From NCBI GenBank assembly GCA_014382585.1, contig JACNJL010000046.1:1-40032 (forward strand): DNA of 40,032 nt, written 5' to 3'. The notes beneath the pieces were generated by a model. It was not told where the DNA came from. It was given only the letters and a program-made list of their open reading frames with translations, and made no database searches. Position 1 is the stretch's first letter; every line of letters begins with the position of its first letter. Positions 1-40,032 of the stretch are shown in pieces. This stretch comes from Limisphaerales bacterium. Its GTDB lineage: Bacteria > Verrucomicrobiota > Verrucomicrobiia > Limisphaerales > UBA1100. The position numbers and the translations under genes are program-made.

Positions 1-176
1 GAGGAGAACACCTCCAGTCCCGTTTGAAATTCCCACAGCTTGCTCCCAGCGGGTACTTTGGCTTTGGTCGGCTCCGGTGTTACCGGAGCATTCGCTTGCC
101 CTTGAGGTTCGGCTTCATTCTCTTTCTCGCAGCCCAACACCAAGGCGAGGGCCAAACCCATGATCGCTAACTTCAT
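1..176 (-). CDS. Lipoprotein, N-terminal part only (possible PQQ-like propeller)
   Basis: The gene runs off the left edge, leaving 58 codons from an ATG at 176. The N-terminus is a short lipoprotein signal (MKLAIMGLALALVLGC) with a clear lipobox LVLGC, followed by a Glu/Pro/Ala-rich linker. The last visible residues (GSKLWEFQTGLEVFSS) resemble the start of a PQQ-type beta-propeller blade, as in BamB-like proteins, so an envelope-anchored propeller is my best guess. The family call rests on about 15 residues and is weak. The lipoprotein call is firm. Confidence 0.6.
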   Translation of the reverse strand, partial: MKLAIMGLALALVLGCEKENEAEPQGQANAPVTPEPTKAKVPAGSKLWEFQTGLEVFS

Positions 177-330
177 ACCGCAATTCTAGGTCAACCGCTC
201 ACGTCCCGTCCACTACAAGAAATGATTTCTTTTGTAATGAACATAATCCACCAAATCGGAGCGCACAGGGGTGGTTGCTCCCTGCGGCCCGTCCGCGAGT
301 CCGTTCTGGGCAAGCGCCAATCCCCCAATC

Positions 331-384
331 GGTAGGGCGTGCCCTCCGAGCGCGCCGAGGCGGTTTCGGAGAAACCGCCCTACC
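331..384. repeat. Palindromic intergenic repeat, TAGGGCG family, copy 1
   Basis: GGTAGGGCG at 331-339 pairs with CGCCCTACC at 376-384, and CGGTTTC (361-367) pairs with GAAACCG (371-377), giving nested hairpins. A close copy lies at 28301-28354 and related units at 38455-38560. I see no gene in the rest of 177-487. The repeat lies upstream of the SDR gene and can be read through in the SDR frame, which creates a false 71-residue N-terminal extension. Confidence 0.8.
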
Positions 385-487
385 TCGTCACCTGGACCGC
401 AATACGGACGCCGAAGGGTTGGCGGGGCCTTTCAATTCCAACGTGATCCTTGCCCCTGCCGTTGTCCGTGCGTACCCTCCGCCCATC

Positions 488-1252
488 ATGAGCAACGAGT
501 TATTTTCTCTTAAAGACAAGGTGGCGCTGGTGACGGGGAGCTCCACGGGATTGGGCAAGGTAATGGCCAGAGCGCTGGGGCGCGCGGGGGCGAAGGTGGC
601 CATGAACTATTTCCACAACGAGGAACGCGCGGCGCAGGCGTTTGCGGAGTTTCAGGAAACCGGCGCGGAAGGGGCGATGATCCGCGCGAATGTAACGGAT
701 GAGGCGGACGTGAATCGGCTAGTGGCTGAGGCGACCGAGCAGCTGGGGCCGATCGACATCGTGGTGCTCAACGCTACGCCGGATCAGCCGCAGAAACCGA
801 TCGAGGACTATGACTGGTCGTTTTACCAGAGCATGCTGGATTTTTTCATCAAGAGCCCGTTCCTCGTCACGCGCGCGGTGTTGCCGCACATGAAGGCGCA
901 AAAGTGGGGCCGCATCATCAACATCGGTTCGGAGGTGTTTCATTTGGGCGTCAAACCCTTCACCGCCTACGTCGCCGCCAAGGGCGGGCAGAATGGTTTC
1001 AACCGCAGCCTCGCGCATGAACTGGCGGAGTGGAACATCACGGTGAACATGGTTGCGCCCGGCTGGATCCCCGTGGAGCGTCACGAGAACGATCCGCAGG
1101 AACTGAAGGATGGCTACCTCGCCAGCATCCCGATGGGGCGCTGGGGCGTGCCGCAGGATCTCGATGGCACGATCACGTATCTCGCGAGTGAGGCGTCCGG
1201 TTTTGTGACAGGCCAAAACATCCACGTCAACGGCGGCACCACGGTGCATTGA
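488..1252 (+). CDS. SDR-family NAD(P)-dependent oxidoreductase
   Basis: A 254-residue classical short-chain dehydrogenase/reductase, cytoplasmic, using NAD(P)(H) on an unidentified alcohol or carbonyl substrate. The Rossmann glycine motif TGSSTGLG is at residues 16-23 and the strand-4 motif reads VVLNAT. The catalytic residues are Ser148 (INIGSEV), Tyr161 and Lys165 (YVAAK), followed by the usual PG motif. The C-terminus GQNIHVNGG is typical of FabG-like members. I chose ATG 488 because the protein then begins MSNELFSLKDKVALVTG like the family; the frame is open further upstream only through a palindromic repeat. The asparagine motif is NAT rather than the usual NAG. The substrate cannot be read from the sequence. 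Confidence 0.9.
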   Translation: MSNELFSLKDKVALVTGSSTGLGKVMARALGRAGAKVAMNYFHNEERAAQAFAEFQETGAEGAMIRANVTDEADVNRLVAEATEQLGPIDIVVLNATPDQPQKPIEDYDWSFYQSMLDFFIKSPFLVTRAVLPHMKAQKWGRIINIGSEVFHLGVKPFTAYVAAKGGQNGFNRSLAHELAEWNITVNMVAPGWIPVERHENDPQELKDGYLASIPMGRWGVPQDLDGTITYLASEASGFVTGQNIHVNGGTTVH

Positions 1253-1270
1253 GTTAAGGGCTTGCTAAAT

Positions 1271-1287
1271 GCTAGTGATATGCTAGC
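1271..1287. promoter_or_regulatory. Candidate operator upstream of the VapB-like gene
   Basis: GCTAG (1271-1275) and CTAGC (1283-1287) form an inverted repeat with a 7-base spacer, and a third TGCTA lies just upstream. It ends 7 bases before the antitoxin ATG. Type II antitoxins commonly autoregulate by binding palindromes at their own promoter, so this is a plausible VapB site. The binding is inference. Confidence 0.4.
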
Positions 1288-1294
1288 TTGCGGT

Positions 1295-1513
1295 ATGGCT
1301 TCGTTGGTCTTGAAAACCTTACCGGATGGGTTGCATGCGCAACTCAAAGAGTCTGCTGCTGCCAACCGCCGCTCTATGGCGCAAGAAGCGATCTTGCTAC
1401 TGGAGCGGGGCTTGGGGGTCACCTCACCCCAGCCCTTGCCTAAGCCGCACCGAGGCCAACGCCGCTTGACGGATAAATTCCTAGCCTCCGCCAAAACTGC
1501 GGGGCGCCCGTGA
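1295..1513 (+). CDS. VapB-like antitoxin (ribbon-helix-helix)
   Basis: A 72-residue protein beginning MASLVLKTLPDGLHAQLKE, followed by SAAANRRSMAQEAILLLERG. This is the usual layout of a ribbon-helix-helix (FitA/Arc-like) antitoxin N-terminus: a beta strand, then two helices that dimerise and bind DNA. The basic C-terminal tail would wrap the toxin. I chose ATG 1295 rather than upstream TTG 1262 or ATG 1280 because it places the predicted strand at the N-terminus and leaves the GCTAG inverted repeat outside the gene. Its stop codon overlaps the toxin start by four bases (GTGA), so the pair is translationally coupled. Confidence 0.8.
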   Translation: MASLVLKTLPDGLHAQLKESAAANRRSMAQEAILLLERGLGVTSPQPLPKPHRGQRRLTDKFLASAKTAGRP

Positions 1514-1911
1514 TTGTGGCAGATACCAATGCGCTGGCGTATCTTCTGATTGAGGGAGATCGCACCGCCGAGGTACAGGCACTTTATGAAATGGATCCGG
1601 ATTGGATTGCGCCGCGTCTTTGGGAATTCGAATTTCTGAACATTCTCGCCACCTATTCCCGGGCTAATCATCTGAGAACAACAACTGCCAATCGCATTTG
1701 GTCAAACGCTTCGTCTTTGATGACAGGCCGCGCGTATGAAGTGGAAGGCAGCGATGTTCTGGCAGTCGCGTCACGGTTAAATATTTCTGCATACGATGCG
1801 CAATTCGTTTGCCTCGCAGAACAAATAAACGTGCCGCTCATCACCGAAGATCGCGCGTTGCAGCGCAAGGCAGCGTGCGCGATGGGCATTCAAAATTTTC
1901 TGAATTTATGA
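1510..1911 (+). CDS. VapC-like PIN-domain toxin
   Basis: A 133-residue PIN-domain protein, the predicted ribonuclease toxin of a type II toxin-antitoxin system. Acidic residues expected for the Mg-binding site are present: Asp5 in VADTNALAYLL, Glu39/Glu41 in WEFEF, Asp96 in SAYDAQFVCLA and Asp114 in LITEDRALQRK. The start is a GTG overlapping the antitoxin stop. Its TGA stop overlaps the ATG of the downstream sugar kinase (ATGA at 1908-1911), so the pair is tightly joined to a metabolic gene. The RNA target is unknown. Confidence 0.88.
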   Translation: MIVADTNALAYLLIEGDRTAEVQALYEMDPDWIAPRLWEFEFLNILATYSRANHLRTTTANRIWSNASSLMTGRAYEVEGSDVLAVASRLNISAYDAQFVCLAEQINVPLITEDRALQRKAACAMGIQNFLNL

Positions 1912-2828
1912 CCTCCCCCCTTACCATCGTCGGCCTGGGCGAAGCGGTGTTTGATGTGTTTCCGGACAAGGAAGTGCTCGGCGGTACGTCGCTGAATGTC
2001 GCGGTGCAGGCGCATCAACTGCTCGAGCCAATGGACGGCCGCGGGGTGTTGCTTAGCCGGATTGGGGTGGATGATCTGGGGCGGCGGTTGCAGAGGGAAT
2101 TTCAAACGCGCGCATTGCCGTTGGAGTATGTGCAGGTGGATGATGCAAAGCCGACTGGGCAGGTGCGGGTAAGTTTTGTGGACGGCGCGCCGCGGTACGA
2201 GATCGTGATGGACACGGCGTGGGATCATCTGGTGTACACGGATCACGAAGCCGATTTGGCCCGCGCCTGCAACGCGGTGAGCTTCGGTAGCATGAGCCAG
2301 CGGCATCCCACGGCCCATGCGGCGACGCAGGCGTTTTTGGCGGAGGCAAAATCGGCGCTGAAGATTTTTGATGTGAACCTGCGAATGGATTTATTTACGG
2401 CGGACATACTGGCGGAAGGGTGTCGGGTGGCGAATCTGGTGAAGCTGAACGACGAGGAAATCGAGACCGTCGCCGATCGACTTGAGTTACCGGCCGGCGA
2501 GGCGCGCGTGCGAGTGGTGGCCTTGCGCGAACGCTTTGATTTGGAGGCCGTTATTTTCACCCGGGGCGAAGCGGGCACTACGGCGTGTACGGACTCGGGC
2601 TGGGTGGACGGCGCGGCGGCCCGCTATCCGGCTGCGCCAAACGCCGACAGCGTGGGCGCCGGCGACGCCTGCACGGCGGCGCTGCTCTTGGGTCGCCTGC
2701 TCGAATGCGATTGGCCAGGTACGCTCGATCTAGCCAACCGCCACGCGGCCTACGTGGCTAGCCAGCCCAGCGCCACACCGGTCCTGCCGCCGGAAGTGTG
2801 GGCCGGGTACGGGTTGAGCCCTGTTTAG
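1908..2828 (+). CDS. PfkB-family carbohydrate kinase (fructokinase-like)
   Basis: A 306-residue cytoplasmic ribokinase-family kinase that transfers phosphate from ATP to a sugar. The N-terminal substrate-binding signature is VLGGTSLNVAVQAHQL and the C-terminal signature with the anion hole and catalytic Asp is DSVGAGDACTAAL. Other conserved stretches are FDVNLRM and VKLNDEEIE, the latter being the usual strand before the ATP site. The start ATG overlaps the vapC-like stop, so translation is probably coupled. Length is normal for fructokinases. The exact sugar cannot be told. Confidence 0.88.
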   Translation: MTSPLTIVGLGEAVFDVFPDKEVLGGTSLNVAVQAHQLLEPMDGRGVLLSRIGVDDLGRRLQREFQTRALPLEYVQVDDAKPTGQVRVSFVDGAPRYEIVMDTAWDHLVYTDHEADLARACNAVSFGSMSQRHPTAHAATQAFLAEAKSALKIFDVNLRMDLFTADILAEGCRVANLVKLNDEEIETVADRLELPAGEARVRVVALRERFDLEAVIFTRGEAGTTACTDSGWVDGAAARYPAAPNADSVGAGDACTAALLLGRLLECDWPGTLDLANRHAAYVASQPSATPVLPPEVWAGYGLSPV

Positions 2829-2892
2829 GGCTCGATTGAATCGGGTCGGCAATTCGGCTCGAGTATTGGGTCGGATGGGTCAACAAATTGGG

Positions 2893-2920
2893 TTGCCCAT
2901 CGCGCGGATGGGCCTAGAAT
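2893..2920 (+). promoter_or_regulatory. Candidate promoter with a palindrome in its spacer
   Basis: TAGAAT at 2915-2920 matches five of six bases of a -10 box, and TTGCCC at 2893-2898 is a weaker -35 box with a 16-base spacer. GCCCATC (2895-2901) and GATGGGC (2907-2913) form a perfect 7-base inverted repeat across the spacer. This would place a possible operator, or a weak hairpin, just before the PSCyt1 gene. There is no T-run, so a terminator is less likely. Confidence 0.38.
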
Positions 2921-2939
2921 TTCTTCACGGAGTTTTCAA

Positions 2940-5873
2940 ATGACCAGACAGTGCACCGTTACCATTTTATTGAGCCTCACCACGGTGGCGTGGGCGGCCG
3001 AGCCGCTGCCGGACAAGGTGGATTACAACCGCGACATCAAGCCGATCCTCTCGGACAATTGCTATGCCTGTCACGGGCCGGATGAAGAACAGGTGAAGGG
3101 CGGGCTGCGATTGGACTCGTTTGCGGCGGCCACCAAGGAATTGAAGAGCGGCGCGCGCGCGATTGTGCCGAAGGACACGGAGGAGAGCGAACTGGTGTAC
3201 CGCGTGCACACGACCGATGCCGATGAACTCATGCCGCCGGCCGAGTCGAACAAGAGCCTGACCGCGCGCGAAAAGGCGTTGCTCAAGAAATGGGTGGCGC
3301 AGGGCGGGGAGTTTGCCAAGCACTGGGCTTATGTGACGCCGAAGAAGATGGCCGCGCCGAAGGTGGAGCAAAAGGGCTTTACGCAAAACGACATCGACCG
3401 TTTCATTTTGGAGCGATTGAAGGCTAACGGGTTTGCGCCGAACAAGGCGGCCGACCGGCGCACGTTGATCCGTCGACTCACCTTTGACCTCACCGGCTTG
3501 CCGCCGACTTGGGCGCAGGTGGAGGCGTTTGTGAACGACCAATCGCCCGACGCCTACGCGAAGCTGGTCGAGCGCCTGCTCGCCAGTCCGCAATACGGTG
3601 AGCGCATGGCGGTGTACTGGTTGGACATGGTGCGCTTTGCCGACACGATCGGTTATCACTCAGACAACCACGAAACCAAGCCGCTCTATCGCGAGTACGT
3701 CATCGACGCCTTCAACAACAACAAGCGCTACGACCAATTCACGCGCGAGCAAATCGCCGGCGACCTCATCAAGGATCGCACCGGCACGCAGCTCATTGCG
3801 TCCGGCTACAATCGCCTGAACATGAACACGCGCGAAGGCGGTTCGCAGCCCAAGGAGTACACCGCCAAATATCTCGCCGACCGCGTGCGCAATACCTCCA
3901 CCGTGTGGATGGCCAGCACGCTCGGTTGCAGCGAATGCCACGATCACAAGTTCGATCCCTTCACCGCGAATGATTTTTACAGCTTCGGCGCGTTCTTTGC
4001 CGACCTGCAGGAAACGCCGGTCGGCGCCCAGCGCGCGACCAAGGTGCCGTTGCCCCAGGACGAGGCCAAGATTACCGGCATCAATGCCGAGATCACCAAG
4101 CTCGAGCAGCAGCTCGCAGTCGTGGATGTCAGTGCCGGCCAGGTGAAATGGGAGAAAACCCAGCAGGCATCCGCGGCCAACGCGGTGACCTTGAGCGATT
4201 GGAAACGCATCGGACCCTTTGGCGCGCCGGACTTTGATCAAGCCCACGCGAAGGCCTTTATCGACGAGTCCGCCGTGGATTTGAAAAAGGCCTACGGCAA
4301 GCTCAAGTGGGTGGACGCAAAGAATTATGTGGACGGCAAGGTGCACACGCTCACCGGCGGAAACAGCGCGCATTATTTTTACCGCACCATCCAGTCCGGC
4401 ATCGCCCGGCAGCTCGAGCTGTCACTGGGCAGCGATGACAGCTTCCGCATCTGGCTCAATGGCCAGTTGGTGGCCGACAAAAAAATCAGCCGCGGCGTGG
4501 CGCCGGATCAGGATAAGGTGACGCTCAATCTCAAGCCCGGCGAAAACCAGCTGCTCTTCAAGATCGCCAATGGCAGCGGCGGCTACGGGTTTTATTTCAA
4601 GGCCAACCAGGTGAGCCTGCCGCCGGCGGTGCTGGCCGCGTTGAAGGTGGAAACCGGCAAACGCACGGCCGCACAGAAGAACGCCGTGACCGCGCACTAC
4701 CGCACGCTGGCGCCGGAGCTGGCGGCGATCCGCCAAAAGATCACCGGCAAAAACGCCGAGAAAGACGCGGCTATTAACGCCAATCCCACCGCGCTCGTGT
4801 CCGTTTCGATGGCCACCCCGCGCATGGTGCGGGTGTTGCCGCGCGGAAACTGGCTGGATGATTCCGGCGATCAAGTGCAACCGGCTGTGCCGGGATTCCT
4901 GCAGTTTGGCCAAGCGACAGAAGGCCGCGCGAGCCGCATGGATCTTGCCGATTGGATTGTAGCGAAGGATAACCCGCTGACCGCGCGCGTGTTCGTCAAC
5001 CGCTTGTGGGCGATGTTCCACGGGCGCGGGCTGGCCACGCCGCTAGATGATTTCGGCGCGCAAGGCACCCCGCCCTCGCACCCCGCATTGCTCGATTGGC
5101 TGGCCATTGAGTTCATGGAAAACGGCTGGGACGTAAAACACATGGTGAAACTCATGGTCAGCAGCGGCACCTACCGCCAAAGCTCCGTGTCACCCAAGGC
5201 TGTGACGGACAAGGATCCCTACAACCTCTGGCTCGCCCGGCAGGGACGCTGGCGGCTCGAGGCCGAGATGGTGCGCGACAACGCGCTCGCCGTTAGCGGG
5301 CTGCTCGTGAAGACCATCGGCGGCGCCAGTGTTAAGCCCTATCAACCCACCGGTTACTGGGCGCACTTGAACTTCCCCAAGCGCAGCTGGAAAGCCGACT
5401 CCGGTGAGGGTCTGTACCGGCGCGGCCTGTACACCTACTGGTGCCGCACCTTCCTGCATCCCAGCCTCGCCGCCTTCAACGCGCCAAGCCGTGAGGAATG
5501 CACCGTCGAACGCGTGCGCTCCAACACCCCGCAACAGGCGCTCGTGCTGCTCAATGACCCCACCTATGTCGAGGCCGCCCGCATCTTTGCTGAGCGTATT
5601 CTCAAGGACGGCGGCAAAACGCCCGAGTCGCGCATCGCCTTCGCCTACCAACAGGCGCTGCACCGTGCGCCTAGCGCCGCCGAGGCCAAGATCCTCGCCG
5701 GCCTGGCCGACAAGCATCTCAAACATTATCAAACCGATGCGCCCGCCGCGGACGCGCTGTTAAAGAACGGAGCCAAGATGGCCAATGAGGCATTGGATAA
5801 ATCCGAACTCGCCGCGTGGACGTCTATTGCTCGGGTGGTGTTGAATTTGCATGAGAATATTACGCGGAATTAA
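2940..5873 (+). CDS. PSCyt1-DUF1549-DUF1553 protein (planctomycete cytochrome) with inserted jelly-roll domain
   Basis: A 977-residue secreted protein with a Sec signal (cleavage near AWA-AEP, residue 20). The haem c motif CYACH (41-45) lies in a planctomycete cytochrome C domain of about residues 25-110. DUF1549 follows (about 140-350, with DIDRFILERL and the conserved CSECHDHKFDPF). DUF1553 fills the C-terminal part (from about 620: PRGNWLDDSGDQVQPAVP, NRLWAMFHGRGL, SPTPQQ-like SNTPQQALVLLNDP). Between the two DUFs, at about 420-555, is a beta-rich segment with SLGSDDSFRIWLNGQ and LNLKPGENQLLFKIANG, resembling a PA14 or jelly-roll carbohydrate-binding fold. In PVC bacteria this architecture is usually paired with DUF1501 proteins, as here. 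The biochemical role is unproven; periplasmic electron transfer or polysaccharide breakdown are the usual suggestions. Confidence 0.92.
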   Translation: MTRQCTVTILLSLTTVAWAAEPLPDKVDYNRDIKPILSDNCYACHGPDEEQVKGGLRLDSFAAATKELKSGARAIVPKDTEESELVYRVHTTDADELMPPAESNKSLTAREKALLKKWVAQGGEFAKHWAYVTPKKMAAPKVEQKGFTQNDIDRFILERLKANGFAPNKAADRRTLIRRLTFDLTGLPPTWAQVEAFVNDQSPDAYAKLVERLLASPQYGERMAVYWLDMVRFADTIGYHSDNHETKPLYREYVIDAFNNNKRYDQFTREQIAGDLIKDRTGTQLIASGYNRLNMNTREGGSQPKEYTAKYLADRVRNTSTVWMASTLGCSECHDHKFDPFTANDFYSFGAFFADLQETPVGAQRATKVPLPQDEAKITGINAEITKLEQQLAVVDVSAGQVKWEKTQQASAANAVTLSDWKRIGPFGAPDFDQAHAKAFIDESAVDLKKAYGKLKWVDAKNYVDGKVHTLTGGNSAHYFYRTIQSGIARQLELSLGSDDSFRIWLNGQLVADKKISRGVAPDQDKVTLNLKPGENQLLFKIANGSGGYGFYFKANQVSLPPAVLAALKVETGKRTAAQKNAVTAHYRTLAPELAAIRQKITGKNAEKDAAINANPTALVSVSMATPRMVRVLPRGNWLDDSGDQVQPAVPGFLQFGQATEGRASRMDLADWIVAKDNPLTARVFVNRLWAMFHGRGLATPLDDFGAQGTPPSHPALLDWLAIEFMENGWDVKHMVKLMVSSGTYRQSSVSPKAVTDKDPYNLWLARQGRWRLEAEMVRDNALAVSGLLVKTIGGASVKPYQPTGYWAHLNFPKRSWKADSGEGLYRRGLYTYWCRTFLHPSLAAFNAPSREECTVERVRSNTPQQALVLLNDPTYVEAARIFAERILKDGGKTPESRIAFAYQQALHRAPSAAEAKILAGLADKHLKHYQTDAPAADALLKNGAKMANEALDKSELAAWTSIARVVLNLHENITRN

Positions 5874-6416
5874 TGACCAATTTCCAAGAGACCCAATGAC
5901 CACGGAATCCTCAATTTCCAATTTCCAAGTTGCGCCGGAATTGGCTGGGTGCGCGGATGGGGAGTTGGCATTTTGGGAGATTGAGGAATCTGGACCTTTG
6001 GTGTTGAGGGAAGAGTCAGATGGGAATGTGCCTCGGTTTGACTTGGAGGAACGGACGGCGTTATTTGGGATGCAGGTGATTCAGTTCGCAAAAAAAATAC
6101 CGGACAACGCGGTGAACCATCGCATCATCGGCCAGCTCGTTGGCGCGGCCACCAGCGTGGGCGCCAATTATTGCGAAGCCGATGAAGCCGTCTCCAAGAA
6201 AGATTTCCGTCACAAGATTAGCATTTGCCGGAAAGAGGCCAAGGAAACCAAATACTTCCTCCGCATGGCCGTCACCGCCGAACCAAGTTTAAAAAACAAC
6301 GCCCGTGTCCTTTGGCAAGAGGCCCGCGAACTCCACCTAATTTTTTGCAGCATCTACCGAAAATAAAATTGAAAATTGGACCTTGGTCATTCCTTGAGAC
6401 TTGGCCATTGGTCATT
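5872..6416. mobile_element. Inverted-repeat-flanked four-helix-bundle cassette
   Basis: AATGACCAATNNCCAAG at 5872-5888 is matched in inverted orientation at 6400-6416 (15 of 17 positions identical, the two N positions differing). A second, looser pair follows inside: AATGACCA at 5895-5902 against TGGTCATT at 6385-6392. The left repeat starts within the stop codon of the PSCyt1 gene and the right repeat ends 12 bases before the DUF1501 ATG, so the cassette occupies the whole gap. Four-helix-bundle (S23/IVP) ORFs are known from intervening sequences in bacterial 23S rRNA genes, whose ends also pair. Mobility here is inference. Confidence 0.5.
5896..6366 (+). CDS. Four-helix-bundle protein (S23/IVP family)
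   Basis: A 156-residue protein. The core from about residue 50 is the four-helix bundle family also found as ORFs in 23S rRNA intervening sequences: FDLEERTALFGMQVIQFAKK, IIGQLVGAATSVGANYCEAD, then FRHKISICRKEAKETKYFLR. It is cytoplasmic and basic, with a general nucleic-acid-binding role suspected for the family. The N-terminal 50 residues are low in similarity to the core and partly encoded by the left inverted repeat, which contains the ATG. The gene differs in nature from its PSCyt1 and DUF1501 neighbours and appears inserted between them. Confidence 0.85.
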   Translation: MTTESSISNFQVAPELAGCADGELAFWEIEESGPLVLREESDGNVPRFDLEERTALFGMQVIQFAKKIPDNAVNHRIIGQLVGAATSVGANYCEADEAVSKKDFRHKISICRKEAKETKYFLRMAVTAEPSLKNNARVLWQEARELHLIFCSIYRK

Positions 6417-6428
6417 GGAATTTAAAAC

Positions 6429-7859
6429 ATGAATCAATTCGATCTCTTTCCTTCCGACGTCAGCCGCCGCGCCTTTCTGGGTAAGGCCGGCTTGGGCAGC
6501 CTGGGCCTTGCCTCGCTGTTGAATCCCTCGTTGATGTCCGCGGACCGGCCGCAGATTGACAAGTGGCCGGGCATCCTCGCCAAGCCACATCACAAGCCGA
6601 AAGTGAAACGGGTGATCCACCTGTGCATGGCCGGTGGCGCGAGTCATTTGGAGACGCTCGATTACAAGCCGAAGCTGCGCGAGATGGATGGCAAACCGAT
6701 GCCCAAAAGCATCACCGAGGGCCAGCCGATTGCGCAGTTGCAGGGCAAGCGCAACAATTTGACCTGCCTCGGGCCGCAACATGATTTTCAGAAGTTTGGC
6801 CAATCCGGCCAACACATTTGCAATCTCTTCCCGCACATCGGGAGTGTGGCCGATGACATTGCGGTTATTCGTTCGTTGACCACCGATGCCATCAATCACG
6901 ATCCCGCCCACACCCTCATGAACACCGGCACCACCATCAGCGGCCGGCCGAGCATGGGGTCGTGGATGCTGTACGGGCTCGGCGCGGAAACCGAAAACCT
7001 GCCCGGCTATTGCGTGCTCATCTCACGCGGCGGCGGACAGGACCAGCCCGTGGCCGCCCGGCAATGGCACGCGGGCTTTTTGCCCAGCCGTTTTCAGGGC
7101 GTGCAGTTGCGGGGGAAGGGCGATCCCGTTCTCTATGTGAAACGCCCCGACGGCGTGGATGCCGATCGCCAGCGCGATGTTGTCGATGCGGTGCAACAGC
7201 TCAACCAACTGCAGAACGCCGCCGTGCAGGATCCGGAAATTACCACGCGCATTTCGCAGTACGAGATGGCCTTCCGCATGCAGATGAGCGTGCCGGAGCT
7301 GGTCGATATTTCCAAGGAACCCAAGGGCGTTCTCGACCTGTACGGTGCGCAACCCGGCGATGGCTCGTTTGCCAGCAACTGCTTGCTCGCCCGGCGCTTG
7401 GCCGAGCGCGGCGTGCGGTTCATCCAACTCTATCACCGTGGTTGGGATCATCACGGCGGCATCAAGGGCGCCATGCAAAATACCGCTAAGATCGTCGATC
7501 AAGGCGTCGCGGCGCTGATCAAGGATCTTAAGGGTTCCGGTTTGTGGGAAGACACGCTCATCCTGTGGGGCGCCGAATTTGGCCGCACGCCGATGGCGCA
7601 AGGCAGCGGGCGCGATCACCACATCAAGGGCTTCAGCTGCTGGTTCGCCGGCGGCGGCATCAAGGGTGGCATGAGCTATGGCAACACCGACGATTTCGGC
7701 TATAACGCGGTGGAAAACGTCGTGCACGTCAACGATCTCCACGCCACCATTCTGCATCTCATGGGTGTCGACCACGAAAAGCTTACCTACCGCTTTCAGG
7801 GTCGCGACTTCCGGCTGACCGATGTGCACGGGAAAGTGCTCAAGCCGATCTTGGCCTGA
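6429..7859 (+). CDS. DUF1501 protein, Tat-exported (first of tandem pair)
   Basis: A 476-residue DUF1501 protein, a family with an alkaline-phosphatase/sulfatase-like fold that in PVC genomes sits next to DUF1549/DUF1553 genes. The N-terminus has a twin-arginine signal (SRRAFLGKAG, then a hydrophobic stretch). Conserved blocks include HLCMAGGASHLETLDYKP, GQSGQHICNLFPHIGSVADD, DAINHDPAHTLMNTG, and near the C-terminus WGAEFGRTPMAQGSGRDHH and FQGRDFRLTDVHG. The acidic and histidine residues in DHH and in WDHHGG suggest a metal site, but the substrate is unknown. The next gene is a close paralogue; the four-helix cassette separates this gene from its PSCyt1 partner. Confidence 0.92.
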   Translation: MNQFDLFPSDVSRRAFLGKAGLGSLGLASLLNPSLMSADRPQIDKWPGILAKPHHKPKVKRVIHLCMAGGASHLETLDYKPKLREMDGKPMPKSITEGQPIAQLQGKRNNLTCLGPQHDFQKFGQSGQHICNLFPHIGSVADDIAVIRSLTTDAINHDPAHTLMNTGTTISGRPSMGSWMLYGLGAETENLPGYCVLISRGGGQDQPVAARQWHAGFLPSRFQGVQLRGKGDPVLYVKRPDGVDADRQRDVVDAVQQLNQLQNAAVQDPEITTRISQYEMAFRMQMSVPELVDISKEPKGVLDLYGAQPGDGSFASNCLLARRLAERGVRFIQLYHRGWDHHGGIKGAMQNTAKIVDQGVAALIKDLKGSGLWEDTLILWGAEFGRTPMAQGSGRDHHIKGFSCWFAGGGIKGGMSYGNTDDFGYNAVENVVHVNDLHATILHLMGVDHEKLTYRFQGRDFRLTDVHGKVLKPILA

Positions 7860-7864
7860 TTTTT

Positions 7865-7930
7865 AACCGAAGAGGCATAGATAAGATGATTGGAAAAAAC
7901 TCTGTGCTCTCTGTGTCTCTGTGGTGAATC
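7865..7930. repeat. CTCTGTG-type dispersed repeat (decayed palindrome)
   Basis: The sequence just upstream of the second DUF1501 gene is a run of CTCTGTG/CTCTCTGTG units ending in GGTGAA, preceded by a degenerate reverse-complementary arm (AACCGAAGAGGCATAG). A related, GC-richer version (GCGTCTCTGCGCCTCCGC) lies at 37263-37280. It resembles intergenic repeats I associate with PVC and other environmental genomes. It can be read through in frame, which gives a false N-terminal extension of 16 residues to the downstream gene. Confidence 0.5.
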
Positions 7931-7937
7931 ATTCATC

Positions 7938-9347
7938 ATGATAACCGACCTAAATCGCCGCGCTTTCTTTGGGCGGACGGGCTTGAGTTTGGGCAGCGTG
8001 GCGCTCGCCGCTCTGGGGGCGGGCCGCAAGACGGAGCGTTGGCCGGGCGTGGTGCGACCGTTGCATCATGCGGCGAAGGTGAAGCGGGTCATCTATTTGT
8101 ACATGTCTGGCGGTCCATCGCATTTGGAGACGTTTGATGCGAACAAACCGGAGCTGGTGAAGCTGGACGGCCAGCCGATGCCGGCATCTTATACTCAGGG
8201 GCAATCGATCGCGCAGTTGCAGAACCAGAAGCTCGCCTGTCTGCGGCCGCAGTTTCCGTTTAAAAAATTCGGCCAAAGCGGCACGGAGATGACCACGCTC
8301 TTTCCGCATCTTGCCAAGCACATTGATGATCTCGCGGTGATTCGTTCGATGCACACTGATGCCATTAATCATGATCCGGCTAACACTCTCATGAACACCG
8401 GCACCACCATTAGCGGTCGGCCGAGTATGGGCTCGTGGATCCAGTACGGACTCGGTAGCGAGTCGGAGGATTTGCCGGGGTTCGTGGTGCTCAGTTCGCA
8501 TGCGGGGCGCAGTCCGCAGCCGATCTCCGTACGCATGTGGCATGCGGGATTTTTGCCGAGCCAGTTTCAGGGGATTCAACTGCGGTCCACCGGCGATCCG
8601 GTGATGTACGTGCGCCGGCCTGGCGGCGTGGATGCCGCGCGCCAACGCGATATAGTTGATGCCGTGCAGGCACTCAACGAACTGCAGGCACCGCTCACGC
8701 ACGATCCGGAGATTGCCACGCGCATCGCGCAGTACGAAATGGCGTTCAAAATGCAGTCGAGCGTGCCGGACCTGATGGATCTCACGAACGAACCGGCCGA
8801 GGCACTCGACCTCTACGGCTGCAAACCCGGCGACGGTTCCTTTGCCAGCAACTGCCTGCTTGCGCGGCGCTTAGCTGAGCGGGGAGTGCGGTTCATCCAG
8901 CTCTATCATCGCGGCTGGGATCATCACAATGGTCTCGTGGATTACATGCAAAACCACTGCGGCCCGTCCGTGGACCGCGCCATTGCCGGGTTGCTGACCG
9001 ATCTCAAGCGCAAGGGTATGTTTGAGGATACGTTGATCGTGTGGGGCGGCGAATTCGGTCGCACGCCCATGGCCCAGCGCAACAAGGGCGCCGTGGGTCG
9101 TGATCACCACATGAAGGGTTTTAATCTTTGGCTCGCCGGCGGCGGCATCAAGGGCGGCGTCACCCACGGCACCACCGATCCACTCGGCTATAACGCCGAG
9201 GAAAACCGCACCCACGTCAACGACCTCCACGCCACGCTCCTGCACCTGCTCGGCATCGACCACGAAAAACTGACTTACCGTTTCCAGGGTCGCGACTTCC
9301 GGCTGACCGATGTGCACGGGGAATTGATTAAGCCAATTCTCGCCTAA
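7938..9347 (+). CDS. DUF1501 protein, Tat-exported (second of tandem pair)
   Basis: A 469-residue paralogue of the preceding DUF1501 protein, alike along its full length: YLYMSGGPSHLETFDANKP, DAINHDPANTLMNTGTTISG, WHAGFLPSQFQGIQLR, WGGEFGRTPMAQRNKGAVG, then RDHHMKGF. The start at ATG 7938 gives MITDLNRRAFFGRTGLSLG, a twin-arginine signal. A 36-base stretch near the 3' end (9285-9320) is identical to 7797-7832 of the first copy, while flanking third positions differ, suggesting recent gene conversion. The DHH motif is kept, so both copies are likely functional. Why two copies follow one PSCyt1 gene is unclear; distinct substrates are possible. Confidence 0.92.
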   Translation: MITDLNRRAFFGRTGLSLGSVALAALGAGRKTERWPGVVRPLHHAAKVKRVIYLYMSGGPSHLETFDANKPELVKLDGQPMPASYTQGQSIAQLQNQKLACLRPQFPFKKFGQSGTEMTTLFPHLAKHIDDLAVIRSMHTDAINHDPANTLMNTGTTISGRPSMGSWIQYGLGSESEDLPGFVVLSSHAGRSPQPISVRMWHAGFLPSQFQGIQLRSTGDPVMYVRRPGGVDAARQRDIVDAVQALNELQAPLTHDPEIATRIAQYEMAFKMQSSVPDLMDLTNEPAEALDLYGCKPGDGSFASNCLLARRLAERGVRFIQLYHRGWDHHNGLVDYMQNHCGPSVDRAIAGLLTDLKRKGMFEDTLIVWGGEFGRTPMAQRNKGAVGRDHHMKGFNLWLAGGGIKGGVTHGTTDPLGYNAEENRTHVNDLHATLLHLLGIDHEKLTYRFQGRDFRLTDVHGELIKPILA

Positions 9348-9355
9348 AAAGGAGG

Positions 9356-9412
9356 CACGGATTTCACTGATTAACACAGATTAATCATCTGTGAAAATCC
9401 GAGAAATCCGTG
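9356..9412. repeat. Palindromic repeat between convergent genes
   Basis: CACGGATTTC (9356-9365) pairs with GAAATCCGTG (9403-9412), and CACAGAT (9375-9381) pairs with ATCTGTG (9387-9393), giving a long two-part hairpin. The wording (CACGGATTTCACTGATTAAC) matches a dispersed palindrome I recognise from many environmental genomes. It lies between the DUF1501 gene and rlmB, which point toward each other, and could act as a two-way terminator. Confidence 0.7.
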
Positions 9413-9419
9413 TCTGAAA

Positions 9420-10148
9420 CTATTTTCCTCCCAGCGCGTGCATGGCAATGCCGGCGGCGACGCTGGCGTTCAGCGAATTTACTCGGCCGAATTGCGGGAT
9501 GCCGATGATGTGGTCGGCCATGTTCAAAATAAATTGGCCGACGGATTTGTCTTCGCCGCCGATGACGAGCATTAGCTTTTCCGGCGCGGCTTCGCGCAGG
9601 GTTTCAAGCGGGGTGCTACCGTTCATATCGAGTGCGGCGATTTGGTAGCCTTCTTCGGCGGCTTTGCGGGCGTATTGGTTGGCGGAAAATTGCCGCGCGA
9701 TTTGCATGAACTCGGTGGCGCCGGCGGAGACTTTTACGATGGAGGGATACACCTCGGGCACGCCGCGGTTGGGGAGGCACACGCCGTTGAAACCAAACAC
9801 CTCGGCGCTGCGCAAAATGGCGCCGACGTTTTGCGGGTCCTCAATGTTATCGAGCAAGAGCAACCGCGAATGCGCAAGCAATTCCTCGAAGGGCGTGTAC
9901 GGGTACAGCGAAGTATTGAGCACCACGCCTTGATGATCACGGCTGGTGGAGAGTTGAATGAGTCGACCTTTTTCCACCCACTCGATGCGCACGGAATGTT
10001 GTTCGAGCAGGCGCACGAGTTTTTGCGTGCGCGGCTTGTCACGGGCAGATTGGTTCAGCCACGCGCCGTACACCTTGCGCCGCTGCGCGCGCAGCACTTC
10101 GAAGGCGGGGTTGATTCCGTAAACATATTCGCGAGTCGCTTTGGCCAT
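9420..10148 (-). CDS. rlmB: 23S rRNA (guanosine-2'-O-)-methyltransferase RlmB, SpoU/TrmH family
   Basis: A 242-residue SPOUT methyltransferase that by family methylates the 2'-hydroxyl of G2251 in 23S rRNA using S-adenosylmethionine. The N-terminal L30e-like substrate domain starts with EYVYGINPAFEVLRA. The trefoil-knot motifs are intact: motif 1 LLLDNIEDPQNVGAILRSAE, motif 2 LVIGGEDKSVG, and motif 3 IPQFGRVNSLNASVAAGIAM with the knot-forming Asn and Ser. Length is normal. RlmB and TrmH-type paralogues are hard to separate by eye, but the YGxNPV-like N-terminus favours RlmB. It lies alone, downstream of a terminator. Confidence 0.9.
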   Translation of the reverse strand: MAKATREYVYGINPAFEVLRAQRRKVYGAWLNQSARDKPRTQKLVRLLEQHSVRIEWVEKGRLIQLSTSRDHQGVVLNTSLYPYTPFEELLAHSRLLLLDNIEDPQNVGAILRSAEVFGFNGVCLPNRGVPEVYPSIVKVSAGATEFMQIARQFSANQYARKAAEEGYQIAALDMNGSTPLETLREAAPEKLMLVIGGEDKSVGQFILNMADHIIGIPQFGRVNSLNASVAAGIAMHALGGK

Positions 10149-10186
10149 CGGCGGGGAGACTAGGGCACGGCGGAGTTCGGAGCACG

Positions 10187-10214
10187 AAAAAACCCCGCAG
10201 CAGTTGCCGCGGGG
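10187..10214 (-). terminator. Rho-independent terminator for the CxxC protein gene
   Basis: Read on the minus strand, CCCCGC (10193-10198) and GCGGGG (10209-10214) form a stem extended by GCA/TGC across one mismatch, followed by a run of six T. It lies 24 bases after the stop of the gene at 10238-10549 and 39 bases before rlmB, so it probably separates the two transcripts. Confidence 0.85.
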
Positions 10215-10237
10215 CTGATTGAGAGAAGCAACTCGAG

Positions 10238-10549
10238 TTACTTCTTCGATTCGGTCAACTTAGCCACGGTGAGCTTGTCGCCGTCGAGCTTGCCGGTCAC
10301 CTTCACAGCCACCGAGGAATTCGGTTTGCAAATGCGGCCGTGCTTAACGGATTTCGCGGCTTTACCGGTCAGGAAAGCAATCGCTTCCTTGCCGTCCTTG
10401 CCTTTGTACACGAGCGCGGGGCCACATTTTTCGGCCTTTTTCAGCGTGCATTTCTGGCATTGGATTTTGCCTTCGAGGGTTGTCTCACCAGCGAACGCGA
10501 CAGTCGCGCTCAGCCCGAGAGCCAATGCAGTCATTTTGAGGTATTTCAT
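10238..10549 (-). CDS. Small secreted protein with CxxC motif
   Basis: A 103-residue protein with a Sec signal peptide (MKYLKMTALALGLSATVAFA, cleavage before GETT). The mature part has Cys in IQCQKCTLKKAEKC and again in GRICKPN, which could form a metal or disulfide site, followed by VAVKVTGKLDGDKLTVAKL, an OB- or beta-strand-like tail. I recognise the layout (signal, G-x-C-x-x-C-x-L, ALV, ICK, TGKL) as a recurring small periplasmic family in PVC bacteria, possibly DUF6370, but the family name is uncertain and no function is known. It has its own terminator and is probably monocistronic and well expressed. Confidence 0.85.
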   Translation of the reverse strand: MKYLKMTALALGLSATVAFAGETTLEGKIQCQKCTLKKAEKCGPALVYKGKDGKEAIAFLTGKAAKSVKHGRICKPNSSVAVKVTGKLDGDKLTVAKLTESKK

Positions 10550-10676
10550 AGCTATGTGTTTTTTAACGCAATAATTATCCTAGGAGCGTTAAGTCCTTGG
10601 ACGCACCAAGCGTAGGGATTAATTCAATGAAAGCAAGCCCATTGGTGGTAAATATATGGCGAAATGATGCTGGAGT

Positions 10677-11837
10677 TCAGGCCAAATTCCACCGCGCTTG
10701 GCGCAGGACGGCGAAGGTGCTTTTGGCGAGTTTCTCGTACCACACCGTCACCAGCGAGCCGTTATCGAGCTGGACGGTGGAGGGGTAGCCGAGGTCGCCG
10801 CCGGGGCTGTCGGCGGAAAGGGTGATGGGCTCGCTCCAAGTGTTGCCGTGATCGGCACTCACTCGGGCTTGATTACCGAAGGGTTTGCGGCGGTAGCCGT
10901 AGGTCATGAGCAAGCGACTGTCTTTGAGTTGCAACAGGTGGGTTGGCAACCCCCACACGCCGATGGTGTGCGGCTCGGTCCACGTCTTGCCGCCGTCGCG
11001 CGATTCGCTTTGGAGCGTTTCGCGGTGGTGTTTTTGATTGTGGTTGCGAATGTGCGCGATGAGCGTGCCATTGGCAGCTTCGACGGCGTGCAGCTCGTGA
11101 TAATTTTTTGCGTCGTCACCGTTGCGTGTGGGGATTTCTGCCAGTCGCCGCCAAGATTGACCGTCGTCTTTTGATTCGCACACGCCGATCCACGTTTTCT
11201 CACGCCGAAATTTATTCCAAAGATTTTTGCCCGCGTAGAGCACGCGACCGTCGTTCAAATTCACCGGGCCGTGCGGGCTGTTCACGAGGCTGTCGTAGCG
11301 CGGACTCCACGTCACGCCGCCATCGGTGCTGCGGATCATCCAGTTGCCCAGCTCGGCATTGCGCGCGGCAGCCGACACGCGATGGTGCGCGCCCAGCCAA
11401 CGGGCGCGTTTTTCCGCCGACCATTTTTTCTGAACGCCCTTTTTCAAATAGTATTCATCATATGCATTGGAGGTAAACGTGGTGGCCAAAAGCGAACCCT
11501 TGGCAGTCTCGAGCACGCCGGCATCGCGATCGTCGATGGGACTGTCGAGTAACACACGCGGAAAGCTCCACGTGTCGCCGTCATCCCCCGAACGCATCAG
11601 CTCCACCTGCCCGAACGGACACACGTGGCTTTCGCGGCCGCCCGAACACACCAGCAGCAGCTCGCCATTCTTGCGCCGCGCCAACGTGGGCCAACCATGG
11701 TAGTGATCGGGACGCAGGCTGATGACACGTGTGGATGCCACCTTCACCTTCGGCCCGGCAGCGCGAAGCAGGAAGGGGAAACCAAATCCGGCCGCAGCCG
11801 TAGTGGTGAGCATCTGACGTCGGGACAAAGTGGTCAT
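10677..11837 (-). CDS. Exo-alpha-sialidase-like BNR-repeat protein, Tat-exported
   Basis: A 386-residue six-bladed propeller of the sialidase superfamily. The N-terminus is a twin-arginine signal (SRRQMLTTTAAAGFGFPFLL). Five Asp-box repeats are visible: SGDDGDTW, STDGGVTW, SKDDGQSW, SRDGGKTW and SADHGNTW. An Arg-rich blade-one motif (ISLRPDHYHGWPTLARR) precedes them. Family members cleave sialic acid or other acidic sugars, and many planctomycete copies have unknown substrates, so sialidase activity is not proven. The gene is transcribed divergently from the SNase-like gene, 61 bases apart. Confidence 0.88.
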   Translation of the reverse strand: MTTLSRRQMLTTTAAAGFGFPFLLRAAGPKVKVASTRVISLRPDHYHGWPTLARRKNGELLLVCSGGRESHVCPFGQVELMRSGDDGDTWSFPRVLLDSPIDDRDAGVLETAKGSLLATTFTSNAYDEYYLKKGVQKKWSAEKRARWLGAHHRVSAAARNAELGNWMIRSTDGGVTWSPRYDSLVNSPHGPVNLNDGRVLYAGKNLWNKFRREKTWIGVCESKDDGQSWRRLAEIPTRNGDDAKNYHELHAVEAANGTLIAHIRNHNQKHHRETLQSESRDGGKTWTEPHTIGVWGLPTHLLQLKDSRLLMTYGYRRKPFGNQARVSADHGNTWSEPITLSADSPGGDLGYPSTVQLDNGSLVTVWYEKLAKSTFAVLRQARWNLA

Positions 11838-11898
11838 GCGCCAAGTGTGCCGTAAACTGCAACCGTGACAAGTCCGCAGTCATTCGATAGGTTTCCGT

Positions 11899-12273
11899 AT
11901 GGCTACCCGCAAATCCCCGCGTCCCGCCGCGCCGTTTCATTATCGCGCCACCGTCTCCAGCGTGTACGACGGCGACACCTGCACGGTGAATATCGACCTC
12001 GGTCTCTCCGTTACACTGCACCAGCAAAAGATTCGCCTGCACCGCATCAACGCCCCCGAGCTCCGCGGCCGCAGTCACCGGCGCGGGCGTGCGGCGCGTG
12101 ATTTTCTGCGTGGCGAAATAATGGGCCACGAAATCTTGTTGCAAACCATCAAAGACAAAAAAGGCAAATACGGCCGTTACCTCGGCGAGCTTTGGGTAAA
12201 ACAAGGCCGGCAAATGGTGAACGTCAACGACCGGCTGGTCGCCGAGGGCCACGCGAAATTTGTGGATTATTGA
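11899..12273 (+). CDS. SNase-like (staphylococcal nuclease homologue) protein
   Basis: A 124-residue single-domain OB-fold nuclease. The metal-site motif VYDGDTCTV (Asp24, Asp26), IRLHRINAPELRG (Arg46, Glu54) and KYGRYLG (Arg93) match the catalytic Asp21, Arg35, Glu43 and Arg87 region of staphylococcal nuclease. Asn51 stands where the nuclease has Asp40, a change I also associate with the INAPE subgroup. No signal peptide is visible; the N-terminus is basic (MATRKSPRP), so it is probably cytoplasmic or DNA-associated. It ends 72 bases before the next gene. Confidence 0.85.
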   Translation: MATRKSPRPAAPFHYRATVSSVYDGDTCTVNIDLGLSVTLHQQKIRLHRINAPELRGRSHRRGRAARDFLRGEIMGHEILLQTIKDKKGKYGRYLGELWVKQGRQMVNVNDRLVAEGHAKFVDY

Positions 12274-12345
12274 ACTCCTTTTTTGTGCGCTGGCTGAATG
12301 GATGTAACCGGATGGGCGTCGCATTTTTTAATCATACTTTTTGAA

Positions 12346-13587
12346 ATGAAAAAAATTCTTTTTTCTCTATGGCTATCCCTGAACGCAGCAAACGGAGTGC
12401 ACGCGGAAAACTGGGCGCAGTTTCGCGGTCCGGAGGGTGCCGGGATCAGTAATGACAAAGGCATTCCGTTGCAGTGGTCGACGAAGGATTATGCGTGGAA
12501 AGTAAAACTCGCGGGCATTGGGCATTCGTCACCGGTGGTTTGGGGAGACACGGTGCTGGTGACTTCCGCCGTGCGCGCGGGCGAACGGCGGGCGTTGCAG
12601 GCGTTTGACGCCGGCACCGGAAAAATAATCTGGACCGAACAGCTCGGTGGAAACACGCACAAAAAACACGCGCTCAACAGTTATGCCTCGGCCACCCCGT
12701 GCACAGACGGGAAACTGGTTTTCGTGGCGTGGGGTGACAACGACGAGTATTTCATGGTGGCGCACGACCTCAAGACGGGGAAGGAAACATGGCGCACACA
12801 ACTGCCGCCCTCATTGAGCAAGCACGGGCATGGCACGGCAACCTCGCCGATTATTTTTGAGGACCTTGTAATTCTCCTGAACGAACACGACACCGGCCCC
12901 GGCTACATTGTGGCGTTAAATAAAAATACAGGCAAACAGCAGTGGCGGATCAAGCGAACGATCGAAATCATGACCTACGCCACACCCATCATTATCGAGG
13001 TGAACGGCAAACCACAGTTGATCAATTCCTGCCTTGATGACGGACTGATGGGCATCGATCCCCGAAAGGGCACGGTGCTGTGGACGACGCCCGGCAAATT
13101 CGATCTACGCACCGTGGCGATGCCGGTGCATTGGAAGGGGATGGTTTACGGCAGCTGCGGCGGGGGCGGCAAGGGCAAGCTGATGCTGGCGGTAAAGGTG
13201 GGCGGCACGGGCGATGTTAGCGGGAGTCACATTGCGTGGACACGCCAACGCTCGTTGCCCTACGTTCCCACGCCGATTGCCTACGGTGATCACATTTATT
13301 TGTGGCTGGACAATGGCATCGTCATTTGTGCAGACGCAAAAACGGGCAAAGAAGTTTGGAATGAGCGTGTGGGCCGTGGCGATTTTTCCAGCTCGCCGGT
13401 ATGCATCGCCGGCAAAATTTATTGCAGCTCACGCACGGGGGAATTCACCGTGATCGACGCCAGCCCGGAATTCAAAACGCACGGCCGCAGTCTGCTTGGC
13501 GAAGCCACCCACGCCACGCCGGCGGTGAGCAACGGTCGGATGTTCATCCGCGGCTTTGAACACCTCTTTTGTCTTGAGGCAAAGTAG
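12346..13587 (+). CDS. Secreted PQQ-like beta-propeller protein (BamB-like), copy 1
   Basis: A 413-residue secreted propeller. The start ATG 12346 gives a Sec signal (MKKILFSLWLSLNAANGVHA); an in-frame ATG 16 codons upstream is rejected because it would precede the signal. The mature protein begins NWAQFRGPEGAGIS, a hallmark of the secreted PVC pyrroloquinoline-quinone-like repeat proteins. Blade motifs recur: AFDAGTGKIIWTEQLGG, LKTGKETWRTQL, LNKNTGKQQWR and ADAKTGKEVWNE. True PQQ binding is not shown; the fold may be a scaffold or carbohydrate-related. A paralogue follows at 14218. The TAG stop directly abuts the TAG stop of the convergent gene. Confidence 0.9.
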   Translation: MKKILFSLWLSLNAANGVHAENWAQFRGPEGAGISNDKGIPLQWSTKDYAWKVKLAGIGHSSPVVWGDTVLVTSAVRAGERRALQAFDAGTGKIIWTEQLGGNTHKKHALNSYASATPCTDGKLVFVAWGDNDEYFMVAHDLKTGKETWRTQLPPSLSKHGHGTATSPIIFEDLVILLNEHDTGPGYIVALNKNTGKQQWRIKRTIEIMTYATPIIIEVNGKPQLINSCLDDGLMGIDPRKGTVLWTTPGKFDLRTVAMPVHWKGMVYGSCGGGGKGKLMLAVKVGGTGDVSGSHIAWTRQRSLPYVPTPIAYGDHIYLWLDNGIVICADAKTGKEVWNERVGRGDFSSSPVCIAGKIYCSSRTGEFTVIDASPEFKTHGRSLLGEATHATPAVSNGRMFIRGFEHLFCLEAK

Positions 13588-14139
13588 CTATTGCTTCACG
13601 GGAATAAATTGCACGGAATCCACGATGACGTATTTGCCTTCGGTGCCGGTGGTGCGGATGGTCACGAAACCGGCGCGGCCTCGTTTGAATTCAAATTTCC
13701 CCAGCGAACGGAAAAGTCGTTTGATCGGGGCCGGCTCGCCCTCGTTAATTTTTACGAGTGTCTCCCCGTTCGCGTGAGTGATGGTGATGGGCACGCCATT
13801 CGCACGGCGGATATTGGTGTTGTGCGACACGCGTACTTCGTACTCTCCGGCCCGCGGTAAATCGGGCGTGAAGGTGGCGCTCTTCTCGCCTTTTTTTTCT
13901 TTCATGTCGTGGATGTAACTGACGCCCACAAAGGGCGGCGTGTGCACACTGTGTTTCCATTGACCGACGAGCTTGGCCTCGGTGTTGTCCACCACGATGC
14001 CGGGGAGTTTGGATTTATCCAGGACGATGAATTTGATGTTTTCGGGCTTATCAACCTCATCCGGCCGGGGCAAGCGCGGCTCATCAGCCGCAATACTCAT
14101 CGCGATTACAAACAGACCCAGTGCGTGTGGCAATTGCAT
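13588..14139 (-). CDS. Secreted golvesin C-terminal-like domain protein
   Basis: A 183-residue protein with a signal peptide (MQLPHALGLFVIAMSIAADE). Most of the mature part is one beta-sandwich of the golvesin/xanthan-lyase C-terminal type: IVVDNTEAKLVGQWKHS, GEYEVRVSHNTNIRRANGVP, then FVTIRTTGTEGKYVIVDSVQ. In PVC bacteria this domain usually ends large FAD oxidoreductases or DUF1553 proteins; here it stands alone. It may bind polysaccharide. ATG 14139 was chosen because the signal then starts at the N-terminus. The gene is convergent with the propeller gene with no base between the two stops, and divergent from the second propeller. Confidence 0.8.
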   Translation of the reverse strand: MQLPHALGLFVIAMSIAADEPRLPRPDEVDKPENIKFIVLDKSKLPGIVVDNTEAKLVGQWKHSVHTPPFVGVSYIHDMKEKKGEKSATFTPDLPRAGEYEVRVSHNTNIRRANGVPITITHANGETLVKINEGEPAPIKRLFRSLGKFEFKRGRAGFVTIRTTGTEGKYVIVDSVQFIPVKQ

Positions 14140-14217
14140 TGAATAAAAATGCCCTCCCAAAAGATCGCTTGCAAATCAATTTGCGCTCCGCCGATTCCCC
14201 CCCTATTCTGGCGGCCA

Positions 14218-15453
14218 ATGAAACGCTCTATTTTATTTCTCGTGTTCAGCGCGGTACTGACGATTCCAGCCGCGCAGTGGAACCAGTTTCGCGGGCCCAA
14301 TGGCGCGGGCAAAACGGATGCCAATCTGCCGCTCGCGTTGGGCGAGGGGAAGCATCTGAAATGGAAAACGCCGATGCCGGGTAAGGCGTGGAGTTCGCCG
14401 GTGGTTTGGGACGATCAGATTTGGTTCACCAACGCCGAAGCGGACGGCCACAAGCTGTGGGCCGTGTGCCTCGATGCCGGCACGGGCAAGGTGGTGCACA
14501 ACAAATTAGTGTTCGAAATTGCCAATCCGCAGAAGAGCCCCGTAGCGATGAACAGCTACGCTTCGTCCACGCCGGTGATTGAGGCGGGGCGCGTGTATGT
14601 GACGTTCGGCGCGCACGGCACGGCTTGTCTCGACACCAAAACCGCCAAGACAATTTGGAAACGGCAGGAGGACGACGAATTGTACTGCGACCATTTCCGG
14701 CTGCCCGCCAGCTCGCCCATCCTCAGCGGCAACACCTTGTTTCTGCAGTTCGATGGCGCGGACAAGCAATTCGTCGTGGCACTCAACAAAAAAGATGGTG
14801 AAACCCAATGGCTGCACAAACGCGCCTTTGATTTTGGCACAGACAATGGCGATCGCAAAAAAGGTTATGGCACGCCCTCACTCATTGTGAATGGCGACAT
14901 GCCGCAACTGATCACCCCCGCCGCCGTGGCCACCGAGGCGTTGGATCCGGACACGGGGAAATTGCTTTGGACCGCCCGCACCGGCGGCATGAATGCCTCG
15001 GGCATCCCGCAGTTTGGGCACGGGTTGGTGTTCATCAACAACGGGATGGGATCGATGAGTGCTATTCGCCCAAACAAAAAGGGCGACCTCGAGGCGGTAT
15101 GGAGCTCGCGCCGCAACATAGCCAAAAAATCTTCAATGCTCGTCCAAGGCGATTACATTTATATGGTGGCCGACAACGGCGTGGCGACGTGTCTTGAAGC
15201 CAAATCCGGGAAATCAATCTGGAGCGAACGCCTCAATGCCGGCGAGTTCGCCGCCTCACCCATCCTGTGCGGTAACCGAATTTACTGCTTCAGTATAAAA
15301 GGCAACGCGGTGATTTTCGCCGCCGCACCAAAATTCAAAATTCTGTCTCAAGGAAAATACGAAGACGGTTTTATGGCCACCCCCGCCGTAATCGGCAACG
15401 CATTGATTTTGCGTACCAAGTCGGCGGTGTATCGCGTGGAAGGCGGAAAATAA
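14218..15453 (+). CDS. Secreted PQQ-like beta-propeller protein (BamB-like), copy 2
   Basis: A 411-residue paralogue of the protein at 12346. The start at ATG 14218 gives a Sec signal (MKRSILFLVFSAVLTIPAAQ). The mature protein begins WNQFRGPNGAGKTD and carries blade motifs CLDAGTGKVVHNK, LDTKTAKTIWKRQ, LNKKDGETQWLHKR, LDPDTGKLLWTAR and LEAKSGKSIWSERL. It is probably periplasmic. An upstream in-frame ATG (14149) is unlikely because it adds a non-signal segment. The two copies flank a golvesin-domain gene, so the three may act together at the envelope, but that is inference. Confidence 0.9.
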   Translation: MKRSILFLVFSAVLTIPAAQWNQFRGPNGAGKTDANLPLALGEGKHLKWKTPMPGKAWSSPVVWDDQIWFTNAEADGHKLWAVCLDAGTGKVVHNKLVFEIANPQKSPVAMNSYASSTPVIEAGRVYVTFGAHGTACLDTKTAKTIWKRQEDDELYCDHFRLPASSPILSGNTLFLQFDGADKQFVVALNKKDGETQWLHKRAFDFGTDNGDRKKGYGTPSLIVNGDMPQLITPAAVATEALDPDTGKLLWTARTGGMNASGIPQFGHGLVFINNGMGSMSAIRPNKKGDLEAVWSSRRNIAKKSSMLVQGDYIYMVADNGVATCLEAKSGKSIWSERLNAGEFAASPILCGNRIYCFSIKGNAVIFAAAPKFKILSQGKYEDGFMATPAVIGNALILRTKSAVYRVEGGK

Positions 15454-15544
15454 CCCAGGTCCAATGACCAAACGCACATTGAGAATTTTTTGAATCTCTC
15501 TAAATGTTTGCGTGCTTTTTCGCGTCAGATTGATTGGCGCCACG

Positions 15545-16933
15545 ATGCTACATTTCACTGACAACTCGACCTGCCGCCGGAATTTCCTTTCCGTGGGTAG
15601 CCTTGCGCTCGGGGGATTGGCGTTGCCGGAGTTTTTGCAGGCGCAGGATGCCTTGCAAAAACTCGGCGGTGTGGCGAAGGATAAAACCGTGGTCTTCCTC
15701 TTTATGCACGGCGGGCCATCGCAGACGGAGACGTTTGATCCGAAAATGGGCGCGCCCTCGGGCATTCGCAGTATGACCGGCGAAATCCCCACGCGCATTC
15801 CGGGGGTCACGTTTGGGTCCACGTTTGAAAAGCTTGCCCAGCTCAACGACAAATTTTCCATTGTACGATCCTTCACCACCGGAAGTGGGGCGCATGACTC
15901 CAAGCCCATCGTCAGCAAATTTTCGAAGGACGCCCACGTCGGCTCGCATTACACTCGCGTGGCTGGGGCAAGCCATCCGGAAACGGGTATGCCCCGCAAC
16001 ATTTGGCTCCATCCGCAGGCCGTGGATACGAACGCGGCGGATCCCATTATGTCGCTGGGCAAATTTAATGTCACCGGACCGCTGGGGCCTGCGCACGCGC
16101 CCTTTCAGCCAAGCGGCAAGGGAGACGCCCGCGCCGACATGCAGCTGACGGTGGATCCCAACCGGCTCGGAGACCGGAAGACATTGCTCGCCAGCCTCAA
16201 CCAGTTCCGGCGCTCGGTAGAAAGCGGCGAGGCGACGGCGGGGTTGGACAAATTTCAAAGCCAAGCCTTTGAGACGTTAACCGGCGGCGTGTCAGACGCG
16301 TTTGACATCGCAAAAGAAGATCCAAACGTGCTGGCGCGATACGACACCTCCACGCTAATGAACGTGGAGCGCATCAGCAAACGCTGGAACAATCGCAAAC
16401 GATATCAAAACCACGTGAACAATCTCGGCAAGCTCATGCTGATGGCGCGGCGGTTGGCCGAGCGCGGCGCGGGCTTTGTAACCGTGACTACTGATTTCGT
16501 TTGGGACATGCACGCGGACAGCAACAACGCGACGATGACCGAAGGCATGGGCTACGTGGGCACGCCGTTTGATCACGCAGTGAGTGCCTTCATCGAGGAC
16601 GTGGAAGCGCGCGGATTGCGCGACAAAATTCTGCTCGTCTGCTGCGGCGAGATGGGGCGTACGCCTAAAGTGAACGCCAAAGGCGGCCGCAATCATTGGG
16701 CCGGCAGCGCGCCGCTTTTGCTTTACGGTGGCGGCCTGAAGATGGGGCAAGTGATCGGCGCTTCCACCAAAGACGGCGGCGAACCGGCCAGCGATCGCGT
16801 GACCATCCCCAACCTTTACGCCACGCTGATGGAGCAACTGCTCGACACCGGCGCCGTCCGCGCAATGGCCGGCATCCCCAAAGAAGTCAACGACGTCATC
16901 AACGGCGCCGCGCCGATTCGGCAGTTGATGTGA
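15545..16933 (+). CDS. DUF1501 protein, third copy, divergent subgroup
   Basis: A 462-residue DUF1501 protein. The start at ATG 15545 gives MLHFTDNSTCRRNFLSVGS followed by a hydrophobic stretch, a Tat-type signal. Family blocks are present: FLFMHGGPSQTETFDPKMG, SGIRSMTGEIPTRIPGV, RNIWLHPQ, then CCGEMGRTPKVNAKGGRNHW. It belongs to a different subgroup from the tandem pair: the metal-site region reads GGRNHWAG rather than GRDHHMKG. No DUF1549/DUF1553 partner gene lies beside it, which is unusual. A short stretch upstream (CCAATGACCAA near 15462) recalls the repeats flanking the four-helix cassette. Confidence 0.9.
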   Translation: MLHFTDNSTCRRNFLSVGSLALGGLALPEFLQAQDALQKLGGVAKDKTVVFLFMHGGPSQTETFDPKMGAPSGIRSMTGEIPTRIPGVTFGSTFEKLAQLNDKFSIVRSFTTGSGAHDSKPIVSKFSKDAHVGSHYTRVAGASHPETGMPRNIWLHPQAVDTNAADPIMSLGKFNVTGPLGPAHAPFQPSGKGDARADMQLTVDPNRLGDRKTLLASLNQFRRSVESGEATAGLDKFQSQAFETLTGGVSDAFDIAKEDPNVLARYDTSTLMNVERISKRWNNRKRYQNHVNNLGKLMLMARRLAERGAGFVTVTTDFVWDMHADSNNATMTEGMGYVGTPFDHAVSAFIEDVEARGLRDKILLVCCGEMGRTPKVNAKGGRNHWAGSAPLLLYGGGLKMGQVIGASTKDGGEPASDRVTIPNLYATLMEQLLDTGAVRAMAGIPKEVNDVINGAAPIRQLM

Positions 16934-17011
16934 TCTGCTGCCGGCATCTTATCTAAATGAACAAGGCAGAAGACGGTGCGGATTCAACAATCCGATTTGA
17001 TCAATGAAATT

Positions 17012-17527
17012 TTACTTATTGTTTTTCTTGACACCAAATTTGACTGGAGGCTTTATGTTCGGCCAAACTTGAAATTTTTTGTATTTCTTGATCCAGCCAG
17101 CACTCATTTTTGCTTGACCAATTATAACACCCCCGGTTTTTTTATCATTAAATTTTTCAAATGAAAAAGTGTAAACCAAATTAACCTCTTCTTTTTCAAG
17201 GTCCGGAAGACGAACAGCCATATATATTGGATCCCCCTTCGCGTTCTTCATATCTCCTTTTGGAGAATAATAAAAATACTTGTAAGATACAAATACTGGC
17301 TTCTTGCCTCGAAAAATCCCATCGGGTCTGAGCCCTAAATACTCAAACGTATTTGGAAGAGGCTTTCCATTCTTTAAATAATTATGATCATAGACAATTG
17401 CGACTCGATTCATTGCAGCCCAAATTGCCATATCATCATTGGACAGCCTAGTTAGAGTTCCTTGCTTGCCGCAACCCCAAACTGCCACCAAAAAAACCCC
17501 AGCTAAAAAATATAATTTTATTTTCAT
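17012..17527 (-). CDS. Lipoprotein of unknown function, in AT-rich island
   Basis: A 171-residue lipoprotein: signal MKIKLYFLAGVFLVAVWGC with the Cys of the lipobox at residue 19. The mature part (MAIWAAMNRVAIVYDHNYLKN, FVSYKYFYYSPKGDM, FSFEKFNDKKTGGVIIG) is Lys/Tyr-rich with no motif I recognise. The gene is clearly AT-richer than its neighbours, with many ATA/AAA codons. It starts 8 bases after the stop of the upstream caspase-like gene, so the two are probably co-transcribed, and they may work together. Confidence 0.75.
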   Translation of the reverse strand: MKIKLYFLAGVFLVAVWGCGKQGTLTRLSNDDMAIWAAMNRVAIVYDHNYLKNGKPLPNTFEYLGLRPDGIFRGKKPVFVSYKYFYYSPKGDMKNAKGDPIYMAVRLPDLEKEEVNLVYTFSFEKFNDKKTGGVIIGQAKMSAGWIKKYKKFQVWPNIKPPVKFGVKKNNK

Positions 17528-17535
17528 TTACTTTC

Positions 17536-18777
17536 CTAGTCCAATGGTTTTGCCGCTTTATCAAAAAGTCCTTTCCAAGTTCCCCACCAACCTATTCCAC
17601 GGGGCCCAGATGCTGATGACAACATTCCATCACTCCCGTAATATGTGCCATTTTCTGAAACCAACGAACTCCACGGTTGATAATCTGCGTAGCAAAAATA
17701 TGACAACAAAAACCCATACCGCGCAAGACCTTGTTCACCGTTGCCGGGATCCACGATAACAGGATTAAAATTTACAGGAGTCTTTGCGGTATCTTCATTT
17801 TCATCATCCCACTGAAATGCCCCATTCATTTCATATGTGTCATCGACCCAAAACCACCCTAAATTATATTTAACCGTACCGTGTCCGAACATCATTAGGC
17901 CCCACACATCATCCTCCATAGTGGCTCGATTGTAATATTTAGCTACATTATCACCATCTTCAATTCTAAACAACTCAACGGCAAACCCATTTTCCATTGC
18001 CGCATCTGCAAGCTTTGTGTACCATAACAACATATGCGTTTTCGCTAACGTACTGGCACCCCCTGATGCTATCACAACTGTATTCGGCACTGAATAAATT
18101 GTGTCAATTACAATATCATCATCAGAATTGACACCATTTCCATTTTCGTCAAGCAGCCACAAATGTGAGTCTCTGGAATCCAGACGTGTGAATTTTGCAG
18201 CACCTTCAATTGTCGCACCAGTTCCAGACCGAATTAGTGCCCGGTTTTTTGATTTGTCACGAAATCCCTCAACCCATTCCCAAGGAGGCCCCTCAACCAT
18301 ACCCCCATCGGTATCATCCACATCACCCGGTTCCCCTTCAGGGTCATCATTAGGGCCATTAAGCCCACTTAAAAACAACTCAAATATCCACCGCAACTCC
18401 CAATCTTCCCAATCAAACTGTTCGAATTCTTCCATACCAATAAGTTCAGACCAATTCTGAAAAACAGAATTGCCAGACAATGCTGCCACGGCGGGAATGA
18501 AATCACCTGGATAATTTTGCCCCATCCATTCTTCAAATTCGTATATGTTGATGGTTGAGAATCTGTACTCAAACCACTCAAACTCATTGCTCACTACTTC
18601 GAGAACTGGGTCATTTTGGTAAAGGTAATTCGTGTCACCGATAAATTCCCCAACAATCCGAAACGCCTCCATCTGCCACGCTTCTTCAACAAAGGAACCC
18701 TCTTGGGCGTAAGTTTTTTGAGGCTGAAAAAACATTGTCACGAGAGCGACGACTATAATTGTCATAATATTTTTCAT
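17536..18777 (-). CDS. Secreted protein with predicted caspase-fold (clan CD-like) peptidase domain
   Basis: A 413-residue exported protein (signal MKNIMTIIVVALVTMFFQPQ, then KTYAQEG). The C-terminal part follows the caspase-hemoglobinase order: strand TVVIASGGA, helix LWYTKLADAAMENG, strand AVELFRIEDG, helix, hydrophobic strand ending in His-Gly (VWGLMMFGHGT, His299-Gly300), then a hydrophobic strand ending in Cys (YGFLLSYFCYAD, Cys362). This His-Gly plus Cys pair is what clan CD peptidases (caspases, gingipains, CHAT) use. The first 170 residues are acidic, Trp/Phe-rich and without recognised motif, ending in an Asp/Gly linker (DDPEGEPGDVDDTDGG). ATG 18777 was preferred over an upstream ATG since it begins the signal. 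I call the fold from motif spacing only. AT-rich composition suggests acquisition. Confidence 0.55.
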   Translation of the reverse strand: MKNIMTIIVVALVTMFFQPQKTYAQEGSFVEEAWQMEAFRIVGEFIGDTNYLYQNDPVLEVVSNEFEWFEYRFSTINIYEFEEWMGQNYPGDFIPAVAALSGNSVFQNWSELIGMEEFEQFDWEDWELRWIFELFLSGLNGPNDDPEGEPGDVDDTDGGMVEGPPWEWVEGFRDKSKNRALIRSGTGATIEGAAKFTRLDSRDSHLWLLDENGNGVNSDDDIVIDTIYSVPNTVVIASGGASTLAKTHMLLWYTKLADAAMENGFAVELFRIEDGDNVAKYYNRATMEDDVWGLMMFGHGTVKYNLGWFWVDDTYEMNGAFQWDDENEDTAKTPVNFNPVIVDPGNGEQGLARYGFLLSYFCYADYQPWSSLVSENGTYYGSDGMLSSASGPRGIGWWGTWKGLFDKAAKPLD

Positions 18778-18961
18778 ATTATTTTTGTTTGATGTCTTTC
18801 CTGAAGGTAAATTCGATTTTACACATTGCCGAACAAAAAGACTTGCCTTTTGTGTCATAGAAGCTTTTTGGGGGTCATATGTACATTAAGACTTCGATTT
18901 CTAGATTATTGTACGCCCATCCGCGCCCTCGGCAAGATCCAACAGACAATTTGTGTTGAAA

Positions 18962-19147
18962 TTAGTGTCGAGGGCGATTTGCCTGCTGGGGGGAGGCTCC
19001 GGCATCGATGAGGTTTAAACCTTTCGCGATGAATTCCCTGCGCTCTTCGGGAGATTGCGGGTTGGCAAGTCGACGCGCCTTGGCGGCCAGACGTGAGCCT
19101 GAAGTCTCATCCGGGTATTCGGCAGTTTGGGTTTTGGCCTTTTTCAT
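18962..19147 (-). CDS. Small hypothetical protein (61 residues)
   Basis: A short charged protein starting at an internal ATG (19147): MKKAKTQTAEYPDETSGSRL, then AAKARRLANPQSPEERREFI and AKGLNLIDAG. The pattern of a Lys/Arg-rich helix, a P-E-E-R-R turn and a second helix recurs in small PVC proteins of unknown function; some sit beside toxin genes, so an antitoxin-like role is possible but unsupported here. The reading frame stays open upstream to 19390, but that part has no coding look. It lies at the edge of the AT-rich island, transcribed in the same direction as the caspase-like gene, with about 180 bases between them in which I see nothing else. Confidence 0.5.
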   Translation of the reverse strand: MKKAKTQTAEYPDETSGSRLAAKARRLANPQSPEERREFIAKGLNLIDAGASPQQANRPRH

Positions 19148-19205
19148 CGTTCTCGCTGTAGATTCACCTTCGATCTTTTTGCCTGAAAAGTCAAATGGGG
19201 ACAAC

Positions 19206-19227
19206 GTGCTGCCCGCAGCACATTTTT
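19206..19227 (+). terminator. Terminator-like hairpin
   Basis: GTGCTG (19206-19211) and CAGCAC (19216-19221) form a tight stem with loop CCCG, followed by TTTTT at 19223-19227. No plus-strand gene lies just upstream, so it may limit an antisense or read-through transcript. The remainder of 19228-19401, upstream of the MscS gene, shows only an AT-rich stretch and no clear promoter. Confidence 0.3.
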
Positions 19228-19401
19228 GCGTGAATACTTCGGCGGGTTGCTCTGTCACACCTGCAAGTTTCAAACCCATAAAACTGGCGTTTTTTATTGC
19301 AAAAAGCGGCTTTTTGGGCCATTTTACGCAAGTTTTAAAGGAGGTTTGTTTCCTGTGAATGCCGACGGAACAGGTGTGTTCCGGCGGCACAGTGGTATTT
19401 T

Positions 19402-20910
19402 ATGAATTTTGTGTCCCGCATTTGGCTGCCTTCGGCGGTGTTTGTGGCGTTTCTTTTGGCGCTGCTCAACCGTGAGGGCTTGTATAAAGACTTTGTCGAA
19501 AACGGCAGGTTTGTGTCGGAGGGGTTGTTTACTCACGGCGTGCAAATCGGCGCGTGGATCTCGGCGGCGTTTTTGGTGAACCGGTTGATCACGGTTTTTT
19601 TCTGGGATGGTTTCATCGGCGCGTTGTCGGAACGGCGGATTCCGCGTTTGCCAAAGGACGTGACGGGGATTGTGATTTTCTCTATCGCGGGTCTTGCGAT
19701 TGCGTCCACAGTGTTTCATCAGGACACCACAAAAATTATCGCCGCCTCGGGCGCGGTGAGCATTGTGGTGGGGCTGGCGTTGCGCACGGTGATTCTCGAT
19801 TTGTTTATGGGCTTGGCCATTCACGTGGATCGGCCGTTCAAAATGGGCGACTGGATTATGGTGCATCAAAACCGCGTGGAGACGCACATCGTCGCGGAGA
19901 TTATCGAGATCAACTGGCGCACCACACGGCTGCGCACCACGGCGAATAATATGGTGGTGGTGCCCAACAGCAAACTGGGCGAAACGATTGTGACCAATTA
20001 TATGGAGCCCACGCCGCATTTCCGGATGGAGCTGGATTTCGTGATCGATTTCGAAGTGCCCGTCGAGCGGGCCACGCGAGTGTTGACCGGAGGCATCCGC
20101 GCCGCGTGCGCGCACGAAGGTATTCTCGCCAAGCCGGAACCGGAAGTGCGGATGAAGGAATCTTCGCTTAACGGGATGGTGTACGAGGTGCGTTATTTCA
20201 TTTTACCCCGCCACATTTCCCCCAATGAATCGCGGCATGAAGTGAACCGAACGGTGCTTGAACATTTGGTGCATTCAGGTATCATGCCAGCGCACTCGAA
20301 GGAGGAGGTGACCTTGACGCGCGGGAAACAGCGAACGCTGGATGCGTCGCTGGATGAGGACTTGTACCAACTGCTCACGCGCACGGAATTGTTCCGCAGC
20401 CTGAGCGCGGGCGAATTCGCGAAGGTGTTTCCCCAAATGCACAAGCGCACGCTCGCGGAAGGCGAGGCGCTGTACGCGCAAGGCGATGCGGGCGATTCAC
20501 TCTTCGTGTGCCTTGAAGGATTGCTGGAGCAGTTTGTGGATGGCCCGAAGGAGCGGGTAAAAGTGGACACGTTGCGAGCCGGCCAACATTTTGGCATCGC
20601 CTCGGTGCTGGACGGCACGGCGCGGGCCACCACGGTGGAAGCGGGCACGGAGGTTTTGGTTTATGAAATCGGAAGGGACGCGTTCGCGCCGTTGTTGAAA
20701 AATCACGACGAGTTTCGGGCGCTGCTGGAGGAGGGCGCGAAACAAGCAGCAGACCAAATTCAGAAAAAGCAGGGGGCGGCGCAACGCGCCAAACAATCGA
20801 AGGCGAAGGGGGAAAAGAAAACGGCGATGCAAAAGGTGATGCAATCGTTTTTCCCGGGCTTCACAAAGTCAGATAAAAACAAGGCGGATGATGGGGATGA
20901 ACAAACATAA
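19402..20910 (+). CDS. MscS-type mechanosensitive channel fused to cyclic-nucleotide-binding-like domain
   Basis: A 502-residue inner-membrane protein. Hydrophobic segments near residues 5-24, 43-66, 86-107 and 110-140 form the membrane part; the last is the MscS pore helix and beta domain (KIIAASGAVSIVVGLALRTV, HVDRPFKMGDWIMV, VVVPNSKLGETIVTNY). A C-terminal cyclic-nucleotide-binding fold covers about 330-440 (LFRSLSAGEFAKVF, GDAGDSLFVCLEGLL, ARATTVEAG). Its phosphate-binding cassette keeps the Arg (ARATTV) but has Ile where the ribose-contacting Glu normally sits (GIASVL), so ligand binding is uncertain. The Lys/Gln-rich tail is cytoplasmic. It overlaps the next gene, so this channel and a secretin are co-translated. 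Confidence 0.9.
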   Translation: MNFVSRIWLPSAVFVAFLLALLNREGLYKDFVENGRFVSEGLFTHGVQIGAWISAAFLVNRLITVFFWDGFIGALSERRIPRLPKDVTGIVIFSIAGLAIASTVFHQDTTKIIAASGAVSIVVGLALRTVILDLFMGLAIHVDRPFKMGDWIMVHQNRVETHIVAEIIEINWRTTRLRTTANNMVVVPNSKLGETIVTNYMEPTPHFRMELDFVIDFEVPVERATRVLTGGIRAACAHEGILAKPEPEVRMKESSLNGMVYEVRYFILPRHISPNESRHEVNRTVLEHLVHSGIMPAHSKEEVTLTRGKQRTLDASLDEDLYQLLTRTELFRSLSAGEFAKVFPQMHKRTLAEGEALYAQGDAGDSLFVCLEGLLEQFVDGPKERVKVDTLRAGQHFGIASVLDGTARATTVEAGTEVLVYEIGRDAFAPLLKNHDEFRALLEEGAKQAADQIQKKQGAAQRAKQSKAKGEKKTAMQKVMQSFFPGFTKSDKNKADDGDEQT

Positions 20911-23011
20911 TATTCGGTTAATGGCAGCGCTGTGGGTGGCGCTCGCCGGAACACTTTTGGCGCAACCCTTGCCGGGCACCGGCCCCACACGCAGCCGCAT
21001 TAAACCGTGGCTAAAAAATGCCCTCGGTGAATTGTCGGCACTCAAAACCACCAACGACGTGCAAGTGGTTTCCAGCCGCATCACGCTCAGCTACATCGAC
21101 CCCGTGCGTGCCACGCAATTGCTGGCGCTACACGGCTACACCATCGGCAAGGCAGATGCAGCGGTGGATCCAGCGAAACTGCCGGTGGTGATTTCGCTGC
21201 CGGGCACGACCTTTCACGAAACCATTCCCAAACCGGAAGAGAAGTTTCCACAAACGGAAACCGATCCAATGAACGAGCTCATCGTGTTTCACGATGAAAA
21301 CGAACCGGCCCAACTGAGCCGTTTGTTGGATTTGTTGAAACGCGAGGTGGACAAGCCCGCAAAACAAATCATCATCGAGGCCATGATTTTGGAAATCTCA
21401 TCCACCGCACTAGAGGAAATGGGCGTGAAATGGTCGCGTTCAGGCAACCCCTCCGGCAGCGGATTTACCGATAAAACCAGCACACTCACTTTCGGTACGC
21501 TGAAATATCCCAGCACCGACGAAGCACTCAACCTCGCCACCGCCGGTGTGTTCCACGGACTCAACGCACAAGTGAAAGCGCTTGTGCGCGATGGCAAAGC
21601 CGAAGTGCTTTCGCGCCCGAGTGTGCTCGCGCTGAACAACCGGATGGCATTTATCAACGTGGCCAAGGAAATTCCTGTGGCGAATACGACGTACGCGCCG
21701 GGCAATAATTATCAGCGCACTTCGTTTGAAATGAAAAAGGCGGGTATCTCGCTCGCGGTGCGCCCGCGCGCCAGTGCCAATGGCGGCGAAGTAAGTATGC
21801 AAATTAACGCGATGGTGACCGCCCAGGTGCCCAACGAAGATGTAGAGGTGAAGCAAGGCGCCAACGTGGTGGCCAAATCGCCGACCATTTCCATCCGCGA
21901 AGTGAAGACCACCGCGCGTGTGTCTAATAACACCCCCTTCATCATCGGCGGCCTCATCGCGCGCGACAAACAAAGTAGCGTGGACAAAGTGCCGTTGCTT
22001 GGCGACCTTCCGCTGCTCGGCGGGCTGTTTCGCAGCAAACAGGAAAAAGCGGTGAAGCGCGAAGTCATCATCGTCCTCACGCCCACGGTGTTGCCCGAGG
22101 ATCAAGCCGCCGGCAAACACATGCCAAAGGACGAGGATTCCTTCGATAGCTTTGGCAATCAACTCTTCCGCGACGCCTATCGCATTCGTGCCGAAGACAC
22201 GTTTGACCTGAATTACCTCACCCAAAACCGCCAGCTCCAGCGCATGAAAGCCCTCGCCAGCCGCATTGTAGCCGGAAACGTGCAACTGCGCGGGCAGTAT
22301 CCGTACAACCATTTCATCGACCGCGCCGTGCCGGGTGAGGAAATTTTATGTTACCGGCAAATTTACGAAGTACTCAAGCGGCAGGATATGCAAGAGCAAC
22401 TGGCCGCCACAAAAATCATTTTCTTTGAGCCGGACAAAAACATCGAATCCGGCCATCGCGTGCGTTTTCTGGAGTCGTATCTGAAAGCCAACGCGCCGGA
22501 AGTGCTTACCGAAAAGGGCGGCCCCACAGCGGTGGCGATTTCGTTCACGATGCAGCGATTTTCCGACAGCGCGAAAACGATTTTTAATGAGCCCGTACCC
22601 AAACTTCAGCTCGTGGACTGCACCGATGAAGCGAATTGGGCGCGCCAACTTTGGACGCTCAATCAGCCCACGGAGGAAGGCCAGGAAAAATTCACGGTGT
22701 TGTTGCGTCACCAAAAAGATATCGAACGACTCAAGTACGCGGTACTGATGAAAAAAACCGTGGAATTAAACACCGAAAAACAAGTGCTCAGTCTGGGCAA
22801 CTTCACCCGTGGACGACTGCTGATGATGCCCCGCGTGAAGGAGGCGGACATCGAATTGGTGGACGGCGATGTGGCGCGCGCGTTCTTTTTCTCGGAGATG
22901 TATTATCAGGCGTTGCAGGTGGAAATGGAAAAAGACCTCGCGGCGTTCCGAAAAGTGATTGAAGACAAAAACCATTTGCAGCAGATGTTGAATCTCGGTC
23001 CACTCCGATAA
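20897..23011 (+). CDS. Secretin (GspD/PilQ-like) with long C-terminal extension
   Basis: About 704 residues, exported (MNKHNIRLMAALWVALAGTL signal). ATG 20897 was chosen over 20888 and 20891 because it starts at the signal; the choice changes three residues. The N-terminal part is a short N-domain (SYIDPVRATQLLALHGYTIG). The secretin domain spans about 155-400 with KQIIIEAMILEISSTALEEM, LSRPSVLALNNRMAFINVAK and the signature NNTPFIIGGLIARDKQSS, then VDKVPLLGDLPLLGGLFRS. Secretins multimerise into outer-membrane channels for type II/III secretion or pili. About 300 residues after the pore domain (403 onward) match nothing I recognise, unusually long for a secretin. No ATPase, pseudopilin or inner-membrane partner is present here. 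The 5' end overlaps the MscS-CNBD gene by 14 bases. Confidence 0.9.
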   Translation: MNKHNIRLMAALWVALAGTLLAQPLPGTGPTRSRIKPWLKNALGELSALKTTNDVQVVSSRITLSYIDPVRATQLLALHGYTIGKADAAVDPAKLPVVISLPGTTFHETIPKPEEKFPQTETDPMNELIVFHDENEPAQLSRLLDLLKREVDKPAKQIIIEAMILEISSTALEEMGVKWSRSGNPSGSGFTDKTSTLTFGTLKYPSTDEALNLATAGVFHGLNAQVKALVRDGKAEVLSRPSVLALNNRMAFINVAKEIPVANTTYAPGNNYQRTSFEMKKAGISLAVRPRASANGGEVSMQINAMVTAQVPNEDVEVKQGANVVAKSPTISIREVKTTARVSNNTPFIIGGLIARDKQSSVDKVPLLGDLPLLGGLFRSKQEKAVKREVIIVLTPTVLPEDQAAGKHMPKDEDSFDSFGNQLFRDAYRIRAEDTFDLNYLTQNRQLQRMKALASRIVAGNVQLRGQYPYNHFIDRAVPGEEILCYRQIYEVLKRQDMQEQLAATKIIFFEPDKNIESGHRVRFLESYLKANAPEVLTEKGGPTAVAISFTMQRFSDSAKTIFNEPVPKLQLVDCTDEANWARQLWTLNQPTEEGQEKFTVLLRHQKDIERLKYAVLMKKTVELNTEKQVLSLGNFTRGRLLMMPRVKEADIELVDGDVARAFFFSEMYYQALQVEMEKDLAAFRKVIEDKNHLQQMLNLGPLR

Positions 23012-23042
23012 CGTCTAACCCAGTCAAGGGGATACAGGTGAA

Positions 23043-24458
23043 ATGAAAACAAACCGCACCGAACTCGCAATCGGCGTCGCGCTCCTGTTCGGAGTTGCCA
23101 CACTGTTTATCGTCTCCAAACCCAAACCAGCGGAGCCCGCTCCTGCGCCGGAAAAAATCGCCGCCGCGCCCCAGCCCACTCCAGCTACGACCCCTCAGCC
23201 GGAGGCAGCTCCCGAACCCGAGCCGGCAGAACCCGCCGAAAGCGAAACGCCGAAACCGCCGGAAGATGAAGGTAGCGATGCCAAACCCGCCGAGGGCGAA
23301 GGCGGCGAACCCTCCGAAGAACCCGAAACGCCATCCGATCCGGTTTTAGCGTTGGTGGATAAAATCGAAAGCCCCGCAGGGAAAATCCGCGTGCTCGCTA
23401 ATCTCGCCGGCACGCTCGCCCAAACGGGCGATACCGAACGCGCGGTCATCATCCTTGCGCAGTCTCAAGCCATCGTGGATGAGATCGATGAAGCCACTTC
23501 GCTGGCGCCCGCGTTGAGCTATATGGCCGGCGCTCAAATTCGCCTCGGGCTCAAAGACGATGCCCGCGCCACCTTGGTCAAGGCCTTGGCCGCAGTCAAA
23601 AAAATCAAAGGCGTCGATGCCAAAGTACAAACGCTCAGCAAGCTCACGATCGCTCTCAACGAACTGGGCGATCACGAACAAATCCAAGCCGTGCTCGCTC
23701 AGTCGCTCGTATTGGCCAATGAAATTCAACAGCAAGCGCAAGCCGTGCTGCAACAATCGCTCACCCTCGTGGGTCGTATGCAAGACGGCGAAGGCAAAGC
23801 CACTGCGCTACAACAAATCGCCGCGGCAATGGCGCAGCCGGGGAACGCGCGGCAAGCGGAAGAAATTTTTGTGCAAGCGCTCACCATCGCCACGCAGATT
23901 GCCGATGCCGAAAAGAAAGCCACCGCGCTGGACAAGATCGCCAAATCATTCGAGCAAGCCGGACCGGGCGGGCAGTTCACCCAACTGCAATTCAGCATCG
24001 GCTGGATGTACTATGAAGGGAACAATTTGCCACGCGATTATGCGCGCGCCGCGGCGTGGTATCACAAGGCCGCCGAGCAAGGCCACGCGCAGGCGCAGGT
24101 GAACCTCGCCGTGATGTACACCGAAGGCGAAGGCGTCGCCGCCAACAAAGTGGAAGCGCTCAAGTGGTTTCGCCAAGCCGCTGAGCAGGGCTTCGCCGAA
24201 GGCCAAACTGCGCTGGGCGTGATGTACGCGCTCGGCCAAGGCGTGGAGGCGGATCTCGTGCAGGCCAATAAATGGCTCGCCCTCGCCGCCGCCCAAGGCG
24301 ATGCCGACGCCCAAGTGGCACACACAGAACTTGCCACCAAACTTTCACCCGCGCAATTGGCGAAGTCCAAAAAACTCACCGAACAATGGCAAGCGCAACG
24401 CGTGCCCGCACCAAAGCCCGTTCCCGCTCCTGAGCCCCAAGCGCCGAAGCCGGATTGA
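23043..24458 (+). CDS. Membrane-anchored Sel1/TPR-like repeat protein
   Basis: A 471-residue protein with one N-terminal membrane segment (AIGVALLFGVATLFIVS), a long Pro/Glu/Ala linker to about residue 100, then helical repeats. The middle section has TPR-like units (TGDTERAVIILAQSQAIVDE, GLKDDARATLVKALAAVKK). The end has Sel1-like repeats with the hallmark A-x-x-W-x-x-K-A-A-E-Q-G-H-A-x-A (AAAWYHKAAEQGHAQAQ, ALKWFRQAAEQGFAEGQ, ANKWLALAAAQGDADAQ). Such repeats bind partner proteins, so this may be a periplasmic adaptor. It starts 31 bases after the secretin gene with a purine-rich leader, as if one operon. Confidence 0.88.
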   Translation: MKTNRTELAIGVALLFGVATLFIVSKPKPAEPAPAPEKIAAAPQPTPATTPQPEAAPEPEPAEPAESETPKPPEDEGSDAKPAEGEGGEPSEEPETPSDPVLALVDKIESPAGKIRVLANLAGTLAQTGDTERAVIILAQSQAIVDEIDEATSLAPALSYMAGAQIRLGLKDDARATLVKALAAVKKIKGVDAKVQTLSKLTIALNELGDHEQIQAVLAQSLVLANEIQQQAQAVLQQSLTLVGRMQDGEGKATALQQIAAAMAQPGNARQAEEIFVQALTIATQIADAEKKATALDKIAKSFEQAGPGGQFTQLQFSIGWMYYEGNNLPRDYARAAAWYHKAAEQGHAQAQVNLAVMYTEGEGVAANKVEALKWFRQAAEQGFAEGQTALGVMYALGQGVEADLVQANKWLALAAAQGDADAQVAHTELATKLSPAQLAKSKKLTEQWQAQRVPAPKPVPAPEPQAPKPD

Positions 24459-24519
24459 TTTGAATCGCCCTGTCGGTCCAAAAAACATTTCCCAGCTTAT
24501 TCCCTGCCGGTGAATAACC

Positions 24520-24549
24520 TTGATTTACTCACTTTCTCCTGTTAATAAT
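24520..24549 (+). promoter_or_regulatory. Candidate promoter for ftsB-like gene
   Basis: TTGATT at 24520-24525 and AATAAT at 24544-24549 are separated by 18 bases and lie 11 bases before the ATG at 24561. The match to a sigma-70-type promoter is fair. The transcript would have a very short leader. Confidence 0.33.
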
Positions 24550-24560
24550 CCCTCTTTCGC

Positions 24561-24884
24561 ATGAGCGAACGGAGGATCGATACTGGAATTTGGGGCAAGC
24601 TCACAAAGGCGGTGGTGTTTCTATTCGTCGTTGCCGCATTGCTTGCAGTGGCGGTGTGGTATCTTCCGCTTATCAAACAAAACGAACGCATGCGTTCGGA
24701 AATCCTGCGACTAGAGCAGGAAGTCACCACCGAAGAGGATACGGCCCGCCAAATAAAAATCCAGATCGACGCACTTCGCAACGATCCGGAAACCGTGGAG
24801 CGGTACGCGCGCGAAAAACTTGGCCTCGCTCGTACCGGCGAAACAGTCATCCGTTTCGAGCAGCCCGATTCCCTTGCACCCTAA
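24561..24884 (+). CDS. ftsB: FtsB/DivIC-family septum formation initiator
   Basis: A 107-residue bitopic protein: short cytoplasmic end, one transmembrane helix (VVFLFVVAALLAVAVWYLPL), then a coiled coil (NERMRSEILRLEQEVTTEED) and the conserved C-terminal block NDPETVERYAREKLGLARTG. This is the layout of FtsB/DivIC, which joins FtsL and FtsQ/DivIB in the divisome. I name it ftsB by family; FtsB and DivIC are hard to tell apart by sequence. The EF-P gene follows after 76 bases. Confidence 0.82.
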   Translation: MSERRIDTGIWGKLTKAVVFLFVVAALLAVAVWYLPLIKQNERMRSEILRLEQEVTTEEDTARQIKIQIDALRNDPETVERYAREKLGLARTGETVIRFEQPDSLAP

Positions 24885-24960
24885 CCCGCTTGCATTCAAG
24901 CTTGCATTCGGCCCTCGCTCGGCTACTTTCCCGACCCGTTTTTGAACCCTAAAATTTATT

Positions 24961-25518
24961 ATGGCTATTGCAAATGACCTCCGGCGCGGCAACGCGATCA
25001 AATTTAACGGCGCAATTTGCGTTGTCATGGACACCGGCCACGTAAAACCCGGCAAAGGCCCCGCTTACATCCAAGCCAAGCTGCGCAACTTGAGTACGGG
25101 CAAATCGTCCGACAACCGTTTCAACTCATCGGAGAATGTCGAGATTGTGCCGATGACCTCTCGCAAACTGGAGTTCAGCTATATGGAGGGCGAAGATTTT
25201 GTGCTGGTGGATCCCGAAACCTACGAACAGGAAAACGTGCGCGCCGAGTTGATGGCCGAGGTGAAGGATTTTATGACCGAGAACACGCCGCTCACCGCCA
25301 CTTACGTGGACGGCAATCTCGCGATGGTGGAGCTGCCGCCCAACGTGGTGCTCACCGTTAGCGATGCGCCCGATGGCGTGAGAGGCGATTCAGCAAGCAA
25401 CGTGCAAAAGCCCGTCACCCTTGAAACCGGCGTGATCATCCAGGTGCCCCTCTTCATCAAGACCGGCGAAAAAATCAAGATCGACGTGAAGAACCAGAAA
25501 TACCTCGAGCGGGCTTAG
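24961..25518 (+). CDS. efp: Elongation factor P
   Basis: A 185-residue three-domain EF-P, which binds ribosomes stalled at polyproline stretches and aids peptide-bond formation. Domain I has the tip loop GHVKPGKGPAY, with Lys32 at the position modified in E. coli (Lys34). Domains II and III are intact (VEIVPMTSRKLEFSYMEGED, VTLETGVIIQVPLFIKTGEK). No EpmA or EarP gene is nearby; a broken KamA-family gene lies 5 kb away but is probably not the modifier. A ten-base direct repeat (GCTTGCATTC) occurs twice upstream, at 24888-24897 and 24900-24909. The Pro-rich linker of the Sel1 protein just upstream is the type of target EF-P assists. Confidence 0.95.
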   Translation: MAIANDLRRGNAIKFNGAICVVMDTGHVKPGKGPAYIQAKLRNLSTGKSSDNRFNSSENVEIVPMTSRKLEFSYMEGEDFVLVDPETYEQENVRAELMAEVKDFMTENTPLTATYVDGNLAMVELPPNVVLTVSDAPDGVRGDSASNVQKPVTLETGVIIQVPLFIKTGEKIKIDVKNQKYLERA

Positions 25519-25526
25519 TTGGGGTA

Positions 25527-26552
25527 TCAACCCCCAATCGCTGCTCGCGGTTTATATTTCTTGGCCAGCGCCAACACGGTGTTGAGGCGTTTCATTCCGC
25601 CGGTGCACGTCGGATCACTAAGGTTGGCGGCGGCAGCGCAGACGGCGGTGAATAAGCTACGCTGAATTTCCCAGCCTTCGTGAATGCCCAATAACATTCC
25701 GGTGCAAAACGCATCGCCCGCGCCGGCGGCGCCTTGGATGTATTTTTGCGGCAGCTTCAGCGACGACTGCCAGTGATCCGCGCCGCCTCGCGTGCGGGCA
25801 AAACCGCCTTCCGGGAAATGCACACACACGAGTTCTTTTACGCCGAGCTGCAGCAACGCGCCGGCGGCGTGCCGCAATGCCACGGTGTCCAGCGTGCCGT
25901 CACTGCGGCGGATGGTAAAGCCGGTAGTCTTGCCCGCCTCGAATTCGTTGAGGATGCAGTAGTCAACAAACGGCAGCGTGGGCGAAACAATTTTTGCAAA
26001 GCGATCGCTGTCTTCGCTCACACAATCAATGCTCGTTTTCAGCCCCGCACGCTGGGCTTTGGCGCAGAGGGCGGCGGCGCGGGTGCCATATTTTTTATCG
26101 GGAGCATCCATCGCATCGAGCAACAGCAAATAACCAATGTGGAAAATTTTGGCCTTCGATTTTTTGAAGTCCAACCCCTTGCCATTCCAAAGCGCATTGG
26201 CACCGCGACAGTGAAAAAATGTGCGCCGCCCCGTGTCCACTTCCGTCATCACATCGGTGTACGACGTGGGCGTGCGGTCGGTGATTTGGATTTGTTGGGC
26301 GTCAATCTTGTGGTGTTTGAGATCGGCGAGAATGTATTTGCCGAGGTCATCCTTACCCACGAGCCCGGCCGCGCTGAGCGGAATCTTCGCACCCAGCTTG
26401 GCGAGGTTCACCAGCAAATTATAGGGCGACCCGCCCGAGCCCTGGCTTTGGCGCAAAATGTTAGCCAGCGTTTCCCGTTGCGGAAACACATCCACCATCT
26501 TCACCTGATCGACGATCCAATTCCCCGCCGCTAAAATTCCATTGCGTTTCAT
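25527..26552 (-). CDS. PfkB-family sugar kinase
   Basis: A 341-residue ribokinase-family kinase, longer than the one at 1908. The C-terminal signature AAGAGDAFCTGMLLGIHEG contains the catalytic GAGD. The N-terminal GGSPYNLLVNLAKLGA is the substrate-binding block, and the hinge regions LVGKDDLGKYIL and ILNEFEAGKTTGF are typical. The substrate is unclear. The family is often fused to a fixed metabolic task, but no nearby gene clarifies it. ATG 26552 was chosen; a GTG directly before it is possible. It lies just downstream of a terminator, and its promoter may overlap that terminator. Confidence 0.87.
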   Translation of the reverse strand: MKRNGILAAGNWIVDQVKMVDVFPQRETLANILRQSQGSGGSPYNLLVNLAKLGAKIPLSAAGLVGKDDLGKYILADLKHHKIDAQQIQITDRTPTSYTDVMTEVDTGRRTFFHCRGANALWNGKGLDFKKSKAKIFHIGYLLLLDAMDAPDKKYGTRAAALCAKAQRAGLKTSIDCVSEDSDRFAKIVSPTLPFVDYCILNEFEAGKTTGFTIRRSDGTLDTVALRHAAGALLQLGVKELVCVHFPEGGFARTRGGADHWQSSLKLPQKYIQGAAGAGDAFCTGMLLGIHEGWEIQRSLFTAVCAAAANLSDPTCTGGMKRLNTVLALAKKYKPRAAIGG

Positions 26553-26563
26553 CACGTAATTTC

Positions 26564-26594
26564 AAAAAAAGAGACGACCGTTTATAGCGGTCGC
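26564..26594 (-). terminator. Terminator after the secretin-like lipoprotein gene
   Basis: On the minus strand, CGACCG/CGGTCG (26588-26593 with 26575-26580) forms a hairpin with an AT loop, followed by a seven-T run at 26564-26570. It ends transcription from the gene at 26637-27140 and sits only about 12 bases before the kinase start. Confidence 0.75.
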
Positions 26595-26610
26595 CCCGTG
26601 GAAGTGTCGA
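26581..26610 (-). promoter_or_regulatory. Candidate promoter for the PfkB kinase, overlapping the terminator
   Basis: On the minus strand, TCGACA (26610-26605) and TATAAA (26586-26581) are spaced by 18 bases; each differs from consensus at one position. The -10 box is the terminator's loop. The transcript would begin roughly 20-25 bases before the kinase ATG. This would let the kinase be transcribed independently while read-through from upstream is blocked. Confidence 0.45.
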
Positions 26611-26636
26611 GCCTGACGTGGCGCCCCTTATTGTGA

Positions 26637-27140
26637 TTAGCGCAAACTCATTTGCTGCTTCAAATTTACCGTCACGGTAAATTTCAACGTCACGGTCAAT
26701 CGTCCGCCGTTGGGATGATAAATCTCCACCTGTTTTATTTCTCCGGAGCTGGCTGTCCCTTCAAAAAAAGCTTCGCGGGAATGAAAAGTCGCTGTCTTGA
26801 GACTTAATCGATTGCTTCGACCGGCAGATCGATTCACCGAGCATGATCCTCGGAAGGCAATTATTCCGGCTCGAATCTCCGGCAAAATAGTCAACACCGT
26901 TCCCATTTTCACTGGATCAATTTGCCCGGGCACCTTGGCCATTTGGCTGATCTCGATAGTCGCTTCCTCGCCGCTGACCGTCAGCGTACGCGGCGCGGCC
27001 AATAAGACCCCGTCCTCCAAAAACTTTGCCTCCACCATCACTTGGTTTGGTTCTTTTTTTCGGGATGAGTTGGCAGCTTGATTCACCGTGCTGCATCCCG
27101 CTGCGCAAAGTAGCCCCATAAACAATGTGAAAACCTTCAT
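26637..27140 (-). CDS. Lipoprotein with secretin-like beta segment
   Basis: A 167-residue lipoprotein (MKVFTLFMGLLCAAGC, lipobox Cys at 16). The mature part resembles the secretin pore region in miniature: VMVEAKFLEDG, LTVSGEEATIEISQMAKVPG, then PVKMGTVLTILPEIRAG and AFRGSCSVNRS. These recall the N-Q/A, P-V-x-x-G-T-x-L-x-V-x-P motifs of secretins. It is much too short to form a pore by itself and could be a secretin-derived accessory protein. ATG 27140 was chosen over an upstream GTG because a strong Shine-Dalgarno (AGGAGGTG) fits it. The protein is otherwise unknown. Confidence 0.7.
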   Translation of the reverse strand: MKVFTLFMGLLCAAGCSTVNQAANSSRKKEPNQVMVEAKFLEDGVLLAAPRTLTVSGEEATIEISQMAKVPGQIDPVKMGTVLTILPEIRAGIIAFRGSCSVNRSAGRSNRLSLKTATFHSREAFFEGTASSGEIKQVEIYHPNGGRLTVTLKFTVTVNLKQQMSLR

Positions 27141-27217
27141 ATTCACCTCCTCTGGAATCGTGGTTCATTAAAATTATCAGCTCAATCCTTTCTTTTTCAC
27201 AACCTGCGCAACTCCAT

Positions 27218-27246
27218 TTGACGAACGGACATTTGTGGCGTAGGTT
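27218..27246 (+). promoter_or_regulatory. Candidate promoter for HicB-like gene
   Basis: TTGACG (27218-27223) and TAGGTT (27241-27246) are separated by exactly 17 bases. The -35 box is good, the -10 box weak. It lies 15 bases before the HicB-like ATG. Confidence 0.35.
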
Positions 27247-27260
27247 GCCTTCATTGCGCT

Positions 27261-27479
27261 ATGAACACACCGCATTATCACATCAACATTTTCTGGAGTG
27301 CCGAGGAAGATTGCTTTATCGCCGAGATCCCCGACCTCAAACACTGCGTCGGCCAGGGCGATACCCCCGAGGAAGCGCTGGCCGATGTGATGGAGGCGCA
27401 GGACACATGGATCGTCGCCTGCCTCAGCGCCGGCGAACCCCTGCCCGAGCTGGAATACAGCGCCTCGGTGGAGGCGTGA
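27261..27479 (+). CDS. HicB-family protein (orphan antitoxin-like)
   Basis: A 72-residue HicB-like protein: HINIFWSAEEDCFIAEIPDL is the partial RNase-H-fold core, then GDTPEEALADVMEAQDTWI. HicB antitoxins normally pair with a HicA toxin, and many carry a DNA-binding C-terminus. Here no HicA is present and there is no extra DNA-binding domain, so this is one of the stand-alone HicB family proteins. It lies divergently from the lipoprotein gene and 73 bases before hisA. Confidence 0.82.
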   Translation: MNTPHYHINIFWSAEEDCFIAEIPDLKHCVGQGDTPEEALADVMEAQDTWIVACLSAGEPLPELEYSASVEA

Positions 27480-27552
27480 GGCGTCAAACGAATTAAGATT
27501 GCCAACCCACTCGACTCTCGACCCTCGGCTCCCGACCCCTTACCTTCGCGCT

Positions 27553-28305
27553 GTGTTCCGACCCTGCATTGATCTGCACGAAGGCCGGGTGAAACAAATT
27601 GTCGGCGGCACGCTTTCCGATTCTGCGGGAGGGCCGCAGACCAACTATGTTTCTGACCGCCCCGCTTCCTGGTACGCCGAACTGTATCGCAAGGACGACC
27701 TGCGCGGTGGCCACGTCATCCAGCTTGGCCCCGGCAATAAAACCGCCGCGCGCGAAGCCCTTGCCGCGTTCCCCGGCGGCCTCCAACTCGGCGGCGGCGT
27801 GACGGGCGATAACGCCGCCCAATGGCTCGATGCCGGCGCATCGCACGTCATCGTCACCTCGTGGGTTTTTCGCGAAGGCCGCCTCGATGCCGAACGCCTT
27901 GCCGCACTCGTAAAATCAATTGGCCGCGAACGCCTCGTGCTCGACCTCTCCTGCCGTCAACGCGATGACCAATATTGGGTTGTCACCAATCGCTGGCAAT
28001 CCTTCACCGAACTGCCTGTCAACGAAGCTACGATGAAAACCCTCGCCGCCAGCTGCGCCGAATTCCTCGTGCACGCCGTCGATGTCGAAGGCCAACAAAC
28101 CGGCATCGACCTCGCCCTCGTGCAAACTCTCGCCGCCGGTTCGCCCCTCCCCGTCACCTACGCCGGCGGCGCCAACGCCCTTGCTGATCTCGATGCCGTG
28201 CAAACCGCCAGCGGAGGCCGCGTCCATTTAACTATCGGCAGCGCTCTGGACATCTTCGGCGGCAAACTCAAATACACCGACTGCGTCACCTTCAACCATC
28301 GGTAG
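27553..28305 (+). CDS. hisA: Phosphoribosylformimino-AICAR ribotide isomerase, eukaryotic-type HisA
   Basis: A 250-residue (beta/alpha)8 isomerase for the fourth step of histidine biosynthesis. It follows the eukaryotic HIS6 subgroup rather than ordinary bacterial HisA: FRPCIDLHEGRVKQIVGGTL, NYVSDRPASWYAELYRKDDL, GGHVIQLGPGN, then LQLGGGVTGDNAAQWL, and near the end VHAVDVEGQQTGIDLALV. The catalytic Asp pair is expected in CIDLHEG and in AVDVEG. GTG 27553 gives the family N-terminus; the frame is open to a TTG at 27499, but that part looks like non-coding spacer. No other histidine gene lies nearby. The TAG stop is part of a palindromic repeat. Confidence 0.87.
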   Translation: MFRPCIDLHEGRVKQIVGGTLSDSAGGPQTNYVSDRPASWYAELYRKDDLRGGHVIQLGPGNKTAAREALAAFPGGLQLGGGVTGDNAAQWLDAGASHVIVTSWVFREGRLDAERLAALVKSIGRERLVLDLSCRQRDDQYWVVTNRWQSFTELPVNEATMKTLAASCAEFLVHAVDVEGQQTGIDLALVQTLAAGSPLPVTYAGGANALADLDAVQTASGGRVHLTIGSALDIFGGKLKYTDCVTFNHR

Positions 28306-28354
28306 GGCGTGCTCTCCGAGCGCACCACGGCGGTTTGGGGCAAACCGCCCTACC
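28301..28354. repeat. Palindromic repeat, TAGGGCG family, copy 2 (supplies hisA stop)
   Basis: This copy is nearly identical to that at 331-384: GGTAGGGCGTG at its start, CTCCGAGCGC next, CGGTTTG and CAAACCG arms inside, and CGCCCTACC at its end. The hisA stop TAG (28303-28305) lies inside the first nine bases, so the repeat sits directly on the gene end and gives the protein its termination codon. The structure could also work as a terminator or RNA-stabilising hairpin. Confidence 0.8.
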
Positions 28355-28369
28355 CGAAAAATGCCCACA

Positions 28370-28404
28370 TTCCAAAGCCCAATCTTCGTCATTGGGCCTT
28401 GGAA
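28370..28404. repeat. Hairpin related to the four-helix cassette ends
   Basis: TTCCAAAGCCCAAT (28370-28383) and ATTGGGCCTTGGAA (28391-28404) form a 14-base stem with one G-U pair and a seven-base loop. The wording (CCAAT, CCAAG) resembles the inverted repeats around the four-helix-bundle gene, so it may be a decayed or solo copy of that element. It is located 29 bases before the SGNH hydrolase start. Confidence 0.5.
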
Positions 28405-28433
28405 CTTAGGTGATTTCCCGTTATTTTCACGGC

Positions 28434-29144
28434 ATGCGAACCACCATCCTACTCATTGCTACTATGCTCGCCACTTCGAATCTCCAAGCCCAGGCGAAGA
28501 AACCCAAGCGCAAACCCAATCCTATTTTCGCGCCGGTGAAGGATGACCCAAAGCTGCCGCGCGTGTTGTTGATTGGCGATTCGATTTCGATTGGATACAC
28601 GCTGCCGACGCGGGAGTTTTTGAAGGGCAAAGCTAACCTGCATCGCATCCCGACCAACGGCGGCCCGACCACCAGAGGCATCGCGAGCATCGACGCGTGG
28701 CTCGGCGAAGGCAAATGGGACGTGATCCATTTCAACTGGGGCCTGCACGACCTCAAATATATGGGACCTCAAGGGCAGAATTTGTTTCCCAAAGATAAAG
28801 GCGGCAAACCGCAAGTGCCCCTCGCAGCGTATGAGAAAAATCTTGAAACGCTGGTCGCGCGTTTGAAAAAGACGGGCGCGAAATTGATTTGGCGCAACAC
28901 CACGCCCGTGCCGACCGGCGCGAAGGGGCGTTACGTGGGCGACTCGGTGAAGTACAACACCGCCGCCGCGCGCGTGATGAAAAAGCACGGCATCCCCACG
29001 CACGACCTGTTTACGATGAGCAAATCGCGCATGAAAGAACTGATGCTGCCGGCCAACGTGCATTACACCAAAGAAGGTTCGCGCGTGCTCGGCAAAGACG
29101 TCGCGCGAGCGATTGCCGAGAAGTTGGCCGCGTCGAAAAAATAA
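28434..29144 (+). CDS. Secreted SGNH/GDSL-family hydrolase
   Basis: A 236-residue exported hydrolase (signal [20 protein letters not shown]). The SGNH nucleophile is in block I ([11 protein letters not shown]), the oxyanion Gly in NGGPTTRGI and block III in [10 protein letters not shown]. The catalytic His lies in block [14 protein letters not shown]. In most members the block V motif is D-x-x-H; here the position is Ala (ANVH), so the triad Asp is missing and the enzyme may work as a Ser-His dyad or be weakened. The substrate is unknown, perhaps acetylated polysaccharide. ATG 28434 fits the signal start. The gene is followed two bases later by tdk. Confidence 0.82.
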
Positions 29145-29146
29145 CG

Positions 29147-29743
29147 GTGGCCAAACTGTTTTTTTATTACTCGTCGATGAACGCGGGGAAATCCGCCACC
29201 CTGCTTCAATCGGCGCACAACTACCGCGAGCGCGGGATGCGCCCGTGGCTCTTCACGCCGCAGCTGGATACCCGTGCCACCGTCGGCCGCGTCACCTCGC
29301 GCATCGGGCTCGACGCCGAGGCGCACGCCTTTTCCCCCGCCGATGATTTACACGCCATCGTGCGCAATTTGGCCGAGCCGGTGAATTGCGTGCTCGTCGA
29401 TGAAGCGCAGTTCCTTTCGCGCGCGCAGGTTTTTCAGCTTGGCGAAATTGCCGATGAACTGAGCGTGCCCGTGCTCGCCTACGGATTGCGCACCGATTTT
29501 CAGGGCAACCTGTTCGAGGGCAGTCAACACCTCCTCGCGTGGGCCGATAAGTTGGTGGAAATCAAAACCATCTGCCACTGTGGCCGCAAAGCCACGATGG
29601 TGTTACGCACCAACCCCGACGGAACCGTCCTGCGCGAAGGAACCCAAGTGGAAATCGGCGGCAACGAACGCTACGTCTCCGTTTGCCGCAAGCATTTCAA
29701 AGAAGGAATGGCAACGAGACAACCGGGCGATTTGCCTTTGTGA
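29147..29743 (+). CDS. tdk: Thymidine kinase
   Basis: A 198-residue thymidine kinase of the type II (TK1) family, salvaging thymidine to dTMP with ATP. It has the Walker A-like [12 protein letters not shown], the DEAQF motif ([16 protein letters not shown]), the strand [13 protein letters not shown], the zinc-site cysteines (ICHCGRKA and [10 protein letters not shown]) and the lasso segment [10 protein letters not shown]. It starts with GTG 29147, just two bases after the stop of the SGNH gene. Length is normal and all motifs are intact. Confidence 0.94.
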
Positions 29744-29746
29744 AAT

Positions 29747-30562
29747 TTAATGCCCGCGATACTTCCCGTCCGGCAAACGCGAGGGCAGTTTGTATTTCGC
29801 ATCCGTGATGAGCTTGAAAATGTGCGGGTCGCGCGTGCGGACGAGTTCCCGGCTGTGCAGTTTCCACTCGTGGGAAATTTCCTCACGCCGAGGCTGCGCT
29901 GACTGCGCGCCGAGTGCCGAGGTCACTGCCCAATAAAGATACTCCGCGCATTGGCAGCCATAATCACACGTGCGATCGTCGTACGTGAACCACGCGCCCT
30001 TCGGATACCGGCGGGGCACACGCCGGAAATGTCCGCCGCGCGCGCGGTCGAGGCACTTGGCCAACTCCGTGCCGGGCCGTTCGCCAAAAACTTTCGGGTA
30101 AGCATTTGCGTAACCCTCATGCGTAATGAGATGCAGCACCTCTTCCAACGTGGCATCAAAGCGCCCACCGCCGGGGAGCGTTTCCGTGGCGAACTGTCCT
30201 TGACCGGCGCGAAAGCCCGCGCGTTCAAACGCTTCACCGTCCAGCCGCTCCATCGCACGCTCATTCTCAACCACGGCCATAAACGCATTGCGCTTCAGCA
30301 GCTCGCCCACCACGGCGGGATTGTCCGGCTTGCCGTTTTCATCATTGTCCAAATATTCCGCCAGTACGATGGCGATGTGGCGGAGCTTGGCCGGTGGCGT
30401 TTTAGCCGTGCCGAATACGCGCACGCCAAAGACATTGATGTGTTGGTTGAAAACTTTTTGAAAGGGGGTGTACTTACCGCCAGGCACCGGAGTGATTTTA
30501 AAATCAGGAATGGCGGCGGTGACCGCAAGCGCACCACTCAAAAAGAGAATGGTGAATTTCAT
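29747..30562 (-). CDS. Secreted protein of unknown function with HExxx-like His/Glu motif
   Basis: A 271-residue exported protein (signal MKFTILFLSGALAVTAA). Recognisable segments are AIVLAEYLDNDENGKPDNPA (Ca-binding-like DNDENGKPD) and LEEVLHLITHEGYANAYPKV, where Glu and His spacing suggests a metal site. A Cys cluster follows (RTCDYGCQCAEYLYW). I recall similar unnamed proteins in marine bacteria but cannot name the family. It lies 10 bases downstream of the KamA-family gene in the same direction, so the two may be co-transcribed. Confidence 0.75.
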   Translation of the reverse strand: MKFTILFLSGALAVTAAIPDFKITPVPGGKYTPFQKVFNQHINVFGVRVFGTAKTPPAKLRHIAIVLAEYLDNDENGKPDNPAVVGELLKRNAFMAVVENERAMERLDGEAFERAGFRAGQGQFATETLPGGGRFDATLEEVLHLITHEGYANAYPKVFGERPGTELAKCLDRARGGHFRRVPRRYPKGAWFTYDDRTCDYGCQCAEYLYWAVTSALGAQSAQPRREEISHEWKLHSRELVRTRDPHIFKLITDAKYKLPSRLPDGKYRGH

Positions 30563-30572
30563 CAATTATTCG

Positions 30573-31886
30573 TCATTCGAAAATTTGCAAATCTTTCACA
30601 TCCAATTTGTCAGATTCAAAAAAGAATTGTTCATCGCCAAACGCCGGTTCCAAATCATCGAGCCACGTGGCTTGGGGATCGAATTTCGCGAAGAAAACCT
30701 GATTCGCCCAGTCGGAATCGCGGCCTTGGATGAATTTGAGCACGAAGACGCGATCGCCGTGGATTCTGGCGAGGCCGTCCACCAACACTTTGCCCGGCGT
30801 GCAGCTCATGCTCGGGCCGCGTACGGTGCGGGCGAGGCCGCTCACTTGGCGATAGGCGCGTGTGAAAATATTGTGCGCACGGGCGAGGGGCACTTCGAAA
30901 TAATTCTTCGGGCCCGTGTCGCGTTCCACAAACATATAATAGGGCACCGCGCCGAGTGAAACTTGTTTGCGCCACAGCGCGGCCCAAACATCCTGATGAT
31001 CATTCACGTGTTTGATGAGCGGTGCTTGGCAGCGCACCACCGCGCCGGCATCACTCACCCGCCGCACGGCCGCCTCGGCCGCAGTGGTGGAGAGCTCCAC
31101 GGGATGACTGCTGTGGGCCATGAGCGCAAAATGTTTGCCCGCAGCGCGGACTTCGCCGATAAGCCGCATAAAATCGTCGGCATCCTCGCCCTCGGTAAAA
31201 CGATACGGCCAATAGGCGAGCGCTTTGGTGCCGATGCGGATGCTATTGAGATGCGGGATGGCGAGCAGCGGCTCGATGTATTTGCGAAGGAATTTTGTTT
31301 TCATCACCATCGGATCGCCGCCGGTGATGAGGACGCTGCTAAGTTCCGGGTTGTCGCTCACGTACTGCACGAGCTGGCCCGCTTCCTTGCTGGCAAATTT
31401 TCAATCACCATCGCCAATAAATTGCGCCCAGCGAAAGCAGTACGTGCAATAGGCGTGGCAGGTTTGGCCTTGGGTGGGGAAGAATAGGACGGTCTCGTTG
31501 TACTTGTGCTGCATGCCTTCGAGAAGCTCGCCACCGAAGTGGGGCTTGTTGAGTTCCATCTGCCCGGCGGGATGTGGATTGAGTGTGGCGCGGATTTCAT
31601 CTGCCGCCAATCGCAGCTCGGCATCGCTCGCGCCGCGTGTCACAAGATCGCGCATACGTTGGAAATCGCCATCGGCCAACATCCCGCGCTGCGGAAAGGT
31701 GAGCTGGAAAATCGGATCGTGCGGAAGGTCATCGCGATCAATAAGCTCTTCGAGCACATAGTCGTTCACCTTGAATGGCAACACGGCGCTGACTGCCTGC
31801 ATATCAGCTACTTGCTCGCGGCTCAGCCCCAGCATTTCACCAACACGTGGCAGATCATTTCGGGTGTTCACTCGGTATTTTGGCAT
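30573..31886 (-). pseudogene. KamA-family radical SAM protein with in-frame UGA
   Basis: A 438-codon reading frame for a lysine-2,3-aminomutase-like radical SAM, PLP enzyme, interrupted by one TGA at 31401-31403 (codon 162). The upstream half has the cluster motif CHAYCTYC (C-x3-C-x2-C) and LFFPTQGQT. The downstream half continues in the same frame with KFASKEAGQLVQYV, LITGGDPMVMKTKF, YWPYRF and the PLP Lys in SCTPGKVLVDG. The position is usually Leu or Met in homologues I remember, so TTA to TGA is the simplest event. Downstream codons are well conserved, so the change is recent, a sequencing error, or read-through. Other genes here use UGA as a real stop, which argues against reassignment. 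Confidence 0.8.
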
Positions 31887-32017
31887 AGATCCTTTTGTTG
31901 ATTTCAAGGGGGGGGTGAGGAGTATGCCCTAGCAGAGCCTTTAATACAAGGACTACCCCCATTTAAGCGGAAAATTCTGCCATTGCCTGCCGAACGCAAG
32001 CGCGATAAAATTCGGCT

Positions 32018-32947
32018 ATGAAGCTCTTTCTATCTTTGCCGACCCTCACCCTCGTGCTGATCGCTATCGGCTGCACGGAATTTCAGCAGAACCAACGCGA
32101 CGGCGCCGCGCAGCAGTATGAAAACCTAAACTTTTTCATACAAGACACCCACTCACTGGCACAATTGCCGCAGGCAACCACCCAACCTTCTCCATGGGCA
32201 GCGCTCTTCAATGGCACCGACCTCACCGGTTGGAAGGAAACCGACTACGCCGGACGCGGCAATGTGAAAGCGGAAAACGGCGAACTGCATATCGAGAACG
32301 GCCTCGTCATCACGGGCGTCACCTTCACTAATGTCACCGTGCTACCCAAAACGAATTATGAAATCAGCTACCAAGCCAAGCGCGTGAACGGCAGCGATTT
32401 CTTTGGGCTGCTCACATTCCCCGTGGGAGACAAGCACGCCTCATTCGTCACCGGCGGTTGGGGCGGCGCGGTCACCGGCATCTCCAGTATCAACAGCATG
32501 GACGCCTCCGAGAATGACACCACGGTTTATCTAAAATACAATCAGGATCAGTGGTACACGTTTCGTCTGCGCGTCACGCCGGAAAACCTTAGCGTGTGGA
32601 TGACGCCCAAGGAACATCCCATCCCCCTCAACGCAACCGTGGCCAGCATTGTAAAGGCGTACCAAACCGAAGCCGCCGCCACCGGCCAAACCCTCAGCGC
32701 CAAAGACGCCGAAGCCACTCTGCGCGCGCTCAATCCCAATCTCGATAAAAACATCCCGGCCCGCGACACGATTTATTTTCCCGGCGAAGCCCAAATCATC
32801 GACGAATCCATCCAGGATAAAGTTGTGGAAATGCGAGCGGGCGAAATCGAACTCTCCGCCCCCCTCGGCTTCGCCACGTTTCAAAGCTACGGCGTCATCC
32901 GCAACGCGCGCATTCGGCGATTGCCGGAAAAGAAGGCCGCTAAATAA
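32018..32947 (+). CDS. DUF1080-domain lipoprotein
   Basis: A 309-residue lipoprotein (MKLFLSLPTLTLVLIAIGC, lipobox Cys at 19). A spacer with TQPSPWAALFNGTDLTGWKE introduces the DUF1080 domain, a concanavalin-like beta-sandwich now linked to 3-keto-disaccharide hydrolases. Blocks NGELHIENGLVITG, NYEISYQAKRVNGSDFFGLL and QSYGVIRNARIRRLP fit. A Lys/Ala-rich insert of about 70 residues (TVASIVKAYQTEAAATGQTL, DAEATLRALNPN) lies inside the domain, which is unusual. It likely faces the periplasm. The 3' end overlaps a GNAT fragment on the other strand by 8 bases. Confidence 0.85.
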   Translation: MKLFLSLPTLTLVLIAIGCTEFQQNQRDGAAQQYENLNFFIQDTHSLAQLPQATTQPSPWAALFNGTDLTGWKETDYAGRGNVKAENGELHIENGLVITGVTFTNVTVLPKTNYEISYQAKRVNGSDFFGLLTFPVGDKHASFVTGGWGGAVTGISSINSMDASENDTTVYLKYNQDQWYTFRLRVTPENLSVWMTPKEHPIPLNATVASIVKAYQTEAAATGQTLSAKDAEATLRALNPNLDKNIPARDTIYFPGEAQIIDESIQDKVVEMRAGEIELSAPLGFATFQSYGVIRNARIRRLPEKKAAK

Positions 32948-33155
32948 TCCGCTGCGCGTAGTGCACTTGCCGGGCAATTTCCTGAAAGCCGGCGGCGGGA
33001 TAAAGCGTTTGGCCGATGGGATAGGTTTCCATCGTCTCGATGACAGCGTAAGCCAGTTTTTCGTTTCGGAAATATTCCAGCGCGTGTTCAATGAGGGCAC
33101 GGCCAAGGCCGCGCCCGCGGGCGGCGGATTGATAGGGGCGCAACGTCCAGGTCAT
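32940..33155 (-). pseudogene. GNAT acetyltransferase fragment
   Basis: A 71-residue piece with the acetyl-CoA-binding motif of GNAT N-acetyltransferases (ARGRGLGRALIEHALEYF) followed by YPIGQTLYPAAGFQEIARQ. The usual 70 or so residues before this motif (strands 1-4) are missing, and in-frame stops lie a few codons upstream. It is therefore a remnant or a very short member. The HEAT-repeat gene ends five bases away. Confidence 0.6.
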
Positions 33156-33160
33156 ACGGT

Positions 33161-34627
33161 TTATTTCAGTTTACCGGAATTGCGCTGACGGATTATTTCC
33201 AAAGTCGAGGCCGCAGCTTTGGCCACTGCCGCGTCGGTATCCGATTTAGCTTTGGTGAGCGCGGAGGCACTGCGCGTGGTGCCAAATACGGATAACAACC
33301 GGCACACTTCCAGACGCACAATCGATTGTTCGCTTTGAAGCAAAGGCGCAATTGCCCGTTCGGCATCAGGATGACGCGCCCCGAGATGGGCAAGGGCATT
33401 GGCCGTGGCAGCCAATTCACGAGTAGTGTCCAAATGCGCCACCAACGGCGCAATGGCCCGGGCATCCCGCAATGAACCCAGCGCATCGATGGCCGCCCAC
33501 CGCGCAGTGAGTTGCGAATCCTTCAACGCGGCAATCAGCGGCGGCACGCTGGCGGCATCGCCCCAGTTGGCCAACGCCCTCGCGGCATCGGCTCGTAGAA
33601 ACGGATCCGGGTCACGCAATGCCGCTGCCAATCCCTTTGCCACTTTGGCGCGTTTGGCTGGATTGCTGTCTGGCTCGGCCGCTGCCAAACGCATCACCGC
33701 CAGCACACGCCGAAACGTCATACGCTGCGAAAGATTGTTCAAAATATCAGGCAGCTCGCCTTCATCAAGCGGCCGCCGCTCCACACGCATGGCCGGTGCG
33801 GCCGGGCGCAACGCCTTTTCACGTTCGGCGCCGGTAAGCAATTCGTAACGAATGTTGACCGGGACCGTGCGTTCAGTTTCCCCATTGTAATCGATGAGTA
33901 TTCCTTCCCATAAATATTTAACCGGAATTCCAAAGGCGCTGAAGGTGGTGGTGCCCTTGCCCGTGAGCCGAACGCGGGGTTGCCCGGGCGTGTTCGGGGT
34001 TTCCAAAGTCAGCGACTGCGCAAGCGTCTGCGCTTCGCGTTGATATTTAATTTGCAGCGTCCCGATGAGCGGTGTTTTTTGGATGCGCACAAACCCTTCC
34101 TCGCCCGTCCGCACAAACCGTTGCTCGTGCATCAGCCGCACTTGCTCGGTGACGGTCCATTCGTTCGTACCCTTCGGCGCCAGCCGATGCACCACCAACA
34201 GCGAAGGATCCGTTAAATCAAAATCCCGCGCCGGCGCACCCGCGCGCACCAGCCGTTTGCCGCGCGTATCAAAAACCACATCCACCGGCGCACGGGGCAC
34301 ACGCCCTACACTGCCGCCATCAAAAAATTTCCAGCCCAACTGAAACACCCCAAACGGAGGGAAACGCCGCCCCTCATTCGAATGCCGCTGCAACATCAGA
34401 AAATTATGGCACCGCAACGTAAACCCGTGCGGATTCGCCGCGCGACAGAGATAAACCACCTCCCCCCGCAAACTCGGCAAATACTTCGCCTCCTGCGAAT
34501 CCACCCGCACGCGGTAAACATACGCCCCATCTCGCGCCCAAGCGTGCTTGCCCGGAACCAGCGCAGCGGACGATGAGCCAACCGTCATCGCCCCCACTAC
34601 CAATCCAAACACCCAAGCCAATCGCAT
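33161..34627 (-). CDS. Secreted HEAT-repeat protein
   Basis: About 488 residues with a signal peptide (MRLAWVFGLVVGAMTVGSSS) and a first half of mixed strands (PGKHAWARDGAYVYRV, FLMLQRHSNEGRRFPPFGV) that I cannot assign. The second half has HEAT repeats: LAAALRDPDPFLRADAARAL, VPPLIAALKDSQLTARWAAI, IAPLVAHLDTTRELAATANA. These helical repeats bind proteins or polymers. ATG 34627 was chosen for the signal; the alternative start nine codons upstream (34654) is possible. Most PVC HEAT proteins have an attached cytochrome or sulfatase domain, but none is seen here. Confidence 0.8.
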   Translation of the reverse strand: MRLAWVFGLVVGAMTVGSSSAALVPGKHAWARDGAYVYRVRVDSQEAKYLPSLRGEVVYLCRAANPHGFTLRCHNFLMLQRHSNEGRRFPPFGVFQLGWKFFDGGSVGRVPRAPVDVVFDTRGKRLVRAGAPARDFDLTDPSLLVVHRLAPKGTNEWTVTEQVRLMHEQRFVRTGEEGFVRIQKTPLIGTLQIKYQREAQTLAQSLTLETPNTPGQPRVRLTGKGTTTFSAFGIPVKYLWEGILIDYNGETERTVPVNIRYELLTGAEREKALRPAAPAMRVERRPLDEGELPDILNNLSQRMTFRRVLAVMRLAAAEPDSNPAKRAKVAKGLAAALRDPDPFLRADAARALANWGDAASVPPLIAALKDSQLTARWAAIDALGSLRDARAIAPLVAHLDTTRELAATANALAHLGARHPDAERAIAPLLQSEQSIVRLEVCRLLSVFGTTRSASALTKAKSDTDAAVAKAAASTLEIIRQRNSGKLK

Positions 34628-34728
34628 CGCCCCATCAAGCCACCCCATCGGCAAAGCGCAAAGACGAAGTTATTAAAAGCCGCCCAAAAAATGACATCTC
34701 TGTAGCGACGGCCGATGGCCTCCGATGA

Positions 34729-34768
34729 ACCAATTTTCAATTCCCAATTCCCAATTCCCAATCCCTAG
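34729..34768. repeat. Short CCAATTC microrepeat
   Basis: A run of three to four copies of CAATTCC/CCAATTCC lies between the HEAT-repeat gene and the glycine-zipper promoter. The wording (CCAATTTTC, CCAATTCC) echoes the inner flank of the four-helix cassette and may be a decayed end of such an element. The rest of 34628-34800 shows no gene. Confidence 0.4.
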
Positions 34769-34806
34769 CCCCCACCACCGTCCCCGAAAATAATTCAAAT
34801 CCCCCC

Positions 34807-34848
34807 TTGACAAATTACGTATACGCATTATCTTGTATGTATGCGTAT
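34807..34848 (+). promoter_or_regulatory. Promoter with flanking palindrome, glycine-zipper gene
   Basis: A perfect TTGACA lies at 34807-34812, with TATCTT at 34829-34834 as a weaker -10 box (16-base spacer). ATACGCAT (34821-34828) and ATGCGTAT (34841-34848) form an exact 8-base inverted repeat around the -10 region, a good place for a repressor or activator. The gene starts 52 bases further on, giving a leader of about 55 bases. Confidence 0.6.
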
Positions 34849-34899
34849 GATATGACGCCGTGCGCGCTGGTGTTTTAACCCTTAAATAGAAGCAATATT

Positions 34900-35154
34900 A
34901 TGAAAAACAAACTCGTCCCATCAATGCTCGCCCTCTCTCTCGCCTCAACAATGCTCATCGGCTGCGCCGGCCCAATGAACAACACCGAACGCGGCGCTGC
35001 CACCGGCGGCGTGCTGGGCGGCATTATTGGCGGCGTCATCGGCCACAACAAAGGCGGCAAAACCGCCGAAGGAGCCGCCATCGGTGCCCTAGGCGGAGCC
35101 GTCCTCGGTGGCGCCATCGGCAATCGTCAGGACAAGGCTTCCGGCAATAAATAA
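34900..35154 (+). CDS. Glycine-zipper lipoprotein
   Basis: An 84-residue lipoprotein: signal MKNKLVPSMLALSLASTMLI then GCAG with lipobox Cys at residue 22. The mature part is a glycine zipper (GAATGGVLGGIIGGVIGHNK, then GAAIGALGGAVLGGAIGNRQ), as in SlyB, OsmB and the 17-kDa antigen family. These small proteins insert into or associate with the outer membrane and are often stress-induced. It has its own strong promoter, operator-like palindrome and terminator, so it is a self-contained, probably regulated unit. Confidence 0.92.
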   Translation: MKNKLVPSMLALSLASTMLIGCAGPMNNTERGAATGGVLGGIIGGVIGHNKGGKTAEGAAIGALGGAVLGGAIGNRQDKASGNK

Positions 35155-35183
35155 CGGCCACATTTTCTCTTCGATCTTCCATT

Positions 35184-35213
35184 CCGTCGACATATACGTC
35201 GACGGTTTTTTTT
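35184..35213 (+). terminator. Rho-independent terminator after glycine-zipper gene
   Basis: CCGTCGAC (35184-35191) and GTCGACGG (35198-35205) form a perfect 8-base stem with a six-base loop, followed by eight T (35206-35213). It lies 30 bases past the stop codon. Confidence 0.93.
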
Positions 35214-35358
35214 GAACTCACATAATTACGATCTTCAGGATATATTTGGGGGAGGATGCGTCCCGAGTATCTTACCCATCTTTTTTCGAGTCTTTCCTGA
35301 TCTTGTCTTCAAAAAAGATGGGGTTGACGGATTGGGTTTGGTTTGTCGTGATTGGCGG

Positions 35359-37218
35359 ATGCGAAATTTTCGATTTATTTTTATTTCTTGGTGGCTTGGC
35401 GTCTTGGCGGTTCAGGCTTTGGCGGGACAGAAGTTGCCGAATATTCTTTGGATTACTTCGGAGGATAATGGGCCGCATTTGGGTTGTTATGGAGATGACT
35501 ATGCGAAGACGCCGGAGTTGGATGCCTTGGCGGGGAGGGGGATGATTTATTTGAATGCTTGGTCGACGGCGCCGGTGTGCGCGCCGGCGCGGACGACGCT
35601 CATCAGTGGGTTGTATCCGCCAAGCACGGGGGCGGAGCATATGCGCAGTTACACGAAGCTGCCGGCGGGTTTCAAGATGTACCCGCAGTATCTGCGCGAG
35701 GCGGGCTACTATTGCACGAACAACTCGAAGGAGGATTACAATCTCGCGAAGCCCGGGCAGGTTTGGGATGCCGGCGGCCGCAAGGCGCACTGGAAGAACC
35801 GCCCGAAGGACCAGCCGTTCTTTGCCATCTTCAACCACACCATCAGTCACGAGAGCCAGATTCGCAACAACATCAATCCCAAAGATCGCATCCATGATCC
35901 AAAGAAGGTGCGCATCCCCGCGTATCATCCCGACACGCCCGAGGTGCGCAAGGACTGGGCGCAGTACTACGACCGGCTCACGATGATGGACGCCCGTGCC
36001 GGCGCGAACCTCAAGGAGATTGCCGACGCCGGTCTCGCCGAGGACACGATTGTCTTTTACTACGGCGACCACGGCTCCGGCATGCCGCGCAGCAAACGCT
36101 GGCCCTACAACAGTGGCCTCCACGTGCCGCTCATCGTGCACATCCCCGAGAAGTGGAAACACCTCGCGCCGAAAGATTACCGCGCCGGCGGCGAAACCGA
36201 TCGCCTCGTCGGATTCATTGATTTCGCCCCCACGCTCCTCAGCCTCGCCAGCATCAAGCCACCCGCGCACCTGCAAGGCCACGCCTTCCTCGGCCAACAC
36301 GCCGCCGCGCCGCAGCCCTTCATCTACGGCTTCCGCGGGCGCATGGACGAGCGCTACGACATGGTCCGCACCGTGCGCGACCAGCGCTACATTTACATCC
36401 GAAACTACATGCCGCACAAAATCTACGGCCAACACGTCGCATATATGTTCATCACCCCCACCACGCGCAAGTGGCACGACCTGTATCACGCCGACAAACT
36501 CAACGCCGCCCAGTCGCACTTTTGGAAAACCAAACCCGCCGAGGAACTCTACGACCTCCAAGCCGACCCCGACGAAGTGAACAACCTCGCCAGCTCCGAG
36601 AAACACGCCGCCACCCTCGAGCGCCTGCGCACCGCCCACGCCGAGCACACCCTCGCCATCCGCGACATCGGCTTTCTGCCCGAGGCACAAATTCATTCCC
36701 GCGCCGGCGACCGCGCCCCCTACACCATGGGCCACGACAACAAGGCCTACCCCATGGCCAGCATCTACCGCGCCGCCGACCTCGCCTCCCGTGGCGGCAC
36801 CGTCGGCCAACTCATCCTGCTCCTTGATGCCAAGGACAGCGCCGTCCGTTATTGGGGCGCCATGGGCCTGCTCATGCGCGGCAAACCCGCCGTCGCCAAA
36901 GCCAGCGCCTACCTCCGCCAAGCCCTGAACGACCAAGCCCCCGCCGTAGCCGCCATCGCCGCCGAGGCCCTCGCCCGCCACGGCCAAGGCAAAGACGCCA
37001 CCCTCGCCATGGAAAAACTCCTGCAACTGGCCAACGGCGAACAGCACTCCATCTACACCGCCATGCTCGCCCTCAACGCGCTGGACCACACCGACGCCAA
37101 GGCCAAGCCCTACACCGACGCCATTGCCAAGCTCCCCCGCCAAGCCAAAGTCGTCCCGCCGCGAATGGGAAATTACATCCGGCGGCTTTTGGAAAAAACC
37201 ACAGCGGATTTGAAATAG
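35359..37218 (+). CDS. Secreted sulfatase with C-terminal HEAT-like repeats
   Basis: A 619-residue exported type I sulfatase (signal MRNFRFIFISWWLGVLAVQA). The alkaline-phosphatase-like metal site is in NILWITSEDNGPHLGCYGDD (Asp36, Asn37). The formylglycine signature is CAPARTTLISG with Cys74, matching C-x-P-x-R. DYRAGGETDRLVGFIDFAPT and ELYDLQADPDEVNNLA are typical downstream blocks. After about residue 510 a HEAT-like tail follows (DSAVRYWGAMGLLMRGKPAV, APAVAAIAAEALARHGQG). It probably removes sulfate from marine polysaccharide. The frame is open back to 35212, but the signal begins only at ATG 35359. Confidence 0.93.
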   Translation: MRNFRFIFISWWLGVLAVQALAGQKLPNILWITSEDNGPHLGCYGDDYAKTPELDALAGRGMIYLNAWSTAPVCAPARTTLISGLYPPSTGAEHMRSYTKLPAGFKMYPQYLREAGYYCTNNSKEDYNLAKPGQVWDAGGRKAHWKNRPKDQPFFAIFNHTISHESQIRNNINPKDRIHDPKKVRIPAYHPDTPEVRKDWAQYYDRLTMMDARAGANLKEIADAGLAEDTIVFYYGDHGSGMPRSKRWPYNSGLHVPLIVHIPEKWKHLAPKDYRAGGETDRLVGFIDFAPTLLSLASIKPPAHLQGHAFLGQHAAAPQPFIYGFRGRMDERYDMVRTVRDQRYIYIRNYMPHKIYGQHVAYMFITPTTRKWHDLYHADKLNAAQSHFWKTKPAEELYDLQADPDEVNNLASSEKHAATLERLRTAHAEHTLAIRDIGFLPEAQIHSRAGDRAPYTMGHDNKAYPMASIYRAADLASRGGTVGQLILLLDAKDSAVRYWGAMGLLMRGKPAVAKASAYLRQALNDQAPAVAAIAAEALARHGQGKDATLAMEKLLQLANGEQHSIYTAMLALNALDHTDAKAKPYTDAIAKLPRQAKVVPPRMGNYIRRLLEKTTADLK

Positions 37219-37221
37219 CCT

Positions 37222-37281
37222 CACGCCGAGTCGCGGAGACCCGGAGGGGGGAATTCCTCACCGCGTCTCTGCGCCTCCGCC
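37222..37281. repeat. GCGTCTCTGCG-type dispersed repeat
   Basis: CACGCCGAGTCGCGGAGACC and, further on, GCGTCTCTGCGCCTCCGC form an imperfect palindrome. It is the GC-rich cousin of the repeat at 7865-7930 and belongs to a type of 'GCAGAGACGCAGAG' intergenic repeat seen in many environmental bacteria. It starts four bases after the sulfatase stop. Confidence 0.55.
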
Positions 37282-37309
37282 TGAGCTGAAGGCATACCCC
37301 GGCTGATAT

Positions 37310-37403
37310 GGAGTGCGGTGGCAGAGCGGAGCGGCGACACCGCTTTCGTAAGATCCCAAGCGCCCCAAAGCGCCGTCGCCGCTCCGCTCTGCCGGCGCAC
37401 TCC
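37310..37403. repeat. Long inverted repeat, 37-base arms
   Basis: Left arm 37310-37346 (starts GGAGTGCGGTGGCAGAGCGG) and right arm 37367-37403 (ends CTCTGCCGGCGCACTCC) match in 33 of 37 positions as reverse complements, with a 20-base loop. It is one of the strongest palindromes in the window and also makes spurious open frames on both strands. The FGE-like lipoprotein gene begins 56 bases later. Confidence 0.85.
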
Positions 37404-37458
37404 AAAATCCGTCCCGTGGCCCCTTGTCAAAAAGGCTGGATAAATATAGATTCGGCGG

Positions 37459-38217
37459 ATGAAGCAACTGGCTTTTCTATTTATAGCAGCGATGGCGTTG
37501 GCGGGGTGTGGAACTACCAAGCCAACCCCTCCCAAGCCTTTCACCAACACCTTGGGCATGAAGTTTGTGCCGGTGCCGGGGACGGAAGTATCGTTTTGCA
37601 TTTGGGAAACGCGAGTGAAGGATTACGCGGCGTATGCGGCGGCGAATGCGGGGGTGGATGGGAGTTGGAAGAAGCCCGTGTTTAAGCAGGCGGACACGTA
37701 CCCGGTGGTGAATGTGAGCTGGAATGATGCAGTGGCGTTTTGTGAGTGGTTGACGAAGAAGGAATTGGCGGAAGGAAAGATCACCGCCAGCCAACGCTAT
37801 CGATTGCCGACAGATGCGGAGTGGAGCACCGCCGTGGGTTTGGGGCGGGAGACGGGCAACTCGCCTAGGGAAAAACAAATGGGCATCAAGGGCGTGTACC
37901 CGTGGGGCAATGAGTGGCCACCGCCGAAGGGGGCGGGGAATTATTCTGGAGGATTGAACGTGGACAGCTATGACTACACCTCACCCGTGGGCAGCTTTGC
38001 CGCCAACACACACGGCCTACACGATATGGGAGGCAACGTGTGGGAATGGTGCGAAGACAGGTATGACCCTGCAGCAAACACATCCCGGGTGTTGCGCGGT
38101 GCGTCTTGGAGCGACGGCAGTCCCGCCTCCCTGTTGTCGTCCTACCGCTTCATCTTCCCCACGCCCGATTTTCGCGTCGCCGCCTTCGGCTTTCGGTGTG
38201 TGTTGGTGGGTGAGTGA
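37459..38217 (+). CDS. FGE-like (SUMF1-domain) lipoprotein without catalytic cysteines
   Basis: A 252-residue lipoprotein (MKQLAFLFIAAMALAGC, lipobox Cys at 17). The SUMF1 fold is clear: FVPVPGTEVSFCIWETRVKD, YPVVNVSWNDAVAFCEWLTK, YRLPTDAEWSTAVGLG, then GGNVWEWCEDRYD and RVLRGASWSDG. In true formylglycine-generating enzymes the RGGSW block is followed by a Cys pair in the active site (such as SYCYRYR); here the region reads SLLSSYRFIFPTPDFRVAAFG with no Cys, so oxidation of a sulfatase Cys is unlikely. It may be a structural or ligand-binding relative. It follows the sulfatase gene, which makes this loss notable. Confidence 0.88.
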   Translation: MKQLAFLFIAAMALAGCGTTKPTPPKPFTNTLGMKFVPVPGTEVSFCIWETRVKDYAAYAAANAGVDGSWKKPVFKQADTYPVVNVSWNDAVAFCEWLTKKELAEGKITASQRYRLPTDAEWSTAVGLGRETGNSPREKQMGIKGVYPWGNEWPPPKGAGNYSGGLNVDSYDYTSPVGSFAANTHGLHDMGGNVWEWCEDRYDPAANTSRVLRGASWSDGSPASLLSSYRFIFPTPDFRVAAFGFRCVLVGE

Positions 38218-38371
38218 GGCGGGTGGTTTGGCTTCTGTTACCTTAACGCCTTGACCCCTTGAACCTTAGTGCTTGAACCTCAATCCTTCAAGGCGAGCGC
38301 AGCGAGCCTTTGGGATTGCCCCCACGTCCTTCGGCGCAGCTCCCGCCAAACCACCGGGGCCGCGAAGCAAA

Positions 38372-38593
38372 TGGAGGGACGAGCCTGCGAGTCCGCTTGC
38401 GCCAATGACAGCCACGGACTCGCAGGCTCGTCCCTCCAGTGCGAATGTGCCCCAAGGTAGGGCGGGGTGTCCGAGCGCGTCATGGCCGGCCCGGACTCGC
38501 GGGCTCGTCCCTCCAGTGCGAAAGTGGCCCAAGGTAGGGCGGGGTGTCCGAGCGTGCCAGTGACAGCCACGGACTCGCGGGCTCGTCCCTCCA
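38372..38593. repeat. Tandem and inverted repeat cluster
   Basis: A 24-base unit (GACTCGCRGGCTCGTCCC core) occurs at 38415-38438, 38492-38515 and 38570-38593 in the same direction, spaced by 77 and 78 bases, and once in reverse at 38372-38395, where it is an exact complement of the first copy. Between the direct copies lie GGTAGGGCGGGGTGTCCGAG units, linking this cluster to the TAGGGCG family at 331 and 28301. No gene is seen in the cluster. Confidence 0.85.
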
Positions 38594-38866
38594 CAATTTC
38601 GGCTACCAAAAAATCCGGGACGGTGGGCCGGCCTAGGGTGCTTTTATTTTTATCCCGCGCGGCTTACGGGCCCTTGGGGATCTGGTCGGGCAATTGCTCG
38701 TTGGGGGCGCTGTCCCGGCGCGCTGAGTCGAGCCTGGGAAAACATCCGCTTACTCCTTGGCAGGAGCGGGCTTTGTCGTAAAGTGAAGGAGGAACCGGTT
38801 GCCCCGGCATCCACGGAGGATTCCGACAGCTACGTTGAGCCGGCTTGGGCGGCTTGGGCCCATTCC
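38594..38866. other. Non-coding stretch of unknown nature
   Basis: I see no convincing gene, promoter or terminator. Some wording (AAGTGAAGGAGGAACCGGTT) recalls group II intron 3' regions, but no domain V hairpin is apparent, so I give this no weight. The rest is GC-rich spacer. Confidence 0.4.
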
Positions 38867-40027
38867 TCACGAAATATGCGCGCCCTGAGTCTCGACGTAG
38901 ACGGCGTACAATGACTGGCTGCCGGTCATGAAGAGGCGGTTGCGCTTGGTGCCGCCGAAGCAGACGTTGCTGCAGATTTCGGGGAGTAGGATTTGGCCGA
39001 TGCGTTTACCTTCCTTGGGCTCGAAGATGTGCACGCCGTCGTAGCCGTCCCCCACCCAGCCGGCGCTGGCCCAGATGTTGCCGTCGGTGTCGCAGCGAAT
39101 GCCGTCGGCCATGCCGGCCTTGGTGATCTTCGTCACCTTGCCGTCCTTGCCGGTCTCTTCCATCTCGAGCTTCATGCTGGCAAACTCCCGGCCGTTCTTC
39201 AGGCTCACGCCGTCGACGATGTCCCACACCTTGATGTTCTTGGGTGCGGCGGGGTAGTGCGAGGAACCGGTGTCGGCGACGTACAGTTTCTTGTAATCCG
39301 GGCTGAAGCAAAGTCCGTTGGGCTTGAAAATATCCTCGGTGAGCTTGGTGACTTTTTTGGTCCTGGCGTCGATACGATAAACCGCCTCTTTTTGTATCGG
39401 CTGCACGCTGCCAGTGTTGGCGCGGTGGCCCTCGTAGTTCATGAGGCTGCCGTAGCCGGGGTCGGTGAACCAAATGGCGCCGTCTTCCGGATGCACCACG
39501 GCATCGTTCGGCGCGTTGAATTGCTTGCCGCCGAACTGGTCGGCGAGCACCGTGATTTTGCCGTTGTACTCGTAGCGCACCACGCGGCGGTTGCCGTGTT
39601 CGCAGGAAATTTGCCGGCCGGTGAAGTCAAATGTGTTGCCGTTGCTATTGCCGCTGGGGTGGCGGAAGATGCTCACGTGCCCGTCCTCTTCCAGCCAGCG
39701 CAACTGGTGGTTGTTGGGGATGTCGCTCCAGAGCAGATATTTGCCCACGCCATTCCATGCCGGTCCCTCGGCCCAGAGCATCTTGGGGCTGGTGTACAGT
39801 CGCAGGATGGGCGAGTTGCCGATCTTGTACTTGGCAAACCGCTTGTCGAGCACGACCACGTCGGGCTCGGGATAGCGGGTGGGGTTCTTGCCGGTTCAGT
39901 CGCGTGGAGTGCCCTTCTTGGCAATGGCAGCACATCCCAAACCCCCCAGCGTTGCCGTGGCTAGAAATGCGCGGCGATTGAATCCATTTGATTTTGTCGG
40001 GACCTTCGGAGTGTGTTTTGTGTTCAT
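38867..40027 (-). pseudogene. SMP-30/gluconolactonase-family protein with in-frame UGA
   Basis: A 387-codon frame for a six-bladed lactonase-like propeller. The N-terminus is a Tat signal (NGFNRRAFLATATLGGLGCA). A TGA at 39896-39898 (codon 44) follows GTPRD and precedes TGKNPTRYPEPDVVVLDKRF. In relatives I remember this reads D-W-T-G-K-N, so TGG to TGA is the likely change. The rest of the gene is intact: WAEGPAWNG with the metal Glu, NAPNDAVVHPEDGAIWFTDP, NGLCFSPDYKKLYVADTGS and ADGIRCDTDGNIWAS. Without read-through, the catalytic part would have to start at an internal codon (GTG 39859) and would lack a signal. Confidence 0.8.
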
Positions 40028-40032
40028 GATAA

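Follow-up and report, generated by a model that had tools for sequence, protein, structure and literature searches.

Polymorphic toxins ending in caspase-like domains have been described as carriers of Tox-Caspase tips, with Imm36 or Imm57 as partners; the phyletic list given for these tips contains neither Verrucomicrobia nor Lentisphaerae, and Imm65, which confers immunity to Tox-JAB-1, was the sole lipoprotein immunity family in the same 2012 collection (Zhang et al. 2012, PMC3482391). A further interbacterial cysteine protease toxin, the papain-like Cpe1, is encoded with its immunity protein Cpi1 and has the cytoplasmic targets GyrB and ParE (PMC12136450). The gene pair reported here, P0001 and P0002, resembles the Tox-Caspase systems in that a caspase-like His/Cys domain, found at the C-terminus of Rhs-type toxins, is followed by a candidate immunity gene. 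It differs from them in that the P0001 family has no Pfam-A or NCBIfam match and carries a LysM-like segment in front of the domain, P0002 matches no Pfam family, and the P0001 carrier is not an Rhs protein. The pair would share with Cpe1-Cpi1 the arrangement of an interbacterial cysteine-protease toxin and an adjacent immunity gene, but the residue order here is caspase-like and the partner is predicted to be extracytoplasmic. Imm65 is likewise a lipobox-anchored immunity protein, whereas in the present case the lipobox follows caspase-like tips, likely in P0002 too. Caspase-like toxin tips are thus already known; the tip subfamily, the LysM-like fusion, the lipoprotein partners, and the non-Rhs carrier are new. 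As an explanation of the whole locus, we consider it probable that P0001 and P0002 form a toxin-immunity module like those of polymorphic toxins.

The window, i.e. the whole stretch of 40,032 nucleotides that was analysed, contains the following features at this locus:

16947 to 19218, no strand: AT-rich island, missing at the same site in G004 (blastn of the window against G004; junction sequences).
17012 to 17527, minus strand: P0002, a 171-residue putative lipoprotein and proposed immunity protein (translation; position; homologue in G008).
17536 to 18777, minus strand: P0001, a 413-residue exported toxin-like protein (translation; family alignment A5; no Pfam or NCBIfam family).
17692 to 17694, minus strand: codon of Cys362, the proposed nucleophile (invariant in 23 sequences).
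17881 to 17883, minus strand: codon of His299, the proposed catalytic His (invariant in 23 sequences).
18085 to 18240, minus strand: LysM-like segment (GTGATIEGAAKFTRLDS ... YSVP; hhalign against six LysM domains of the same genome).
18962 to 19147, minus strand: ORF of 61 residues upstream of the toxin gene, on the right-hand side of the island, role unassigned; may be spurious.

Translation reproduced what the first-pass annotation had stated about the pair, i.e. two ORFs on the minus strand, the numbering of His299 and Cys362, and a spacing of 8 bp (17528-17535) between the stop codon of P0001 and the start codon of P0002. The signal peptide and the acidic, Trp-rich N-terminal part attributed to the larger product were also seen. 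P0001 consists of a signal peptide (residues 1-24), an N-terminal region (25-170) that is rich in Trp and acidic, a LysM-like segment (approximately 180-231), and a caspase-like domain (approximately 231-413), and its single cysteine is Cys362. The N-terminus, MKNIMTIIVVALVTMFFQPQKTYA|QEG with the cut at TYA|Q, looks like a Sec signal peptide.

Both genes are AT-richer than their neighbours, as had been suggested earlier. The GC contents of P0001 and P0002 are 0.433 and 0.364, and their GC3 values are 0.391 and 0.337, respectively, compared with GC3 values of 0.59-0.80 (about 0.70) in 21 other ORFs of the window, and chance is ruled out as the source of this difference. The pair lies in an island of ~2.27 kb for which an empty site exists in G004, a genome of the same genus: window positions 13506-16946 and 19219-20907 are contiguous there with 92-93% identity (blastn), and just a short terminator-like stretch separates the two flanking genes at the junction. 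The island is therefore either an insertion in the present genome or, less likely, was cleanly lost from G004, and its AT-rich composition favours gain over loss. The MscS-like gene to the right of the island is 90-92% identical in five of six genomes of the genus. The intergenic site itself is variable within the genus, since an extra DUF1501-like gene occupies it in G005 (L088, G005:C23:52000-62448, 7242-8788), with no toxin there; the end of a DUF1501-like gene is also visible at the site in G001, again with no toxin there, and the G001 contig stops nearby. DUF1501 genes and the other neighbours point to a bacterium of the PVC group, probably of the Verrucomicrobiota. Six further genomes from the genus were searched, and none of them has the P0001/P0002 pair. 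Inspection of the island for an integrase, a tRNA gene, or a clear target-site duplication was negative. These data support the gain of the island as one unit by this lineage, so that the acquisition first proposed from composition now has an empty site beside it. The 61-residue ORF has no match in Pfam or NCBIfam, and a longer, GTG-started version of it, which is probably spurious, runs across the island boundary.

P0001 was assigned to no family in Pfam, NCBIfam, PHROGs, or PADLOC, with no PADLOC defence-system match above chance, and no relatives were found in viral contigs, genome contigs, or plasmids. A search of 384 genomes of the class yielded two faint relatives of the tip (L016 and L017). 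The profile built from these and the P0001 tip (A1) was run on 320 genomes of the order and gave matches in 11, the weakest of which (L028) was judged to be no relative and dropped; a profile of 11 sequences, run on 289 genomes of the phylum, gave matches in 13. The profile searches gave a total of 22 divergent relatives of P0001 residues 171-413. Four weak matches (L004, L005, L007, and L008) belong to a conserved small cytoplasmic gene and were thus rejected as relatives. With few exceptions, the 22 homologues form the C-termini of Rhs proteins or of Rhs stubs, beginning after the end of the Rhs core (RDPIxExGGxNLYGF). Closest to P0001 is the tip of the Rhs protein L058, with 36% identity over 237 residues, including SGPRGIGxWGxW, and the two sequences were grouped inside the Rhs tips in a maximum-likelihood tree (support 100/99). 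The same C-terminal domain is therefore carried by Rhs proteins, by signal peptides with an Rhs stub (L029, L031, and L056), and by P0001. Downstream of four of the tips (L020, L021, L047, and L052), more Rhs C-terminal fragments with other tips were observed, in the manner of the usual arrays of orphan tips.

P0001 resembles Rhs proteins and orphan Rhs tips in that its homologues end Rhs proteins or stubs and are followed by small ORFs and sometimes by more tips, but its N-terminus is a different exported domain and its genome lacks an Rhs core. The Rhs core (TIGR03696) had no match in the genome itself or in 12 other sampled genomes of the family, and P0001 contains neither Rhs repeat nor Rhs core; for these reasons, it was not filed as an Rhs protein. 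The lack of a core in the genome and in the family sample argues that the tip is not a fragment of an Rhs gene left in place, and that P0001 is an Rhs-type tip placed on another exported protein. Among the genomes searched, the N-terminal region is common only to G008, which belongs to another genus of the family. The three short relatives named above (L029, L031, and L056) consist of a signal peptide, joined directly to 40-60 residues from the end of the Rhs core, and the tip, and each is followed by a lipoprotein. At L029 (G281:C30:41685-45290), two consecutive genes share the signal peptide and the Rhs-end stub (MRWYSPSTGRWLSRD) and differ in their tips, and this locus reads as short, exported toxins of the Rhs type arranged in an array.

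Only four elements are invariant across the 23-member alignment A5, namely one Trp, a Pro-Asn pair, His299-Gly300, and Cys362 (columns H129, G130, and C192 for His299, Gly300, and Cys362), and the same residues are invariant when the catalytic part is aligned alone (A9). The two residues on which the first-pass annotation had staked its reading are thus retained in 23 divergent members. They stand in VWGLMMFGHG (His299) and YGFLLSYFC (Cys362), i.e. His-Gly and then Cys, each ending a hydrophobic strand, and this clan CD-like order, with an alpha/beta pattern preceding it, is kept in all 23 sequences. When the family was compared by hhalign with five Peptidase_C14 domains from related genomes, the strand-Gly-His-Gly stretches were aligned in register (score 29.4, P 0.0013, 23 columns), and none of 199 column shuffles scored as well (null maximum, 19.5). 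This agreement adds to the earlier observation of residue order. The resemblance to Peptidase_C14 and clan CD (caspases, metacaspases, gingipain, and clostripain) thus comprises an ordered His-Gly and Cys after predicted strands and a weak profile-profile match, whereas at the sequence level no clan CD family matched P0001 significantly in Pfam, NCBIfam, or PDB sequences, and the fold is putative. In a PDB sequence search with the 11-sequence profile, the top match was a caspase with the His and Cys aligned (E 0.15). This match was lost with the 23-sequence alignment, for which the top match was SSRP1 (a chance match), and for that reason it was not taken as proof.

A toxin tip that uses its His and Cys in another kind of cysteine enzyme of unrelated fold, such as a transglutaminase-like enzyme or a deamidase, would fit the missing clan CD match and the AlphaFold models from single sequences, in which the pLDDT was too low for use (32.5 for the whole protein and 32.1 for the tip). 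Such an enzyme is unlikely, considering the strand-HG and strand-C order with the preceding alpha/beta pattern, the in-register Peptidase_C14 alignment that exceeded all 199 shuffles, and the fact that the sole other invariant polar residue that could be catalytic is the Asn of the PN motif. We regard a caspase-hemoglobinase fold of the P0001 tip as quite likely. The segment in front of the caspase-like domain was aligned with the LysM domains by hhalign over 41 columns (score 21.4 compared with 18.7 for the best of 200 column shuffles), and no Pfam match of P0001 to LysM (PF01476) was found at E values up to 1. It may hold the tip at the cell wall. Both hhalign matches (Peptidase_C14 and LysM) are supporting rather than proving, because their alignments span just 23 and 41 columns, respectively.

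P0002 was found where a partner lipoprotein had been announced, 8 bases downstream of the larger gene, and its lipoprotein nature is putative. Its N-terminus resembles a signal sequence and places Cys19 in LVAVWGC; compared with the lipobox [LVI][ASTVI][GAS]C, the Cys is in place and the W at position -2 is atypical. The homologue in G008 (YFACSC) also has the Cys in place and an atypical residue at -2, and the lipobox of P0002 is hence plausible but atypical. A partner ORF, defined as an ORF of at least 75 residues on the same strand starting -16 to +92 bp from the toxin stop codon, is present in 22 of the 23 relatives, and all 22 ORFs have an N-terminal hydrophobic segment or a lipobox; in the same test, 8 of 21 ordinary window genes were followed by such an ORF. 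A short ORF directly after a toxin tip is the usual immunity layout, and P0002 as well as the ORFs of 22 of the 23 relatives have the position and size of an immunity gene. Conservation of the pair in relatives, which the first-pass annotation had named as a check, was therefore observed as a recurrent arrangement and, for P0002 itself, in G008.

The partners are of unrelated kinds, including an ankyrin lipoprotein (L017) and a carboxypeptidase-regulatory-like lipoprotein (L055), and such variety is usual for immunity proteins. A lipobox was seen after the caspase-like tips of L017, L025, L029, L031, L055, and L056, and at L031 (G589:C90), two paralogous lipoprotein ORFs lie in tandem after the tip, like a duplicated immunity gene. 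Another group of partners shares the pattern DxWGxP...SxGPNxxxxxGxGDD (L016, L020, L021, L022, L029, L045, L046, and L047). Members of this group resemble the major pseudopilin GspG, with a sub-threshold T2SSG match in L045 (E 0.049). The DxWGxP / GPNxxxxxGxGDD pattern prompted the question of whether P0002 is akin to these partners or to GspG, but for P0002 such a kinship was not supported. No relation of P0002 to the immunity-like proteins of the Rhs loci was detectable, and when 388 genomes of the phylum were searched with its profile, no further copy emerged. A control set of Rhs proteins of the same order, whose tips are of other kinds in at least L066, L068, and L071, has an adjoining membrane protein or lipoprotein ORF in five of six readable cases. 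Since these controls have similar neighbours, extracytoplasmic action is not specific evidence for P0001.

The same neighbourhood bears on whether P0001 could be a secreted housekeeping or processing peptidase that matures the organism's own surface proteins, and for which the lipoprotein would be a substrate, an anchor, or a regulator; processing would then be the task of the homologous Rhs tips as well. Most caspase-like domains in polymorphic toxins are indeed releasing peptidases (Zhang et al. 2012, PMC3482391), and the clan CD members clostripain and gingipain are secreted. In the family, however, the domain lies at the extreme C-terminus, which is the toxin position and leaves nothing beyond it to release, a small ORF follows the tip directly in 22 of 23 relatives, and the gene is patchy, being intact in one and a relic in another of the 20 genomes of the family that were searched. 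We consider such a processing role improbable and prefer the toxin-immunity reading. Of the first-pass interpretation, the residue pattern (now with the Peptidase_C14 register), the recurrent pair, and the acquisition stand, whereas the role given to the partner and the view of P0001 as a self-maturing or surface-processing peptidase are replaced.

The best single evidence for P0002 as an immunity protein comes from G008 (L002 / L043, G008:C79:8773-9672), where a relic of the toxin gene lies beside an intact P0002 homologue. Of the toxin gene, only the first 112 codons (33% identity) and a 3' remnant are left, and the part for the peptidase domain is gone; the homologue of P0002 shares 38% identity over 131 residues (E 3e-23, BLASTP). 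The G008 pair is AT-rich too (0.46 compared with 0.60-0.63) and also adjoins a DUF1501 gene, at a different locus. Immunity genes that outlast their toxin gene are known as orphan immunity genes, reported for example for Rhs (PMC10539506), and the G008 locus has this pattern. The pseudogene in G008 and the absence of the pair from the six other genomes of the genus would also suit a degenerate passenger, i.e. a tip that was transferred, sits on an unrelated exported protein, persists by chance, is already decaying, and has no function. The copy described here is intact, though, with its signal peptide, catalytic residues, and partner preserved, and because it is intact yet just 36% identical to its nearest relative, P0001 appears to have been kept through much divergence; a functionless passenger is accordingly very unlikely. 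P0002 most likely protects the producer from P0001.

For the proposed toxin-immunity module, a course of action can be outlined from the sequence features. P0001 would be exported by its Sec signal peptide, with the N-terminal domain serving as the carrier in place of the usual Rhs shell, and would be released or displayed after export, possibly in contact with the cell wall through the LysM-like part. The His299-Cys362 dyad, whose conservation was observed directly, may then cleave a competitor's protein in the envelope or periplasm. As judged from its position, its predicted localization, and its retention as an orphan, P0002 would be a lipoprotein anchored outside the cytoplasm that inhibits the toxin in the producing cell and in related cells. 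More tentatively, the phylum may possess a class of shell-free, Sec-exported antibacterial toxins that are short, borrow LysM-like plus caspase-like peptidase tips from Rhs proteins, and attack the envelope of competitors, with lipoproteins of diverse kinds as the antidotes. This class would include P0001 together with the mini-toxins that begin with a signal peptide (L029, L031, and L056), all of which have lipoprotein partners.

The locus adds a subfamily that is divergent and unnamed, in which the dyad is invariant and an immunity-like partner is consistently present, together with one natural gain and one natural loss in which the partner gene was kept. It also places a caspase-like tip on an exported, Rhs-free carrier, in a family in which no Rhs core was found. 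If confirmed, the proposed module would suggest that killing can proceed by proteolysis in the envelope and that lipoproteins can inhibit caspase-like enzymes.
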